Shown piece after piece: positions 1 to 64,000 of a stretch of 64,000 bases of DNA (positions are counted from its first letter, which is position 1; each line of letters starts with the position of its first letter). The notes under the pieces were generated by a model. It saw only the letters and a list, made by a program, of their open reading frames with translations, was not told where the DNA came from and searched no databases. The DNA comes from Candidatus Phyllobacterium onerii (GTDB lineage Bacteria; Pseudomonadota; Alphaproteobacteria; Rhizobiales; Rhizobiaceae): positions 248,001-312,000 of the forward strand of contig NZ_JAQMHX010000006.1 of the NCBI RefSeq assembly GCF_028331445.1. Reading direction: 5' to 3'. The translations under genes were made by a program, and so were the position numbers.

Positions 1-302
1 AAGAGACGGCACAATTGATCGATGCAGAAGTGCGTAAACTGATCGATGATGCCTATACCCATGCCCGCACGATCCTGACCAAGAAGAAGAAGGAATGGAT
101 CGCCATCGCAGAAGGGCTGCTTGAATATGAGACGCTCACAGGCGAAGAGATCAAGGCGCTGATGGCTGGCAAAAAGCCTGCTCGTGATCTCGGCGATGAC
201 ACACCACCGTCACGCGGCTCGGCTGTCCCGAAGGCGGGTGCCAAGAAATCACGCAAGGGCGATGAACCAGACAAGGGCTTAGAGCCTCAGCCACAGTCCT
301 GA
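1..302 (+). CDS. ftsH: ATP-dependent zinc metalloprotease FtsH, C-terminal end (partial)
   Basis: This is the last ~99 codons of a gene that begins before the window; the reading frame is open from base 3 to the TGA. The segment starts in the helical end of the M41 peptidase domain ([17 protein letters not shown], then [18 protein letters not shown] and [10 protein letters not shown]), which is characteristic of FtsH. It ends in a low-complexity Pro/Lys/Asp tail typical of alphaproteobacterial FtsH. FtsH is a membrane-anchored AAA+ protease that removes misfolded membrane proteins and regulators such as RpoH. It lies just upstream of glmM, a pairing common in Rhizobiales, but a strong hairpin separates the two. 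The AAA and zinc-site regions are outside the window. Confidence 0.9.
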
Positions 303-320
303 ATGGGGTACCCAACATAT

Positions 321-350
321 ACAAACGGCCGGTGAAAACCGGCCGTTTGT
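321..350 (+). terminator. Hairpin terminator after ftsH
   Basis: A perfect 13-bp inverted repeat (ACAAACGGCCGGT / ACCGGCCGTTTGT) around a GAAA tetraloop starts 18 bases after the ftsH stop. The downstream sequence (ACGAATTGTT) is only moderately T-rich, so termination may be partial, with read-through into glmM. Confidence 0.75.
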
Positions 351-509
351 ACGAATTGTTCATTCATTTGCGTCAAGTATAATCCCCACACAAATTGTGA
401 GATGCGAAATCGACGGTCTTCTGCAATAAGCGGAGATCGAGCACGAGCAAACGAGGGCTACTCTTGGCTATACGATAGAGCCAGAGTCCCCAAGCGTTGG
501 ATAATAAAA

Positions 510-1853
510 ATGGTTCGCAAATATTTTGGGACAGATGGTATTCGCGGGCAGGCAAACGCCTATCCGATGACGCCCGATATCGCGATGAAGGTAGGCATGG
601 CTGTAGGCCTTGCGTTCAAGCGCGGCCAACATCGCAACCGCGTCGTGATCGGAAAGGACACACGGCTTTCCGGCTATATGATCGAGACGGCGCTTGTGGC
701 CGGGTTTACCTCGACAGGCATGGATGTATTTCTCCTTGGTCCGATTCCAACGCCGGCTGTCGCCATGCTCTGCAGGTCCTTGCGTGCCGACATTGGCGTC
801 ATGATTTCAGCGTCGCACAATCCTTACCATGACAATGGTATCAAACTGTTCGGCCCGGATGGCTTCAAACTCTCCGATGAGATCGAGCTCGAAATTGAGC
901 GATTGATGGAAGAGAATTTGACAGATCGGCTGTCCAGTTTCGATGCGCTTGGTCGGGCGAAGCGTGTTGACGGCGATATCTATCGCTATATCGAATTCGC
1001 CAAGCGGACGATGCCAAAGAACATCTCGCTGGCGGGGTTGCGGATTGTTGTCGATTGCGCCAACGGAGCGGCATACAAGGTTGCGCCCGCAGCATTGTGG
1101 GAGCTTGGGGCTGACGTCGTTACCATCAATAACGAGCCCAATGGTACGAACATCAACGAAGATTGCGGCTCAACTCATCCGTTAGGCTTGATTAAGAAAG
1201 TGCATGAAGTCAGAGCCGATATCGGCATTGCGCTCGATGGCGATGCGGACCGCGTGCTGATAGTAGATGAGAATGGCGCCATCATCGACGGGGACCAGCT
1301 CATGGCCGTCATCGCCCAATCCTGGCAGGAGTCAAATCGCCTCGTCGGCGGCGGTGTCGTTGCGACAATCATGTCCAATCTCGGCTTTGAGCGCTTCCTG
1401 GTCGATCGTGGATTGACACTAGCACGCACGCAGGTTGGTGACCGATATGTAGTTGAGCACATGCGCAGCCATGGTTTCAATATTGGCGGCGAGCAGTCCG
1501 GCCATATCGTGCTGTCCGATTTTTCCACAACTGGCGATGGCCTGGTGTCGGCCCTACAGATTCTTGCGGTAGTCCAAGAACAGAACAGGCCGGTGAGCGA
1601 GGTTTGCCGTAAATTTGATCCTGTGCCGCAATTGTTGAAAAACGTTCGTACATCTGGCACGAAGCCGCTGGAAAACAAGAAGGTAAAGAGCGCCATTGAT
1701 GAGGCTCGTGATCGCCTGGGCAATGCCGGTCGTCTTGTAATTCGGCCGTCCGGAACGGAACCTTTAATACGCGTCATGGCAGAAGGCGACGACCGCAAAC
1801 TTGTCGAGACCGTCGTCAACGATATCATTTCGGTGATTTCTTCGGCCGCATAG
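510..1853 (+). CDS. glmM: Phosphoglucosamine mutase
   Basis: GlmM converts glucosamine-6-phosphate to glucosamine-1-phosphate, the step before UDP-GlcNAc for peptidoglycan and lipopolysaccharide. The 447-residue protein begins [16 protein letters not shown], the classic GlmM N-terminus. It carries the phosphoserine loop ISASHNP with the catalytic serine at residue 102, the metal loop DGDADR at 243-248, and the phosphate-binding RPSGTEP near 413. An in-frame ATG further upstream at 402 would add 36 unrelated residues and was rejected, because the family length and the conserved [10 protein letters not shown] start fit position 510. The ribosome-binding site is weak. The gene follows ftsH and is closed by its own terminator. 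Confidence 0.96.
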
Positions 1854-1877
1854 AACAATACTACTACGTATTAATGC

Positions 1878-1908
1878 AAATGGGCCCGCTGGGCCCATTT
1901 TGTATTTT
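1878..1908 (+). terminator. Rho-independent terminator after glmM
   Basis: A 10-bp perfect stem (AAATGGGCCC / GGGCCCATTT) with a GCT loop is followed by TTGTATTTT. It ends the glmM transcript. Confidence 0.85.
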
Positions 1909-1968
1909 GCCAGCAAACAGCGTTGTTTCCGATTCATTAACGTTAATGGATATGGTGAAGAAACACGG

Positions 1969-1984
1969 TTAAGCGAGATTTAAC
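1969..1984 (+). promoter_or_regulatory. Candidate CtrA-binding box upstream of the porin gene
   Basis: The sequence TTAAGCGAGATTTAAC matches the CtrA consensus TTAA-N7-TTAAC exactly. It lies 81 bases before the start of the outer-membrane protein gene. A 14-bp perfect palindrome (CATTAACGTTAATG, 1935-1948) lies just upstream and may be a second regulator site. CtrA is the cell-cycle master regulator of alphaproteobacteria and is known to act on outer-membrane protein genes in Brucella. The match is seen directly; binding is inferred. Confidence 0.55.
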
Positions 1985-2064
1985 TTTTCCCCCTCATATT
2001 GGTTTCTAACACCTTAGTAGCATTCGCTGCACTTCAATCATTGGGCTTCGTGAGGGAAACGAAA

Positions 2065-2847
2065 ATGAGCACTTTCACCAAACATGCTGCTATGAGCGCA
2101 GCACTTCTGTGCCTGGGTGCTGTCCCGGCATATTCGGCCGACATACAGGATCCGCAGGTAGTGGAAGTCCAACAGTTTGGAGGATGGTACCTGCGCGGCG
2201 ACATCGGGATGAGCAACCAGCAATTCGACGGCCTGGATTATATAGGCTTCGCGGATCCCGCTGTTCACGGTTGGCACGATGAGGGAGACTTTGACGCCGG
2301 CATAACCGGCCAGATAGGTGTTGGATATCAGTTTAACGATTGGTTTCGCGCAGATGTCACGGGCCAGTATCGTGGTAAGACCGAATTTAGCGCCTTGGAC
2401 TTTTATGACACGGATGGCATTCCGGACAATGGCGATGAGGCAACGAACGAATACCACGCGAAGAAGTCAGAATGGTTGTTTTTGGCCAACGCCTATACCG
2501 ATCTTGGTACTTACGCCGGCCTCACGCCTTACGTCGGTGCGGGTATTGGTGCATCGCGAAATACAATATCGAATTTTACCGATAACAACGCAATTACAGG
2601 GGGCGGCGGGTTTGCAGGTTCGGACTCCCAGTGGGAATTTGCATGGGCGCTGCACGCCGGTGTGGGCATCAAGGCGACTGACCGCATGACAATCGATCTC
2701 GGTTACAGCTACTTGGATCTTGGAGACGGACAGACAGCTAATGCATCCAACTTCATCCCCTCGCAAACGCGGCCCAACCCGGAACCGTTCAAATTCAAGG
2801 ACATTACGTCGCATGACTTCAAGGTTGGTGTGCGCTACGCATTCTGA
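2065..2847 (+). CDS. Outer-membrane beta-barrel protein, Omp25/Omp31-like
   Basis: This 260-residue secreted protein has an N-terminal signal peptide (MSTFTKHAAMSAALLCLGA, probable cleavage after AYSA around residue 25). The mature part alternates glycine and aromatic residues, as in eight-stranded barrels (WYLRGDIGMS, VGYQFNDWFRADV, GLTPYVGAGIGAS, MTIDLGYSYLDLG). It ends in VRYAF, a terminal phenylalanine that serves as the BAM insertion signal. This is the pattern of the rhizobial Omp25/31 (OmpW/Opa-like) surface proteins. The start at 2065 was preferred over 1999 because it has GAGGG nearby and a proper signal peptide directly follows. The gene is monocistronic, with a terminator and a CtrA-like box upstream. 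The exact paralogue is not resolved. Confidence 0.85.
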   Translation: MSTFTKHAAMSAALLCLGAVPAYSADIQDPQVVEVQQFGGWYLRGDIGMSNQQFDGLDYIGFADPAVHGWHDEGDFDAGITGQIGVGYQFNDWFRADVTGQYRGKTEFSALDFYDTDGIPDNGDEATNEYHAKKSEWLFLANAYTDLGTYAGLTPYVGAGIGASRNTISNFTDNNAITGGGGFAGSDSQWEFAWALHAGVGIKATDRMTIDLGYSYLDLGDGQTANASNFIPSQTRPNPEPFKFKDITSHDFKVGVRYAF

Positions 2848-2871
2848 TTGATTTTCCAATGGAAATTCGAG

Positions 2872-2915
2872 CGGCAGGAGGTTTCTCCTGCCGTCGCCCT
2901 TTTGTGTTTTCTTTA
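2872..2915 (+). terminator. Rho-independent terminator after the porin gene
   Basis: A 9-bp perfect stem (CGGCAGGAG / CTCCTGCCG) with a GTTT loop is followed by T-rich sequence (CCCTTTTGTGTTTTCTTT). Confidence 0.8.
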
Positions 2916-2989
2916 ATGCCTATCCTTGCTCCGCACAATTTTGATGTCGCGCACAAACATATTTCTTGACTGCCAACGACATTTCTCCT

Positions 2990-3053
2990 AGTTCCCGGAG
3001 TGGGCCACCTCTCCCCAACGAGAGGCGAGCTATCTGTAAGGATAGGAGAAAAC
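2990..3053 (+). ncRNA. Probable serC leader RNA (cis-regulatory)
   Basis: Two small hairpins lie directly before serC: CCTCTC / GAGAGG (3008-3013 with 3020-3025, six-base loop) and CTATC / GATAG (3030-3034 with 3041-3045). The 3' arm of the second runs into the ribosome-binding site AGGAG (3044-3048), so folding could limit translation. A conserved serC motif RNA with two hairpins near the Shine-Dalgarno sequence of serC is known from Rhizobiales. Assignment rests on position and architecture, without a covariance-model score. Confidence 0.55.
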
Positions 3054-4232
3054 ATGACGACGACGCTATCAAAGCCGGCGCAGCGCCCGGCCAATCCTAA
3101 TTTTTCATCAGGTCCCTGTGCAAAACGTCCCGGATGGTCGCTCGACGCGCTTTCCGGTGCCTCGCTTGGTCGCTCCCATCGCGCCAAGGTCGGCAAGACC
3201 AAGCTGAAACAGGCGATCGATCTCACTCGCGAAATTCTGGAGGTTCCTGCCGGTTATCGCATCGGTATCGTGCCGGCTTCCGATACTGGCGCTGTCGAAA
3301 TGGCACTCTGGTCGCTGCTCGGCGAGCGTGGCGTCGATATGGTCGCGTGGGAGAGCTTCGGCTCCGGCTGGGTAACGGATGTTGTTAAGCAGCTTAAACT
3401 TGGCGACGCCCGCACCATCGAAGCGAGCTACGGCGAATTACCTGACCTTTCCAAAGTCGATTTCGACCGCGACGTGGTCTTCACGTGGAACGGCACGACC
3501 TCCGGCGTCCGGGTGCCGAATGGTGATTTCATTCCCGCTGATCGCAAAGGACTCACCATTTGCGATGCGACGTCCGCGGCTTTTGCGCAGCGACTAAATT
3601 TTGACAAGCTCGACGTTGTGACGTTCTCCTGGCAAAAAGTGCTTGGTGGCGAAGGTGCGCATGGCATGTTGATCCTTAGCCCCCGCGCGGTTGAACGGCT
3701 GCTCACTTACAAGCCCGCGTGGCCTTTGCCTAAGATCTTCCGGCTCACCTCGGGCGGCAAGCTGATCGAAGGCATCTTCGCTGGCGAGACAATCAATACG
3801 CCCTCGATGCTATGCGTTGAAGATTACCTCGATGCATTGACCTGGGCGAACTCCATCGGTGGGCTTGACGGACTGGTGGGCCGTGCGGACCAAAATTTTG
3901 CTGTTCTAGATGCTTTTGTCGAGCGGACGCCATGGATTGCCAATCTCGCGAGGGTTCCGGCAACGCGATCCAACACCTCCGTCTGCCTAACGATCGTCGA
4001 TCCGGATATTATCGCGCTTGATGCAGAGGCCCAGGCAAATTTCGCCAAGAACCTTGTTGCGCTCCTGGAGAAGGAGGGCGTCGCCTATGACGTCGGCGCT
4101 TATCGCGATGCGCCGTCGGGCCTACGCATCTGGGCGGGCGCCACTGTCGAGGCAGCTGATCTAGAAGCGTTAACGCTTTGGCTCGACTGGGCTTTTCAGT
4201 CGCAAAAAGCCGCTCTGAAACAGGCAGCCTAG
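3054..4232 (+). CDS. serC: Phosphoserine aminotransferase
   Basis: SerC transfers an amino group from glutamate to 3-phosphohydroxypyruvate, giving phosphoserine in the serine pathway; homologues also act in pyridoxal phosphate synthesis. The 392-residue protein starts [28 protein letters not shown], with the conserved FSSGP near the N-terminus. The pyridoxal phosphate lysine sits in [14 protein letters not shown] around residue 195. It belongs to the longer alphaproteobacterial and archaeal-like SerC branch. The ATG at 3054 has AGGAG six bases upstream and follows the leader hairpins; the longer frame from 3000 would read through the leader and was rejected. serA follows 86 bases downstream on the same strand, probably co-regulated. 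Confidence 0.95.
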
Positions 4233-4318
4233 GTCCGGGCTACGGCGGCTGCAGCATCGCGGCCGCTGTCAATCGCATCATTCCGATTCACGCTACTCAT
4301 TGAAAGATGGAGGCCATC

Positions 4319-5914
4319 ATGGCACCACGTGTACTCGTATCCGATAAACTGTCCCCGACAGCAGTCCAAATCTTCAAGGACCGCGGTATCGAAGTCGACT
4401 ATCTTCCAGACCTCGGTCCGGATAAGGAAAAACTGCTCGAAGTGATCGGCCAGTACGATGGCCTTGCTATCCGCTCTGCGACCAAGGTCACCGAGAAGTT
4501 GATTGCTGCTGCAAAAAATCTGAAGGTTGTCGGACGCGCAGGCATTGGTGTTGACAATGTCGATATTCCAGCCGCCTCACGGCGCGGCATTATCGTAATG
4601 AACACACCGTTCGGTAACTCCATAACGACGGCCGAGCATGCCGTTGCCTTGATGTTTGCAGTCGCGCGCGAATTGCCCGAGGCCGATGCGTCCACGCGCG
4701 CAGGCAAATGGGAGAAGAACCGCTTTATGGGTATCGAGATCACGGGCAAGACGCTTGGGATCATCGGTTGCGGTAATATAGGGTCCATCGTCGCCACACG
4801 TGGTGTCGGCCTCAAAATGCATGTGATTGCCTTCGATCCCTTCCTTTCGGAAGGCCGTGCCGAAGAGCTGGGCGTTGAGAAAGTCGAACTAGATGAGTTG
4901 CTGGCGCGCGCCGATTTCATAACCTTGCATACGCCGATGACCGACAAGACACGTGGCATCATCAATGCAGAGAATATCGCAAAGATGAAGGATGGCGTGC
5001 GCATCATCAATTGCGCCCGCGGCGGCCTCATCGTCGAGAAGGACCTCATTGCCGCATTGAAGTCCGGCAAGGTGGCCGGCGCTGGCATTGATGTATTTGA
5101 GGTGGAACCCGCTACCGAGAATGAGTTGTTCCATCTGCCTAACGTTGTCTGCACGCCGCATCTTGGCGCGTCTACCAGCGAAGCACAGGAAAATGTCGCG
5201 TTACAAGTGGCGGAGCAGATGTCGGACTATCTGATCAAGGGCGCCGTCTCGAACGCGATCAATATGCCATCCATCACTGCAGAGGAAGCCCCGCGATTGA
5301 AGCCATTCGTCAAGCTTGCAGAGGTGCTCGGCGCGTTTGTTGGCCAGGTCACGGAAGATCCCATTCAGGAAGTGGAGGTTCTGTTCGATGGCTCCACGGC
5401 TGCAATGAATACGCGTGCGCTGGTAAGCGCTGCTCTGGCCGGCCTTATCCGTCCTCAGGTGGCTGATGTGAACATGGTTTCGGCGCCGGTCATGGTGAAG
5501 GAGCGTGGTATCGTTCTTTCCGAGGTAAGGCGCGATAAATCCGGCGTATTTGATGGTTATATAAAGCTCACCGTGAAGACTGCATCGTTGACGCGATCAA
5601 TTGCCGGCACCTGTTTCTCGGATGGCAAGCCACGTTTCATCCAGATCAAGGGTATCAATCTCGATGCCGAGGTCGGTCAGCATATGCTCTACACAACCAA
5701 TAATGATACGCCGGGAATGATTGGCTTGCTCGGTACTATCTGCGGCAACAACAATGTCAATATTGCGAACTTCTCGCTTGGTCGTGACAATCCCGGTGGA
5801 AACGCAATCGCCATGCTCTATCTTGACGAACGGATTCCGGACCATGTTCTGGAGGAATTGCGCGTTAACAAGGCGATCGTTTCAGCAAAACCGTTGGAAT
5901 TCGACATCGGTTGA
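4319..5914 (+). CDS. serA: D-3-phosphoglycerate dehydrogenase
   Basis: SerA oxidises 3-phosphoglycerate to 3-phosphohydroxypyruvate with NAD, the committed step of serine synthesis. It provides the substrate of the adjacent SerC. The 531-residue form has an N-terminal substrate/nucleotide-binding pair with the dinucleotide motif IGCGNIG near residue 150. The catalytic arginine is in CARGGL (~234), and the histidine in TPHLGAS (~281). An intervening ASB domain is followed by a C-terminal ACT domain (DTPGMIGLLGTICGNNNVNI), the site of serine feedback in long SerA proteins. GGAGG at 4309-4313 fits the ATG at 4319 better than the ATG four codons upstream. Confidence 0.96.
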   Translation: MAPRVLVSDKLSPTAVQIFKDRGIEVDYLPDLGPDKEKLLEVIGQYDGLAIRSATKVTEKLIAAAKNLKVVGRAGIGVDNVDIPAASRRGIIVMNTPFGNSITTAEHAVALMFAVARELPEADASTRAGKWEKNRFMGIEITGKTLGIIGCGNIGSIVATRGVGLKMHVIAFDPFLSEGRAEELGVEKVELDELLARADFITLHTPMTDKTRGIINAENIAKMKDGVRIINCARGGLIVEKDLIAALKSGKVAGAGIDVFEVEPATENELFHLPNVVCTPHLGASTSEAQENVALQVAEQMSDYLIKGAVSNAINMPSITAEEAPRLKPFVKLAEVLGAFVGQVTEDPIQEVEVLFDGSTAAMNTRALVSAALAGLIRPQVADVNMVSAPVMVKERGIVLSEVRRDKSGVFDGYIKLTVKTASLTRSIAGTCFSDGKPRFIQIKGINLDAEVGQHMLYTTNNDTPGMIGLLGTICGNNNVNIANFSLGRDNPGGNAIAMLYLDERIPDHVLEELRVNKAIVSAKPLEFDIG

Positions 5915-5932
5915 TCATACGGACGCCCGGCT

Positions 5933-6445
5933 ATGAAGTCCGTCGAAAATGTACCGTACTGGCGTTTGATGGAAGCAAGCGATCTTGCTTCTGTCAGCGC
6001 GGTTGCGGCTGAGGTCCATCCCCATTTTCCGGAAGATGACGCGGTTTTTTTCAATCGTTTTTCATTGCATGGGCAAGGTGCATATGTTTTTGAGAACGGG
6101 GCAACCACTCTTGGTTATGCGATCACTCACCCGTGGAAAAGCTTTGACATTCCGCCTCTGAATACGGTGCTCATGGCTTTGCCGGATTGGGCAGACAATT
6201 ATTATATCCACGATATAGCGTTGGTGAATGCGGCGCGCGGCATTGGCGCTGCAAGTGAAATCGTACAAAAGGTGATCGACCATGCCAGACGGCTCGGCTG
6301 CCAAACGATCTCGCTCGTTGCAGTCAATGGATCATCGATTTTCTGGCATAGACATGGATTTGAGGCGATTGATCGACCGGAACTAGTTGAAAAGCTTGCA
6401 ACCTATTCTGATGACGCCTGTTTCATGCTGCGCCAGCTTCGCTAG
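5933..6445 (+). CDS. GNAT-family N-acetyltransferase
   Basis: This 170-residue protein has a single GNAT fold. It shows an N-terminal strand-helix region, a central strand YYIHDIALVN, an acetyl-CoA loop ARGIGAASEIV (around residues 100-110) and the C-terminal SIFWHRHGFEAI motif. GNAT enzymes transfer an acetyl group from acetyl-CoA to small molecules or proteins; the substrate here cannot be told. The gene follows serA by 18 bases on the same strand and may be its last cistron. Its 3' end overlaps the convergent EamA exporter gene by 23 bases, so the two stop regions share sequence. Confidence 0.82.
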   Translation: MKSVENVPYWRLMEASDLASVSAVAAEVHPHFPEDDAVFFNRFSLHGQGAYVFENGATTLGYAITHPWKSFDIPPLNTVLMALPDWADNYYIHDIALVNAARGIGAASEIVQKVIDHARRLGCQTISLVAVNGSSIFWHRHGFEAIDRPELVEKLATYSDDACFMLRQLR

Positions 6446-7334
6446 TACCGGCATGCTTGCGTCCGCTGAGTTCGGCTATCCAGATTCCGCCCAGCACGAG
6501 GACCAGCGCTACGCCGTGATAGATTTGGAAGTCCTCGCCCAGCAATGCAACTGCGAGCAATGTTCCAAAAATCGGAACTGCATTGATGAATAAGCCCGCG
6601 CGGTTTGCGCCGATATATTCGACGCCTTTGATGAAAAGTACCTGTGCCGCGAGCGAAGGAAAAACGGCTGTATAAAGGACAACCATTGTTCCTGTTGGGT
6701 CGGGCGGGGTCATCGTCCCATTCTGCCATTCCCAAATCGTGAACGGAATGGCCGTAACAAAAGCAAAAAAGGTCATTACCGTCATGAGGCTTTGCCAATT
6801 GATGCTTGGTCTAAAGCGTAGCGCGACGGTGTAGCCACTATAGAGAAGTACCGCGAGAAGCATCAGCGCGTCGCCAAAATTGACGTCGAGGCTAGCCAAA
6901 CGCGCGAAACTTCCATGGCCGGCTGTCAAGGCGACTCCAATAAGTGAAAGGCTAAACCCAAGAATCTGTCCTGGTTGTACACGTGTGCCAAACAGCATTA
7001 AATTTGCCACGAATATTACCATCGGTATGCCGGCTTGCTCGATCGTGACGTTGATTGCCGAGGTGAAATTTAGTGCGCTGTAGAGAGCCATGTTGAAAAA
7101 TGTGAAGCCGAAAGTGCCTAGTGCGGCTAGCATGGGTAGATTTGGTCGCAACTGTTCCCAGTCTCGCCGAACCTGCTTCAAACTGAAAGCGCTAATAAAA
7201 ACGAAGGCAAGCAGCCAACGCAACAGCGTCAGAAGCATTGGAGAAATATGACCAACAGCGAATTTGCCCGCAACAGCATTACCGCCCCATAACAGGGCGG
7301 TCGTCAAAAGAAAAACGTAAGCCGTGCGGTTCAT
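6423..7334 (-). CDS. EamA/DMT-superfamily inner-membrane transporter
   Basis: This is a 303-residue, highly hydrophobic protein with about ten predicted membrane helices in two EamA repeats. The first begins FLLTTALLWGGNAVAGKFAVGHISP and the second starts around residue 150 (GDALMLLAVLLYSGYTVAL). The tryptophan-glycine-glycine-asparagine motif near the first helix and PIFGTLLAVALLGE near the end are standard for drug/metabolite exporters of the RhaT/RarD group. Such proteins export amino acids or metabolites; the substrate is unknown. The C-terminus is charged (ELSGRKHAGTSEAGAA). It is transcribed towards, and slightly overlaps, the GNAT gene. The gap to purA holds no convincing gene. Confidence 0.87.
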   Translation of the reverse strand: MNRTAYVFLLTTALLWGGNAVAGKFAVGHISPMLLTLLRWLLAFVFISAFSLKQVRRDWEQLRPNLPMLAALGTFGFTFFNMALYSALNFTSAINVTIEQAGIPMVIFVANLMLFGTRVQPGQILGFSLSLIGVALTAGHGSFARLASLDVNFGDALMLLAVLLYSGYTVALRFRPSINWQSLMTVMTFFAFVTAIPFTIWEWQNGTMTPPDPTGTMVVLYTAVFPSLAAQVLFIKGVEYIGANRAGLFINAVPIFGTLLAVALLGEDFQIYHGVALVLVLGGIWIAELSGRKHAGTSEAGAA

Positions 7335-7597
7335 AGATCTGTCGCCTACAATTGATCATCCCGCATGAATCACCGAGACGACAGGTTTAATCGCGCGATA
7401 AAGCCAAATTGGTCGGTTGGCAATCGAAAGAATTGTCGCGCTTTTATGAACCAGCCTGTATAGAAGCACCGCATTTAGCGCATAACCCCAAACGAGAATC
7501 GGTTTTTCGAAGAATTGTGCGCCATTAAGGTGTTGTTGCTGCATCCGAGAGGTAGTCGAGCATAAGCACTACGAGATTGTGACTTGAGGAGTTTTGG

Positions 7598-8890
7598 ATG
7601 GCAAATGTTGTTGTGATCGGTTCCCAGTGGGGTGATGAGGGCAAGGGTAAGATTGTCGATTGGCTTTCAGAACGTGCTGATGTCATTGTTCGCTTTCAGG
7701 GCGGTCACAATGCAGGGCATACGCTGGTGGTTGATGGCGTGACCTATAAATTGTCGCTCCTGCCATCGGGCGTCGTGCGCCAGGGCAAGCTTTCAGTTAT
7801 TGGTAATGGCGTTGTATTCGATCCACACGCATTCATCGCGGAAAAGAAGAAACTTGAAGCGCAGGGCGTTGTTATTACACCCGAAACGCTGAAGATTGCC
7901 GAAAACACGACGCTAATTCTTTCGATTCACGGCGAGCTCGATCGCAGACGCGAAGCTTCCAATTCGGGTACGAAGATCGGAACGACAGGCCGCGGCATCG
8001 GACCGGCCTATGAAGACAAGGTGGGCCGCCGCGCGATCCACGTCCTCGATCTTGCTGATCCGGACACGCTGCCTGCCAAGATTGAACGTTTGCTTGCGCA
8101 TCACAATCCTCTAAGACGCGGTCTCGGCATAGAGGAAGTCGACGGCGCAAGATTGCTTGCTGAACTCAATGAAGCCGCACCACATATCTTGCCATTTATG
8201 GATAGGGTTTGGTACGTGCTTGACCAGAAGAAACGAGCCGGTGAACGTATCCTCTTTGAAGGCGCGCAGGGGACCCTCCTTGATATCGACCACGGCACCT
8301 ACCCATTCGTGACCTCATCGAACACGGTTGCGGGACAGGCGTCAGCCGGGTCCGGGATTGGGCCAGGATCACTGCACTATGTTCTTGGTATCACCAAGGC
8401 TTATACGACGCGCGTTGGCGAGGGTCCTTTCCCGACGGAACAACAGAATGAAGTCGGACAATTTCTTGGCGAACGCGGCCATGAATTTGGGACTGTTACG
8501 GGGCGCAAGCGCCGCTGCGGTTGGTTCGATGCTGTTCTGGTCCGCCAAGCTGTTGCCAATAACGGCATCAGCGGTATCGCTTTGACCAAGCTTGACGTGT
8601 TGGATGGGCTCGATGAGATCAAGGTCTGTACCGGGTACGAGCTCGATGGTGAAGTCATTGATTATCTTCCGGCTGGTCAAGGCCAGCAGGCGAGGGTTAC
8701 GCCGATCTACGAGACTCTGGAAGGTTGGAAAGGGACCACGGCCGGCGCCCGCAGTTGGAGCGAACTTCCGGCGCAGGCGATCAAGTATGTGCGTTATGTA
8801 GAAGAGTTGATCGGTGCGCCCATCGCGCTTCTGTCCACCAGCCCTGAACGCGACGATACGATACTTGTTACTGACCCGTTTCATGATTAG
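7598..8890 (+). CDS. purA: Adenylosuccinate synthetase
   Basis: PurA joins IMP and aspartate using GTP to form adenylosuccinate, the first step from IMP to AMP. The 430-residue protein matches family length. The P-loop-like [11 protein letters not shown] contains the catalytic aspartate 13, GGHNAGH holds histidine 41, and [16 protein letters not shown] is the IMP loop. [22 protein letters not shown] and VGEGPFPTE are further signatures. The ATG is preceded by TTGAGGAG with good spacing. A gene for a membrane-anchored protein of unknown function follows after 54 bases on the same strand, and rpoH converges from the right. Confidence 0.97.
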
Positions 8891-8944
8891 AGTCAGGAGC
8901 GCGTCCTGGAGATAATCTCACAACAAAACCATGGGTTTGGGTGA

Positions 8945-10510
8945 ATGGCAGATTTCGTTGCGGTATTGAGAAAGACAATTGACGGGCTGGCGGACCCAAC
9001 GCCGGCGCTACGGCAACGTGTATATGCGAAAGCTCGGGCAACGATTGAGCAGAAGCTTGTAACACTGAATGCGCCGGAGGCCGTGGCCACACGTCAGATA
9101 AAGGCACTTGAAGACGCCATTGTCGAGGTCGAGTCCGATTTTGCACCTGCAGTTGAGGATATCATACCCGAACCCGCTCCGGTTTCGCCGCCTCCACCCA
9201 TTCCAACACCAGTATCAGTACCGGCATCCGCACCTTCGGCGCCCGCTGCTTCGACCAAATCTGCGGCGCCTTCCTTTGCCAAGGTCGAGACTCAGCCGGA
9301 TGCACTAGAAGACTTTCTGTCAAGCCACGATGCGGGCGGGTCAGCACGTGACAAGAAAGACAATCATGATGGCTTTACCCTAACCAGGCCTGTGGATTCA
9401 GGACGCGGTCCTGAGGAACAGGATGACGATCTGAGCACAGCCACCGAGGATCGCTCTTCAGGTGATTATGGTGTCTATACGCGGGGCCCCCTTAAACGGC
9501 CGTCGCAACGACGTTCGTTGGTGCCTCTGCTTGGTATAGCAGCTTTGCTACTCATCATTGCTGGCGCCGGTTATGCGGGCTGGAACTATCGCGACCGAAT
9601 TGCTCAGGAGGCGACTGCCTTAAAAACCTACCTGGCCAACCTGACTAACAGGGAAACGACGCCGGCCAAGACCGCGACGAACGAGCCAACGACTCCAGCA
9701 TCGCCCGCCAAGCCGGCTCAGACCACGCCTGGCCCATCACCCAAGCCCGAGACCGCGGAGCCAAAGGCTGAACCAAAGCTTACTCAACGTCTCCTCCCGG
9801 ACGGTCAGGAGATTAATCCTGGCCCTGCGAATGACACTCCTTCACTGGGAGAGGGCACTTCTGTGGCCGCGTCGACGCCGGATCAGCCGGCACAGCCGCC
9901 TCAAGCGCAAGGTCAGCAGCAAGCCGCTGGCCAAACACAGCCACCTGCGGCTCTGCCTATCGGCCAGAAAGCCTTCTTCTATGAAGAGCGCTCCGGGCAG
10001 GATGCAGGAACTGCCGATGCTGGCGGTGTAGTCTGGTCCGTTGTTCAAGAATCGCCAGGTAATGACCTTCCACCCGAGCCTGCCATCAAGGCCGATGTAA
10101 CTATTCCCGACCGGGGCATTAATTTGCGCATGATCATACGGCGCAATGGGGATAAGTCACTTCCGGCCAGCCATTTGGTCGAGATGATCTTTACTGTGCC
10201 GGAGGGCTTTCCAGGGGGATCGATAGATAACGTCTCACGCATGACCTTCAAGGACACTGAACAAGCTCCGGGAAGCCCGCTTGTCGCCATTCCGGCCAAG
10301 ATCGCCGATAATTTTTTCATCATTGCCATGAACGACGCAAAGACAGCTGTCGACACCAACATGTCACTGATACGGCGCCAGTCGTGGATCGACATACCCA
10401 TCGCTTATAAGACGGGTAGGCGGGCCCTGATCACACTTGAGAAGGGTTTACCTGGCGAGAAAGCGTTTGATGAGGTTTTAAAGTCCTGGGCCGCGAAGGC
10501 GGGAGGCTAG
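8945..10510 (+). CDS. Membrane-anchored Pro/Ala-rich protein of unknown function
   Basis: This 521-residue protein is of no family I can name. A short helical N-terminus (MADFVAVLRKTIDGLADPTPALRQRVYAKA) is followed by a proline-rich, acidic cytoplasmic region. One clear membrane helix comes next (around residues 195-215, VPLLGIAALLLIIAGAGYAG). A second Pro/Gln/Ala-rich linker (~230-330) and a folded C-terminal part (~340-521, from QKAFFYEERSG to KAFDEVLKSWAAK) complete it. The topology suggests an inner-membrane protein with its C-terminal domain in the periplasm. Proteins of this plan sit between purA and rpoH in related rhizobia, so it is probably conserved in the order. Function is unknown. 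Confidence 0.8.
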   Translation: MADFVAVLRKTIDGLADPTPALRQRVYAKARATIEQKLVTLNAPEAVATRQIKALEDAIVEVESDFAPAVEDIIPEPAPVSPPPPIPTPVSVPASAPSAPAASTKSAAPSFAKVETQPDALEDFLSSHDAGGSARDKKDNHDGFTLTRPVDSGRGPEEQDDDLSTATEDRSSGDYGVYTRGPLKRPSQRRSLVPLLGIAALLLIIAGAGYAGWNYRDRIAQEATALKTYLANLTNRETTPAKTATNEPTTPASPAKPAQTTPGPSPKPETAEPKAEPKLTQRLLPDGQEINPGPANDTPSLGEGTSVAASTPDQPAQPPQAQGQQQAAGQTQPPAALPIGQKAFFYEERSGQDAGTADAGGVVWSVVQESPGNDLPPEPAIKADVTIPDRGINLRMIIRRNGDKSLPASHLVEMIFTVPEGFPGGSIDNVSRMTFKDTEQAPGSPLVAIPAKIADNFFIIAMNDAKTAVDTNMSLIRRQSWIDIPIAYKTGRRALITLEKGLPGEKAFDEVLKSWAAKAGG

Positions 10511-10520
10511 GCAGACAATA

Positions 10521-10546
10521 AAAAGGCCGCTGATGCGGCCTTTTTT
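10521..10546. terminator. Bidirectional terminator between convergent genes
   Basis: A 10-bp perfect stem (AAAAGGCCGC / GCGGCCTTTT) with a TGAT loop has T-runs on both strands. It lies between the end of the membrane-anchored protein gene and the end of rpoH. Confidence 0.88.
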
Positions 10547-10566
10547 GGATCCAGAAAACCGATGGT

Positions 10567-11478
10567 TCAGCGCGCGTCAGAGCCCGTCGAAACGAGTGCC
10601 TTTTGCTGTCTGACAGCTGCTGCCTTAACGGCGTCCTGCACTTTTTCAAATGCGCGAACTTCGATCTGGCGAACACGTTCGCGGCTGATGCCGAACTCCG
10701 TTGAAAGATCCTCCAGGGTTACAGGATCATCGGCAAGGCGCCGTGCCTGAAAGATGCGACGTTCGCGGTCATTGAGTGACGACATCGCCCCCGTGAGCAT
10801 CTCACGGCGATTTTCCAACTCGTCCTGCTCGATCAGCATCGTTTCAGCGCTATCATGGTCATCGACAAGCCAATCCTGCCAATCACCACCGGCTTCACCA
10901 TCGGAAGAACGAATTGGCGCATTCAACGACGCGTCGCCAGACAGGCGGCGGTTCATCGAAACCACCTCTTCTTCAGAAACACTGAGACGTGTCGCAATCT
11001 CCTTGACCTGTTCAGGATTGAGATCGCCATCATCGAGCGCCTGAATTTTGCTCTTCACCTTACGAAGGTTGAAGAAAAGACGCTTCTGGTTTGCGGTCGT
11101 GCCCATTTTGACAAGGCTCCACGAACGCAGGACATATTCCTGTATCGAAGCTTTGATCCACCACATTGCATATGTCGCAAGACGGAAGCCGCGCTCCGGT
11201 TCGAAGCGTTTTACGGCCTGCATCAAACCTACGTTTCCTTCGGATATAACTTCGCCGATCGGCAGACCATAGCCACGATAACCCATCGCAATTTTGGCAA
11301 CGAGACGTAAATGGCTTGTGACAAGCTTGTGCGCCGCTTTCGGATCGGCATGCTCTAGATACCGCTTGGCGAGCATATACTCTTCCTGCGGTTCGAGCAT
11401 TGGAAAGCGACGAATTTCTTCTAGGTAACGGGTTAATCCACCGTCACCACCTAAGATACTTGGAAGATTTTGGGCCAC
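10567..11478 (-). CDS. rpoH: RNA polymerase sigma-32 factor RpoH
   Basis: This is an alternative sigma factor that directs heat-shock and stress genes. The 303-residue protein has region 1.2/2 (LTRYLEEIRRFPMLEPQEEYMLAKRY), the region 2.4 helix (ATYAMWWIKASIQEYVLRSWSLVK) and the RpoH box QKRLFFNLRK (around residues 131-140), which separates RpoH from other sigma factors. A region 4 helix-turn-helix (LEDLSTEFGISRERVRQIEVRAFEKVQ) ends it. I chose the GTG at 11476-11478 because a strong GAGGAGGGG lies eight bases upstream and homologues start at AQxLPS; the longer frame from 11541 lacks such support. Rhizobiales usually carry two rpoH paralogues, and which one this is cannot be fixed here. Confidence 0.95.
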   Translation of the reverse strand: MAQNLPSILGGDGGLTRYLEEIRRFPMLEPQEEYMLAKRYLEHADPKAAHKLVTSHLRLVAKIAMGYRGYGLPIGEVISEGNVGLMQAVKRFEPERGFRLATYAMWWIKASIQEYVLRSWSLVKMGTTANQKRLFFNLRKVKSKIQALDDGDLNPEQVKEIATRLSVSEEEVVSMNRRLSGDASLNAPIRSSDGEAGGDWQDWLVDDHDSAETMLIEQDELENRREMLTGAMSSLNDRERRIFQARRLADDPVTLEDLSTEFGISRERVRQIEVRAFEKVQDAVKAAAVRQQKALVSTGSDAR

Positions 11479-11716
11479 TGAGCACCCCTCCTCATTTTGG
11501 AATAGACCCCCATTATCGGCAGGTCCGCATTGACCGCCCACCCAATAGCTTGGCGCGGACAGATTAGCGCTATCAATATATAGGTATCATTTTGTCAAAA
11601 ACACGGTGCATTAAGCAGCGAAACAATCCGTCACATAAATGTGAACAATAAGGTCAGGTTTTGTCCTCGTTTAGTGAACTCCGAACCTCGCCAAAGGTTC
11701 CGCCGTGCTGACTATA

Positions 11717-12769
11717 TCACGTCCTTTCCCGAAAAGCCTTGATCAATTCGGCCATGTCCTGTGGTACCGGTGCTTCAAACCGCAGGAGTTCGCAGGTCGA
11801 CGGGTGTTCGAAAGCAAGGAGCCTGGCATGCAGTGCCTGCCGGGTGAACCCCTTAACGATGCTTTGCAAGGGTTCGTCGAGCTTGTTGGCCTTGGTTTTG
11901 TAAGAACTGCCATACTCCAGATCGCCTACTAGCGGATGGCCCGTATGAGCCATGTGGACACGGATCTGATGCGTTCTGCCTGTCTCCAGGCGGCACTCCA
12001 CGAGCGATGCAAGCGCAGTTGCATCCTCCTTGGCGGCATAACGCTCCTTAACCTCGAAATGCGTAACCGCATGGCGGGCGTCCTCGCGTTCTGCATGGAC
12101 AACAGCTTGCTTGGTGCGATCTCGATGTGATCTGCCAAGCGGCGCATCGATCGTGCCAGTTGTTCGATCAGGTGTTCCCCATACGATGGCGAGATATGCG
12201 CGTTCCAGATCATTTGTACGTCCGTGATCAGCGAATTGAGCGCTGAGATGACGATGAGCGAGATCGTTCTTGGCGACGACCATGATGCCGCTGGTTTCCT
12301 TGTCGAGGCGATGTACGATGCCGGGCCGCCTGACGCCGCCGATGCCAGACAGTGTATCGCCGCAATGGTGGATCAACGCATTGACCAAGGTACCTGTCCA
12401 ATTGCCATTTCCGGGATGGACCACAAGGCCGGCAGGTTTGTTGATAACGATGAGGTCTGCGTCCTCGTAGAGGATGTCGAGTGCGATATCTTCGCCCTTG
12501 GGAGCCGCATCTTCAGGCGCGGGAATCTCGATTGTAATGCGAAGGCCCTCGCGCAACTTGTGTTTGGTCTCGCGGATTGGTTTACCGTCAATGCTCACCT
12601 GGCCTCCGCTGATGAGCGATTGGATGCGATTGCGCGAAAGATCTGGCGTCAGCTGCGCCGAAAGCCAGGCGTCCAGTCTCTTGCCGCTTGAATCAGTATC
12701 AGTAATTAGCTCTTTCAAAACCTCGGTCCCTTCGTTACAGGAGGCTTGGTTTGAAACCTCGGAGAACAC
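11717..12769 (-). CDS. RluA/RluD-family 23S rRNA pseudouridine synthase
   Basis: This enzyme isomerises specific uridines of 23S rRNA to pseudouridine. The 350-residue protein has an N-terminal S4 RNA-binding domain (RLDAWLSAQLTPDLSRNRIQSLISGGQVSIDGKP, ~31-65). The catalytic domain has HRLDKETSG, with the catalytic aspartate at residue 156, and the late signature TGRTHQIRVHMAHTGHPLVGD. It is most like RluD (helix 69 sites), but RluC or RluA activity cannot be excluded. The ATG at 12769 is used; a GTG at 12721 is a plausible shorter start. It is divergent from the DUF6476 gene, with only five bases between the start codons, so the promoters must lie inside the coding regions. Confidence 0.9.
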   Translation of the reverse strand: MFSEVSNQASCNEGTEVLKELITDTDSSGKRLDAWLSAQLTPDLSRNRIQSLISGGQVSIDGKPIRETKHKLREGLRITIEIPAPEDAAPKGEDIALDILYEDADLIVINKPAGLVVHPGNGNWTGTLVNALIHHCGDTLSGIGGVRRPGIVHRLDKETSGIMVVAKNDLAHRHLSAQFADHGRTNDLERAYLAIVWGTPDRTTGTIDAPLGRSHRDRTKQAVVHAEREDARHAVTHFEVKERYAAKEDATALASLVECRLETGRTHQIRVHMAHTGHPLVGDLEYGSSYKTKANKLDEPLQSIVKGFTRQALHARLLAFEHPSTCELLRFEAPVPQDMAELIKAFRERT

Positions 12770-12774
12770 TATAT

Positions 12775-13173
12775 ATGGCCAACATCAACCCGGACCTTGA
12801 TGGGGACGAACAGCCCCTTGATCCGGCAATGGAACGGGTCCGGCGCAAGATGATCCGGCTATTGGCTGTTTCCATCGGTATTATGGTGATCGGTCTTATG
12901 GCGGTGCTGGCGGCCATTGTCTACAAGATTAGCCAGCCGGTTCCTGAAGTGGTTACGGCGGTTCGTTCCGAGGTTCCTGGACAACCACTCGGTGCGGCGC
13001 TGAGCGGTGAGGCTATAACGCTCGATCCAGGGACGCGGATACTTTCCCACAATCTCGCGAACAATACTCTTTCTTTGGAAACGAGATTGGCCGACGGAAC
13101 CCGGCAAATCCTTCTCTATGATATTGCAACCAAACGCGTGGTGGCACGAATTTCGGAAGCCGCTGGCAATTGA
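12775..13173 (+). CDS. DUF6476-family small membrane protein
   Basis: This 132-residue protein starts MANINPDLDGDEQPLDPAMERVRRKM and has one membrane helix (around residues 27-50, LLAVSIGIMVIGLMAVLAAIV). A periplasmic beta-rich domain follows (EAITLDPGTRILSHNLANNTLSLETRL and QILLYDIATKRVVARI). This layout and its position beside an RluA-family gene fit the DUF6476 family of alphaproteobacteria, for which no function is known. The ATG at 12775 follows GGAGAACACTATAT, and the upstream in-frame start overlaps the divergent synthase gene. Confidence 0.78.
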   Translation: MANINPDLDGDEQPLDPAMERVRRKMIRLLAVSIGIMVIGLMAVLAAIVYKISQPVPEVVTAVRSEVPGQPLGAALSGEAITLDPGTRILSHNLANNTLSLETRLADGTRQILLYDIATKRVVARISEAAGN

Positions 13174-13261
13174 TTGGGCGAGGGGTGAGTTGAAAGTCGA
13201 TGAGAAATCATTATTGCACTTTGCCGTACGCTTGATTATACCCCTCACAGCTACCTGCGAC

Positions 13262-13336
13262 GCGCCCATCGTCTAGCGGTCAGGACGGCGCCCTCTCACG
13301 GCGCAAACAGGGGTTCGATTCCCCTTGGGCGTACCA
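13262..13336 (+). tRNA. tRNA-Glu (anticodon CTC)
   Basis: A 75-base tRNA with an encoded CCA end. The acceptor stem is GCGCCCA / TGGGCGT (first pair G-T), the D-arm TCTAGCGGTCAGGA, the anticodon loop CCTCTCACG with anticodon CTC, and the T-arm GGGGTTCGATTCCCC. Glycan-related genes start about 70 bases downstream. Confidence 0.95.
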
Positions 13337-13403
13337 GTATATCCGCATATCATCACGTTTATGCGCGAGGATGTTCAAACCGCATTGTGAAAGGCTGCGC
13401 TTT

Positions 13404-14174
13404 ATGAGGTTGCCTCGGTTTGAAATCCTGACCAAGGTCCGGCGGTCTGTGATTTACAGGATTTTGCGACCCCGTGCCCCCACGCATCCGGTTGAATTCA
13501 CGGGACCAGTCGTGGTTGTAGGGTCGGCACCGGTTTCGACGATCCCCGCCGGCTTCGGCACACAGTTTCATGTGATCACGGTCAACGGTTCGCAAAGCAT
13601 TTTGTACAAGTGGGGAGTTGACGTCCCCGACGCGACTTTCATGCAGTTCAATCAGGTTGAGGGGCAAACGACCAACGCTTTGCACGTTCGCAAGGTGCTT
13701 GATGGAAAACGTACGCGGCTCCTTTACGTCGTACGCTGGCCTAAAAGCTTGGACCTGCTTAAACAAGGGCTCGCGGCGTTCAACTATTCTTATGACCATG
13801 TAAAGATGATCAACCGCTTCAAGCGCATGGCGATGTATGAGGCTGTCATGGGGGGCCTCAATGTCGAAATCGACGATAACATGAAGTTCTCAAATGGGAT
13901 TACGGCCGTCTTTTATGCCATTCTGAGCGGAGCCAAGGTTGTAATCATCAGTGGGATCAATCCCGATTCGTCGGGACACGTTTACAACGATGCCAATCTG
14001 AAACGTTTGCACGCAGGTGCCGACAAGCAGATATTACGGGTGCTTATTGATCGAGGATATTCACTTTACACTGCTGATCACGAAGTTGCTAAGAACTCCG
14101 GCCTCCCACTATGGACAGATGAGGCTTTCGGCAAATTCAATGCGTTAAATGCAGACGCATCGCTTGGTGCTTAG
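13404..14174 (+). CDS. Putative glycosyltransferase-like protein, surface glycan context
   Basis: This 256-residue soluble-looking protein has a nucleotide-binding-like N-terminal motif (VVVVGSAPVSTIP, around 32-44) followed by ITVNGSQSIL. A later motif, SNGITAVFYAILSGAKVVIISGI, resembles the region where sialyltransferase-type (GT29) and related proteins show TGxxAxxxAxxxG...GF. The similarity is in layout only, so a glycosyltransferase or polysaccharide-modifying role is inferred. It lies between tRNA-Glu and two genes with clearer glycosyltransferase features. The ATG at 13404 has AAAGG upstream; a start at 13371 adds eleven residues and is an alternative. Confidence 0.6.
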   Translation: MRLPRFEILTKVRRSVIYRILRPRAPTHPVEFTGPVVVVGSAPVSTIPAGFGTQFHVITVNGSQSILYKWGVDVPDATFMQFNQVEGQTTNALHVRKVLDGKRTRLLYVVRWPKSLDLLKQGLAAFNYSYDHVKMINRFKRMAMYEAVMGGLNVEIDDNMKFSNGITAVFYAILSGAKVVIISGINPDSSGHVYNDANLKRLHAGADKQILRVLIDRGYSLYTADHEVAKNSGLPLWTDEAFGKFNALNADASLGA

Positions 14175-14178
14175 CGGT

Positions 14179-14213
14179 ATAAACCGCGTGTCATGAAAGT
14201 CAGCGCGGTTTAT
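14179..14213. terminator. Bidirectional terminator between convergent glycan genes
   Basis: A 10-bp perfect stem (ATAAACCGCG / CGCGGTTTAT) around a 15-base loop lies between the stops of two convergent genes. The A/T ends of the stem can act on either strand. Confidence 0.65.
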
Positions 14214-14239
14214 TACTGCAAATCCGGACTATCGGAGAT

Positions 14240-14941
14240 TCAAATAGTTTTCCAATTCGGATCGACCGCGCTGGCGGCCGCGCGCCACTCGTCGGCGTAG
14301 TCCACATTTTGCCAATCCTTGAACCAAGGTCCGCCGTTGGTGAAGTGGACGGCGTTTGGATAACCGTTCGCCGGCTTTTCGTTCCAGCCTTCCAGCCAGT
14401 TCCATTCAACCGGAACCTCGCCAATTTCGTCGTCTTGCGCCCATTGCATCCGGTGCAGATAAGCACCACTCTCCCGATTGATAAGTTCCGGTGTGAGTTG
14501 GCGCGTCGACGGGTGATCGCAATTGAATAGCATGAACGATGACCAGTTTTTGCGCGGATAGCTGGTTTGGACTTTGCCGTCCATCTTCGTGCCTTCCTTC
14601 GGCGTGTAGTCATGCTTGACGCACACTACCGCTTTCGTTTCATCCCGGTATTCGAGCAGCTTTGCCACATCGCCGAAAAACAGAAAGTCACAATCGCAGA
14701 ATAGTGCCCAACCCTTATAGTTGGCGAGCCAAGGCGTGAAGAAACGTGAATAGGTGAACTCGGTCGAGGCAAGAGGGTCGATGTCACGCGTATACGCGCC
14801 TTTTTCCACAAGCTCTTCCAACTTGATCGGAATTACGCGAACGGGGATGGTCGCATGTTTCAATACAGTGCTCTTGGCGACCTCATAGGCAATCGGTTCG
14901 CGTGAGTCCCATCCCACGTATATATCAAGTTCATTCTGCAT
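14240..14941 (-). CDS. Glycosyltransferase, GT8-like fold with DxD motif
   Basis: This 233-residue protein begins MQNELDIYVGWDSREPIAYEV, the opening of GT8/GT-A-like enzymes that bind a nucleotide sugar. A metal-binding DCD motif occurs in WALFCDCDFLFFGDV (around residues 83-97). MLFNCDHPSTRQLT and the late VEWNWLEGWNE and AVHFTNGGPWF are also typical of rhizobial proteins annotated as glycosyltransferases. The acceptor is unknown; lipopolysaccharide or exopolysaccharide are likely. The ATG at 14941 has GCGAGG five bases upstream, and the longer frame from 15142 was rejected. It is convergent with the previous gene and divergent from the next. The 234 bases to the next gene hold no other gene. 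Confidence 0.75.
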   Translation of the reverse strand: MQNELDIYVGWDSREPIAYEVAKSTVLKHATIPVRVIPIKLEELVEKGAYTRDIDPLASTEFTYSRFFTPWLANYKGWALFCDCDFLFFGDVAKLLEYRDETKAVVCVKHDYTPKEGTKMDGKVQTSYPRKNWSSFMLFNCDHPSTRQLTPELINRESGAYLHRMQWAQDDEIGEVPVEWNWLEGWNEKPANGYPNAVHFTNGGPWFKDWQNVDYADEWRAAASAVDPNWKTI

Positions 14942-15175
14942 AATGCCTCGCTTTATATTCTGAAAGTCAGGGTAGGGTTTTAAACCAAATGCAAAAAAGG
15001 AAAACCCCTCATTGCCGCCAAATTGCGGCGCACATTTCGACTTTCGCGTCAGTAATGCCGGGCGCCGGCGCTCACCGGACTGCACTTGACCTTCCACACG
15101 CGCAAGTTTAATCGGTCGGCCTCCTAGGGTCACACTCACCAAAGAACTGACTCTCGTTCAAGGCGGAACCACCTG

Positions 15176-16237
15176 TTGAAACGACACCAATCTTTCTTGT
15201 TTCCAAGACCGGAAATTCCCTTTCCATACCGTCCTGACAGTCCAGCCTCGTTCCCGAGCAGCCGAAGCCAGTCATTGCTCACGCGTTGGCGCAACTTCAA
15301 TGTAAAGAAGCGTCATGACCCGGTTCAAATATTGTCTCTAAGGAAAGAAGACACTCGGCCACTTGGGCCGAAAGATATACCACTCATCTTTTTGACGCAT
15401 AACAGCATTCAGTTTCTACCGTCGTTCCTCGCCCACTACCGCAAATTGGGAATAACGCGATTTTTGTGCGTGGATGACCAGTCGACTGATGGCACGCGAG
15501 AAAAACTGCTCGACGAAAATGATGTTGATCTCTTTGGTTCGAATATCCGGTATCGCCAGGCAAACGGCGGCAATCTTTGGCGTGAGGCTCTGGTCCGGAT
15601 TTATGGGACCAAGCGCTGGTACATGAATGTCGATTGCGACGAGTATTTTATTTATGACGAGTGTGAGACGAGAAAGCTGCCGGAGCTGATTGCAGGGTTG
15701 CAAGCAAGGGGAGTGCTGCATTGCCCGGCACCGATGATCGATTGCTATCCGTCGGCCTCGCTCAAGTCGGCGGTGTTCGATGGCTCCTCGAATGCCATGC
15801 CTTGGGAGATCGCCAACACCTTCGACCGGCAAGGGTATCGACTGTTCCGCACCAGCTCAGCCATGTCGATGATGGGAGGCCCCAGAGACAGGTTGCTGCA
15901 TGATCCCGAGAACTACGATGAATTGATGAAATACCCGTTGCTCTACGTGGAATATGATATCGCGTTTACCATCAGCATCCACAAGCCATGGCCATTTCAT
16001 CGCAACTTTTCTCCCATCTACGGCTCACTCCTGCATTTCAAATTCTTCAGTGAAACGGAAGATTTCGTCAAAAAGGCGATAGAAGGCGGACAATACTTCA
16101 AGGGTTCTCGCGCTTACAAGACGATGCTGGAGGCTATCACGGCTGGCCGACTCGACAACCTTACTTCGGATGTCTCCGTAAAGTTCGAAAATTCGAAGCA
16201 GCTCTCCGGTCTTGGCTTCTTTAAGAGCGTTTTTTAG
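15176..16237 (+). CDS. Glycosyltransferase family 2-like protein
   Basis: This 353-residue protein has a basic N-terminal stretch, then a GT-A core: DIPLIFLTHNSIQFLPSFLAHY, RFLCVDDQSTDGTREKL (nucleotide-sugar aspartates around 102-103), and YMNVDCDEYFIYD with a DxD motif around residue 150. The C-terminal half contains HFKFF, as in the PF13704-type branch of GT2 proteins. The role is probably assembly of a surface polysaccharide. The start is a TTG with AAGGCGG nine bases upstream; a GTG further in (before KKRHDPVQ) is possible, so the N-terminus is uncertain. Its stop lies three bases from the stop of the convergent FMN dehydrogenase. Confidence 0.75.
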   Translation: MKRHQSFLFPRPEIPFPYRPDSPASFPSSRSQSLLTRWRNFNVKKRHDPVQILSLRKEDTRPLGPKDIPLIFLTHNSIQFLPSFLAHYRKLGITRFLCVDDQSTDGTREKLLDENDVDLFGSNIRYRQANGGNLWREALVRIYGTKRWYMNVDCDEYFIYDECETRKLPELIAGLQARGVLHCPAPMIDCYPSASLKSAVFDGSSNAMPWEIANTFDRQGYRLFRTSSAMSMMGGPRDRLLHDPENYDELMKYPLLYVEYDIAFTISIHKPWPFHRNFSPIYGSLLHFKFFSETEDFVKKAIEGGQYFKGSRAYKTMLEAITAGRLDNLTSDVSVKFENSKQLSGLGFFKSVF

Positions 16238-16240
16238 ACT

Positions 16241-17443
16241 TCACGCGCTGGCTGTTCGGGTTTTCTTCTTCTTCACTTGAGCCATTCGAGGTTTTGTTTC
16301 GAGCCCACTCTTGTAGAGATTGTTTCGGTCGAGAACCTTGACGTCGCGCTCGCCGCATAGGGCCATCGTAATATCGAGCTCCTTGCGGATGATCTCCAAT
16401 GCCTCGGTGACACCTTTTTTTCCGCCGGCACCCAGACCATAAAGAAAGGCTCGACCGATATATGTGCCCTTGGCTCCGATGGCGAGCGCCTTCAACACAT
16501 CCTGTCCAGATCGGATACCGCCGTCGAAGTGCACTTCAATCTTGTCGCCAACGGCGTCTACGATATCTGCAAGAACCGATATGGACGACGGCGCTCCATC
16601 AAGCTGGCGGCCACCATGATTGGATACGATGATCGCATCGGCACCAGTCGCCGCCGCCATCTTCGCATCTTCGACATCGAGAATGCCTTTGATGATAAGT
16701 CTGCCGCCCCACCGTTCTTTTATCCAGGTGACATCGCTCCAGGAAAGGCGCGGATCGAACTGTTCGGCAGTCCAGACTGACAGGGATGACAAATCGCCCA
16801 CGCCTTTCGCGTGGCCGACAATATTGCCGAATGTACGGCGATTGGTCCTAAGCATCTCCATACACCATTGTGGACGAGTGGCCATTTGCCAGATGTGTTT
16901 CGGTGTAAATTTCGGGGGCGCAGAAAGACCGTTACGCAAATCCTTGTGGCGCTGACCCAGAATCTGCAAATCAAGTGTCAGAACCAGGGCCGAACACTTG
17001 GCAGCTTTGGCGCGGTCGATCAAATTATAGATGAAGTCGCGGTCGCGCATTACATAGAGCTGGAACCAGAAAGGCTTGGTTGTAACCGATGCGACGTCCT
17101 CGATTGAACAGATACTCATTGTTGAGAGCGTGAACGGAACGCCGAATTCTTCGGCCGCCTGGGCCGCTAGCATCTCGCCATTTGCATGCTGCATACCAGT
17201 CAAGCCGGTTGGTGCGAGAGCGACAGGCATGGAAACTTTCTGGCCGACCATGGTGCTTTCCAGGGTACGGTCCGTCATGTCGACCGCAACACGCTGGCGC
17301 AACTGGATCTTGCGGAAATCCTCTTCGTTCGCGCGATAGGTGCTTTCCGTCCATGCACCGGAATCGGCGTAGTCGAAGAACATTTTTGGTACGCGCCGCT
17401 TGGCGATTTCTTTCAGATCGGCAATTTCAACTGTCTTTATCAT
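16241..17443 (-). CDS. lldD: FMN-dependent alpha-hydroxy acid (L-lactate) dehydrogenase
   Basis: This 400-residue flavoprotein oxidises an L-2-hydroxy acid, most likely L-lactate to pyruvate, passing electrons to the respiratory chain. Signatures run in order: FFDYADSGAWTESTYRAN, ALAPTGLTGM, LTLDLQILGQRHKDLRNG, the active-site IIVSNHGGRQLDGA (catalytic histidine near 276), and the FMN phosphate loop FDGGIRSGQDVLKALAIGA. The length is slightly above the usual 380-390 because of a lysine-rich tail. The ATG at 17443 gives the standard MIKTVEIADLKEIAKRRVP start. It is divergent from a D-isomer hydroxyacid dehydrogenase gene 180 bases away, so both may serve hydroxy-acid use. Substrate preference (lactate or another) is inferred. 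Confidence 0.88.
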   Translation of the reverse strand: MIKTVEIADLKEIAKRRVPKMFFDYADSGAWTESTYRANEEDFRKIQLRQRVAVDMTDRTLESTMVGQKVSMPVALAPTGLTGMQHANGEMLAAQAAEEFGVPFTLSTMSICSIEDVASVTTKPFWFQLYVMRDRDFIYNLIDRAKAAKCSALVLTLDLQILGQRHKDLRNGLSAPPKFTPKHIWQMATRPQWCMEMLRTNRRTFGNIVGHAKGVGDLSSLSVWTAEQFDPRLSWSDVTWIKERWGGRLIIKGILDVEDAKMAAATGADAIIVSNHGGRQLDGAPSSISVLADIVDAVGDKIEVHFDGGIRSGQDVLKALAIGAKGTYIGRAFLYGLGAGGKKGVTEALEIIRKELDITMALCGERDVKVLDRNNLYKSGLETKPRMAQVKKKKTRTASA

Positions 17444-17622
17444 GTTCCGTCCCGCAGCAATGGTGCGATGGTTTTCACACCAATGCATCCAAAAAGGCAA
17501 GCGCCAACTCAAGAAATGACCACAGATAAAGGCATGCTTCATAAGCAAATTGTTTGTCTTTGCATCTGGAGTGTAGCTATTGTCTTAATTCGGTCTGGAA
17601 GCACTCGACAGGATGCAATTTG

Positions 17623-18546
17623 ATGGAAAAACAACCTCTCCTCTTGCTTGGCCCTCTCATGCCCTACCTAACGGAGGAGTTGGAGAAGCGATACGCAGTT
17701 GAAAAGCTCTATGAAGAAAAAGACGCTCTGGGCTTTCTGCAGCAAAATGCAGAACGCTTTCGCGCGGCGGTCACGAGTACGTTTACTGGCCTGAAGGCGG
17801 ATATGATCGATTTGCTGCCTGCACTCGAGATCGTTTCTTCGTTCGGTGTCGGCACGGATTCGCTCGATATTGCGTATGCGGAGACCAAGGGGATAAAGAT
17901 CACCAACACGCCGGACGTTTTAAACGAAGACACCGCAAATATGGCGATCACGCTTCTGTTGGCGGCTACCCGCGACATCATTGCAAATGATCGTTTCGTT
18001 CGGGAAGGACGTTGGGCAAAAGGGGAAACACCACCCTTGGCGATGGGGATCGAAGGCAAAAAGATCGGACTGGTTGGGCTGGGCCGGATTGGCAGTGTCA
18101 TCGCAAGAAAATTGACTGCTTTTGGTTGCGATGTCGTCTACCACACGCGCAACAAAAGACACGACGTCTCATACCAGCATTACAGCGATTTGATCGAAAT
18201 GGCGCGCAGGTGTTCTGCCTTGATCGCAATTTTGCCAGGCGGGAATGCAACGAAAGGCGTCATTTCGCGCGAGGTCCTGCAGGCTCTTGGCTCCGAGGGG
18301 ACCTTTGTCAATATCGCACGCGGCACCGTCGTCGACGAAACCGCCCTGGTCGAGCTTTTGCAGTCGGGAGAACTTGGACGCGCCGGCCTCGACGTGTTCG
18401 TGGACGAACCGAACGTTCCCGAAGCCCTGTTTGCACTGAATAATGTGGTGCTGCAGCCGCATATGGGCAGTGCCACGGTCGAAACGCGCAAGGCGATGGC
18501 CGACCGTGTCGTTTCCAATCTGGATAACTACTTTTCAGTCAGGTGA
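17623..18546 (+). CDS. D-isomer 2-hydroxyacid dehydrogenase (NAD(P)-dependent)
   Basis: This 307-residue oxidoreductase is of the glyoxylate/hydroxypyruvate reductase group. It has the dinucleotide-binding VGLGRIGSV (around residues 149-157), the catalytic arginine in NIARGTVVDE (~232), the glutamate in DEPNVP (~261) and the histidine in LQPHMGSAT (~279). It reduces a 2-keto acid such as hydroxypyruvate, glyoxylate or a sugar-derived keto acid, or runs the reverse reaction. The ATG at 17623 was chosen over 17554 because it lies just after ACAGGATGCAATTTG and gives the family N-terminus. It is convergent with purU (12 bases between stops). Confidence 0.87.
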   Translation: MEKQPLLLLGPLMPYLTEELEKRYAVEKLYEEKDALGFLQQNAERFRAAVTSTFTGLKADMIDLLPALEIVSSFGVGTDSLDIAYAETKGIKITNTPDVLNEDTANMAITLLLAATRDIIANDRFVREGRWAKGETPPLAMGIEGKKIGLVGLGRIGSVIARKLTAFGCDVVYHTRNKRHDVSYQHYSDLIEMARRCSALIAILPGGNATKGVISREVLQALGSEGTFVNIARGTVVDETALVELLQSGELGRAGLDVFVDEPNVPEALFALNNVVLQPHMGSATVETRKAMADRVVSNLDNYFSVR

Positions 18547-18558
18547 AGCCGCAGGCAA

Positions 18559-19413
18559 CTATCCGAATACAACCGTCTTGTGACCGTTGAGCATGACGCG
18601 CGATTCGAGATGTTTCTTGACTGCCCGCGCCAGCACGCGGCTTTCGATGTCGCGGCCAGTGGCAACGAAATCTTCCGCACTCATAGCGTGGGTAACGCGT
18701 TCGGTCTCCTGTTCGATGATGGGACCCTCATCGAGGTCAGGCGTTACATAATGGGCTGTCGCGCCAATAAGCTTCACGCCGCGTTCGAAAGCTTGGTGAT
18801 AGGGTTTGGCACCCTTGAAGCTAGGCAGGAACGAATGGTGGATATTGATGACTTTGCCGAACAACCGTTTCGACAAATTGTCTGACAGGACCTGCATGTA
18901 GCGGGCCAGGACTACAAGGTCAGCGCCGGTGTCCTTGACGATCTTGAGCAGGGCCTCTTCCTGCTCGATCTTGTTGTCCTTGGAGACCGGCAGGACGTGG
19001 TAGGGAATACTTTCATGTTCGGCAAAGCGGCGGCTGTCCTCATGGTTGGAGACGATCGCAGCAACATCAGCGTCCAGCCAGCCAACCTTGATCTGGTAGA
19101 ACAGATGCAGTAGCGCATGGTCGAACTTGGATACCATGATGATGATCTTCGGCTTTTTCGATTGGTCAACAAGGGTGGTCTTCATGTCGAAGCGCTGAAT
19201 GGCGGGTTTCAAAGCCCGTTCGACATCATCTTTGGTTGTGCCTTCGGCCGCCGTGAAAGCGATACGCATGAAGAAGCGATTTGTCTGTCTGTCCCAGAAC
19301 TGATTGCTCTCGGCAATATTCGCGTCCATGCCGGCAAGCTCCGTCGTTACCGACGCAACGATACCCGGTCGATCTTCACAGGAAAGGGTAAGGACATAAT
19401 TTTTGTCTGGCAT
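18559..19413 (-). CDS. purU: Formyltetrahydrofolate deformylase
   Basis: PurU hydrolyses 10-formyltetrahydrofolate to formate and tetrahydrofolate, balancing one-carbon pools and supplying formate for PurT. The 284-residue protein has an N-terminal ACT domain (YVLTLSCEDRPGIVASVTTEL). A formyltransferase-like catalytic domain follows, with VINIHHSFLPSFKGAKPYHQA and GATAHYVTPDLDEGPIIEQ holding the active-site Asn, His and Asp. The length is normal. It faces the hydroxyacid dehydrogenase and lies downstream of, but 110 bases apart from, the cob genes on the same strand, so it is probably a separate unit. Confidence 0.95.
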   Translation of the reverse strand: MPDKNYVLTLSCEDRPGIVASVTTELAGMDANIAESNQFWDRQTNRFFMRIAFTAAEGTTKDDVERALKPAIQRFDMKTTLVDQSKKPKIIIMVSKFDHALLHLFYQIKVGWLDADVAAIVSNHEDSRRFAEHESIPYHVLPVSKDNKIEQEEALLKIVKDTGADLVVLARYMQVLSDNLSKRLFGKVINIHHSFLPSFKGAKPYHQAFERGVKLIGATAHYVTPDLDEGPIIEQETERVTHAMSAEDFVATGRDIESRVLARAVKKHLESRVMLNGHKTVVFG

Positions 19414-19524
19414 GATAACTCCGGGTGCAGGCGATCTGATCTTGGAAGATCATAGTGAGCAGCGTCGAAAGGCGTCGATACAAAAGCGAAGCGCTCAGTC
19501 CTTTTTCCGGCATGGACTTTCTGT

Positions 19525-20970
19525 TCAACCTTCGGGTTTGGTTCCATACCAGCGGGGCGTATAGACCCATTTGCCGCCGTCCCTGCGTTCAAAACTGCGC
19601 GTGAGCGACGATCCAACAATGATCACCGTTCGCATGTCCACCTGATCGGGGGTTAGCTCGGCAAGCGTGATCACACGCAAGGTTTCCGCAGGACGGCCGA
19701 TATCTCGACCAAGGACGATAGGGGTATCAACATTCCGGTACTTGCGCAGAATATCGATGGCGCGTGGCAATTGCCAGGGACGATGCTTTGAGATTGGATT
19801 GTAGAATGCCATTGCAAGGTCTGCTTCGGCCGCCAATGAGATGCGTTTTTCGATGATCTCCCAGGGCTTCAGATTGTCGGAAAGCGAAAGAACACAGAAA
19901 TCATGACCGAGTGGTGCTCCACTGCGACTGGCTGCTGCCAGTGCGGCGGAAACTCCAGGCAGGATTTCCAGCTTCACAAGGTGCCAGGAGACGTCCTCAG
20001 ATTCATGCAATGCCTCGACCACTGCAGCAGCCATGGCGAAAACACCGGGATCACCGGAAGAAACCATCACGACGGACCGGCCCTTTGCGGCAAGCTCGAA
20101 AGCGTGCCGCGCGCGCTGCATTTCCTCGCGATTGTCGGTCATATGCAGGGTCTGGTCTGAGCGGAAAGGTCCCGCCATGCGGACGTAGGTCTCATAGCCA
20201 AGCACATCGTCGGCGTCGTTCAATTCCCGTTTGACCGCCGCAATCATGAAATCGGGGTTCCCTGGTCCGAGACCGACCACTGCAAGCCGCCCGCGCTTAT
20301 GGCCGGCAAGGGTAGATTCCGAGGAAGACAAGCTCGCGAAATCCGTAGGCTTGCGTTGAAAGACCAGATCGCCTTTCTGGGGAGCAACATCCGAAGACGT
20401 AACCAGAATGCGCAGTTCCGCATCGTCATCCAGCGGAAGCCTAGCGTCTTGCAGCCAAGGCGCGTCCCCCTCGATTCTCACAGTTTTGCCCCCAAGCAAA
20501 TCGGCAATGAATGTCTTGGAATCCTCGGGATTTTTTAATTCGAAGCCCGGCGGAGGATTGAGCAGACAAGTGCCGAAGCGGAGCTCGCCTGATGTCGTTA
20601 TTGCGGGTGAGACCTCGAGAATGGCTGCAATCTGCCGGGCAAGAACGTTCACGCCTGTAGTGCCACCTAAGAGGGGAACAACGGAACTGCCATCATCGGC
20701 TGCCGCCAGAACGGGCGGTTCGGCTCCCTTGTCACCAAGAACCGGGGCGAGGGAGCGGATAGTAATGCCGGCGGCGCAGAGAGCGATGACTGCATGACCG
20801 TTCTGATAGAGCTGTCGGACTGTTTCGCCGAAGTTCGTGTAGGAAATATCGGCGCCTTCGACGCGGACTTCCAACCCATAGATAGTCACTCCCGGCATGC
20901 TCGCTTTGATTCGCGATGCCGTTTCCATGCCGAGCGCCGACAGGGCCACTATGGCTATTGGATATATCAT
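19525..20970 (-). CDS. cobJ: CbiG-like domain fused to precorrin-3B C17-methyltransferase (CobJ)
   Basis: This 481-residue fusion belongs to aerobic cobalamin synthesis. Residues ~1-125 resemble the N-terminal part of CbiG ([19 protein letters not shown] and [20 protein letters not shown]), and ~126-225 resemble a CobE/CbiG C-terminal-like region. From ~228 a complete tetrapyrrole methylase begins with [14 protein letters not shown] and has [38 protein letters not shown] and [15 protein letters not shown]. CobJ methylates C17 of precorrin-3B with ring contraction. The start overlaps the cobI stop (ATGA), so the two are translationally coupled. In many genomes the CbiG or CobE domain is a separate gene. 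Confidence 0.9.
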
Positions 20971-21707
20971 TCGGCGCTACCCGCCCATTTCTCTCCCGGA
21001 ACGAGAATCAATGAGAAATAGGGTGAGGATTCGGGATCGACTTCCGCCAATGGAATGATGCGTTGTGCCTCCATCGTTGCCCGTTCGACATAAAGCGCCC
21101 GATCGAGCAGGCCAAGATCGTCGATTACACCACGTACTTTCGCGAGGTTTTTACCAAGCTTCATGATCGCCGCGGCTTCGGTGGCGGCGAGCCGGGTCTT
21201 CAAATCTTGTGCAGAAAGGACACCGGAGAGAACGGTAAGCGTCTGATTCCGATAGACCAGAGGTGCACCAAGCACGGCGGCTCCGCCCAGGACGGAACAG
21301 ACACCTGGCACGACTTCGGTTTCGTAGTCTTCAGCCAGTCTGTCGTGGATATACATGAAGGAGCCGTAGAAGAATGGATCCCCCTCGGCGATCACCGCGA
21401 CATCAGTTCCCGCGTCGAGATGCGTACGCAAAAGCGTCGTTATCTCGCCGTAGAAATCACTGACGATAGCGTCGTAGTTCATATGCGCGGGTAGTATTTC
21501 CGTTGTGACTGGATAAATCAGCGGGACGAGGAGTTGCCTCTCAGCAAGATAGCGCTCGACGATGGTTAAAGCGTTACCCTTCTTGCCTTTGGCTGCATGA
21601 TAAGCGACCACTGGGGCAGCTTGAAGCAGACGTAACGCCTTCAATGTAATGAGTTCAGGATCGCCGGGACCAACGCCCAGTCCAAAAAGCCGCCCGGGCT
21701 TCGGCAT
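20967..21707 (-). CDS. cobI: Precorrin-2 C20-methyltransferase
   Basis: CobI methylates C20 of precorrin-2 to give precorrin-3A. The 246-residue tetrapyrrole methylase begins [24 protein letters not shown], with the SAM-binding VGPGDPE. It contains [21 protein letters not shown], the acceptor-site motif, and [18 protein letters not shown]. Its ATG overlaps the last base of cobH (TAATG), and its stop overlaps the cobJ start, which indicates one cobG-H-I-J transcript with coupled translation. Confidence 0.94.
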
Positions 21708-22333
21708 TATTCTTTCTCCGACGCGAGAGCATTGATCGCTGCGGCAGCCATGGCACTGCCGCCGCGGCGGCCATGTACGACGACATAGGGAATTCCGCGG
21801 CTGTCCTCGGCAAGCGCCGCCTTGGATTCCATCGCGCCGACAAAGCCGACCGGAAAGCCGAGAATCAGCGCCGGTTTTGCAGCGCCTTCGTCGATCATTT
21901 CAAGTAATCGGAAGAGGGCGGTGGGCGCATTACCGAAGGCAACAACCGCACCTGCCAAGTAGGGGTGCCATAATTCCAACGCTGCGGCGGATCGGGTGTT
22001 GCCCATGTCGAGTGCCAATTTGGCGACCGAGGGGTCTCCTAGCATGCACATTACCTGATTTCCGGCTGGCAGACGTGACCGCGTGACACCCTCCGCAACC
22101 ATACGTGCGTCGCACAAGATAGGCGCGCCGCTCAGCAATGCGTTGCGGCCAGCCGTTGCAGCACCCTCGGAAAACGCCAGATCCTGTATCACGTCGACCA
22201 TGCCGCAAGCATGGGCGACGCGCACGGCCAGCTTTTCCAGATCGGCCGGAATGCCCTTCAAATCGGCTTCGGAACGAATGATGGCGAACGAGCGATCATA
22301 GATCGCCTGACCATCGCGGATATAGTCAAGCAT
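21707..22333 (-). CDS. cobH: Precorrin-8X methylmutase
   Basis: CobH moves the C11 methyl group to C12, turning precorrin-8X into hydrogenobyrinate. The 208-residue protein has the expected length and the N-terminus [20 protein letters not shown]. Histidine 41 in VRVAHACGM corresponds to the catalytic histidine known in this family. [12 protein letters not shown] appears here as [15 protein letters not shown], and [15 protein letters not shown] is also conserved. The ATG at 22333 has a GGGGGG stretch upstream; a frame from 22363 is longer without support. The start overlaps the end of cobG by eight bases. Confidence 0.94.
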
Positions 22334-23708
22334 ATATTGGCCCCCCAGAGCCGGAATTCTCACCGATCAATTCGGCAGCTTCGTCGATAGTGACATTGGC
22401 AGCCAATAGCTTGCCAAAACGCGACGGTCCATTGGTCGCGCACAGAAAGATGTCGTAACGTCCAGCCGCAGTTGCCACGAGAGTTATGGGTTTTGCCGAG
22501 GGCGACGCACAGGATTTGCTGCAGCCGCTCATATGGATTTGCGGAACTGCCGGACTACCCCGCAAAAGTGACGCGAGCTTCAGCCCGTCTGACTGGGTGG
22601 CTGCCAGTGCCGAACCGCATCCCGCCGACCCCGAACAGCTGATCATCGTCGCTAGAGTCATTTTAGGATTGGTGCCAAGTCGGAGTGCTTCGAGCGCAGC
22701 GAGCGTAGCTTTTGCATCGCCAACTGAAATTTGCGGCAAGAGAACGCTTTGCCACGGTGTCATGCGCAATTTTCCGTTGCCATACTTGTCAGCAAGTTCC
22801 GCAAGCGATTGCAAAAGGTCAGGATCAAGGCGGCCAAGTGGAGGCATGGCGCCCACGAAACAGCGTGAGCTGTCCACATCGAGCGAGAGCCCAAGATGAC
22901 CATTTTCACGGGCAGGGGATCTGCGCCAATTTGCAATCTGCTCACTTCGCAGCGGAACCCCGATGCGCGGTTCGAGCTGTTCTACGAGGTATTCCGTACC
23001 CATCTGGCTTATCATATGTCGAAGGCGCGAAGCTTCCGGGTGTGCACGGCACCATTCGATGAAGATATCGAGAATGCCAGTGATGAGCGTAAATGCTTGC
23101 CCGGTTGCGACGCTACCAAGAGCAGGCTGAGCATCGGTTTGTGTGGGTGGCACACCTGCAACGCCGAAGGCGAACCGCGGCGCAGTACTTTCCAGATCGA
23201 TAGGACTGAGCCAAAGATCATGGGGGTGATCCACCATTGCAACGCTTTCGCCTCCATCGATGAAAATGGAAAACTTGGGCGAAAGAGTCTGGTAGAGCAG
23301 ATTCGTCTGCACGATTGTCAGCACGCGCAACGCGAGAGGCCGCACGTCCGGCATCGTCTGGTTAAATCCTGCAAACGGGCTGATCATGACATTGCGAACG
23401 TCATCGCCTCGATCGCTCAATGGTCCGAGCCCTGATTCCAGCAAAGCCGAGATTAACGATTCTTCCATTTCCGGCCGCACACCGCGAATTTGCAGATTGG
23501 CACGATTGGTGATTTCGATCGTACCGTTGCCGCACCGCTGTGCCGCATCCGCGACCGAGCGCGCCTGAACTGCGCTCAGATCGCCAAAGGTCAGTTTTAA
23601 ACGGCAGATACCGCCGTCAAGGGCCTTTGCCATGCGGAACAAACCCGGGCAGGCAGAGCGTCGCGCCTCGACGGTTGATCGCTGGATAGTGGTTGTCAGA
23701 TGGCTCAT
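22326..23708 (-). CDS. cobG: Precorrin-3B synthase (CobG)
   Basis: CobG is the oxygen-dependent enzyme that hydroxylates precorrin-3A and forms its lactone, so it marks the aerobic cobalamin route. The 460-residue protein is related to sulfite/nitrite reductases. N-terminal [20 protein letters not shown] and [16 protein letters not shown] lead to a C-terminal iron-sulfur/siroheme-type cysteine set, [12 protein letters not shown] (~355-362) and [12 protein letters not shown] (~392-400). The start MSHLTTT at 23708 fits the family; the open frame extends to 24074 but that part overlaps the divergent cobL and was rejected. It is the first gene of the leftward cob operon. Confidence 0.92.
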
Positions 23709-23825
23709 GGCGTTGTCGGTTTTACAGGATGCCTCGGGGCATGCCAACCTTTCTCGCAACGCCCCGCTTCGTTGACCCATCAAGCGGTTTGGGGCATGCA
23801 TGGTAGGCACAAAAGGATGGAATGT

Positions 23826-25043
23826 ATGATAGCGCGGTGGCTGACGATTATCGGGATCGGTGAGGATGGATACAGTGGTCTCGGTCAGAATGCCCGTGAT
23901 GCACTGGCACGGGCCGGAACGATTTTCGGCGGTAAGCGCCATCTGGATTTGCTGCCCAAAGGGCTGACCGGTGAACGCATTGCATGGCCCAGCCCATTCT
24001 CGGATGCGTACCCCATGCTCCTTGCCTCGCGCGGCCAGCCTGTCGCTGTGTTGGCCAGCGGCGATCCGATGCATTTCGGCATGGGCGCCACTCTGACGCG
24101 CTATGTCGCGGCTGATGAGATGCGAATAATTCCGGCTCCTTCATCATTCTCGCTGGCGGCCGCTGCAATGGGCTGGCCGATACAGGAAACACAACTGCTG
24201 AGTGTTCATGGCAGGCCAATCGAGACGCTGTTCAAGGCGTTCGCCCCTGGAGCAAAGTTGCTCATTCTCAGCAATGACGGCGGCACACCTTTACAGGTCG
24301 CGCAGATGCTGAGCGACGCTGGGTTCGGGTCAGCGCGATTGACTGTGCTGGAGCATCTGGCGGGTGCGGCGGAGCGGAGAATTGACGGGACTGCAACTAC
24401 CTGGAACCATCCTCGCTGTGCTGATCTCAATGTGCTTGCTGTGGATTGCGGCAAAGCGATGCCACCAGCCCGGCTTTATCCTATGCTTGCCGGTTTGCCC
24501 GACGAAGCGTTCGAACATGACGGGCAATTGACCAAACGGGATGTCCGTGCCGTTACTCTGGCACATCTTGCGCCACTGCCGGGCGAGCTCTTGTGGGATG
24601 TCGGGGCGGGCTGCGGCTCGATCGGCATTGAGTGGATGCGCGCACACAACTCGTGCCGGACCTTGGCTATTGAAGCCAATGACAAGCGGCAAGATTTGAT
24701 CCTGCGCAACACCCGGGCGCTAGGTGTGCCTGATCTGCAGATTGTTCGCGGTGAGGCACCGGCGGCTTTGCAAGGACTCGCAGAACCAGACGCAGTCTTC
24801 ATCGGTGGCGGCGTGACCGATGAGGGGGTAATGCAGGCGTGCTGGGAAGGCCTCAAGCCAGGTGGGCGCCTGGTTGCCAATGCTGTGACAATTCAGAGTG
24901 AAATGGCAATCGTTGGCTGGCGCTCCGCCCATGGCGGCGAACTCACGAAGCTTGCTGTTTCGTACGCGCAACCTTTGGGCGGTTTCGATACGTGGCGTTC
25001 TGCTCTACCGGTCACCATTTACGCGGTTCGCAAGCCGATGTGA
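23826..25043 (+). CDS. cobL: Precorrin-6Y C5,15-methyltransferase (decarboxylating)
   Basis: CobL adds methyl groups at C5 and C15 of precorrin-6Y and removes the acetate carboxyl. The 405-residue protein is a fusion. A CbiE-type tetrapyrrole methylase comes first ([40 protein letters not shown]). A CbiT-type SAM methyltransferase follows, with [18 protein letters not shown] near residue 257 and [14 protein letters not shown]. The ATG at 23826 has GGATGG five bases upstream; a start three codons earlier is possible. It is divergent from cobG with 117 bases between starts. No B12-box-like motif was found in that gap. Confidence 0.93.
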
Positions 25044-25152
25044 TTGTCCGTTTAACGCAGAAAATATTGTGAATACTGGCCTTTTGCCTTCAATAGCGGA
25101 ACCAACATCACAGTTTGAAGGTTGGTATTTTCTTGCCGGAAAGGAATCTCTC

Positions 25153-25950
25153 ATGGAACTTGATCCTCAGAACGCGTTTTCCGCGATTCAAACTGGCATT
25201 CGCGAAGCAAGCGCCCTTGTAGTTGCTTACGCGTTCTCAGTGATCGGCGCGGTTCTGTTGCTGATTATCGGATTCGTCGTCGCAGGTCTCGTGGAGCGTT
25301 GGGTCTATGCCGGGCTTGGGCAAGTCGGCGGCTTCGACCTGACACTACGCCGCTTTTTTTCCAAGATCGCACGCTATGTGGTGCTCGGCCTTGTCGTGGT
25401 TATGGTGCTCGGTCAATTCGGCATCCAGACGGCCTCGGTTATTGCCGCCATCGGTGCAGTTGGCTTGGCAATCGGGCTGGCTTTACAAGGAACGCTGCAG
25501 AATATCGCAGCAGGCATCATGCTGTTGGCGCTCCGTCCCCTTCGCATTGGCGAATATGTGGAGGTGGGCAGCATAAGCGGGACAGTCGAAGAAATCGGAC
25601 TCTTTGCGACGCGATTACGTGCGGCAGACGGCGTGTACATCCTTGCGCCAAATTCGACGCTTTGGACCTTACCCGTGAAAAACTTTACCCGAAACGGTAT
25701 TCGTCGCAATGACATCACGGTTACTGTTTCCAATGAGGATGATTTGGACCAGGTCCAGAAATCCTTGATTGAACTGACTGAAACCGACAAGCGGGTAAAG
25801 AAAGACCCGGCTCCTTCAGCCTTTGTGGCCGAGTTGGGTGATGCGACCGCAGCAATAACATTGCGCTATTGGACTTCAGTCAACGAATATCAATCTGCCA
25901 AAGCCGATCTCAACAAAAGCGTGCGGGCTGCAATGGTAGCCAAAGCATAG
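25153..25950 (+). CDS. mscS: Small-conductance mechanosensitive channel (MscS family)
   Basis: This 265-residue inner-membrane channel opens under membrane tension to release solutes after osmotic downshock. TM1 and TM2 are LVVAYAFSVIGAVLLLIIGF and YVVLGLVVVMVLGQFGI. The pore helix is rich in Gly/Ala (SVIAAIGAVGLAIGLALQGT followed by LQNIAAGIMLLALRPLRIGE). The beta domain follows with VEVGSISGTVEEIGLFATRL and NSTLWTLPVKNF. Length and order match MscS of E. coli. The ATG has AAGGAA six bases upstream; an in-frame extension to 24898 overlaps cobL and was rejected. Confidence 0.93.
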   Translation: MELDPQNAFSAIQTGIREASALVVAYAFSVIGAVLLLIIGFVVAGLVERWVYAGLGQVGGFDLTLRRFFSKIARYVVLGLVVVMVLGQFGIQTASVIAAIGAVGLAIGLALQGTLQNIAAGIMLLALRPLRIGEYVEVGSISGTVEEIGLFATRLRAADGVYILAPNSTLWTLPVKNFTRNGIRRNDITVTVSNEDDLDQVQKSLIELTETDKRVKKDPAPSAFVAELGDATAAITLRYWTSVNEYQSAKADLNKSVRAAMVAKA

Positions 25951-26004
25951 TCGAATCGCAGTTTGCCAACAAACTAGACAATAACGCCTCATGACCCGGA
26001 CATC

Positions 26005-26040
26005 AAAAAAGGGCCGCTTCGACTACAGATCGAAGCGGCC
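26005..26040 (-). terminator. Terminator downstream of tRNA-Arg(CCT)
   Basis: An 11-bp perfect stem (GGCCGCTTCGA / TCGAAGCGGCC) with a 7-base loop is followed on the minus strand by TTTTTT. It ends the leftward tRNA transcript and may also cap the rightward mscS transcript, although no T-run is present in that direction. Confidence 0.75.
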
Positions 26041-26173
26041 AAAACTTAGTATAGGGCATATCACAGTACGATATTGCATTTGCTTTGCAACTGCAAGTAC
26101 CGCTTTCGAATGAGCACAACATGCACGCTTTCTGGACCGTTCTTTGATCGAAAAAATGCAGTGGAAAGCAGTA

Positions 26174-26250
26174 TGGTGATCCCGACTGGATTCGAACCAG
26201 TGGCCTACAGATTAGGAATCTGTCGCTCTATCCTACTGAGCTACGGGACC
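26174..26250 (-). tRNA. tRNA-Arg (anticodon CCT)
   Basis: A 77-base tRNA on the minus strand with an encoded CCA. The acceptor stem is GGTCCCG / CGGGATC (one G-T pair), the anticodon loop GATTCCTAATC reads CCT, and the T-arm is CTGGTTCGAATCCAG. A stem-loop terminator lies about 140 bases beyond its 3' end. Confidence 0.95.
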
Positions 26251-26328
26251 AACTGACCTGACATACTGTTTTTCGCGGCGGTCGCCAAGTCTCAAGATGA
26301 GTGGAAATTTCCAGCAGTCCGGTGCCAA

Positions 26329-27498
26329 TCAGGATGACGGGGGGAGAGCACTCTCAGCCAATTGCACCCAGTAACTGATGCCGTGCGGGATTGCGTCGTC
26401 GTTGAAATCATAGGACGGATTGTGCAGCGAGGCGCTTTCACCATTGCCTATGAAAATAAAGGCGCCTGGACGTGCTTCCAGCATGTAAGAGAAATCCTCG
26501 CCGGCCATCATGGGCGCGACTTCCTCGTTGACCGCGTCATTTCCAGCGACCTTGCGAGCCGTTTTGGCAGCGAAGTCCGTCTCGCGAGCATGGTTGAACG
26601 TTACTGGATAGTTGCGGGCATAATTGACAGTTGCGCTTGCACCCAAAGCTCCGGCAACGCCTTCAGCGACCTCCATCAGGCGCTTTTCGGCAAAATCGCG
26701 CATTTCTGGGCGCAAGGTGCGAACGGTGCCGGCGAGTTCAGCCCGTTGAGGAATGATGTTATGGGCATCACCGGCATGAAACTTAGTGACGGAGAGAACG
26801 ACAGAATCAAGTGGGTCGGTACCGCGCGAGACGATGGTTTGCAGGGCATTGACCAATTGAGCGCCGATGACGACGGGGTCGATGGTCCGGTGCGGCTGCG
26901 CTGCATGGCCGCCGCGACCTTCGACAATGATGGTGAACTCGTCCGTTGCTGCCATGATCGGGCCCTTGCGAATGGCAAACTGACCAATGGGAAGTCCGGG
27001 AATATTGTGCATGCCATAGACTTCCGATACGGAGAAGCGCTCCATCAAGCCGTCCTTGACCATTTCACGGCCTCCGCCACCGCCTTCTTCCGCAGGCTGG
27101 AAGATAACCGCGATTGAACCACCAAAGTTGCGAGTTTCGGCCAGATATTGCGCGGCACCCAAGAGCATTGCGGTGTGGCCGTCATGTCCGCAGGCGTGCA
27201 TTTTGCCGTCCGTACGGGATGCCCAGGGCTTGCCGGTAACTTCAGTGAGCGGCAGCGCATCCATATCAGAGCGCAAGCCCACAGTCGGCCCTTCGCCATG
27301 ACGCCCGCGAATGATTCCCACGACACCGGTACGCCCAATGCCGGTCTCCACCTCGTCGCATCCGAATTCGCGCAGCTTTTCTGCAACGAACCGCGCTGTC
27401 TCGTGCACGTCGAACATTATTTCTGGATTCTGGTGCAGATGGTGCCTCCACGCGGAAACCTCGTCCTGCATTTCGATCGCGCGATTGAGCAAAGGCAT
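26329..27498 (-). CDS. M20-family amidohydrolase (hippurate hydrolase-like)
   Basis: This 389-residue metallo-hydrolase is of the M20D group, which cleaves N-acyl amino acids such as hippurate or N-acetyl-amino acids. Metal-site motifs are present: GLRSDMDALPL, MHACGHDGHTAMLLGAA (around residue 100), FQPAEEGGGGGREMV, and late LHNPSYDFNDDAIPHG. The dimerisation domain starts at FTIIVEGRGGHAAQPHRTIDP. The ATG at 27498 gives MPLLNRAIEMQDEVSAWRHHLHQNPE, the usual family start; the open frame to 27573 was rejected. The substrate is unknown. It stands alone, divergent from the DD-carboxypeptidase gene. Confidence 0.87.
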   Translation of the reverse strand: MPLLNRAIEMQDEVSAWRHHLHQNPEIMFDVHETARFVAEKLREFGCDEVETGIGRTGVVGIIRGRHGEGPTVGLRSDMDALPLTEVTGKPWASRTDGKMHACGHDGHTAMLLGAAQYLAETRNFGGSIAVIFQPAEEGGGGGREMVKDGLMERFSVSEVYGMHNIPGLPIGQFAIRKGPIMAATDEFTIIVEGRGGHAAQPHRTIDPVVIGAQLVNALQTIVSRGTDPLDSVVLSVTKFHAGDAHNIIPQRAELAGTVRTLRPEMRDFAEKRLMEVAEGVAGALGASATVNYARNYPVTFNHARETDFAAKTARKVAGNDAVNEEVAPMMAGEDFSYMLEARPGAFIFIGNGESASLHNPSYDFNDDAIPHGISYWVQLAESALPPSS

Positions 27499-27660
27499 TC
27501 GAGGGTAACTCCAAATCCAAATCTGACATTTCAGTGAACAGAATAAAGGTGTTTTGCCTTTTGCCCGCCACATAAGATAGATAAGGGCATTGCTGCCCGG
27601 TGTGAAGCGCGGCTTAATGCCTTTCCAGGTTGTTTACATAGACAGGTCGGATTTTCAGGA

Positions 27661-28773
27661 ATGCGGAAAACTGTAGCACTCTTTCTTTCGGGTTGCGTGA
27701 TATCGATGACCGCTGCATCGGCGGCCCTTGCCGGTGCGAACATTACAGTCGACGCCGGCAGCGGCGAAATCCTCTCGCAAGAGGACGCTTTCCAGCGCTG
27801 GTATCCCGCTTCTTTGACCAAATTGATGACCGTTTACGTGGTGTTCCGGATGATTGAGTCGGGTCAGATTACGTTGGATACGCCAATCAAGATCACTGCG
27901 CTTGCCGCCAAACAGCCTCCAAGCAAGATGGGCTACAAGGTCGGCTCCGAGCTGACGTTAGACAATGCGCTCAAGATCATGATGGTCAAGTCGGCCAATG
28001 ATATCGCCATGGCAGTGGGCGAGACGCTGGGCGGTTCTTCCGACAAGTTTGCTGTGCTTATGAATGCCGAAGCCAAACGTCTCGGCATGACGGGTTCGCA
28101 TTTCGTTAATCCAAACGGTCTTCACTCGGATGACCATTATACGACTGCGCGAGATCTCGCGATTCTGACACTGCAGCTGCGCCGTGAATTTCCGCAGTAC
28201 GCGCATTATTTTGATATTGAAGCCATCGACTATGGCGGCAAGAAGCTTCAGCCCAATCTGAATGCGCTTATCGGCCGGTTTCAGGGTGCCGATGGCATGA
28301 AGACCGGATTTGTTTGCCCCTCGGGCTACAATCTGATCGGCTCTGCAACTCGCAATGGCAGGACGATCATCACTGTGGTTTTGGGCGAATTGAAGCTGAC
28401 GACGCGGGCGACGAAGGCAGCGGAGCTTCTTGCCAAGGGCTTCGAGACCCAAGGCAGTGGCACAACAATCGATACATTGCAGCCCTATGGTGCACCCACA
28501 CGCGACGTGGCTGTTAACATGCGGCCAAGTGTTTGTTCGAAGGAGGCATCGGGGTCCGATACCTGGGACGGCAAGGACCTCGAAGGGCACATCGTTCAGG
28601 GGTCACCTTATATGAAAAGGATGGAACATGAACCGGCAGTGGAAAAAGTTGCGCTGCTGCCGGCGAAGATCAATTCATTGGGGATGGAGTTGAACCGGGT
28701 TCCTGTTCCGATGCCGCGGCCAGATCGCTCGTCGCTGACGGATGCAAGCGAGGCCTTGAAGGCAGTGAACTGA
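27661..28773 (+). CDS. D-alanyl-D-alanine carboxypeptidase (S11, DacF/DacC type)
   Basis: This is a periplasmic penicillin-binding protein that removes the last D-alanine from peptidoglycan stem peptides. The 370-residue protein has a signal peptide (cleavage around ALA-GANI). The three S11 motifs are SLTK with nucleophile serine 51, SAN near residue 111, and KTG near 213 (DGMKTGFVCPSGYN). The C-terminal part ends with KINSLGMELNRVPVPMPRPD. AGGAA precedes the ATG closely. Its stop codon overlaps the CobW gene start (TGATG), so the two are translated as a pair. Confidence 0.88.
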   Translation: MRKTVALFLSGCVISMTAASAALAGANITVDAGSGEILSQEDAFQRWYPASLTKLMTVYVVFRMIESGQITLDTPIKITALAAKQPPSKMGYKVGSELTLDNALKIMMVKSANDIAMAVGETLGGSSDKFAVLMNAEAKRLGMTGSHFVNPNGLHSDDHYTTARDLAILTLQLRREFPQYAHYFDIEAIDYGGKKLQPNLNALIGRFQGADGMKTGFVCPSGYNLIGSATRNGRTIITVVLGELKLTTRATKAAELLAKGFETQGSGTTIDTLQPYGAPTRDVAVNMRPSVCSKEASGSDTWDGKDLEGHIVQGSPYMKRMEHEPAVEKVALLPAKINSLGMELNRVPVPMPRPDRSSLTDASEALKAVN

Positions 28774-29912
28774 TGGCCGACGCTCCCATACCGGTCTCGG
28801 TACTAACCGGCTTTCTAGGGTCGGGAAAGACGACGTTGCTCAACCGGCTGCTGAAGGATCCGGCTCTCGCCGATACGGCAGTGATTATCAATGAATTCGG
28901 TGATGTGGGCATTGATCATCTGCTGGTCGAGAAAGCCAGCGACGGCATTATCGAGCTTTCCGATGGTTGCCTCTGCTGCACCGTGCGCGGAGAGCTGATT
29001 GATACGCTCTCGGATCTCATCGACCGATTGCAGACGGGCAAATTGCAACGATTGAAACGCGTTATCATCGAGACGACCGGGCTTGCCGATCCCGCACCGG
29101 TTCTGCATGCCGTCATGGGACATCCGGTGTTGTTGCAGGCCTTTCGCGTTGATGGCGTGATCACCACCGTCGACGCGATCAATGGCATGGCAACGCTCGA
29201 CGCGCACGAGGAAGCGATAAAGCAGGCTGCTGTTGCTGATCGCATTGTTATAACCAAGACAGATTTGCGAGAAGCTCAAAATGAACTCCCGGCGCTGCGA
29301 GCAAGGCTTGCTGCGTTAAATCCAGGGGCCGACCTGATCGATGTCGCTAACCCGCGCACAGGATACGCGGCATTGTTCGAATGCGGTGTCTATAATCCAG
29401 AAACCAAGACCGTTGATGTTCAGCGCTGGCTAAAGGCGGAAGCCTACCGTGATCGCGGGCATGAACACGATCAGATCGATCATGGGCACCACCATGAGCA
29501 TGGAGAACACCATCATCACGACATCAACAGGCACGACGCCAAGATCCGGTCATTCTCGCTGAAACACGATGCCCCGGTATCCCTGCACAGTTTCGACATG
29601 TTCCTCGACCTGTTGCGTTCGGCCCACGGTGAAAAATTGCTGCGCGTGAAGGGTATCGTGCAGTTGGAGGACGATCCGGAGCGGCCTCTCGTCATACACG
29701 GCGTACAGCAGATTTTTCATCCACCAGCGCGGCTGGCGGCGTGGCCAGATGGCGTTCGCGAAACGCGCCTGGTGTTGATCGTCAAGGATTTGCCGGAGAG
29801 CTATGTCAGCCAGCTCTTCAACGCATTTCTTGATCGGCCACAGGTCGATATGCCGGACCGTGCTGCGCTCTTTGACAACCCGTTGGCAATTTCCGGTGTG
29901 AAACTAGGCTAG
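28773..29912 (+). CDS. CobW/COG0523-family GTPase with histidine-rich loop
   Basis: This 379-residue P-loop GTPase is of the metal-chaperone type. VLTGFLGSGKTTLLNRLL forms the P-loop (~11-28), DGCLCCTVRGEL supplies the CxCC metal-binding motif near residue 66, and ITKTD the guanine-specificity motif. A histidine-rich segment lies at ~229-252 (HGHHHEHGEHHHHD), followed by the CobW C-terminal domain (LLRVKGIVQLEDDPERPLVIHG). The His-rich loop points to zinc (or cobalt/nickel) delivery rather than cobalamin synthesis, although cob genes lie 4 kb away. It is coupled to the DD-carboxypeptidase gene, so a zinc-related cell-envelope role is possible but inferred. Confidence 0.87.
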   Translation: MADAPIPVSVLTGFLGSGKTTLLNRLLKDPALADTAVIINEFGDVGIDHLLVEKASDGIIELSDGCLCCTVRGELIDTLSDLIDRLQTGKLQRLKRVIIETTGLADPAPVLHAVMGHPVLLQAFRVDGVITTVDAINGMATLDAHEEAIKQAAVADRIVITKTDLREAQNELPALRARLAALNPGADLIDVANPRTGYAALFECGVYNPETKTVDVQRWLKAEAYRDRGHEHDQIDHGHHHEHGEHHHHDINRHDAKIRSFSLKHDAPVSLHSFDMFLDLLRSAHGEKLLRVKGIVQLEDDPERPLVIHGVQQIFHPPARLAAWPDGVRETRLVLIVKDLPESYVSQLFNAFLDRPQVDMPDRAALFDNPLAISGVKLG

Positions 29913-30155
29913 TCAGCCGCATTCGATGTGGAATCGGTGGCCACCGTCGACGCTGAGCGTTTCGATCAGCCTATGACCCTCGGTCAGACAAAAATTAGGC
30001 ATGTCGATGACAGCCAGCGGGTCGCTTGTTTCGACCCATAGGCGGCTGCCGGCGACCATATCGCCAAGCTTCCTGCGGGTCTTGAGCACCGGCAAGGGGC
30101 AATTCAAGCCGCGAAGATCATATATCTCGGCATTCATGATTGCTTTTTCCGGCAT
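29913..30155 (-). CDS. TusA/SirA-family sulfurtransferase-like protein
   Basis: This small protein of about 80 residues has the hallmark IYDLRGLNCPLPVLKTRRKL, whose cysteine carries persulfide in TusA. A beta-alpha repeat with VETSDPLAVIDMPNFC follows, then the C-terminal GGHRFHIECG. TusA proteins relay sulfur for tRNA thiolation and molybdenum cofactor assembly; this stand-alone homologue may serve another sulfur or redox pathway. Two starts are plausible: 30155 (used) and 30137, the latter with GGAAAAA upstream. The gene ends one base from the stop of the convergent CobW gene. It is 17 bases downstream of the L,D-transpeptidase stop and probably shares its transcript. Confidence 0.85.
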   Translation of the reverse strand: MPEKAIMNAEIYDLRGLNCPLPVLKTRRKLGDMVAGSRLWVETSDPLAVIDMPNFCLTEGHRLIETLSVDGGHRFHIECG

Positions 30156-30172
30156 GATCACTTTTCTGGTCG

Positions 30173-31444
30173 CTAGTTGCCGATAATCTTCCACCAGGCC
30201 TTCTTCGCCGGCGCCGGCTGCTCGACGGCAGCAACAGGGGCTTCCGGTGCGATAGCGGCGGTGGTTTGAGGGGCAGGTGCGGATTGTTGCGGGGCTGCCG
30301 GAGGTGACGAAGCTGTCGGCGGGGCAAGGGTTATGGGTGCTGGCGCAGCCGAGGCCATGCTCTTTCCCATACGCGTTCTTTTAGAAGCGTCACGCTCCTC
30401 ACGTGCCTTGTCCGCTGCGACGGCGGAAGCAAGCCGAACCATGACCTGTGGCTTGGTTGCAGAGTCCTTGTCCTGCGGCGAAAGAGACGGCGGTTCTTGC
30501 GTCACGCGCTCACCCCGAGCACGGCGAGCGCTCCAGTCAGCAATGATCTTGGCTTCTGCAATGCCCTGGATGGAGCGGCTGGGTGGTGTGATCTTGCCTT
30601 TGCCGACCATTGTAGAGAACGCCGTCTCGTAGCTGGTTTGATACGACTGATACGCCATTTTTAGCGATTCTGGCTGATCGGAAGGCGGGCAGGTTGCTGT
30701 CGCCGCAATCGGCGCATTGGGATCAGACGTGTGGTTGAAGACATATTTCTTTTCGCAGACATCCACCTTCGGCGGCACCTTGGTGATTTCGAAGTGGTCG
30801 TAACCTTCTTTCAGGTTCTTCCAGAAGGCGTAATTCGGATCATCCTTGTAGCGCGCCATATTGGCTGCGGTCATGCGGAAAGGATAGGCCTGAAGCTGGA
30901 TAGATTCCTGACCGCCCTTAAACGCATCCCGGGCGAAAGCATAAATCTGTGCGACCTGTGCATCGGTCATTGAATAACAACCCGACGACGAGCACGCGCC
31001 ATGGACCATCAAATTGGCACCGGTACGGCCGAGGGCGCGGTCCAATGCATTGGGAAAGCCAGTGTTGAATGAGAGGTAATAGCTTGATTTCGGATTCATC
31101 TGCGCCGGGCGAACTGCGTAGAATCCCTCGGGTGCCTGACGATCACCCTCGATGAACTTGGGGCCAAGCTTTCCGGACCATTTGCAAATCTGGTAGTTCG
31201 TGACCATGTCGTAACGGCCATTGTCCTTGCGTTTCCACACTTCAAGGACGTTTTCTTCCTTAAATATGCGAAACATGACGGGCGATGTAAGGCTCATGCC
31301 CTTCGCCTTCATGCTGCGGACGAGTTTCTCCGGCAACTGCGTTCCGGCACCATTAGGAGACAGGTCGTCGATCGACGAGTTTTGGCAACCCGCAATAAGC
31401 AGGGTTAGCATGAATGCCGCAAGGATATGTGCCAATGTCTTCAT
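30173..31444 (-). CDS. L,D-transpeptidase (YkuD family) lipoprotein
   Basis: This 423-residue envelope protein has a lipoprotein signal peptide (MKTLAHILAAFMLTLLIAGC, lipobox cysteine 20). It carries a YkuD catalytic domain with LMVHGACSSSGCYSMTD near residue 145-160, the His/Cys signature of enzymes making 3-3 cross-links or attaching proteins to peptidoglycan. The last ~120 residues form a proline/alanine-rich tail (PAPITLAPPTASSPPAAPQQ) ending KKAWWKIIGN. Rhizobiales peptidoglycan is rich in L,D cross-links, which fits. The target, cross-linking or protein anchoring, is unknown. The TusA-like gene follows directly. Confidence 0.87.
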   Translation of the reverse strand: MKTLAHILAAFMLTLLIAGCQNSSIDDLSPNGAGTQLPEKLVRSMKAKGMSLTSPVMFRIFKEENVLEVWKRKDNGRYDMVTNYQICKWSGKLGPKFIEGDRQAPEGFYAVRPAQMNPKSSYYLSFNTGFPNALDRALGRTGANLMVHGACSSSGCYSMTDAQVAQIYAFARDAFKGGQESIQLQAYPFRMTAANMARYKDDPNYAFWKNLKEGYDHFEITKVPPKVDVCEKKYVFNHTSDPNAPIAATATCPPSDQPESLKMAYQSYQTSYETAFSTMVGKGKITPPSRSIQGIAEAKIIADWSARRARGERVTQEPPSLSPQDKDSATKPQVMVRLASAVAADKAREERDASKRTRMGKSMASAAPAPITLAPPTASSPPAAPQQSAPAPQTTAAIAPEAPVAAVEQPAPAKKAWWKIIGN

Positions 31445-31668
31445 TATTGCAGCTGTTACCAGTTACTAATTGTGTCGCGAGGGCCCCTGAAACGTGCGGA
31501 TCTCTGGGTCCGCCACATCATAAATGCATCTGGTATAGTTGATAAAGCCTTACTTCACTTCCGCAAAATTGCTCTATTGCACAATGTCACCTGCAACGAA
31601 TGCAGGGCGGATTTATGGCAAAGCCCACTGCTCCCAATTTCCGTTACGAAGCCTTGGCCGGATTCGAA

Positions 31669-31701
31669 CAAAAAAGGCGGCGCACCTGCACCGCCTTTTT
31701 T
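31669..31701 (-). terminator. Rho-independent terminator after the HU gene
   Basis: An 11-bp stem (AAAAAAGGCGG / CCGCCTTTTTT) with a 10-base loop gives a strong U-tract on the minus strand, 20 bases after the HU stop. Confidence 0.85.
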
Positions 31702-31720
31702 GAAATTTGCGACGAACGAA

Positions 31721-31996
31721 TTAGCCGTTCAACGCGTCCTTCAGGGCCTTTGCAGGCTGGAAAGCAACTTTCTTCGACGCTGCGATTTTGATCGTTGCGC
31801 CCGTAGCAGGGTTACGGCCTTCGCGAGCGGCGCGCGACTGGACCTTGAACTTGCCAAAGCCTGGCAGCGAAACTTCATCGCCGGCTACGACGGAATCAGT
31901 GATACCCTTAAGAACGCTATCAACAATCGCCTTGGACTGAACTTTTGTAAGACCCTGATCAGCGACGAGCTTTTCAATGAGATCGGACGTATTCAT
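31721..31996 (-). CDS. hup: HU-family DNA-binding protein
   Basis: This 91-residue nucleoid protein bends and compacts DNA as a dimer. The sequence MNTSDLIEKLVADQGLTKVQSKAIVDSVL is the HU helix pair. VSLPGFGKFKVQSRAAREGRNPATG forms the beta-arm with the conserved GFGKF and the RNPxTG tip, and IAASKKVAFQPAKALKDALNG ends it. The ATG at 31996 has GAGGAAA upstream; the frame continuing to 32200 is not protein-like. The gene is often next to lon in this group, but here a LysR gene lies upstream. A terminator follows. Confidence 0.95.
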   Translation of the reverse strand: MNTSDLIEKLVADQGLTKVQSKAIVDSVLKGITDSVVAGDEVSLPGFGKFKVQSRAAREGRNPATGATIKIAASKKVAFQPAKALKDALNG

Positions 31997-32200
31997 TTTG
32001 GCGGTTTCCTCAGTATATTCGTTGATCGGAGGCGTCTGTATGGCACGCGATTCCCGCTCTGTCATCAGTAAGAACGCCCAAAAAGCGGGTTTATACCCAG
32101 TGTTTACAGGGTTTTTTTCAAAACCGGCTATGAAATTCAAGATTACGCTCTGGAGAGGCTCGCAAACCGCACCAAGTGATTCGCAGAGTGTGGGCTTCAA

Positions 32201-33142
32201 TTAGGGCCGTTCAGCATGGAAAGGATCCATCATTTGCCAGATGGGTGGGTCGCCGATATGGCGCACAAGGTGGTCTACAAACGCTCTAACCTTGGCCGAG
32301 ACATGCCGTGTAGGCGGATACACCGCATATATTTTGTAGGGAACTGGCGTCACATCAGGCAGCGCCGGAATGAGAGTACCCGCTCGCAGGGCGTCGGCGG
32401 CAATGAACATTGGAAGTAGGACCAGCCCCAGACCGGCAATTGCCATGTCGCGCATGGCTTCGCCATTATTGGCGACGATGCGGCCATGCATGGCCACCGA
32501 GATCGGGTCATTGGGAGAAGCCGGGTTTTCGAATTGCCATAGCTGGCTGGTATTGACGTTTGAGTAGTCGATGCAGGCGAAAGAGCTCAGTTCTTCGAGT
32601 CGCTTTGGCAAGCCATTGGCTGCGGCGAAAGCCGGGCTGCAGCAAATAACCCGGGCGTCCGTGCAAAGCTTGCGTGCAATAAGGCTTGAATCCTTGAGGA
32701 TGCCGATACGGATGCCAACGTCATAACCACCACGCACCAGATCGACCATGCGGTCTTCAAATTCCACCGCGACTTCCAGATCAGGATATTGCCTGGCGAA
32801 GTCGGCAATCATCCGTCCAAGATAAAGAGTGCCGAATGACATCGGAGCGGCAATCCTCAAATTGCCCCTGATGGCGCTGTGTCGCTCACCAACGGTATCG
32901 GTGGCTTCAACGATCTCCCGAACCAAGGGCGTGATCCGCTCGACAAAGTCGCGGGCGTGGTCAGATGCGAGCAACTTACGTGGCGAGCGCTGAAACAGCT
33001 CTATACCCAGTGCACCTTCAAGATCGGAAATGCGCTTGCTTACCACCGATTTTGAAAGGTTGAGACGTGCAGCGGTCACCGTGATGCTGCGGGTTTCCAT
33101 TACGTCAAGAAAAGTGAGAAGATCATCGAAGCGCCATTTCAT
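32201..33142 (-). CDS. LysR-family transcriptional regulator
   Basis: This 313-residue regulator has an N-terminal winged helix-turn-helix (MKWRFDDLLTFLDVMETRSITVTAARLNLSKSVVSKRISDLEGALGIELFQRSPRKL written in parts: LTFLDVMETRSITVTAA, LNLSKSVVSKRISDLE). A type-2 periplasmic-binding-like effector domain follows (~90-300). It is divergent from a VOC-family ring-cleaving dioxygenase-like gene, 167 bases away. A second such gene follows on the minus strand, which suggests control of quinone, hydroquinone or aromatic-electrophile detoxification. The effector is unknown. The ATG at 33142 gives the usual LysR start. Confidence 0.88.
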   Translation of the reverse strand: MKWRFDDLLTFLDVMETRSITVTAARLNLSKSVVSKRISDLEGALGIELFQRSPRKLLASDHARDFVERITPLVREIVEATDTVGERHSAIRGNLRIAAPMSFGTLYLGRMIADFARQYPDLEVAVEFEDRMVDLVRGGYDVGIRIGILKDSSLIARKLCTDARVICCSPAFAAANGLPKRLEELSSFACIDYSNVNTSQLWQFENPASPNDPISVAMHGRIVANNGEAMRDMAIAGLGLVLLPMFIAADALRAGTLIPALPDVTPVPYKIYAVYPPTRHVSAKVRAFVDHLVRHIGDPPIWQMMDPFHAERP

Positions 33143-33309
33143 TGTTTGGTTATAGTGGACTTTAGGCCGATTTAGAACGCCTGTGTCCTGCATTAGTTCG
33201 TTTTTGCCGAACACGGGTTGCAGAGATCCGCTCTTTATCGGCCGCTACACAACGCAGATATTTACACCAACGGCGATTATGCCCGAACGAACCAATTCAG
33301 GAGGCTTCG

Positions 33310-34263
33310 ATGACCTTACAACTGACAGGTATTCATCATTTGACTGCCGTAACGGCGAATGCGCCGGAAAATCTGCGGTTCTATACGCAAACGCTTGGCC
33401 TGCGACTGGTCAAGAAAACCGTCAATCAAGACGACACCAGCGCCTATCACCTCTTCTATGCAGATGGAGAGGCAACGCCCGGCACCGATCTCACCTTCTT
33501 CGACTGGCCGGTTGGACCCGAAAGCCGCGGTACGCACAGCATTTCGCGTACGGGTTTGCGTGTGGGCAGCAAAGCAAGTCTGGTATGGTGGAAAGCTCGC
33601 TTTACCGAACTCGGCGTAAAGTCCGGTGATATTGCTGAAATCGGTGGCTATGACTCGCTTGATTTTGAAGATGGCGAAGGACAACGGTTCCGGCTCATCA
33701 ATGATGGCGGCGCAGGAGCATCGCATCCGTGGGACAGGAGCCCTGTCCCGGCTGAGCATCAGATCCGCGGGCTCGGTCCAATCACCCTCAGCGTGCCCGA
33801 TATTACCAACACCGAAGCGATCCTTCTTCATGTGATGAATATGCGCAAGGTCAACACTTACCCCTCTCCAGACGGTGCCGGGCATGTTCATGTGTTTGCT
33901 ATGGGCGAGGGCGGTCCTGCTGCTGAATTGCACGTGGCCGTTCAACCGGATCTTCCGGCTGCAAGGCAGGGTGCCGGTGCTGTGCATCACGTCGCATTTC
34001 GCGCCCCGGACGTGCAGCAATTGCATGAATGGACCGAACGTTTGAACGAATTCCGGATGCCGTCAAGCGGTGAGGTAGAGCGCTACTACTTCCGCTCGCT
34101 GTACTTCCGCGAACCGAACGGCATTTTGTTCGAAATCGCCACAGATGGTCCGGGCTTCACGGTCGATGAGCCCTTGGAGACTCTCGGGGAGGGCTTGTCG
34201 TTGCCGCCATTCCTTGAAGGCAAGCGCGCTTCGATCGAAGCCGGGCTCAAGCCTCTGTCGTAA
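33310..34263 (+). CDS. VOC-family ring-cleaving dioxygenase (MhqO-like)
   Basis: This 317-residue protein consists of two vicinal-oxygen-chelate domains. Metal ligands are visible as GIHHLTAVT (His near residue 8-9), [11 protein letters not shown] (His near 222) and the glutamate in [14 protein letters not shown] (~276). The pattern matches MhqO-type enzymes, which open hydroquinone or related aromatic rings. GAGG sits just before the ATG with good spacing. It is divergent from a LysR gene and followed by a terminator and a convergent gene of the same family fused to a hydrolase. The substrate is inferred from family only. Confidence 0.85.
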
Positions 34264-34270
34264 CGAAATT

Positions 34271-34299
34271 GAACAGACCGGAGAAACTCCGGCCTGTTC
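34271..34299. terminator. Bidirectional terminator between the two dioxygenase-like genes
   Basis: A 13-bp stem with one mismatch (GAACAGACCGGAG / CTCCGGCCTGTTC) and an AAA loop lies between the stops of the convergent genes. Confidence 0.75.
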
Positions 34300-34301
34300 C
34301 T

Positions 34302-35849
34302 TTATGGGGTCAACCATTGCTTAACCGCGTCAATGTCGTGCGGTCCGATTTCATGATCGGCGGATACTGCCTTGACGGTGATATCAGCTCCGGCGCCGCA
34401 CAGTTCCGCCTCAAGCGCGGGCGCATGTGCTCCAAACAGATCGTGGTCGCCGGTGATTGCAAGAACTTTCGTCTCAAGAAGATCAGCCTTGGGCGTCTCT
34501 TCCAGCACTTTTGTTGCGCGCAACAAAACTGCATTGCGGACAATGCCCGGATGAAGTTGCATCATTGCCGCGATAATGTTCGCGCCATTGGAATAGCCGA
34601 GTAAAGTAGTCCGTTGGAGATTTAGGTCGTAGGCTTCAACCGCGCCCTCTATAAACGCGGCAAGTGCTTCGGCCTCCGAACGAATGTCCTTTTGATCAAA
34701 GCTCAGTGGTCCAAAGCGCCGGAACCAGCGGGCCGAACCCTCTTCCGTGCTGCGTCCGCGCAAACCAATCAAGGTGGCGTGCGGGGCAACCTTCGAGGCA
34801 AACGGCATAAGACTGGTCTCATTGCCTCCCGATCCATGCAGGAGGATCAGTGTTTGTCCAAAGGTGATCTCCGGCATGTAGACCCGGTGGATGAACGGCA
34901 GCTCGCGATAGATGAAACGCTCCTCTTTCGGCAAGCCAAATTGCGGCAGTATTACTTTCAGGTTTTCAGTTTCCTCGGCGAAATGCGGCGGGATGAACAG
35001 GCGGGTGCCAAGCTTCTCAGGCGTTTCGTCAATCAGCATGCCGGGGCCGTCGGTAGCCATTTCGAGCAGGGTGCCGCTAGGCTCGCGCACGTAGATCGAA
35101 TGGAAATATTTCCGGTCATGCATTGCCGTTGCGGTCATTCCGCGTGCTACCAAGCGATCATACGTTGCCGTTACAGTGGGAATGTCCGCAGCGCGAAAAG
35201 CAATATGGTCTATGGTGCCGGTTCCGGGTGCCGAGCCCCAGAAGCCTGTTGCGTCGCGAACGTCGATGCAATCGCCGGACGCCGAAACCATTCTTGTAAT
35301 CGTTTCGGTTTGCTCGCCTGAAATGTAAGAAAAATAATCTGCAAGGAATGTGCACGTTTCCTGCGGCTTTTCGGTCAGTATTGTCGCGCCGCGGATGCGT
35401 TTGATCGCATGAGATGCAGGAATGTCGCCACCGACCCAAAGATCGCCGCCCTCTACGGCATGAGTTCCCACGAGCTTCACGATCACGCCATCGGGATCAT
35501 GTAAACGCAGCACCGGTTCGCCGAATTCCTGTGCTGGTCCTGAGGTAGCAATGTTGAATTGCAGGGCACGTGTCAGCCAGAAGCCGATGCTATCAGGGGC
35601 AATAGCGAGTGAGATTTCGCTTGGCTGCCCGTAGCCAACGCGACCCGGCGAACCATCTTCCCATACGAGAAAGGTAATCAGAGAACCTGGATTGCCTGAT
35701 GCGTCTCCATAGAGGAGGTGGAGCTGGGTTGCGTCTTCATAACCGCCCGTGCGCTTGACGAGGCGCAGACCGAGGAAGCCGGCATAAAAATCGACATTTG
35801 CCTGAACCTTCCGTGTGATCAGGGTGATGTGGTGGATGCCGCCTGTCAT
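34302..35849 (-). CDS. Fusion of a VOC ring-cleaving dioxygenase and a serine hydrolase
   Basis: This 515-residue two-part protein has residues ~1-310 as a complete MhqO-like dioxygenase (GGIHHITLITRKVQANVDFYAG, TIDHIAFRAADIPTV, EPSGTLLEMATDGPGM). Residues ~320-515 form an alpha/beta-hydrolase of the phospholipase/carboxylesterase (MhqD/YpfH) type. Hydrolase motifs are LILLHGSGGNETSL, the nucleophile elbow LLGYSNGANIIAA (serine near 418), the aspartate in TGDHDLFG (~468) and the histidine in SADHEIGPHD (~498). In Bacillus, mhqO and mhqD are separate genes of the quinone-responsive MhqR regulon, so the fusion ties a ring opener to a hydrolase likely acting on the product. GGGAG precedes the ATG. 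Confidence 0.88.
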   Translation of the reverse strand: MTGGIHHITLITRKVQANVDFYAGFLGLRLVKRTGGYEDATQLHLLYGDASGNPGSLITFLVWEDGSPGRVGYGQPSEISLAIAPDSIGFWLTRALQFNIATSGPAQEFGEPVLRLHDPDGVIVKLVGTHAVEGGDLWVGGDIPASHAIKRIRGATILTEKPQETCTFLADYFSYISGEQTETITRMVSASGDCIDVRDATGFWGSAPGTGTIDHIAFRAADIPTVTATYDRLVARGMTATAMHDRKYFHSIYVREPSGTLLEMATDGPGMLIDETPEKLGTRLFIPPHFAEETENLKVILPQFGLPKEERFIYRELPFIHRVYMPEITFGQTLILLHGSGGNETSLMPFASKVAPHATLIGLRGRSTEEGSARWFRRFGPLSFDQKDIRSEAEALAAFIEGAVEAYDLNLQRTTLLGYSNGANIIAAMMQLHPGIVRNAVLLRATKVLEETPKADLLETKVLAITGDHDLFGAHAPALEAELCGAGADITVKAVSADHEIGPHDIDAVKQWLTP

Positions 35850-35925
35850 GAGTATCTCCCGGCCTATCAATATTCGACTGTTACGGGGTAGCAAGCAGGG
35901 ACGCAACGCTCGGAAAAGTATTTCC

Positions 35926-36047
35926 AAAAAACAACACCCACCGCGGGAGGAGCGGTGGGTGCTACTTGTAAAGATCAGCTGGGAGGAGACCGATCTTTAG
36001 ACCATCCGTGACTTGGGAGGAACGTCCCGGAGGTTAATCGAATTCTA
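35926..36047 (-). ncRNA. Tandem CcsR/cuckoo-type anti-Shine-Dalgarno sRNAs, three hairpins
   Basis: Directly after the DUF1127 stop, the minus strand carries three consecutive stem-loops, each presenting the same loop UCCUCCC. Hairpin C is at 36006-36030 (loop 36015-36021, stem with one mismatch). Hairpin B is at 35970-35998 (AAAGATC / GATCTTT, loop motif 35981-35987). Hairpin A is at 35935-35961 (10-bp perfect stem CACCCACCGC / GCGGTGGGTG, loop 35945-35951) and is followed by UUGUUUUUU, a terminator. CCUCCUCCC-type loops complementary to the ribosome-binding site, found in tandem behind a DUF1127 gene, define the CcsR (Rhodobacter) and cuckoo RNA families. The motif, order and terminator are seen directly; processing into separate sRNAs is inferred. 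Confidence 0.8.
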
Positions 36048-36197
36048 CTACTGAGCAGAAGCAGCTTTCCTGGCGACGAAGGAGATATCGCCGCGGGAGA
36101 TGCCAAGGTCATTCAGTTCACGTGCGGACAGGCGGTTCAGTTCCGTGACGGTATCACGATAGCGGCGCCAGTTATTGTAAGAGCGGATCAGGTTCAT
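36048..36197 (-). CDS. DUF1127 small basic protein
   Basis: A 49-residue protein (MNLIRSYNNWRRYRDTVTEL, then NRLSARELNDLGISRGDI, then a short Ala/Lys-rich tail) shows the whole DUF1127 (YjiS-like) motif. Such arginine-rich proteins in alphaproteobacteria can bind RNA and affect phosphate and stress responses. The ATG at 36197 has AAGGTGAG upstream, and a longer frame to 36323 is not supported. An inverted repeat, AACTTG / CAAGTT (about 36272-36289), lies about 75-90 bases upstream and may be a regulator site. The gene forms one transcript with the three anti-Shine-Dalgarno hairpins that follow, an arrangement in which the mRNA is both coding and the sRNA precursor. Confidence 0.85.
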   Translation of the reverse strand: MNLIRSYNNWRRYRDTVTELNRLSARELNDLGISRGDISFVARKAASAQ

Positions 36198-36376
36198 TTC
36201 ACTCACCTTGTAGGTTCTTGTTTGTTTGATCATTTTTCGATCATGCTGCTCATATAGTAGACAGCCTGCCGAACTTGCAGTGACAAGTTTGCATAGCTGC
36301 TTTGCAACGAAATGATGGATCACCTCCGTGCGAAACGTCAGGCGCTGAAGGTCGATTTGACATTCTTGCCTGCTGA

Positions 36377-36817
36377 TCAGGCTCGGACTTTCGCTTTGGA
36401 CGTTCTCGCAGGCGAGCGACGTTGAGCGGAATGGTTTGCAGTTTTTTCCGCCAACACCTTGTCAGCCTTTTTGGCAGCGACTTCACATTGCTTGCGGAAC
36501 TTCTCAACCTCTTCTTCTGTCAGATGCTCAATGCCGATAAAGGCGTTCTTAGCCTCGCTGACGCGTACCAACTCGTCGAGTTTTGCCTGAATCGCAACGC
36601 CATCGCGGTTTTGGGTATTCTGGATAAGGAAGACCATGAGAAATGTAATGATGGTCGTGCCCGTATTGATGATCAATTGCCATGTATCGGAAAAGCCAAA
36701 AATTGGGCCGGTCACCCCCCAAACGACAACGATCAAGCAACAGAGTATGAAGGTAAGCGGCTTGCCAGCAGCCAGTGCAACGTCGTTGGCGATCCGCGTA
36801 AACAATTTGCCAAACAT
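36377..36817 (-). CDS. Low-affinity iron permease-family membrane protein
   Basis: This 146-residue protein has two membrane helices (PLTFILCCLIVVVWGVTGPIFG and WQLIINTGTTIITFLMVFLI). The sequence FLIQNTQNRDGVAIQAKLDEL is the signature of the bacterial low-affinity iron permease family (PF04120). A charged coiled C-terminal part (EHLTEEEVEKFRKQCEVAAKKADK) and a basic tail follow. The actual transport role of these small proteins is uncertain. It is the last core gene on the left of the putative island. Confidence 0.8.
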   Translation of the reverse strand: MFGKLFTRIANDVALAAGKPLTFILCCLIVVVWGVTGPIFGFSDTWQLIINTGTTIITFLMVFLIQNTQNRDGVAIQAKLDELVRVSEAKNAFIGIEHLTEEEVEKFRKQCEVAAKKADKVLAEKTANHSAQRRSPARTSKAKVRA

Positions 36818-36925
36818 GGTGTCGTCCTCCTGACAAGCAGCGAGGAGATAACTTGGTGCGGCGCGAAATGTTCCACGAGGCGCTGCAGGCTACCCAGGGT
36901 GGTTGGATCGGGAGACTGTGGGGAA

Positions 36926-37000
36926 ATGGCGCGCCCGAAAGGATTCGAACCTCGGCGATTCGTAGTCTGGGAACTCTATCGTGCAGCAGTGCGCGCCACC
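36926..37000 (-). pseudogene. Degenerate tRNA-Arg(ACG) copy (possible island attachment site)
   Basis: The minus-strand 3' part matches the intact tRNA-Arg(ACG) at 59041-59117. A run of 28 identical bases (36926-36953, equal to 59040-59067) covers the CCA end, acceptor and T-arm. The anticodon block GATTCGTAGTCTGG is also identical (36957-36970), as is CTCTATC (36974-36980). The variable region and the 5' half have diverged, and the acceptor 5' strand no longer pairs, so no working tRNA results. Identity stops sharply one base beyond the CCA. Some similarity may continue into the 5' flank (CCACCATGCG versus CCACAATGCG). It lies in the 436-base gap between the iron-permease gene and the sugar operon, which holds no coding gene. 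Confidence 0.75.
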
Positions 37001-37087
37001 ATGCGAAGCACCCATCATTTGTTTGGCTCCCTCGACCATGGTGGATCGTAGACAACTTAGCTTCAATAGAAACCCGGAGACACAATG

Positions 37088-37105
37088 CGTGAATTATAAT
37101 TCACG
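37088..37105. promoter_or_regulatory. Perfect 18-bp palindrome, candidate operator of the SorC regulator
   Basis: CGTGAATTATAATTCACG is a perfect inverted repeat about 150 bases before the first gene of the left sugar operon. A second partial site with the same core (GAATTATATTG) starts six bases later, next to TTGACA (37118-37123), a possible -35 element. Position and symmetry fit the operator of the SorC-family regulator encoded in the operon. Confidence 0.55.
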
Positions 37106-37253
37106 TATTGAATTATATTGACAAGGATTTTCTTTTAGGCTTGATTGCTCCCGACAGCATTTCGAGGAGGATTGCTGGACTTCACAACGAATAGTGGTGG
37201 CTTGCGAGGCACCACGAAACCAATGGGAGGGGCTTCGGCCTCGAGGAGGACAC

Positions 37254-38282
37254 TTGCGCACTTTTTTAAGCACAACTGCCATGGCAGTCCTGGTCATGGC
37301 GTATTCCGCAGCCCCTGCCAAAGCTGCCGAAGAATCGCCGTTTCGCTGCGAGCCAGGCGAAAAATACGTCATGAACGTCATGGTTTCTGGCGTTGAATAC
37401 TGGTTCCCTGTCTATGAAATGTTCAAGCAGGCGGGAAAGCAGCTCGGTTGCGAAACTGCCTATACCGGAACACCGGAATATGACGTCAACAAGCAGATCG
37501 CCAGCTTCGACCAGGCACTTGCGCAGAATCCTGCCGGCATTCTCGTTCACCCGATGAACTCGGATCCATTCATAGAGCCGATCAACCGGGCGATCGGTCA
37601 AGGCACGGCAGTTGTTACATTCGCGGCCGATTCGCCGCTTTCCAAGCGAATTTCCTTCATCACGTCCGACAATATACGCGAGGGCACCTATGCTGCCGAC
37701 GCCATCGCCACGAAGCTCGGAGGCAAGGGCGAATATGCCGTCCTCGAGAATCCCGGGCAGGATAACCACGACAAGCGCGTCACGGCTTTTATCGACCGTA
37801 TGAAGGCAAAGTGGCCCGACATGAAGCTCGTTGGCAGAGCAGCCTCAAACCAGGATCCGACGAAGGCCTATCAGGGCTTGATGAGTATCGTTCAGGCCAA
37901 TCCTAATCTCGCGGCCGTCTTCATGCCGGAGGCGAACTCGGCCATCGGCGCCGCCCAGGCCAACAAGGAAAGCGGTGGCAAGATTCTCGTCATGTGTGCG
38001 GACGTCAACGCCAACATCCTTGACATGATCAAGGCCGGTGAAGTCTTCGGCTCGATCAACCCCAATCAGGGCATGCAGGGCTACATGGGCTTCATGCTGC
38101 TCTGGCTGGCCAAGCATCCGGAACTGATCGATCCCATGAACGACGCCAAGCGTGCAGGATTCAACCCGATGAGCATTCCCTTCGTGGACAACGGGCTTTC
38201 CATTGTCACCGCCGAGAATGCGGACGATTTCTTCTGGGACAAATACCTTAAGCGCCGTGGCACCAAAGGCATTGAGGAATAA
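37254..38282 (+). CDS. Sugar ABC transporter periplasmic substrate-binding protein
   Basis: This 342-residue exported protein of the ribose/LacI-type binding family (periplasmic binding 4) has a signal peptide ending APAKA-AEES. The mature core contains [48 protein letters not shown], and the hinge and second lobe ([37 protein letters not shown]). It delivers a sugar or polyol to the ABC transporter encoded downstream. The start is uncertain: the TTG at 37254 has a strong GAGGAGGA four bases upstream and gives a full signal peptide, whereas an ATG at 37281 has a poor site. A hairpin follows the stop, perhaps raising its mRNA level over the downstream genes. Confidence 0.88.
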
Positions 38283-38292
38283 GCCATTGCCG

Positions 38293-38321
38293 GCTATCCG
38301 GACGGCACGTCCGGGTAGCCA
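38293..38321 (+). terminator. Intra-operon hairpin after the binding-protein gene
   Basis: A 13-bp stem with one G-U pair (GGCTATCCGGACG / CGTCCGGGTAGCC) around a GCA loop has no T-run. It probably protects or partly terminates the mRNA, so that the binding protein is made in excess of the other transporter parts. Confidence 0.6.
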
Positions 38322-38350
38322 CCTTGCGAAGCCAGTTGGAAGAGTGCGTC

Positions 38351-39892
38351 ATGCGAAATCCGGTTCTGAATATCCGCAACGTCACAAAACATTTCGGTGC
38401 AGTGAAGGCGCTGACGAACGTGAGCTTCTCCCTTAGCCGTGGTGAGATTCATGCGCTTTGCGGTGAGAACGGCGCCGGCAAGTCAACGCTGATGAATATC
38501 ATCGCAGGTGTTCTGCAACCGGATGAGGGAGAGATTGTGTTGGAAGGCAAGACGGTGAAGATCGGATCGCCTGCCGCTGCACAATCTTTAGGTCTGGGAC
38601 TAGTCCACCAGGAAATCGCGCTTTGCCCGGACGCTAGCGTTGCGGAAAACATCTTCATGGCAACCACCAGCCGGCAGCGCTCGCTGCTGATGAACTACCG
38701 CAAGCTGGAACGCGAGGCACAAGACGTAATGAACCGGCTAGCGCCAATCGACGTTCGCCGCAAGGTGGGTGATCTGCCAATCTCCAGCCAACAGCTCGTG
38801 GAGATCGCCAAGGCGCTGACGCTCGACTGCCGTGTCCTCATTTTCGATGAGCCGACCGCCGCACTGACTGAAGCGGAAACGCGCATACTTTTTGAGATCA
38901 TCCGCGGTTTGAAGACCAACGGGATATCGATCATTTATATCAGCCACCGCATGGCCGAGATATTCGACCTTTGCGACCGGGTGACTGTTCTGCGTGACGG
39001 CCACCATGTGTCGACAGAGCCCGTTGCCGATCTTAAGCCTGACGACGTTGTACGCCTTATGGTCGGGCGCGAGATTACGCAACTCTATCCCCCCAAGCAA
39101 CCCGCCGGGGAGCGATCGCATGAGGTGGTTCTTTCGGTTCGCGCCCTTGGCGACGATCACCGTTTTGATTGTGTAAACATCGAGCTTATGAAGGGCGAAA
39201 TCCTTGGCATCGGTGGTCTCATTGGCTCCGGCCGCACGGAAATCGCGGAAGGGATCTGCGGCTTGCGACCCATTACGAGCGGCGAAATCCTGATCCATGG
39301 CGAGCCGCAGGCGATAAGAAACTATGCGGACGCGGTGAACGCAGGTCTCGTTTATCTGTCGGAAGACCGCAAGGGCTCCGGCGTATTCCTGGACCTTTCG
39401 ATCGCCCAGAATATCTCGGTTCTCAACCTGGACGCGCTTACCGGGCGCCTTGGGTTGATCGACGCCGGGGCAGAAGCAACGCTGGCCAGCGACTTCGCCA
39501 GGAAACTGAATATTCGCATGGGCAGTGTCGATGCACCGGTGTCCTCGCTCAGCGGCGGTAACCAGCAGAAGGTTGCGATTGCCAAACAGCTCGCTGTCCA
39601 GCCCAAGGTGATAGTGATGGACGAACCGACGCGTGGCATAGATGTTGGGGCGAAGTCCGAAATCCACACGCTGCTGCGCGAACTTGCCAGCTCCGGAATT
39701 GGCATCATCGTCATTTCTTCCGAACTCCCCGAACTGCTAGGGCTGTGTGACCGGGTGATTGTCATCCGCGAAGGCACGGTGGCTGGTGAACTGGATGCGG
39801 AAGCCATGAGCGAGGAAGCGGTTATCCGGCTCGCGTCCGGCGTCAATGCGCAAAATTTACAAAACCGGCTGGCATCAGAAGATGCCGCCTGA
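38351..39892 (+). CDS. Sugar ABC transporter ATPase (two NBDs, RbsA/MglA type)
   Basis: A 513-residue protein has two fused ATP-binding halves. The first has Walker [10 protein letters not shown] (~40-48), the degenerate signature [12 protein letters not shown] and Walker [12 protein letters not shown]. The second has GLIGSGRTE in place of Walker A, the signature [14 protein letters not shown] and Walker [13 protein letters not shown]. This layout defines carbohydrate-uptake-2 ATPases, where one half is hydrolytically weak. It powers import with the permease encoded next; the gene ends 22 bases before the permease start. The ATG at 38351 follows GGAAGAG. Confidence 0.93.
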
Positions 39893-39914
39893 GAAAAGTT
39901 TGGGAGACGACAAA

Positions 39915-40904
39915 ATGCTGGCTGAGACGATGGGGACAACGGCCGTGCGAGCCCCTTCCTGGAAAAGACTGGGCTCGATGCGGGAGGCAGGGCTGGTCGC
40001 AATCATTCTAGCACTTTGCATAGCCATGAGCTTTGCATCACCGCATTTTCTGACACTCGGAAACTTCCGCGCGATGCTGATGAGCTTTTCCGTGGAAGGC
40101 ATCGTTGTCGTCGGGATGACGATCCTGCTTATTGTCGGCGGCATTGACCTTGCCGTCGGCTCCGTCGTCTGTTTCGCGATGGTCCTGTCGGGCTCGCTGT
40201 TCCTCGCGGGGCTCGATCCATGGAGCGCTTCGCTCATCGGCATTCTCGCAAGCGCGCTTATTGGCGCCGTCATGGGTTTTTTCGTCACCGTAGTCGGGCT
40301 CAATCACTTTATCACGTCGCTCGCCGGCATGGTCATCGTGCGCGGCCTGTGCCTTATCATCACCAAGGGAACGCCGCTCTCCCTCTTTACCCTGCCTCCC
40401 GCGTTCAAGGCCGTTGGGCAGGGCAGTTTCCACGGTCTGCCCTATGTCATCATCATCTTCGTCGCCGTTGTCGTGCTGTTCGACTTCCTGCTCAGGCGTG
40501 CAACGGCGCTGCGCAAGGTTTTCTATACGGGCAGTAACGAGAAAGCCGCGCTCTATTCCGGCATCAGGACAAACTATGTGAAATTCTGGGTGACCGTGCT
40601 CTGCTCGACGCTCGCGGGTTTTGCCGGTGTCATCTACATGTCGCGTTTTGGCGCTGCTACGCCGACGTTCGGTGTCGGGATGGAGCTCAACATTATCGCC
40701 GCTGCGGTCATTGGTGGCGCATCACTCAATGGCGGGTCGGGGACGATACTTGGTGCCATTCTTGGGATAGCATTGCTGTCGGTAGTGACCAGTTCTCTGG
40801 TCCTGCTTAATGTATCGGTCTACTGGCAGGACATGATAAAGGGGTGCATTCTGCTTGGTGCCGTCTCAATCGATCATTTTCTGCACAAGCGGAAGGCTTC
40901 CTGA
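39915..40904 (+). CDS. Sugar ABC transporter permease (RbsC type)
   Basis: This 329-residue inner-membrane permease of the ribose/AI-2 class has eight to ten helices. It shows the family motifs GIDLAVGSVVCFAMV, GLNHFITSLAGMVIVRG, AALYSGIRTNYVKFWVTVLCSTLAGFAG (in part) and GGASLNGGSGTILGAILGI. It is the only permease gene in the operon, so it would act as a homodimer, unlike LsrC/LsrD. The ATG at 39915 has GGGAG upstream; the frame open from 39846 overlaps the ATPase gene and was rejected. Confidence 0.93.
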   Translation: MLAETMGTTAVRAPSWKRLGSMREAGLVAIILALCIAMSFASPHFLTLGNFRAMLMSFSVEGIVVVGMTILLIVGGIDLAVGSVVCFAMVLSGSLFLAGLDPWSASLIGILASALIGAVMGFFVTVVGLNHFITSLAGMVIVRGLCLIITKGTPLSLFTLPPAFKAVGQGSFHGLPYVIIIFVAVVVLFDFLLRRATALRKVFYTGSNEKAALYSGIRTNYVKFWVTVLCSTLAGFAGVIYMSRFGAATPTFGVGMELNIIAAAVIGGASLNGGSGTILGAILGIALLSVVTSSLVLLNVSVYWQDMIKGCILLGAVSIDHFLHKRKAS

Positions 40905-40905
40905 C

Positions 40906-41916
40906 ATGACGATCGTCAGACTAAACACAAAACCGTCCTCGGCGCCCCGCGAAGAAATCGTTATTGCGCGGCAAATGCATCAGGCCTTGGTGCTGCATTT
41001 CCTGGAGGGTCTCACGCAGGCCCAGATCGCCGACCAGCTCGGAGTTTCGCAACCGACTGTGAACCGCCTGATCAAGCGTGGCCGGCAGCTTGGTCTCGTG
41101 GAGATCAAGATCAAATCCCCGGTCGAGCCATTGATTGATCTGGAGGAGCGGTTGCTGGCGCTCGGCGGGATTAATCGGGCTGTTGTCGTACCAACGGTTT
41201 CCGACAATCCGCAGACCGCGCTTCAGGCCGTTGGCGAGGCTGCGGCGCGCCTGCTTCTCGATGAAATCGCCGATGGTGACACGATCTGCATCACCGGCGG
41301 CAAGGGCGTCAGTGCCGTGGTTGCGGGACTGCATGCACAACGTTCATTCAATGTCGAAGTTGTTCCAGCCACGGGATGCGTTCAGGGCAAGCATTACACC
41401 GACGTGAACCATGTTTCGACATCCATGGCGGACAAACTCGGCGGACGCGCCTATCAAATTCATGCGCCGCTCTTTGCCGACAGCGCTGCAGAACGTGCGA
41501 TGCTGATCAACATGCGCTCGGTAGCAGATGTATTCAAACGGGCACGGGAGGCGAAGGTGGCACTTGTTGGCATCGGGTCGATCCTGACCGACGATTCAAG
41601 CTATTATGATTTGCATCCATCCTCCAGTACCGACAGGCTCTCGATAGAGCAGTCCGGCGCGAGCTGCGAGCTCCTAGCGCATCTGCTTGACGATCGAGGC
41701 CAGGTTTGCGGCTACAGCCTCAATGATTCTCTTGTGTCGCTGACGTTGCGGGAATTCGCCTTGATCCCAAGCAAGATCGGTGTTGCGAGCGGACCCAACA
41801 AGGCACGGCCAATCCTCAGCATCATGCGTGGCAACCATCTGGATACGCTGGTTACAGATGAAGCGACTGGACAGCGTATTCTGGATATTGCGGCGGCTGA
41901 AGGAGCCTTGGCATGA
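40906..41916 (+). CDS. SorC-family sugar-binding transcriptional regulator (EryD/LsrR-like)
   Basis: This 336-residue regulator has an N-terminal helix-turn-helix (LTQAQIADQLGVSQPTVNRL, ~39-58). A SorC effector domain follows, related to sugar-phosphate isomerases (DGDTICITGGKGVSAVVAGL, VVPATGCVQGKHYTDVN, VALVGIGSILTDDSSYYD). SorC proteins usually respond to a phosphorylated sugar made by the operon kinase, as EryD does for erythritol and LsrR for AI-2. It starts one base after the permease stop and ends overlapping the aldo/keto reductase start. Its likely operator is the 18-bp palindrome at 37088-37105. Confidence 0.9.
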   Translation: MTIVRLNTKPSSAPREEIVIARQMHQALVLHFLEGLTQAQIADQLGVSQPTVNRLIKRGRQLGLVEIKIKSPVEPLIDLEERLLALGGINRAVVVPTVSDNPQTALQAVGEAAARLLLDEIADGDTICITGGKGVSAVVAGLHAQRSFNVEVVPATGCVQGKHYTDVNHVSTSMADKLGGRAYQIHAPLFADSAAERAMLINMRSVADVFKRAREAKVALVGIGSILTDDSSYYDLHPSSSTDRLSIEQSGASCELLAHLLDDRGQVCGYSLNDSLVSLTLREFALIPSKIGVASGPNKARPILSIMRGNHLDTLVTDEATGQRILDIAAAEGALA

Positions 41917-42908
41917 GTGGTGATCAATTGGCGCGTTCGATAGGCAGGTCAGGCGTGCAAGCCTCTGCGGTCGGGCTTGGGACGTGGGCCATCGGTGGCT
42001 GGATGTGGGGCGGGACCGACGAAAAGCAGTCAATCGCGGCAATTCACGCATCTCTCGACGCGGGGGTCACTCTGATCGATACGGCACCCGCTTACGGGCT
42101 GGGACGGTCTGAGGAGATCGTGGGTAAAGCCCTTCAAGGGCGGCGGGACAAAGCGGTCATTGCCACAAAATGCGGTCTCGTTTGGCACACAGGAAAAGGC
42201 AGGCACTTCTTTGACCAGGATGGAAAGCCCGTCCACCGCTACCTTGGACGCGACGCTATTTTCCACGAGGTCGAAGCAAGCCTGACCCGGCTGGGTACGG
42301 ATTACATCGATCTTTACATCACCCATTGGCAGGACCCCACGAACCCGATCGAGGAAACCGTCCGGGCGCTGGAGGATCTACGCAGTTCAGGCAAGATCCG
42401 GGCAATTGGAGCAAGCAATCTCAGTCCGGCCGAACTGGACGCCTACATCGCAACCGGCTCGCTTGATGCTATCCAGGAAAAGTTCAGCATGATTGACCGG
42501 GAGATCGGGAAGGACCTCCTGCCTATGGCCCGGCAGAACGACGTTTCGACCTTGAGCTATTCGTCCCTGGCGCTGGGACTGCTCTCGGGAACGATCGATC
42601 CGGACCGCACATTTTCCGGCGATGATCAGCGCAAAGACAATCCGCGTTTTTCGGTCAACAACAGGTCAAAGGCCCGCGAGTTCGCTGAAGCAATTCAGCC
42701 GGTAGCCAGCAGGCATGATGCCAGCATTGCACAGACGGTGATCGCCTGGACGCTGGCGCAGGAAGGCGTGACGTTTGCGTTGTGCGGTGCGCGCAATCCG
42801 GAACAGGCGCTGGAGAATGCAAAAGCCGGAGCGATCCGGCTCGGCAAAGAAGACCTTTCGGCCATTGACGCGGCCATCGCAGTGAAACTTGCAGATATGG
42901 ACAGGTAA
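41913..42908 (+). CDS. Aldo/keto reductase
   Basis: A 331-residue TIM-barrel oxidoreductase of the AKR YghZ/IolS-like group. The cofactor and active-site residues appear in LIDTAPAYGLGRSEEIVGKAL (Asp and Tyr), VIATKCGLVWH (Lys) and DLYITHWQDP (His). IRAIGASNLSP and SYSSLALGLLSGTI are also typical. These enzymes interconvert sugar aldehydes or ketones and alcohols with NADP(H). In this operon it could reduce or oxidise the imported sugar or the aldehyde released by the aldolase. The ATG overlaps the regulator stop (ATGA). Confidence 0.9.
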   Translation: MSGDQLARSIGRSGVQASAVGLGTWAIGGWMWGGTDEKQSIAAIHASLDAGVTLIDTAPAYGLGRSEEIVGKALQGRRDKAVIATKCGLVWHTGKGRHFFDQDGKPVHRYLGRDAIFHEVEASLTRLGTDYIDLYITHWQDPTNPIEETVRALEDLRSSGKIRAIGASNLSPAELDAYIATGSLDAIQEKFSMIDREIGKDLLPMARQNDVSTLSYSSLALGLLSGTIDPDRTFSGDDQRKDNPRFSVNNRSKAREFAEAIQPVASRHDASIAQTVIAWTLAQEGVTFALCGARNPEQALENAKAGAIRLGKEDLSAIDAAIAVKLADMDR

Positions 42909-42919
42909 CGGGCTGCATC

Positions 42920-44725
42920 ATGAATCGTGAAGAGATATTCGACGGGCTTCGCCGGAGTCCGAAGGTGGACGTGTGTGTCATGGGCGGCGGCGTCAACGGG
43001 ATCAGTGTATTCCGTGAGCTTGCCCTTCAGGGTCTCAACGTACTGCTTGTGGAGAAGAGCGATTATTGTTCCGGTGCCAGTTCCGCCTTGTCTCGGATGG
43101 TGCATGGCGGCCTGCGTTATCTTGAAAACGGCGAGTTCAATCTGGTGAGGGAATCGCTTGTCGAGCGCGATCGGCTATTGAGAAATGCGCCGCATCTTAT
43201 CGCGCCTCTGCCAACCATGGTTCCTGTTTTCGACGTCTTCTCAGGTCTTGCAAATGGCGTAGTTCGCTTCCTTGGCCTCGGCCGCAAACCCAGCCGCCGT
43301 GGCGCTATCGCCATCAAGGCAGGGCTGAGCATCTATGATTTTCTGACACGCAAGCGTGCCCTGATGCCTCGGCATCGATTTCGCGGACGGCGGGGAACAC
43401 TTGCCAAATGGCCCAAACTCAATCCGGCGATAAAGAGTTCGGCAACCTACTACGATGCATGGGTCAGGCAGCCGGAACGCATCGGAATCGAATTGCTGCA
43501 GGATGGGCTGTCCGCGGGACCGGGCGCACGTGCCCTCAACTATGCTGAGCTCCGAAGCAACGGGATCGGTGGTTTTATTGTGCAGGACTTTGTTGGCGGC
43601 ACGACGACGGCTATCGAACCGGCACTCATCATCAATGCGACGGGTGGCTGGATCGATATCGCGAATGCCCGCCTGTTCTCGCCGGAAACTCTGCCGGCTC
43701 CGCTGATGGGCGGAACCAAAGGCTCGCACCTGATTATCGACAATGCCGAACTCTCCAAAGCTCTCGATGGCCATATGATCTACTACGAGAATGAGGATGG
43801 CCGTGTCTGCATTCTGTTTCCTTATCTCGGCAAGGTTCTGGTTGGTTCCACCGATATTCGGATCGATGACCCGGCAACTGTTGTCTGCACCCCGGATGAA
43901 CGGGACTATATCCTACAATCGCTCGCCTTCGTGTTGCCTGATATTCAAATCCGGCCGGAGGAAATCGTCTATCAGTTCTCCGGTGTCAGGCCGCTTCCCG
44001 CCAGCAAGGACAAGTTCACCGGGCGTATCCCGCGCGATCATTTTTGCACGTTCATCGAATCTGATGGCGTTCCTGCGGTGCTATGCATGATTGGCGGCAA
44101 ATGGACGACGTTTCGCTCCTTTGGAGAACTCGCTGCGGACATGGCATTAGGTCGCCTGCAGAGAACCCGTCATCTGACGACGGCGGACCGTCCCATTGGC
44201 GGCGGGCGCGCTTTCCCGGCGGATACCGGAGACTGGATAGCGCGCACGTCTTCCGCAACGGGCCTTGCGCCAGCACGCATAATCGAGCTTTTCGAACGAT
44301 ATGGAACAGCCGCCGCCCCGATTGCCGGCTTCATAGCCAGTGGAGCGGACGAACCCGTGCCGGTCGCCGGTTACTCCACTCGCGAGATGCTGTTCCTCAT
44401 ACGCCATGAATGCGTCGAACATCTCGATGATCTCCTGCTGAGACGAACAACGCTCGCTATCAGCGGACAGTTGTCGCTCGATATGACGAATGTGGCCCTT
44501 GAGCTCATCGCAGATGAAAAGCACTGGTCACCGGCACTCAAGGCTGCCGAACGGTCTCGGTTCCTCGATCTTCTCGCCGTCCGCCATGGAGTCGGCCTGG
44601 AAACACTTACAGCACGCAATGAACAAGGAGTACGATATGCGAAACAACCGAAAGGTCCGGATGAACCGACTGTTCGGCAACGGGCGCTGCCTCGACGTGG
44701 CGATCGATCACGGCGTGTGCAATGA
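42920..44725 (+). CDS. FAD-dependent glycerol-3-phosphate dehydrogenase-like (EryB/GlpD)
   Basis: This 601-residue flavoprotein has the FAD fold VCVMGGGVNGISVFRELALQG (given here in part) and the GlpD signature DYCSGASSALSRMVHGGLRY. MIYYENEDGRVCILFPYLG, LVGSTDI and FSGVRPLPAS complete the DAO domain. A GlpD C-terminal helical domain ends the protein. EryB-type relatives oxidise polyol phosphates (for example erythritol phosphate) and feed electrons to quinone. With the FGGY kinase nearby, the likely sequence is polyol to polyol phosphate to ketose phosphate. The last ~30 codons overlap the aldolase gene by 89 bases and end in an Arg-rich tail unlike the family, so a 3' frameshift is possible. 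Confidence 0.87.
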   Translation: MNREEIFDGLRRSPKVDVCVMGGGVNGISVFRELALQGLNVLLVEKSDYCSGASSALSRMVHGGLRYLENGEFNLVRESLVERDRLLRNAPHLIAPLPTMVPVFDVFSGLANGVVRFLGLGRKPSRRGAIAIKAGLSIYDFLTRKRALMPRHRFRGRRGTLAKWPKLNPAIKSSATYYDAWVRQPERIGIELLQDGLSAGPGARALNYAELRSNGIGGFIVQDFVGGTTTAIEPALIINATGGWIDIANARLFSPETLPAPLMGGTKGSHLIIDNAELSKALDGHMIYYENEDGRVCILFPYLGKVLVGSTDIRIDDPATVVCTPDERDYILQSLAFVLPDIQIRPEEIVYQFSGVRPLPASKDKFTGRIPRDHFCTFIESDGVPAVLCMIGGKWTTFRSFGELAADMALGRLQRTRHLTTADRPIGGGRAFPADTGDWIARTSSATGLAPARIIELFERYGTAAAPIAGFIASGADEPVPVAGYSTREMLFLIRHECVEHLDDLLLRRTTLAISGQLSLDMTNVALELIADEKHWSPALKAAERSRFLDLLAVRHGVGLETLTARNEQGVRYAKQPKGPDEPTVRQRALPRRGDRSRRVQ

Positions 44726-45479
44726 ACCAACTTTCCTGGATGGTCTTGAGGATATGGAAGGTGTGGTCGGGACGCTGGTTGCCGCGGCTCCGGATGCGAT
44801 CCAGATGAACTATGGTCAGGCCGATCTTCTCCAGAACGTGGCAGGCAAGGAAAAGCCGGCTCTCGTCATGCGCATCGACATGGGCAACCCCTATAATCCC
44901 GTCCGCCATCGCGACATGTGGGCTGTTCTGCAAAATCAGGCCGATCCGCTGGTCGGTTCTATCGAACTCGACGCTGCCTGCGTGGTGGTCAACCTGTTTA
45001 TGCTGCCGGACGAGCCTGACCTGTTTCGTCAGTGCGTCGAAAACATTTCGCGTGTGCGTGCCGATTGCGAAAAATATGGCATGCCGTTGATGATTGAACC
45101 CCTCGTCATGCAGCCGGTTACCGAACGCGGGGGCTATATGGTAGATGGCGACGCGGACAAGATCGTCACGCTGACCCGGCTTGCCCGCGAGATGGGCGCG
45201 GATATCGTCAAGGCGGATCCCACGACCAACGCAGAGGATTTTCACCGGGTAGTCGAGGCAGCGCGGTGCCCGGTACTGGTGCGGGGCGGCGGAAAGGAAG
45301 ATTTGCGGGCCGTCTTCGATAAATCGGCAGCCTTGATGCGGCAGGGCGCGATGGGCATGGTTTACGGCCGCAACATCTACCAGCACTCCAACCCGGGTGC
45401 CGTGGTGCGCGGACTCATGGCAATCATCCATGACGATGCCAGTGGCGAGGACGCCTACGCGCGCTATCAGCAAGGCTGA
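44637..45479 (+). CDS. Class I aldolase, DeoC/LacD/LsrF-like
   Basis: This 280-residue TIM-barrel aldolase has LDVAIDHGVCNEPTFLDGLEDME at the N-terminus, as in LsrF and archaeal-type fructose-bisphosphate aldolases. The putative Schiff-base lysine is in ADIVKADPT (~186), with MPLMIEPLV and the phosphate loops VRGGGK and GAMGMVYGRNIYQ. It should cleave (or thiolyse) a ketose phosphate made by the kinase and dehydrogenase. AAGGAG five bases before the ATG at 44637 decides the start; the frame runs 147 bases further up inside the dehydrogenase gene. The erythritol pathway of Brucella has no such aldolase, so the substrate probably differs. Confidence 0.85.
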   Translation: MRNNRKVRMNRLFGNGRCLDVAIDHGVCNEPTFLDGLEDMEGVVGTLVAAAPDAIQMNYGQADLLQNVAGKEKPALVMRIDMGNPYNPVRHRDMWAVLQNQADPLVGSIELDAACVVVNLFMLPDEPDLFRQCVENISRVRADCEKYGMPLMIEPLVMQPVTERGGYMVDGDADKIVTLTRLAREMGADIVKADPTTNAEDFHRVVEAARCPVLVRGGGKEDLRAVFDKSAALMRQGAMGMVYGRNIYQHSNPGAVVRGLMAIIHDDASGEDAYARYQQG

Positions 45480-45510
45480 GAATGAATAAGGACCTGAGGA
45501 GGGGTTCGGA

Positions 45511-47040
45511 ATGGGAAAATATCTTCTGGGGCTGGATGCCGGCAATACAATCATCAAAGCGGTGATCTTCGACCGGCAGGGCAACGAGATTGCCTCCGTT
45601 GCCGAGGAGGGACATAGCAGCATGCCGTGTCCAGGACATGTCGAGCGTGGGCTTGGTGAACTCTGGACAAATGCAAAGCTGGTAATTCGGACATGTATCG
45701 AGCAGGCGGGCATCGAGCCGGCGGAAATCGCAGCAATCGGGTGCGCGGGCCATGGCAACGGGCTCTATGCGCTTGACCGGCAGGGGGAGCCGCTGCTCGC
45801 CATCCAGTCGCTCGATACAAGGGCAGCCGGACTTGTCGAGGAATGGCAGGCCGAAGGCGTCGGCGATCGTACATATCCCATCGGCCTGCAACGCCCGTGG
45901 CCCTCCCAGACACCAACATTGCTTGCCTGGATCAAACGCCATCGGCCGGAAACATTCGGCAAGATCGGTACGGTCTTCCTCTGCAAGGACTTTATCGTCA
46001 ATCGGCTCACCGGCCAGCGCGTCAGCGAAGTTTCCGACATGGCGGGTTGCGGGCTGCTGAACGTCACTGAGCGCCGCTATGATCGTGACCTGATGGCCGC
46101 CTTCGGGCTCGGTGACTGCATGGATATGCTGCCGCCACTGATCGAAAGTGCTGACATAGCCGGAAGGGTGACGGAAGCGGCGGCGGCGGAAACAGGTCTC
46201 TCCGTGGGTACACCGGTCATAGGCGGGTTCTTCGACGTGGTCGCTTCGGCTATCGGCTCGGGCGTCACACGCACGGGCGCGGCGTCGATCATCGCCGGAA
46301 CCTGGAGCATCAATCAGGTGATTATCGACCAGCCCCGATTGGAGGGGCCGGTCTTCATGTCATCGACCTTTGATCGCGATCGCTACATGGCGATCGAGTC
46401 CAGCGCTACATCTGCCGCCAATCTCGAATGGTTCGTGCGCGAATTCTTTCCGGGAAAACAGCCGGATGGACGCTCACCGTTCGACGTGTGCTGCGAACTT
46501 GCCTCCTCGATGCAGCCAGCGATCAATGATCCAATCTATCATCCGTTTCTCTATGGTGCGCAGCAGGACGGCAACGCGCGAGCCGCATTCTATGGAATTG
46601 CCGGCTGGCACACCAAGGGCCATTTAATCCACGCTCTGCTGGAAGGGGTCGCGTTCGGCCATCGCCAGCACATAGAAACCCTGCGGACCGCAGGCGCCGG
46701 GTTCGACGAAGCGGTGCTATCAGGAGGTGGTTCGCGCAGCCTGCTCTGGCCGCAGATTTTCGCGGATGTGCTGGGAGTACCCGTCACGGTCGCCCGCTCG
46801 AGCCAGACTGGCGCCCTTGGCGCGGCGATCGCCGCAGGAACCGCCGTCGGCATGTTTGCCGGTTTCGAGGCTGGCGCCACGGCAATGGTTTCAACTGACC
46901 GCCACTACAGGCCGGACTCAGCGCGCTCGGCCCATTATGACTACCGCTACCGGCTCTACCTGGATATCGCCGATGCAATGGCGCCGATCTGGCGGCGCAT
47001 GGCAGGAAGCGGAGCATCCGCAACGGAGGTGGCAGCGTGA
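45511..47040 (+). CDS. FGGY-family carbohydrate kinase
   Basis: This 509-residue kinase has two actin-like domains. The N-terminal phosphate loop is [20 protein letters not shown]. The putative catalytic aspartate lies in [14 protein letters not shown] (~244), and the C-terminal signature region has [23 protein letters not shown] and [18 protein letters not shown] members phosphorylate polyols, pentuloses, erythritol (EryA) or AI-2 (LsrK). Placed with a polyol-phosphate dehydrogenase and an aldolase, it most likely makes the phosphorylated inducer and substrate of the pathway. TGAGGAGG precedes the ATG. The gene overlaps the next start by four bases. Confidence 0.9.
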
Positions 47041-48662
47041 ACCCGCATGCCCATGAAGCCGCGCACGACGAGGGCGTCTACGACTTCATTATCATAGGAG
47101 CGGGATCGGCGGGCTGCGTCCTTGCTAACCGGCTGTCGGCGAACCCGAAAAATCGCGTTCTCCTGCTCGAGGCTGGAGGCAGCGATCGCTACCACTGGAT
47201 TCATGTGCCGATCGGCTATCTCTTCTGCATGGGTAACCCCCGCACCGACTGGATGATGAAGACGGCGGTGGAACCTGGCCTCAACGACCGCTCCTTGCCC
47301 TATCCCCGCGGCAAGGTCCTCGGCGGATGTTCGTCGATCAACGGAATGATTTACATGCGTGGGCAAGCCGCCGATTACGACAATTGGCGGCAGGCAGGTA
47401 ATACCGGCTGGGGCTGGGATGATGTCCTGCCGTATTTTCTGAAATCCGAAGACAATTATCGCGGGCGCACTTCCATGCATGGTGCGGGCGGGGAGTGGCG
47501 CGTGGAACGGCAGCGACTTTCGTGGCCCATCCTCGATGCTTTTCGGGATGCCGCGGAAGAACTAGGCATTCCCAAGACCGATGATTTTAATGCGGGTGAT
47601 AATGAGGGCTCGGGCTATTTCGAGGTGAATCAACGCGGCGGGTTCCGCTGGAATACGACCAAAGCGTTTCTGCGCCCGGCTCTCAAGCGGCGCAACCTTC
47701 GCGTTGTCACCGAAGCCGAGGTTGAACGCCTAGAGTTCGATGGCAAGCGCGCGGCACGTGTCCGCTATGGCCTTCGGGGCAAGGCCCGCGTTGCAGCTGC
47801 CGCGGGAGAAATTATCCTTTCGGCAGGAGCAATCAACTCGCCCAAAATCCTCGAACTTTCGGGGATTGGCGACCCCGCAATCCTCTCTCGCGCAGAAATC
47901 GAGCCCCTTCACCAACTTCGAGGCGTCGGTGGCAACCTTCAGGACCATCTACAAATTCGCACGGTGTTCCGCGTCGAAGGTGCGAAGACGCTGAACCAGC
48001 TCTACCACAATCTTATTTCGCGCGCCGGGATGGGATTGGAGTATCTTTTCCGCCAATCCGGACCACTTTCGATGGCACCGAGCCAGCTCGGCATTTTTGC
48101 GAAGAGCGATCCGGCATTGATGACACCAGATCTTGAATATCACGTCCAGCCGCTCAGCACCGATCGCCTTGGCGAGCCCTTGCACCACTACCCGGCCGTC
48201 ACTGTTTCGGTTTGCAATCTCCGTCCGGAAAGCCGGGGGACCGTGCATATTTCCGGACCGGAGACGAGAGTTGCGCCGGACATCCGACCGAATTACCTCT
48301 CTACGGTCGGCGACAGACTGCTTGCCGCCAGGTCCATCCGTCACGCCCGCAATCTCATGGCGGCAAAGGCCGTCATGAAGTACCGGCCGGAAGAGATGCT
48401 TCCCGGCCGCAGATATCAGAGCGATGAGGAACTGATCCAGCGTGCAGGCGACATCGCAACAACGATCTTTCATCCGGTCGGAACCTGCAGAATGGGCAGC
48501 GACGATCTAGCTGTGGTCGATAGTAGGCTTAAGGTCCGCGGGCTGGAAAAACTACGTGTAGTGGATGGTTCAATAATGCCAGCCATAGTCTCAGGGAATA
48601 CAAACTCCCCCGTCATCATGATCGCGGAAAAAGCTGCCGATCTCATTCTTCAGGGTAACTGA
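47037..48662 (+). CDS. GMC-family FAD oxidoreductase (alcohol/choline dehydrogenase-like)
   Basis: This 541-residue flavoprotein begins [20 protein letters not shown] (FAD fold ~15-34). GMC signature 1 is [18 protein letters not shown], signature 2 [15 protein letters not shown], and the active-site pair lies in [13 protein letters not shown] (His) and [15 protein letters not shown] (Asn). Such enzymes oxidise primary or secondary alcohols. It may oxidise the imported polyol or a by-product, independently of the kinase branch. It starts with GTG overlapping the kinase stop (GTGA) and closes the left operon. Confidence 0.9.
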
Positions 48663-48998
48663 CAACATTACCTGGTCGCAGTAAATGACTTCGGGTGGAC
48701 GGACACGGTGGTTTCTCCAATATCGAGCCGAGTTCGATCTTCCGCTCGGGAAATGGCCGATCCGCGCCGACAACGTGAAACTCAAGCGCGCCTATACAGC
48801 GGCCGCCGCTGATCGCTGGAACGAGATTCGCAAACGCTACGCAAGTTCGCTTCTTGCGTAAGATATTGAGAAACAGTCGGACAGCGGCCTCTTCTCGGCT
48901 GAAGATTCTAGCACTTCATAGTTTGTCGCCCGAGCGGTTCATTGCGCTGGCCGTTTCACACAACACGGCATCGGCCGTTTTTGCTACGACGCGAGTCC
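48663..48998. other. Gap between the two halves of the island, with a 58-codon open frame
   Basis: A frame on the plus strand (48685-48861) would encode about 58 residues including RWFLQYRAEFDLPLGKWPI and AADRWNEIRKRYASSLLA. I do not recognise it. It has no clear ribosome-binding site and could be the 3' fragment of a lost gene. The rest (48862-48998) shows nothing I can name. Confidence 0.3.
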
Positions 48999-49304
48999 TT
49001 AAATCCCTGAACCGTCCAGCTGCTCGGCGTCTTCGCCTTCCCAGGGTGAGGGCAGAGAAGTGCGCTTAAGATCGGCCGAGGGCATCGGCATCCAGCACTT
49101 CAATTCTGGCTCAGCATATTCGACGACCCGACCCGGTGAGGAATCAGAGGCGCGCCAGCCTTCGGCACCGAATTGGTCACCATTCGACCAATAGGCGAGG
49201 TCGACTTCTGCCTGCCCCTGTTCGGACGAACGAATCGTTACGAGGATTCGACTACCGTCTTTCGGCGCGCTCGCCATGTGGCGCCAGCGGTCTGGCTCAT
49301 CCAT
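48999..49304 (-). CDS. Small hypothetical protein (DUF551-like W-x-APKDG motif)
   Basis: This 101-residue soluble protein starts MDEPDRWRHMASAPKDGSRI. The pattern W-x2-M-x-SAPKDG-x-x-I/L-V followed by VDLAYWSNGDQFGAEGWRA and a C-terminal ELKCWMPMPSAD is typical of short rhizobial and phage-associated proteins. Their function is unknown. AGAGG lies eight bases before the ATG. It stands alone between the two halves of the island; the 212 bases to the next gene hold no other gene. Confidence 0.6.
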   Translation of the reverse strand: MDEPDRWRHMASAPKDGSRILVTIRSSEQGQAEVDLAYWSNGDQFGAEGWRASDSSPGRVVEYAEPELKCWMPMPSADLKRTSLPSPWEGEDAEQLDGSGI

Positions 49305-49516
49305 CGTTTTTTTCCTCTTGACTTGCTGCGGGTTGCAAGTGTCGCCTCGCCATTGAAAACGGTCAACTCAAACTTTTTCACAAGGCGATGCCAGATCCTG
49401 AGCGAGCTGGCATCAACACTTGCCTGTCCAACATCGTTAAAAGACAATGAGTTTGGCTTTCCACTGCGTGTACTTGAGCTCAACCGTCTTCGAGCCGCCT
49501 GATCACAATATATATC

Positions 49517-50350
49517 TCACGAATGTCTTTCGATGAGTTCGCTCAAAAGCCGGGCAGTTACGGACTCGTGGCGACCGAGATCGCGGACGCTGCTCATGTG
49601 ATTGGAATTTTCGATTGTTTCCCTGGCAACGTTCAATCCCTGTCGTTGTAACGACGCCGTGAAGGCATCCGCCTGCTGATGAAACGGTGGTGTTTCATCG
49701 CTGCCCGCGGCAACGACCACGTTTGTGTGTACGTTATGAGAATGCGACAAAGGCGAGAAGGCGGCGACTTCCTGGTCGGTAAGACCGATTTCCGCCTGAA
49801 GAAATGACGTTTGTAGTGGTTTTAGATCGTAGATACCGCCAAGCAGCAGGGCCGCCGCAATACCAGAACTCTCGGCCTGCTTTTGGAACAGAAAGCTTGC
49901 GAGATGTGCGCCAGCGGAATGGCCACTTATAGTCAACCGCGACGCATCGCCCCCATATCGCGAGATATGGTCATGCACCCACTGTCTGGCTCGCCGAACC
50001 TGATCGACCAGCACGTCCAACCTGACATGCGGCATCAATGCGTAGTCCAGGATGACGGCAACGGCACCCACGCGGGTGATGGTATCGGCGACGTAGGAAT
50101 AGTCTCGCTTGGAAAACATCCGCCAGTAGCCACCGTGGATGAACATATGTACCGGCCGAGCTTTCCGAGGTCCTTCCGGAAAGAAGATGTCCAGGGTTTC
50201 GCTCGCGTCCCTTCCGTAGGGAACATCTGCCAGCATCGGCAATGTATGGCGGGTGGCATAGCTTGCGGCGACGATCTCAGCGACGATCGTGTCGAAGTCC
50301 TCCACATGGGCGCGGATGCGAAACGGGTCGGTTTCCAATGATCGTTCCAC
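49517..50350 (-). CDS. Alpha/beta hydrolase, HGGYW type (arylformamidase/esterase-like)
   Basis: This ~277-residue serine hydrolase has the oxyanion motif FIHGGYWRMFSKRDYSY and nucleophile elbow ISGHSAGAHLASFL. The acid is in AAGSDETPPFHQQ and the histidine in NSNHMSSVRDLG. HGGxW is seen in kynurenine formamidases and related esterases. In this operon it may open a lactone or cleave an ester or amide before the alcohol and aldehyde dehydrogenases act. I set the start at a GTG five bases after the aldehyde dehydrogenase stop; the frame is open to 50434, overlapping that gene, so the N-terminus is not certain. Confidence 0.82.
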   Translation of the reverse strand: MERSLETDPFRIRAHVEDFDTIVAEIVAASYATRHTLPMLADVPYGRDASETLDIFFPEGPRKARPVHMFIHGGYWRMFSKRDYSYVADTITRVGAVAVILDYALMPHVRLDVLVDQVRRARQWVHDHISRYGGDASRLTISGHSAGAHLASFLFQKQAESSGIAAALLLGGIYDLKPLQTSFLQAEIGLTDQEVAAFSPLSHSHNVHTNVVVAAGSDETPPFHQQADAFTASLQRQGLNVARETIENSNHMSSVRDLGRHESVTARLLSELIERHS

Positions 50351-50354
50351 CGCT

Positions 50355-51842
50355 CTAAAAACTCGCTGCAATATATTTGGCTTCCATGAATTCAGCAATG
50401 CCGTGGTGCTGACCGCCCTCGCGGCCAAGCCCACTTTGCTTGACGCCGCCGAACGGTGCGGCTGGGTCAGATACCAGCCCCCGGTTCAAGGCGATCATGC
50501 CAGCTTCAAGGCCGGACGAAACACGTAAACCCCGGGCAATGTCTCGGGTGTAAACGTATGCTGCAAGTCCGTATTCGGTATCGTTAGCCTGAATTATTGC
50601 CTCTTTCTCCGTTTCAAAACGGTAGAGAGGCGCGACGGGGCCGAAGATCTCTTCGTGGGCCATTTCCGCGTCGGCCGCAACGTCCGCGAGCACCGTTGGC
50701 GGGTAGAAGAAACCGGTGCGTATGGGCGTCTCCCCGCCGCAGAGGACGCGCGCCCCTCTGCCCTTTGCATCATTGACCAGTCGGTCGATCTTCTCCACCG
50801 CCTTTTGCGTAATCATTGGACCACATTCGGTCAGCGGATCGATCCCTGCCCCGACATTGAGCGCTTCCATCCGCTTTGTGAGCGCCTCTGCAAATGCGTT
50901 GTAGATGCCGGACTGGACATAAAGTCGGTTCGCTGCGGTACATGCCTCGCCGGCATTGCGCATCTTCGCGACCATCGCGCCATCGATTGCAGCGTCCAGG
51001 TCGGCGTCGTCGAACACAATGAACGGTGCGTTGCCACCGAGTTCCATCGAGCAAGAGACGACGTGCTTGGCCGCTTCTGCAAGGAGGAGACGACCGACAC
51101 CAGTCGACCCTGTAAATGAGAGCTTCCTTACACGCGGATCCGCAAGAACCGCAGCACCAAATGAGGACGGCTCGCTAGTCGTCAGGACGTTGATGACACC
51201 TGGCGGAACGCCGGCTTCCTCGTAAATAGAAGCGAGCGCGTAGGCCGTCAGGGGCGTCTCGCTGGCGGGCTTCAGGATCACAGTGCAACCAGCCGCCAAT
51301 GCAGGCGCGATCTTGCGTGTTGCCATCGCTGCGGGAAAATTCCATGGAGTGATTAACAGGCATATGCCTATTGGTTGATAATCCACGATGATCCGGTTCG
51401 CACCGGATGGTGCGATACCGAACTCGCCAGTAATGCGCACGGCCTCCTCGGCATTCCAGCGAAAGAATTCGGCCGCGTAGGAAACTTCACTGCGCGCATC
51501 ACGTAGAGCCTTGCCATTCTCCATGGAAATCAGGGTCGCCAGTTCCTCGGCGCGCTCTGTCATCAGTTCAAAACAGCGACGCAGGATCTCGGATCGTTTT
51601 CGGGGCGAAGTCGCGCTCCACGCCGGGGCGGCCGCGGACGCCGCATCGATGCTTGCGCGAGCATCCTCGACGGTGGCGTCGGGAACCGTTGCAAGGACGG
51701 TTCCGGTGGAAGGATCGATAACGTCGATCTCATGTCCATTCTGCGCAGGTCGCCAAGCTCCATCGATATAAAGGCCGCGAGCGGCAGCCTGAATGTTTGG
51801 CAGTTGGCGATCGGGCTGAGGCATCTGTTGTGCAAGGTTCAT
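50355..51842 (-). CDS. Aldehyde dehydrogenase, succinate-semialdehyde dehydrogenase-like
   Basis: This 495-residue NAD(P)-dependent enzyme is of the GabD group. Key motifs are ITPWNFPAAMATRKIAPALA, FTGSTGVGRLL, the glutamate in SMELGGNAPFIVFDDADLD (~265), and the catalytic cysteine in NAGEACTAANRLYV (~299). The tail GGVKQSGLGREGG and EFMEAKYI is standard. It oxidises an aldehyde, plausibly made by the Fe-alcohol dehydrogenase of the same operon, to an acid. It starts 15 bases after the dehydrogenase stop and ends just before the hydrolase start. Confidence 0.92.
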   Translation of the reverse strand: MNLAQQMPQPDRQLPNIQAAARGLYIDGAWRPAQNGHEIDVIDPSTGTVLATVPDATVEDARASIDAASAAAPAWSATSPRKRSEILRRCFELMTERAEELATLISMENGKALRDARSEVSYAAEFFRWNAEEAVRITGEFGIAPSGANRIIVDYQPIGICLLITPWNFPAAMATRKIAPALAAGCTVILKPASETPLTAYALASIYEEAGVPPGVINVLTTSEPSSFGAAVLADPRVRKLSFTGSTGVGRLLLAEAAKHVVSCSMELGGNAPFIVFDDADLDAAIDGAMVAKMRNAGEACTAANRLYVQSGIYNAFAEALTKRMEALNVGAGIDPLTECGPMITQKAVEKIDRLVNDAKGRGARVLCGGETPIRTGFFYPPTVLADVAADAEMAHEEIFGPVAPLYRFETEKEAIIQANDTEYGLAAYVYTRDIARGLRVSSGLEAGMIALNRGLVSDPAAPFGGVKQSGLGREGGQHHGIAEFMEAKYIAASF

Positions 51843-51857
51843 TTCAATCCTCGGGGT

Positions 51858-53084
51858 TTAGACTGCGGAAGCGGCTAGGTCGCCGTCGTAGGCTGCTTGA
51901 ATGAGACGCTTCATCGCATCGAGATCAAACGATCTCGGGTTGTTTTTGATCAATCTATCGATGCCTAGCGCCTGCTCTGCGGTCCACCCAATCTTGTCGG
52001 CGGACAGCCCGAGTTCCGCGAGCGTTCCAGTAATGCCGATAGCGGCAAAGAGCCTGCGGATCTCTTCAATTGCGGCCTTTGCCATTCTTTCGGTAGCCTC
52101 CTCCCATGGCCCGAGGCCAAGGGCAGAACCGATCTGCGCCATTTCAGCCGCTGAGACGGATCGGTTGTAGTTCATCACATAGGGCATCATAGTCGCGACA
52201 CCGAGCCCATGTGCGGTATGGGTCAAGGCGCCCGCCGGGTATTGAATGGCGTGGGCAGCTGCGGTCCCTGCGGTGCCAAATGCACAGCCTGCCGCTAATG
52301 CTCCCATCATCACATCGGCCCTGGCATTTTCGTCAGAGCCGTCCCTGTAAGCCGCTTCCAGACTGCGGCCGAGAAGGGTGATGGCGAGCAAAGCGAAATG
52401 ATCCGTCAGTGCGCTCTTGCCGATGAAGACGTGGTTTTGCGCCAAGTCAGGATCGGCACCGCGTCGTTTAGCAGTGAAGGCCTCGATCGCATGTGTGAGG
52501 GCATCGGCGCCAGCGATAGCGGTCAGTCCTGGAGGACACGACATTGTAAGCTCCGGATCGCAGATGGCCGCTGCTGCAATCAGATAGGGACTGGATATGC
52601 CGACCTTCAGCGTCCTGTCGGGGTCGGAGATCACCGCGACCGGTGTGACTTCAGAGCCGGTTCCCGCCGTCGTCGGAACGGCGATGACTGGTAGCGTCGA
52701 GCCCGGAACCTTGAACTCCCCGTAATAGTCCTGAAGGCTGCCGCCGTGGCTTAAAAGAAGCGCGGCACATTTTGCCATGTCCAGGCAACTCCCACCGCCG
52801 ATGCCGATCACCATATCTGGCGCGAAAGATTGCGCTTCCTCCACGCAAACGGCGACAGAATCGCGCGGAACGTCCGGAAGGACCCGGTCGTGCACCATGA
52901 TTTCAATTGACGCATTCCTTAGGGCGGCCAAGATATCGCTGAACACCGGGGTTCCTGCGAACCGCTCATCCGTGCATATCAGCGCCCGCCTGCCTAGTCG
53001 CGCAGCGATGATGGGCAAAGCGTGGCGCTGTCCCTTGCCGAACAGGATTTCTTTTGGAAGCCGGATGGCGGCAAAGAGGGTCAT
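51858..53084 (-). CDS. Iron-containing alcohol dehydrogenase (group III)
   Basis: This 408-residue protein is of the FeADH/4-hydroxybutyrate dehydrogenase family. It has the NAD motif VIGIGGGSCLDMAKCAALL, VPTTAGTGSEVTPVAVI, and metal ligands in AGADALTHAIEAFTA and ALTHTAHGLGVATMMPYVM. The ATG at 53084 has AAAGGA eight bases upstream; a TTG two codons earlier is unlikely. With the semialdehyde dehydrogenase it could turn an omega-hydroxy acid (such as 4-hydroxybutyrate) or a diol into an acid, as in the blc/att system of Agrobacterium, but the substrate is inferred. It is the first gene of the leftward operon, divergent from the GntR gene. Confidence 0.9.
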   Translation of the reverse strand: MTLFAAIRLPKEILFGKGQRHALPIIAARLGRRALICTDERFAGTPVFSDILAALRNASIEIMVHDRVLPDVPRDSVAVCVEEAQSFAPDMVIGIGGGSCLDMAKCAALLLSHGGSLQDYYGEFKVPGSTLPVIAVPTTAGTGSEVTPVAVISDPDRTLKVGISSPYLIAAAAICDPELTMSCPPGLTAIAGADALTHAIEAFTAKRRGADPDLAQNHVFIGKSALTDHFALLAITLLGRSLEAAYRDGSDENARADVMMGALAAGCAFGTAGTAAAHAIQYPAGALTHTAHGLGVATMMPYVMNYNRSVSAAEMAQIGSALGLGPWEEATERMAKAAIEEIRRLFAAIGITGTLAELGLSADKIGWTAEQALGIDRLIKNNPRSFDLDAMKRLIQAAYDGDLAASAV

Positions 53085-53432
53085 CGTCAATGTCCTTTGG
53101 CAGAGAATTTATCGAAAGATTAGGCGCGAAATTGTCTCCCACGCGGGTCTGAACAGCATCGACCTTCTCGCGTTGTGCGACGGCTTGGTCTCCAGCATTG
53201 GGCGATTTGAACCAGCGGTGAATCCCAGCTCCGCAACACGCAGATACGTTGGATCCGATCTCGCTCAACACAGAATGAGCTGTTGCTTACAAAGGCGTGT
53301 CCTCCCGAAACTTTGAGAGGCAATAAACCCATATTTTCCACCGCAAAGGCTCCCGATATAAAATCCTATAGGATATAGTATTGCATATCACCGAGCATCG
53401 TGTTAGCGATTGGTGATGTCAAGAGGCAAAAA
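53085..53432. other. Divergent control region of the right half of the island
   Basis: This 348-base gap between the leftward dehydrogenase operon and the rightward GntR operon holds no gene I can support. It contains the palindrome at 53363-53374 and A/T-rich stretches (TATAAAATCC, ATATAGTATTGCATATCA) suited to promoters. Both operons may be controlled from here. Confidence 0.6.
53363..53374. promoter_or_regulatory. Perfect palindrome ATCCTATAGGAT, candidate GntR operator
   Basis: A 12-bp perfect inverted repeat lies 59 bases before the GntR start, in A/T-rich promoter-like sequence. Its size and pattern are like operators of FCD-type GntR regulators. It could mediate autoregulation and control of the divergent dehydrogenase operon. 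Confidence 0.55.
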
Positions 53433-54134
53433 ATGCAAAACCGAAATTCAATGAATCTCACCGATGCGCCGGATACGAGTGGGTTTATCCAACGTTCCAA
53501 CAGCTTGTCAGGCAGCGTTTACGACGCGATCTTCGCCCAGTTGATGTCGTTGAAAATAGCGCCTGGATCACGCATTACAGTCGACAATCTGGTTAGAGAG
53601 TTGAATGTTTCGCAAACACCGATCCGGGAAGCGCTTGGCCGCCTCGAAGGTGAGGGATTGGTCGTAAAGACCCATTTGATTGGATACAGCGCGGCGCCAC
53701 AAATCGCCAGGCGGCGGTTTGACGAGCTTTACCAACTCCGCCTTCTCCTGGAACCGGACAGTGCTGCGCGGGCCGCCGCCGCGATGGATAAGGAAAAGCT
53801 TGCCGCTCTTCAGACGGCCGCGGGTATGATGGGACGTCGCGAAGACACCGACGAGCGGCTTCGCTACTCCACGTTCGCAAGGCAAGACGCTTTATTCCAT
53901 GACAAGATTATGGAAATTGCCGGAAACGAGCTCATCCGGGAGACGCTCAACCACCAGCACACGCACTTCCATATCTTCCGCTTGATGTTTCATTCTCGCG
54001 TGACAGAGGAAGCGCTGGACGAACACGAAGCCTTGCTCGCCGCATTCGCGGCAGGTGACGCCGCCGGTGCCGAGAGGGCGATGCGGATCCACCTCGAGCG
54101 TTCGCGGGACCGGCTGCTACCGGCATTCGAGTAG
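53433..54134 (+). CDS. GntR-family transcriptional regulator (FCD domain)
   Basis: This 233-residue regulator has a winged helix-turn-helix (SVYDAIFAQLMSLKIAPGSR, then VDNLVRELNVSQTPIREALGRLEGEGLV). An FCD all-helical ligand domain follows, with ELYQLRLLLEPDSAARAA, FHDKIMEIAGNELI, and the late EHEALLAAFAAGDAAGAERAM. FCD domains often bind metals and carboxylic acids or sugar acids. The ATG at 53433 has AGAGGC upstream; 53400 is a weaker option. It is the first gene of the rightward transporter operon and faces the dehydrogenase operon, so it is the likely local controller. Confidence 0.9.
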   Translation: MQNRNSMNLTDAPDTSGFIQRSNSLSGSVYDAIFAQLMSLKIAPGSRITVDNLVRELNVSQTPIREALGRLEGEGLVVKTHLIGYSAAPQIARRRFDELYQLRLLLEPDSAARAAAAMDKEKLAALQTAAGMMGRREDTDERLRYSTFARQDALFHDKIMEIAGNELIRETLNHQHTHFHIFRLMFHSRVTEEALDEHEALLAAFAAGDAAGAERAMRIHLERSRDRLLPAFE

Positions 54135-54144
54135 GGACCGGAAG

Positions 54145-55725
54145 ATGTCCAGTGTCTTAAGCATCGAAAGAGAGGGGGAGAGGGTTGTGGCGCAAAAAGC
54201 CGATCCCCTTCGCCACTCTCTCCTGCGCGCCGAGGGTGTCTCCAAACAATACGGACCGGTCACGGTGTTGTCCGACGTTACGCTCGATATCTTGCCGGGC
54301 GAGATCCATGCAATCATCGGCGAAAACGGAGCGGGCAAATCGACGTTCATGCGGCTTTTGTCAGGCTATATCGAGCCGACCGCCGGAACACTGGCGCTTA
54401 GTGGCCAGCATGTTCGGTTTGCCAAGCCGGAGCAGGCTCAAGATGCCGGCATTGCCCTTGTCCACCAAGAAATTTTGCTGGCCGAAGCGCTAACTGTTGC
54501 GGAAAATCTGTTTCTTGGCCGCGAGTTGACGCGAAATGGCGTCGTAGATGACCGGACGATGCGGCGTCTTGCGACGGAAAAACTTACCGAACTCGGTTGT
54601 CTGGTGTCACCGAACGCTCTTGTGCGAAACATCGCGCTGGCGGATCGACAACTTGTCCAGATTGCACGCGCGCTTCTGGACGACTACAGGATCGTCATCT
54701 TCGACGAGCCGACCGCTGTCCTCACGGGGGAAGAGGTCGAAAGACTGCTTGCCATTATTCTGCAGCTGAAGGAACAGGGCGCAGCAGTCCTATACATCAG
54801 CCATCGTCTCGATGAGGTGCAGCGGCTGGCCGACAAAGTGACAGTTCTGCGTGACGGCAAAAAGATTGGGACCTATCCCGGCCGAACTCTCAGCCAGATG
54901 GATATGGCGCGCCTTATGGTCGGCCGAGATCTCGCTGCCCTCTATCCAGAAAAGCGCACCAAAGCCGCTGGCGAGGCGATGTTAACGGTGCGTGACCTTT
55001 CTGTTCCAGGGTTCGCCAAAAACATCTCGTTCCAGGCTCACAAATCAGAGATTCTCGGTTTCGCCGGAATGATCGGCGCTGGCCGCACCGAGCTCTTCGA
55101 GGGCATCATGGGGCTGCGTCCGGCAACCGGCACCGTCGAACTTGAAGGCAAGCCGATCAATATCCGTTCGCCTCGCGCGGTGCTCGATGCCGGTATTGGT
55201 TACCTTACGGAGGACCGCAAGGGGAAAGGTCTTTTGCTTCACGAACGGCTGGCGCCCAATCTGACGCTTTCGGCACTAACCCGCTTTCACCCGGGCATTT
55301 TCCTGCGGCGATCGCGTGAGCAGGATGCCTTGAGGGCCGCGGTCGAACAGTATGACATCCGGCTTAAGAGCTTCGGGGTGAAGGCCGGACAACTTTCCGG
55401 CGGCAACCAGCAGAAACTGCTGCTTGCCAAGGTCCTGCTCATCACTCCATCCGTCGTTGTCGTCGACGAACCGACGCGGGGTATTGATATCGCCAACAAG
55501 GCCCAGATCTACGCCTTCATTCAAAGCCTAGTGGCTGAAGGGAAGGCGTGCATCGTCATCTCCTCGGAAATGCAGGAGTTGATCGGTATCTGCGATCGGA
55601 TCCTGGTGATGCGGGAAGGACGCCTAAGAGGAGAGGTCTCGGGCGACGCTATGACGGAACATAATGTAGCGCTTCTGGCGACAAGCGACGCCGCGGTCGA
55701 CGGCAACGTGGGAGGAAGAAAATGA
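54145..55725 (+). CDS. Sugar ABC transporter ATPase (second system)
   Basis: This 526-residue double-NBD ATPase is of the RbsA type. The first half has [32 protein letters not shown] and IVIFDEPTAVLTGEE. The second has [32 protein letters not shown] and [16 protein letters not shown]. It has the same design as the ATPase at 38351-39892 but is clearly diverged, so it is not a recent duplicate. It starts 10 bases after the GntR stop and overlaps the permease start (ATGA). The N-terminus is about 15 residues longer than usual; a GTG at 54187 is an alternative start. Confidence 0.92.
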   Translation: MSSVLSIEREGERVVAQKADPLRHSLLRAEGVSKQYGPVTVLSDVTLDILPGEIHAIIGENGAGKSTFMRLLSGYIEPTAGTLALSGQHVRFAKPEQAQDAGIALVHQEILLAEALTVAENLFLGRELTRNGVVDDRTMRRLATEKLTELGCLVSPNALVRNIALADRQLVQIARALLDDYRIVIFDEPTAVLTGEEVERLLAIILQLKEQGAAVLYISHRLDEVQRLADKVTVLRDGKKIGTYPGRTLSQMDMARLMVGRDLAALYPEKRTKAAGEAMLTVRDLSVPGFAKNISFQAHKSEILGFAGMIGAGRTELFEGIMGLRPATGTVELEGKPINIRSPRAVLDAGIGYLTEDRKGKGLLLHERLAPNLTLSALTRFHPGIFLRRSREQDALRAAVEQYDIRLKSFGVKAGQLSGGNQQKLLLAKVLLITPSVVVVDEPTRGIDIANKAQIYAFIQSLVAEGKACIVISSEMQELIGICDRILVMREGRLRGEVSGDAMTEHNVALLATSDAAVDGNVGGRK

Positions 55726-56714
55726 CAATTATAGCGAGTTCGACGGCGATCCGGCCTGAGCGGGAATGGAATATCGGCTGGACAGATGTGGGCCCCTTTG
55801 TCGCTCTCGTCGTGCTGATGCTGATCGGGTTTCTGATCAATCCGGATTTTCTTTCGGCAACAAACCTCGGCAACGTTGTCACGCGAAGCGCTTTCATTGC
55901 TATTATCGCTGTTGGGGCGACATTCGTGATCTCATCTGGAGGATTGGATCTTTCGGTCGGATCGATGGCCGCCTTCATTACCGGGATAACCATCATGTTC
56001 ATGAACAGGATGGCACCGGAATGGGGCGTATTAGCAATTCCGGCCGGAATGACGGTGGCAATTGTCGTCGGCCTTCTTTGTGGCCTGATGAACGGCCTGA
56101 TAGTTACAATCGGCAAGATCGAGCCATTCATTGCTACGCTCGGCACGATGGGCATCTTCAGGGCGCTGATCACCTACATGTCCGACGGGGGCTCAATCCC
56201 TATCGATCGCAGCCTTCGCGACGCCTATCGCCCCGTTTACTTTGGCACGTTTGTAGGGATACCGCTGCCGATCATCATCTCGGTGGCAGTCGCCGCAGTC
56301 GCCTCCTTCATTCTTTACAAGATGAAGTACGGAAGAAAATGCGCGGCTGTAGGGGCTAACGAGGATGTCGCGCGCTACTCAGGCATTTCGATAATCAAGA
56401 CACGCACTATCGCATACGCCATTCAGGGCACATGCGTCGCTGTCGCCGCAATATGCTATGTGCCTCGCCTCGGCGCGGCAACGCCGACCACGGGGGTACT
56501 TTGGGAGCTGCAGGTTATCACCGCGGTTGTTATTGGCGGAACGGCTCTCCGTGGAGGCAAGGGCCATGTTTGGGGGACGGTCGCTGGCGCCGTCATCCTT
56601 GAACTCATTGCCAACTTGATGGTGTTGTCCGACTTCGTCTCGGAATATCTCGTGGCGGGTGTCCAAGGGGTCATCATCATCATCGCCATGCTTATCCAAC
56701 GGTTTTCGAAATAA
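55722..56714 (+). CDS. Sugar ABC transporter permease (second system)
   Basis: A 330-residue inner-membrane permease of the RbsC class. It has GGLDLSVGSMAAFITG, GLMNGLIVTIGKIEPFIATLGTMG (in part), GANEDVARYSGISI, and VIGGTALRGGKGHVWGTVAGA. It is coupled to the ATPase gene by a four-base overlap with GGAGG before the start, and is followed by the binding-protein gene 57 bases on. As in the first system, only one permease gene is present. Confidence 0.92.
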   Translation: MTIIASSTAIRPEREWNIGWTDVGPFVALVVLMLIGFLINPDFLSATNLGNVVTRSAFIAIIAVGATFVISSGGLDLSVGSMAAFITGITIMFMNRMAPEWGVLAIPAGMTVAIVVGLLCGLMNGLIVTIGKIEPFIATLGTMGIFRALITYMSDGGSIPIDRSLRDAYRPVYFGTFVGIPLPIIISVAVAAVASFILYKMKYGRKCAAVGANEDVARYSGISIIKTRTIAYAIQGTCVAVAAICYVPRLGAATPTTGVLWELQVITAVVIGGTALRGGKGHVWGTVAGAVILELIANLMVLSDFVSEYLVAGVQGVIIIIAMLIQRFSK

Positions 56715-56771
56715 TCCGCGTCTGGACCGCGCGGGTTCCTAATTGTTGAGTCCAAATTCTGGGAGGAAAGA

Positions 56772-57722
56772 ATGTCTACTACGAAATGGATTGCGGCTGC
56801 CGCCGTGGGTGCACTATTGATCGCCGGCCAGGCGCTGGCTGCCGACAAGAAGGTTGTTGCGGTATCGATACCAGCAGCCGACCACGGCTGGACGGCCGGC
56901 ATCGTCTATCATGCACAGGCTGCTGCCAAGGAAATCAACGCCGCCTTTCCGAATGTTGAAGTCATCGTGAAGACTTCACCATCAGCGTCGGCTCAGGTGA
57001 GCGCCTTGGAGGATCTCTCGGCAGGGCGTAAGCTCGACGCGCTGGTGATTTTGCCATATACCTCTGAGGAACTGACGACGCCGGTCAAGGCTGTCAAGGA
57101 CGCGGGCACTTTCATCACCGTCGTCGACCGAGGTCTGAATGACTCGTCGATCCAGGACCTGTACCTTGCCGGTGACAACATCGCCGTGGGACGAAACACC
57201 GCAAAGTTCCTGATCGACAGACTTGAAGGTAAGGGCAATCTCGTCGTCCTGCGTGGCATCCCTACCGTCATCGATGACGAACGCATCAAGGGATTCCAGG
57301 ATGCGATCCAAGGCACCGATCTGAAGGTGTTGGATATCCAGTATGCAAACTGGAACAGTGATGAAGCCTTCAAATTAATGCAGGACTATCTCGCAAAGTA
57401 TCCACAGATTGATGCGGTGTGGGCCAATGACGACGATATGCTTCTTGGCGTGCTGGAAGCCGTGAAACAATCGGGGCGCAAGGATATCAAACTGGCGCTC
57501 GGTGGTAATGGCATGAAGGACATCGTCAAGAAGGTCATCGACGGCGATGCAATGACACCCGTAGAGACACCTTATCCACCTGCCATGATCAAGACGGCAA
57601 TCTATATGACTGTCGCCAACATCGTCGGCCAAGCGCCTGTGCGCGGCACAGTAAAACTCGATGCGCCGCTGATCACCCAGGAGAACGCGAAGGAGTATTA
57701 CTTTCCGGATTCACCGTTCTGA
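56772..57722 (+). CDS. Sugar ABC transporter substrate-binding protein (second system)
   Basis: This 316-residue exported protein has a signal peptide (MSTTKWIAAAAVGALLIAG, cleavage after ALA near residue 23). The ribose-binding-type mature domain has VVAVSIPAADHGWTAGIVYH, LDALVILPYTSEELTTPVKA, FITVVDRGLND, AVWANDDDMLLGVLEAV and ALGGNGMKDIVKKVIDG. GGGAGGAAAG precedes the ATG. The conserved aromatic and Asp/Arg positions suggest a cyclic sugar or sugar-like ligand, not identified. The order ATPase-permease-binding protein is opposite to the first operon, where the binding protein comes first. Confidence 0.9.
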   Translation: MSTTKWIAAAAVGALLIAGQALAADKKVVAVSIPAADHGWTAGIVYHAQAAAKEINAAFPNVEVIVKTSPSASAQVSALEDLSAGRKLDALVILPYTSEELTTPVKAVKDAGTFITVVDRGLNDSSIQDLYLAGDNIAVGRNTAKFLIDRLEGKGNLVVLRGIPTVIDDERIKGFQDAIQGTDLKVLDIQYANWNSDEAFKLMQDYLAKYPQIDAVWANDDDMLLGVLEAVKQSGRKDIKLALGGNGMKDIVKKVIDGDAMTPVETPYPPAMIKTAIYMTVANIVGQAPVRGTVKLDAPLITQENAKEYYFPDSPF

Positions 57723-57777
57723 ACATTCACTAACGAGGCCGCGCGCGCCGCCTCAACCTATCCAAGAGGAGCAAATC

Positions 57778-58392
57778 ATGCCAGGCAAGAAGATACTGAT
57801 GCTGACCGGTGAGTTCACCGAGGAATATGAAATTTTCGTCTACCAACAGGCGATGGAGGCCGTTGGACACACGGTGCATGTAATCTGCCCCGACAAGAAA
57901 GCCGGCGACCTGATCAAGACATCACTCCACGACTTCGAAGGAGATCAGACTTATACCGAAAAGCTCGGTCACTTCTTTACAATCAACAAGACTTTCTCGG
58001 AGGCCGAGGCACAGCTTGATCAATATCATGCCGTCTACGCTGCAGGCGGCCGCGGCCCTGAATATATCCGTACCGACAAGCGCGTGCAGGCGATCGTCCG
58101 GCACTTTCATGACAAGCAGAAACCAATCTTTACGATTTGCCACGGCGTGCAGATTCTTATTGCGGTGGATGGCGTCGTACGCGGCAAAAAAGTAGGCGCG
58201 TTGGGCGCTTGCGAGCCGGAGGTAACGCTTGCAGGCGGCACTTACGTCGATCTATCGCCGACAGAAGCCTATGTTGATGGCACGATGGTGTCCGCCAAGG
58301 GTTGGACTGCACTGGCAGCCTTTATCAGGGAATGCCTCAAAGTGCTGGGAACGGAAATCCACCACAGCGAAGACGTTGCGAAAGCTGCGTGA
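57778..58392 (+). CDS. DJ-1/PfpI-family protein
   Basis: This 204-residue protein is of the class I glutamine amidotransferase-like DJ-1/PfpI superfamily. It starts KKILMLTGEFTEEYEIFVYQQAM. The conserved glutamate is in GEFTEE, AAGGRGPEYIR precedes the elbow, and the nucleophile cysteine lies in IFTICHGVQILIA (~120). Members act as glyoxalases, deglycases, chaperones or hydrolases. It follows the binding protein on the same strand with its own GAGG site, so it may remove reactive carbonyls arising from the imported compound. Function is inferred from family and context only. Confidence 0.87.
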   Translation: MPGKKILMLTGEFTEEYEIFVYQQAMEAVGHTVHVICPDKKAGDLIKTSLHDFEGDQTYTEKLGHFFTINKTFSEAEAQLDQYHAVYAAGGRGPEYIRTDKRVQAIVRHFHDKQKPIFTICHGVQILIAVDGVVRGKKVGALGACEPEVTLAGGTYVDLSPTEAYVDGTMVSAKGWTALAAFIRECLKVLGTEIHHSEDVAKAA

Positions 58393-58685
58393 CAGCTTGC
58401 TGGAAATTCACAAGGAACAGCGGATGGCCATCCAAAATGGGAGGCCATCCGGCTCCCTGTTTGACACTGTCTTGAACAGTTAGGTTCCATTAGTATTCGA
58501 CAAGGCTTACTGCCTCACTCGGTGGCAACGTTTTAGGCGCTAATACGCGTTGAGGCCAGCACGCACGAGAATGCCGCTGACGACCATGGGAACCCGCCTA
58601 TTTTGGTATTCTCGACAGGACACATCGCCCCGAAGACGTTATGACCGCGGCAAGGCGGCTCGGAGCAACCAGCTTGGGGATAGAA

Positions 58686-58910
58686 ATGCTCGTTTCGCTC
58701 TTTATTGTCTGCTACTTCGCGTATGCGGTCTACGTCTTCGTTCCGATGTTAACGAAAGCGTGGCATTCAGAAATTTGGTTTGGCCGGGGCGCTGAATACA
58801 GCAGGGTAAACAATCCGAAAATGTATTGGTTCGGCATGGCCTTTGGAGCATTCAACATCCTGTTTCCGATGTTTATTCTGTGGATGCTGATTGTTTACGG
58901 AGCGCGTTGA
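58686..58910 (+). CDS. Small membrane protein of unknown function
   Basis: This 74-residue protein has two membrane helices (MLVSLFIVCYFAYAVYVFVPML and FGMAFGAFNILFPMFILWMLIVYG) joined by a loop KAWHSEIWFGRGAEYSRVNNPK. I do not recognise it. GGGGAT precedes the ATG at 58686; a start 15 codons earlier (58641) is possible. It is the last gene before tRNA-Arg(ACG). The 293 bases before it contain an 8-bp stem (GGATGGCC / GGCCATCC, 58422-58450) that may end the transporter transcript. Confidence 0.55.
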   Translation: MLVSLFIVCYFAYAVYVFVPMLTKAWHSEIWFGRGAEYSRVNNPKMYWFGMAFGAFNILFPMFILWMLIVYGAR

Positions 58911-59039
58911 CGGCGCGCCTTGGATTCATGATTCCCGCTCTTCGGACAGCCAAATGTTACCCGAGAGGTTACCTCGAAGGCAAAATGCTCCAGCGGTGAT
59001 TTTCCGTTGATTCAAATCGCTTGGTGATTTCGTGAGTTG

Positions 59040-59067
59040 ATGGCGCGCCCGAAAGGATTCGAACCTC
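59040..59067. repeat. Direct repeat, right copy (equals 36926-36953)
   Basis: Twenty-eight bases covering the CCA end, acceptor 3' strand and most of the T-arm of tRNA-Arg(ACG) are identical to the left copy 22.1 kb away, in the same orientation. Sequence on the 3' side differs, as expected at the two ends of an inserted element. Confidence 0.7.
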
Positions 59068-59117
59068 TGACCCCCAGATTCGTAGTCTGGTGCTCTATCC
59101 AGCTGAGCTACGGGCGC
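59041..59117 (-). tRNA. tRNA-Arg (anticodon ACG)
   Basis: A 77-base tRNA on the minus strand. The acceptor stem is GCGCCCG / CGGGCGC with a G discriminator and encoded CCA, the D-arm AGCTCAGCTGGATAGAGC, the anticodon loop GACTACGAATC with anticodon ACG, and the T-arm GAGGTTCGAATCCTT. Its 3' end faces the sugar/polyol block, and its 3' 27 bases plus one flanking base recur exactly at 36926-36953. Confidence 0.96.
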
Positions 59118-59243
59118 GTGCCACAATGCGCGTTAGTCTGCGCAGCGCGGTTGGTAATCGGTTGAGCTATGAATTGCAAGCAGCTTCGCTTAAAAAACCT
59201 CAACTATTTTCAGATGGATTGCAGGTTGCGGTTTCTTTGGAGG

Positions 59244-60197
59244 CTAAAGACTACGGCCGATGGCCAGATATTTATCGCGCCGATCCTGTCTAAGCATGTC
59301 GCGATCCATATTGCCCATGGATTTGAGAGCTACGTTGATAATGTTGCCCGTTGCCTCGATCGCTGCATCCTTGCCGCGGTGCGCGCCGCCCATCGGTTCG
59401 GGAATTATGCCATCGATGATCTTCAATTCGTAAAGATCCTGAGCGGTAATGCGCATGGAGGTCGCCGCATCCTTGGCCCGCGTGGAATCGTGCCAGAGAA
59501 TGGATGCTGCACCCTCCGGTGAAATCACCGAGTAGATGGAATGTTCGAGCATGTAGACACGGTTGGCCGTGGCGATCGCTATGGCTCCGCCGGACCCGCC
59601 TTCTCCGATGATAACCGAGACGATCGGCACTTTCAGATTGAGGCAAGCGGCGGTCGAGCGGGCAATGGCCTCCGCCTGTCCGCGCTCTTCCGCCGCGATC
59701 CCCGGAAAGGCACCCGCTGTATCGACGAGCGTAATCACCGGCAAGTTGAAACGGTCAGCCAGATCCATGATGCGCACGGCCTTGCGATAGCCTTCGGGCA
59801 TGGCCATGCCGAAATTGTGTTTGAGGCGTGTCTTGGTGTCGTTGCCTTTTTCCTGCCCGATAACGGCGACGGCTTGACCATTGAAGCGGGCGAGACCGGC
59901 CTGGACAGCATCATCGTCCGCGTAGTTGCGGTCACCTGCAAGCGGCGTGAAATCGGTGAAGAGCTTGGAGATATAGTCCACACAGTGAGGGCGGTCCGGG
60001 TGACGCGCAATCTGCGCCTTCTGCCAGGGGGTGAGCTTGCGGTAAAGATCGCGCAACGCCTCGGCGGACCTTTTTTCCAACCGCATGATCTCTTCGTTGG
60101 TGTCGAGAGCGTCGCCTTCCTCGGCGAGCTTCTTCAACTCGAGAATTTTGCCGTCGAGATCAGCAACCGGCTTTTCAAAGTCAAGGTAGTTGTACAT
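59244..60197 (-). CDS. accA: Acetyl-CoA carboxylase carboxyltransferase, alpha subunit
   Basis: AccA forms with AccD the carboxyltransferase that moves the carboxyl from biotin to acetyl-CoA, the first step of fatty-acid synthesis. The 317-residue protein begins [18 protein letters not shown], the Rhizobiales AccA start. It contains [41 protein letters not shown] (in part), [21 protein letters not shown] and [32 protein letters not shown] (in part), the enolate-stabilising region. The frame is open to 60263 but the extra part is not conserved. The ribosome-binding site is poor. Confidence 0.95.
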
Positions 60198-60337
60198 GGA
60201 CGAGGGGTCTGCCTGCAAAACGGTGGATTTTTCACGACCTAACTGGCTGTTGCCGAGGCGCATGTCAAGGAAGCAAGGCTGAGATCATGCATTGGCGGCG
60301 CACGTTATAGAGGGAATTGCGGCAAAGGGATGGTGGT

Positions 60338-60838
60338 TTATTTGGCGGGACTCTTGCGTTTCACCGGCTTGGCGGCATTTGAGCGCCTCGCGCGCTTTGG
60401 GGTCTTGCTGCGCTGCCAGCCAATCCATCTGCCTTCACCTGCATAGTTGTGAAAGCCGCCAGCTGCTGCGATCAGTCCCTGCCGCACTTCGTCTAGATCA
60501 AGCCCCGACAGATTTTGCAGGAGAACTGGTGGCAGGTGATCGATGTCGAGCCAAGTCTGGTCAAAATAGATGTGTTCCGGTCCGCTTTCGCTGGTTACAG
60601 CAAAGAACCAGCGGCCTTCCATGACATCGCCGAACCACGGATCAGGAAACATGGAGGGCGAGAAGTCAAATCCAAACGCTGTTATTTCATCCCAGCGCCA
60701 GCTTTGCCGCCAATTCATTGTGCGGGCCAAATGGCTGGAGCGGCTAAATCCCGTTTCGTCAAAGTGGATCACTTCGCTGTCGGGTTCGACAGACGATGAC
60801 TCTGATCTGTAAAACAATCTCTTCAACAGCTGCCACAT
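60338..60838 (-). CDS. Conserved hypothetical protein
   Basis: This ~166-residue protein is of no family I can name. It begins MWQLLKRLFYRSE and has an aromatic-rich body: VIHFDETGFSRSSHLARTMNW, WDEITAFGFDFSPSMFPDPW, RWFFAVTSESGPEHIYFDQTW. A Lys/Arg/Ala tail (KTPKRARRSNAAKPVKRKSPAK in parts) ends it. It looks cytoplasmic. GGCGG upstream supports the start at 60838; starts at 60844 or 60871 are possible. It lies between xerD and accA on the same strand, a position shared with hypothetical genes in related genomes. Confidence 0.7.
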   Translation of the reverse strand: MWQLLKRLFYRSESSSVEPDSEVIHFDETGFSRSSHLARTMNWRQSWRWDEITAFGFDFSPSMFPDPWFGDVMEGRWFFAVTSESGPEHIYFDQTWLDIDHLPPVLLQNLSGLDLDEVRQGLIAAAGGFHNYAGEGRWIGWQRSKTPKRARRSNAAKPVKRKSPAK

Positions 60839-60885
60839 GGCCATTCCGCCAGTTTGCTGGGTCCACTCCATCGGTGAGCCAGCAT

Positions 60886-61812
60886 TTAGTCTGCCAGAGG
60901 GTGATGCTCCGTGACAAGCTGATGCAGCCGCTCTTCCATCACATGTGTGTAAATTTGCGTGGTCGAAATATCCGAATGGCCGAGTAGTTGTTGCACAGCG
61001 CGCAGGTCCGCGCCGTTTTGCAAGAGATGGCTGGCAAAGGCATGACGCAAAACATGGGGCGATATCGCCGATGTTTTAAGGCCCGCTCGCGCAGCAAGCC
61101 CTTTCAGTTCCCGTGCGAACACCTGTCGTGCGAGAAAGCCGCTTTCGGATATGGCCGGGAACAACCAGACACTGGCGGAGAGATTGGGCAATGCGTCACG
61201 CACCGCCAAATACTTTGCCATCGCGTCGCGCGCCTTGCCAGATAAGGGGACGACACGATCTTTCGAACCTTTGCCGCGAACCATGAGGAAGCGACTGTCC
61301 GAGCGTGCGACCGTCACCGGGAGACCAACAAGTTCAGAGACACGCAGGCCCGTTGCATAAAGAATTTCGAGCAACGCATGTAGTCGCAGCGCCTGGAGAT
61401 GAACGGCACCAGATGATTGTGCGTCAAGGGTCTCTTCCTCAGCACGGGAAAGCAGTTTTTCCACATCAGACTCGCTAAGAATTTTTGGCAAGGAGCGGTC
61501 CTTTTTCGGCGTGTCCAGCGTGCTGGTCGGATCGTCGGTACGAATATTCTCCATATAAAGAAAGCGAAAGAACTGGCGCAGGGCCGAAAGCCGCCGCGCT
61601 TGAGACGTGGCTGCGTAACCCCGTCCGGCGATGTCGTCGAGATAGGATCGTATTGTTCCGGGCTCCGCAAAGGTCAACTGGATACCTGTTGCAACGCTGA
61701 ACCCTGCAGCATCTTCCAGATCCCGCCGATACGAATCCAACGTGTTTTGGGCGGCACCACGTTCGGCGCTCATCATTTCGAGGAAAGTCTCTATAGCTGC
61801 TGCTGCTCGCAT
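60886..61812 (-). CDS. xerD: Site-specific tyrosine recombinase XerD
   Basis: XerD acts with XerC at the dif site to resolve chromosome dimers. The 308-residue protein has an N-terminal SAM-like DNA-binding domain ([23 protein letters not shown], in part). The catalytic set is complete: R in [12 protein letters not shown] (~157), K in [12 protein letters not shown], HxxR in [15 protein letters not shown] (~254-257), H in [10 protein letters not shown] and the nucleophile Y in QIYTHV (~286). Its length and its position beside aroK and accA mark it as the housekeeping enzyme, not an island integrase. The ATG is five bases from the stop of the small membrane protein gene upstream. Confidence 0.93.
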
Positions 61813-61816
61813 TGGC

Positions 61817-62023
61817 TTATTTCGGGGTATCCGGCTTCGGATTAAGTTTTTCAGAGGGAATACGAATGGTCATTTCCGTCTGCGTGGGGTGCACGAAAGT
61901 CACCAGCGCAACCATGCCGGCATAGACGAGCCCCGCGAGAATCGCGAGGATGAAAATCAATCGTGTAAGCGTTGGCATTTTCTGTTTGAATCGTTCTTTG
62001 TCGGCTTTGGCACTGGGTTCCAT
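61817..62023 (-). CDS. Small single-pass membrane protein
   Basis: A 68-residue protein with a basic N-terminus ([19 protein letters not shown]) has one membrane helix ([24 protein letters not shown]). A short tail contains [16 protein letters not shown]. The function is unknown. It is transcribed with xerD (four bases between stop and start) and divergent from aroK. Confidence 0.7.
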
Positions 62024-62121
62024 AATCCTGCAGCGGAAACCCTTATGATTTGATGAAGCTTGCGTCTTCTAATGCCATAGTTTGCTTGACGACAGCACGG
62101 TTTTCCTGTCGAAACGCAATT

Positions 62122-62745
62122 ATGAATATGACTGAAGACATAGTTGGGGCAGCCGAGATCGCGGAGCTTGCCAAGTCCATCAGAGAGCGCCTCGGACATA
62201 GGTCCATCGTGCTTATCGGACTGATGGGCGCGGGCAAATCCACAGTCGGCAAAAAACTGGCGGCACTGGTCGAACTGCCATTCTTCGACGCTGACAACGA
62301 AATCGAAAAAGTCTCGACCATGACTATTCCAGAACTTTTCGAAGCCTATGGAGAAGCCGAATTTCGGGACCTCGAGCGGCGTGTTATTGCCCGCATGCTG
62401 GAAAATGGACCGATCGTGCTGGCGACCGGCGGCGGTGCTTATATGAATGAGCTTACGCGCAAAGCTATCGCTTCGGAGGGTATTTCGCTCTGGCTGAAAG
62501 CTGAACTTGATGTGCTGATGGCGCGTGTTGCGCGCAAACAGAACCGGCCGCTTTTGAAAAACGATAATCCCCGAGGTGTGATGGAACGGCTTATGACCGA
62601 GCGCCACCCGATTTATTCGATCGCCGATCTGGTGGTGAACTCCCGCGAAGAAAACAAGGAAATTATTGCCTTCGAAGCAATGCAGGCAATTGCCGGCCAT
62701 CTTGACGGCATCGCACCCCGCAGCAATGAGGAATCCGGTTCATGA
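62122..62745 (+). CDS. aroK: Shikimate kinase
   Basis: AroK phosphorylates shikimate with ATP in the chorismate pathway. The 207-residue protein has the P-loop [17 protein letters not shown] (~32-48) and the shikimate site [23 protein letters not shown] and [10 protein letters not shown] (the GGG loop) are followed by the lid [20 protein letters not shown] (in part). The start lies at one of two nearby ATGs (62122 used, 62128 possible); neither has a strong Shine-Dalgarno site, and the frame open from 62050 was rejected. It overlaps aroB by four bases. Confidence 0.95.
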
Positions 62746-63866
62746 CCGAAGCGGTTACCATTACCACTGTACCCGTGAAGCTCGGGGATCGTTCCTATGA
62801 TATTCTCATCGGGGCCGGATTGATCGATCGGGCCGGATACGAGATTGCAAAGCGGGCAAAATCGGTGCGTGTCGCCATTGTCAGCGACGAGACTGTCGCA
62901 GGTCTGCATCTCGATAGGCTCGCGCGAAGCCTGACGGCTGCAGGTATAGATTCTACGCCCATCTTGGTCGCACCCGGGGAGAAATCCAAAGGTTTTGCAA
63001 CACTCGAAACCGTAACCAATGCAATTCTTTCCGCGCGTCTTGAGCGCGGCGATATCGTGGTTGCTTTCGGCGGCGGTGTCATTGGCGACCTTGCCGGTTT
63101 TGCGGCAGGCATTGCCCGTCGCGGTATGGGATTCATCCAGATACCAACATCTTTGTTGGCGCAAGTCGATTCGTCCGTTGGCGGCAAGACGGGTATCAAC
63201 ACTGCACATGGCAAGAACCTCGTTGGCGTCTTTTATCAGCCACAACTCGTTCTGGCCGATACGGATGTGCTCGACACATTAACTCCGCGTGAGTTCCGTG
63301 CCGGTTACGCTGAAGTTGCAAAATACGGGCTGATCGACCGGCCGGATTTTTTTGTCTGGCTGGAAAAGAATTGGCGCGGGATTTTCGCTGGTGGACCCGA
63401 ACGCACTGAGGCCATTGCCATATCATGCCAATCCAAAGCCGATGTCGTCGCCAGAGATGAACGCGAAACAGGAGATCGCGCGCTGCTCAATCTTGGCCAT
63501 ACGTTTGGCCATGCATTGGAAACCGCGACGAATTACGATTCCGGGCGGTTGGTGCATGGCGAAGGGGTCTCCATCGGAATGGTTCTCGCCCACCAGTTTT
63601 CAGCAAAGATGAATCTGGCGAGCCCGGACGATGCGGTTCGTGTCGAAACGCATCTGCGCCACGTCGGGCTCCCGGTTTCCATAGACGATATCCCCGGGGA
63701 ACTACCCTCCGCGGAAAAACTGATGGACTATATTGCCCAAGATAAAAAGGTAGCGCGCGGGGCGCTCACTTTCATTTTGACTCGCGGCATTGGCCAATCG
63801 TTTATCGCAAAAGACGTGCCGCCATCCGCTGTGCTAAGCTTTTTGCAGGAGAAACATCCGACATGA
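62742..63866 (+). CDS. aroB: 3-Dehydroquinate synthase
   Basis: AroB cyclises DAHP to 3-dehydroquinate, step two of the shikimate pathway. The 374-residue protein has the NAD-binding [38 protein letters not shown] is the phosphate/active-site loop. Zinc ligands appear in AEVAKYGLI (Glu), [12 protein letters not shown] (His) and [11 protein letters not shown] (His). The start overlaps the aroK stop (ATGA), so the two shikimate enzymes are translationally coupled. The membrane protein gene that follows overlaps its stop as well (ATGA). Confidence 0.97.
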
Positions 63867-64000
63867 CCCTGGAAATCTGGATCTTTTGCGGAATCATATT
63901 CCTTTTGATCCTGATGTCCGCCTTGTTTTCAGGGTCTGAGACCGCTCTGACAGCCGTATCTCGTGCACGTATGCATCGCTTGTCCAAGCGCGGCGACGAA
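63863..64000 (+). CDS. CNNM/HlyC-CorC-type membrane protein, N-terminal start (partial)
   Basis: Only the first 46 codons are in the window: [20 protein letters not shown], then [20 protein letters not shown]. The membrane helix followed by [10 protein letters not shown] is the start of the DUF21 domain of CNNM/CorC proteins, which are linked to magnesium or cobalt efflux and were formerly called hemolysins. The start overlaps the aroB stop, so it is in the aroK-aroB operon. CBS and CorC domains, if present, lie outside the window. Confidence 0.88.

Follow-up and report, generated by a model that had tools for sequence, protein, structure and literature searches.

A DUF1127 gene of Candidatus Phyllobacterium onerii with an ar14-type small RNA in its 3' UTR and a predicted VtlR/LsrB-like promoter site

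Does a short DUF1127 gene that ends just before three hairpins with anti-Shine-Dalgarno loops serve through its protein, through a regulatory RNA or through both, and which regulator acts on it? We investigated such a locus of Candidatus Phyllobacterium onerii (Rhizobiaceae) in a window of 64,000 nucleotides, by which we mean the whole stretch of contig NZ_JAQMHX010000006.1 that was analysed (positions 248,001 to 312,000); coordinates below are those of the window. Published work is cited from excerpts of the respective papers. We propose that the unit is probably a small mRNA activated by LsrB/VtlR, whose 3' end would be set free as an sRNA of the ar14 family and act by pairing with Shine-Dalgarno sites.

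The DUF1127 gene and its 3' UTR

The features identified at the locus, from the gene and its RNA to the predicted promoter elements, are the following.

36048..36197, minus strand: DUF1127 gene, 49 aa, stop codon included (PF06568, 59.1 bits, cut-off 23.3)
35929..36039, minus strand: ar14 (NfeR1/cuckoo-type) sRNA in the 3' UTR (RF02344, 61.7 bits, gathering threshold 58.8, whole model)
36001..36034, minus strand: hairpin 1, UCCUCCC at 36015-36021 (fold and pattern)
35969..35999, minus strand: hairpin 2, UCCUCCC at 35981-35987 (fold and pattern)
35929..35967, minus strand: hairpin 3, UCCUCCC at 35945-35951, terminator-like, with T run (fold, pattern and terminator scan)
36290..36304, minus strand: VtlR/LsrB-like box CAAAGCAGCTATGCA (13/15 to the published Brucella VtlR motif)
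36252..36257, minus strand: -10-like element CTATAT, 32 nt past the box (exactly 32 nt in 20/20 orthologues)

As the earlier note had described, the DUF1127 gene is followed on the minus strand by three UCCUCCC hairpins, and these indeed start within about 20 bases of its stop codon, with 13 nt between the stop and the first paired base. The nearest named relatives of the DUF1127 protein belong to Phyllobacterium (P. brassicacearum, 94% identity). A single heptamer is unremarkable (8 occurrences of TCCTCCC in the window vs. 7.1 expected); a cluster of three on the same strand, spanning at most 120 nt, was obtained in 1 of 300 Markov-simulated windows. Positions 35926-36047 of the minus strand fold as three hairpins with a minimum free energy of -47.2 kcal/mol (z = -5.02), and none of 200 shuffled sequences was as stable. 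The predicted fold leaves the heptamer fully unpaired in loops 1 and 3 and pairs its first two bases in loop 2. The last hairpin, previously read as the terminator, is terminator-like: a T run follows it, and it was flagged by a simple terminator scan, which finds 0.8 per shuffle.

The RNA passed the ar14 covariance model RF02344 (61.7 vs. 58.8 bits, 35929-36039 of the minus strand, model positions 1-123). The name CcsR was absent among the Rfam matches at the gathering threshold in the window. The ar14 family has been reviewed and tied to the cuckoo RNAs (PMC7143759), and Rhizobiales RNAs with CCUCCUCCC loops are treated in PMC3927594. CCUCCUCCC is the loop published for the ar14/NfeR1 family (PMC10746234), and UCCUCCC is a shortened form of it. 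Short DUF1127 genes with CcsR-like RNAs were described as CIN1 loci (Reinkensmeier and Giegerich 2015, via PMC10253847). In the window, an RNA of the ar14 family likewise lies beside a short DUF1127 gene, which ends 8 nt before the start of ar14. The organisation of the CcsR/cuckoo type, as suggested earlier, is therefore supported by the ar14 family match with the DUF1127 gene in front, the arrangement published as CIN1. We conclude that the locus is a real, conserved and further CIN1/ar14 unit, of a kind that is already known.

Elsewhere in the window, positions 32201-35852 contain two glyoxalase-domain genes beside a LysR regulator, one of them fused to an MhqD-like esterase domain (below the model cut-off), which is perhaps a quinone-detoxification group. 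An Rfam serC leader (RF00517, 66.2 bits) is located at 2998-3050 on the plus strand.

ar14 units in the genome and the genus

The genome yielded eight ar14 matches at E <= 10. Five were above the threshold (107.5, 82.9, 81.3, 74.6 and 61.7 bits), with the window copy as the weakest. DUF1127 was matched nine times at E <= 0.1, two of these directly before an ar14 copy. We refer to the DUF1127-ar14 unit of the window as class D and to the one on contig C5 as class A.

In the same-genus set (20 genomes, own included), each genome carried two ar14 matches at E <= 1e-4 with a DUF1127 ORF at most 1000 nt upstream. The class D unit is orthologous in 20/20 genomes, with 4-12 nt between the stop codon and the ar14 start. 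For class A this distance is 3-11 nt in 19/20 genomes and 276 nt in the remaining one (G013), where an extra stretch with inverted ends looks like a small insertion element. Class B copies of ar14 are present in 20/20 genomes and class C, the remainder, comprises 24 copies in 18 genomes; an upstream DUF1127 gene was absent in both classes. The class E copies (15 genomes) lie behind a phasin gene, which was assigned by family (TIGR01985) in the own genome and through alignment in the remaining ones. In the own genome, this ar14 (C1:251949-252064) starts about 18 nt after the phasin gene. A VtlR-like box was missing in the 200 nt before the class E copies of the own and 14 other same-genus genomes. 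The phasin-ar14 arrangement may represent a second kind of mRNA with a possible ar14 tail.

The earlier note had named loss of the loop sequence in relatives that retain the DUF1127 gene as evidence against its reading. Across the 20 genomes, with the DUF1127 gene still there, TCCTCCC was kept in 59 of the 60 class D loops; the sole lost heptamer is that of loop 3 in the G009 copy. The loops of the stand-alone class B copies carry TCCTCCC in 60/60 cases. Of the 31 pairs in the class D consensus fold, 10 changed on both sides, 5 changed on one side and 16 showed one standard pair type, with non-pairing cells amounting to 28/620 of the alignment (gaps counted); these counts lean towards the structure, because structure and counts share one alignment. 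As far as this alignment shows, the stems covary and the loops are nearly fixed.

The full 9-mer CCUCCUCCC occurs in 0/3 loops of the window copy vs. 3/3 of the sister copy on contig C5, and the 9-nt loop CCTCCTCCC was found in 32/60 class D loops vs. 59/60 class A loops. Class D loops are thus partly shortened, and the window copy is without any long form; these short loops and its lowest score of the five copies count against our proposal. They also bear on an unlikely reading of the locus, in which the unit is a decaying paralogue that duplicates the better-kept class A unit, with a redundant RNA that is wearing away, while the DUF1127 protein and the terminator alone still matter. Such decay would agree with the scores of the two copies (61.7 bits in the window vs. 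107.5 for class A) and with the disappearance of CCUCCUCCC from all three loops in 6/20 class D copies, the window's included and G009, which also lost its loop 3 heptamer, among them. Against it speak the heptamers that were kept, the compensating changes in the stems and a predicted promoter whose box, CTATAT and spacing were kept in 20/20 orthologues.

A VtlR/LsrB-like box in the promoter region

In the stretch that separates the DUF1127 start from the gene upstream of it, the 20 orthologues share three conspicuous conserved blocks: a box rich in TGCA, the hexamer CTATAT and the start region AGGTGAGTGAAATG. We compared the box with the Brucella VtlR-binding motif CAATGCAGCCATGCA (quoted in PMC12595884). 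It matched at 13/15 positions in the window and at 11-14/15 in 20/20 orthologues, 101-109 nt before the ATG; among 1263 overlapping background segments, 0.3% reach 13 and 9% reach 11. The distance from the end of the box to CTATAT is exactly 32 nt in all of them, and the signature published for alphaproteobacterial sigma70 promoters has CTATAT as its -10 (PMC10746234). A sigma70 scan gave one match, at the ORF start (36202-36174; 0.5 expected per shuffle).

In S. meliloti, the promoter of NfeR1 is a direct target of LsrB, which activates it, and the LsrB site before NfeR1 has the form TGCA-N6-GCAT, a close match to the site before AbcR1 (PMC10746234). This form was found in 0/20 class D promoters, which speaks against our proposal; therefore, the window unit fits the Brucella site form alone. 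Elsewhere, TGCA-N6-GCAT was present in class A (20/20), class B (10/20), class C (1/24) and class E (0/15). Compared with the Brucella 15-mer, class A reached 11-12/15, which is background level and likewise speaks against the proposal, class B 11-13/15 in 20/20 genomes and class C 8-11/15, so that class C mostly shows neither form. A single box form for all ar14 classes was rejected, as class D has the Brucella form, class A has TGCA-N6-GCAT and class E has none.

Over the whole genome, the box pattern GCWGCYATGCAA shows hardly any enrichment (12 occurrences vs. 9 of the reversed control), which counts against the LsrB/VtlR reading, and with 10 of the 12 away from ar14 promoters the pattern was not accepted as evidence that a regulon exists. 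We likewise rejected an additional promoter within the DUF1127 ORF that would serve the RNA, the best box match there being 8-9/15 in 20/20 genomes and not above background.

The genome contains a LysR gene flanked by trxB and an AbcR (ar15) copy, which is the published place of lsrB/vtlR. From the trxB-lsrB-abcR order, we infer that this gene is the lsrB orthologue. Five ar15/AbcR copies were detected in the genome; by eye, TGCA-N6-GCAT stands before the lsrB-linked copy alone, and the four further ar15/AbcR-type copies appear to be without it. Searching the five ar15 copies for the other box form by regular expression gave no match.

The earlier note had named dependence on RpoH as a point to test; on this reading, the unit would be an RpoH-driven stress operon exactly like ccaF1-CcsR of Rhodobacter. 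The gene-plus-hairpins arrangement is the same, transcription in Rhodobacter starts from an RpoHI/RpoHII promoter (PMC10253847), and the consensus sequences of sigma70 and RpoH overlap in S. meliloti (PMC3616915). We nevertheless regard this reading as very unlikely here: the region's one CTTG, the sole site tested for RpoH, is present in 14/20 orthologues, compared with 20/20 for the VtlR-like box and CTATAT at their fixed spacing. RpoH control via a conserved CTTG-type -35 was accordingly rejected. The conservation of the promoter region suggests LsrB/VtlR, and not RpoH, as the regulator to look at first.

The unit across the family and its proposed function

The DUF1127 protein was found in 145 of the 151 genomes and in 103 of the 109 genera searched of the GTDB family. 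We assembled one DUF1127 locus per genus, the window's included (75 genera), and the fractions obtained do not represent independent trials, because the loci are related and were picked by protein similarity: in the 300 nt that follow the stop codon, 60/75 loci have at least two TCCTCCC and 50/75 at least three. The other strand of these 300 nt had none in the 75, and a control stretch 250-550 nt upstream contained at least two in 9/75. A box of at least 12/15 was present in 46/75 loci vs. 0/75 control segments (64 vs. 3 at 11/15). Further, among the 42 loci whose plus-oriented box reaches at least 12, a CTATAT-like hexamer (at least 5/6) occurred at spacing 32 in 27 (26/41 without the window's). 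At other spacings from 15 to 60, the same 42 loci had such a hexamer twice, at spacing 54; 13 had none.

Stable 3' hairpins can protect mRNAs and the third hairpin is terminator-like, but that the three hairpins do no more than stabilise the 3' end of the DUF1127 mRNA and terminate it, with an incidental loop sequence, is likewise very unlikely, since the loops are nearly invariant while the stems vary and the same loops recur in stand-alone class B (60/60) and 3' of DUF1127 in 60/75 genera.

An Rfam scan that covered 55 DUF1127 loci from other genera detected ar14 downstream in 37. The remaining 18 were without a downstream ar14 above threshold (9 with ar14 upstream only and 9 with none), which argues against our proposal of an LsrB/VtlR-activated mRNA with an ar14 3' end. 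A tRNA gene was located about 300-540 nt upstream in 19 of the 55 loci, on the opposite strand in 18. In 80 named loci, at least three TCCTCCC were found within 220 nt in 60, at least two in 70 and at least one in 77, and a box of at least 12/15 in 47.

In the nine genera with ar14 upstream only, it lies on the same strand as the DUF1127 gene, as in S. meliloti Ak57 (CP090106.1, labelled pSymB though 3.7 Mb long). The order in Ak57 is ar14-ar14-DUF1127-DUF1127-trmFO; RNA and protein genes adjoin, in another order than here. TGCA-N6-GCAT starts 71 nt before the model start of the second ar14 and was not found within 150 nt of the first.

B. pituitosa, B. gallinifaecis and B. tritici LMG 18957 yielded three DUF1127 loci each. 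All nine of these Brucella-group loci have at least two loops downstream and CTATAT or TTATAT 32 nt past the best box; the best box match is 10-13/15, and ar14 is above threshold in 8/9. Three VtlR-activated DUF1127 genes have been reported in Brucella (PMC12595884), and the nine loci of the three species examined presumably correspond to these three genes. In Agrobacterium, VtlR binds the atu1667 promoter directly and activates this gene, for which small protein or small RNA is a published question (PMC7486931). The window unit resembles these genes in being a small gene with a VtlR-type promoter site, here predicted, and differs in its ar14, which goes unmentioned behind the VtlR-activated Brucella genes and atu1667 in the excerpts of PMC12595884 and PMC7486931.

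With ar14/NfeR1 of S. meliloti (Smr14C2, SmelC397), the RNA of the window shares three hairpins with anti-Shine-Dalgarno loops and passed the same model. NfeR1 silences its targets through loops that pair with translation start regions (PMC10746234, PMC7143759). Its promoter is activated by LsrB, and a VtlR/LsrB-like site likewise stands before the window unit. In contrast to NfeR1, which has its own sigma70 promoter (PMC7143759), the RNA here lies 8 nt behind a DUF1127 gene; its loops carry UCCUCCC where NfeR1 has CCUCCUCCC, and TGCA-N6-GCAT is absent. Compared by arrangement, the unit is similar to the CIN1 locus ccaF1-CcsR1-4 of Rhodobacter sphaeroides, with a short DUF1127 gene, RNAs directly after it, a terminator and a promoter before the protein gene. 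Unlike that locus, with its four CcsR RNAs and RpoHI/RpoHII promoter, it has one three-hairpin ar14 and a VtlR/LsrB-like box. For ccaF1-CcsR, release of the RNAs from the 3' UTR by RNase E, aided by the DUF1127 protein, has been published (PMC10253847). In the parts of the open literature that our search covered, we found no report joining a VtlR/LsrB site, DUF1127 and ar14, which does not prove that there is none.

Based on these comparisons, we propose the following course of events. A sigma70-type promoter would be activated by LsrB/VtlR binding at the box. A single short transcript would then carry the 49-aa DUF1127 ORF together with the ar14 RNA 8 nt past its stop and would finish at ar14's own terminator. 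RNase E would free the RNA from the 3' UTR, as published for ccaF1-CcsR, and each UCCUCCC loop would pair with the Shine-Dalgarno sites of target mRNAs and block their translation, as published for NfeR1. The proposal starts from what can be read off the sequence, i.e., the gene and RNA families, their close linkage, the covarying stems and nearly fixed loops, the spacing of box and -10-like element and an ORF with no box in it.

Predicted duplexes of the loops with the unit's own leader range from -6.6 to -9.8 kcal/mol, compared with -14.7 to -15.9 for the invented sequence GGGAGGA and -10.9 to -11.2 for AAGGAGG. The own start region AGGUGAGUG is thus predicted to pair more weakly with the loops than either, and the unit may therefore spare itself from its own RNA, which we take as a hint, no more.

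For the family as a whole, we see about even chances that LsrB/VtlR-activated DUF1127 genes are dual-function transcripts ending in an ar14/NfeR1-type sRNA, with LsrB/VtlR driving AbcR, NfeR1 and the 3'-UTR RNAs as one anti-Shine-Dalgarno regulon. If this is true, NfeR1-type genes that stand alone would represent a split version of this module, for which S. meliloti Ak57 is an example, and effects credited to the small proteins could partly belong to the RNAs. The question of protein or RNA for atu1667 would then have its answer. The value of the locus lies in its promoter, where a VtlR/LsrB-like site stands at one fixed distance from the -10-like element in many genera. This promoter joins three separate published facts: the activation of NfeR1 by LsrB, the activation of DUF1127 genes by VtlR, and the association of DUF1127 genes with cuckoo-type RNAs. 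Thereby the role of the VtlR-dependent small genes becomes testable by parting the protein from the RNA.
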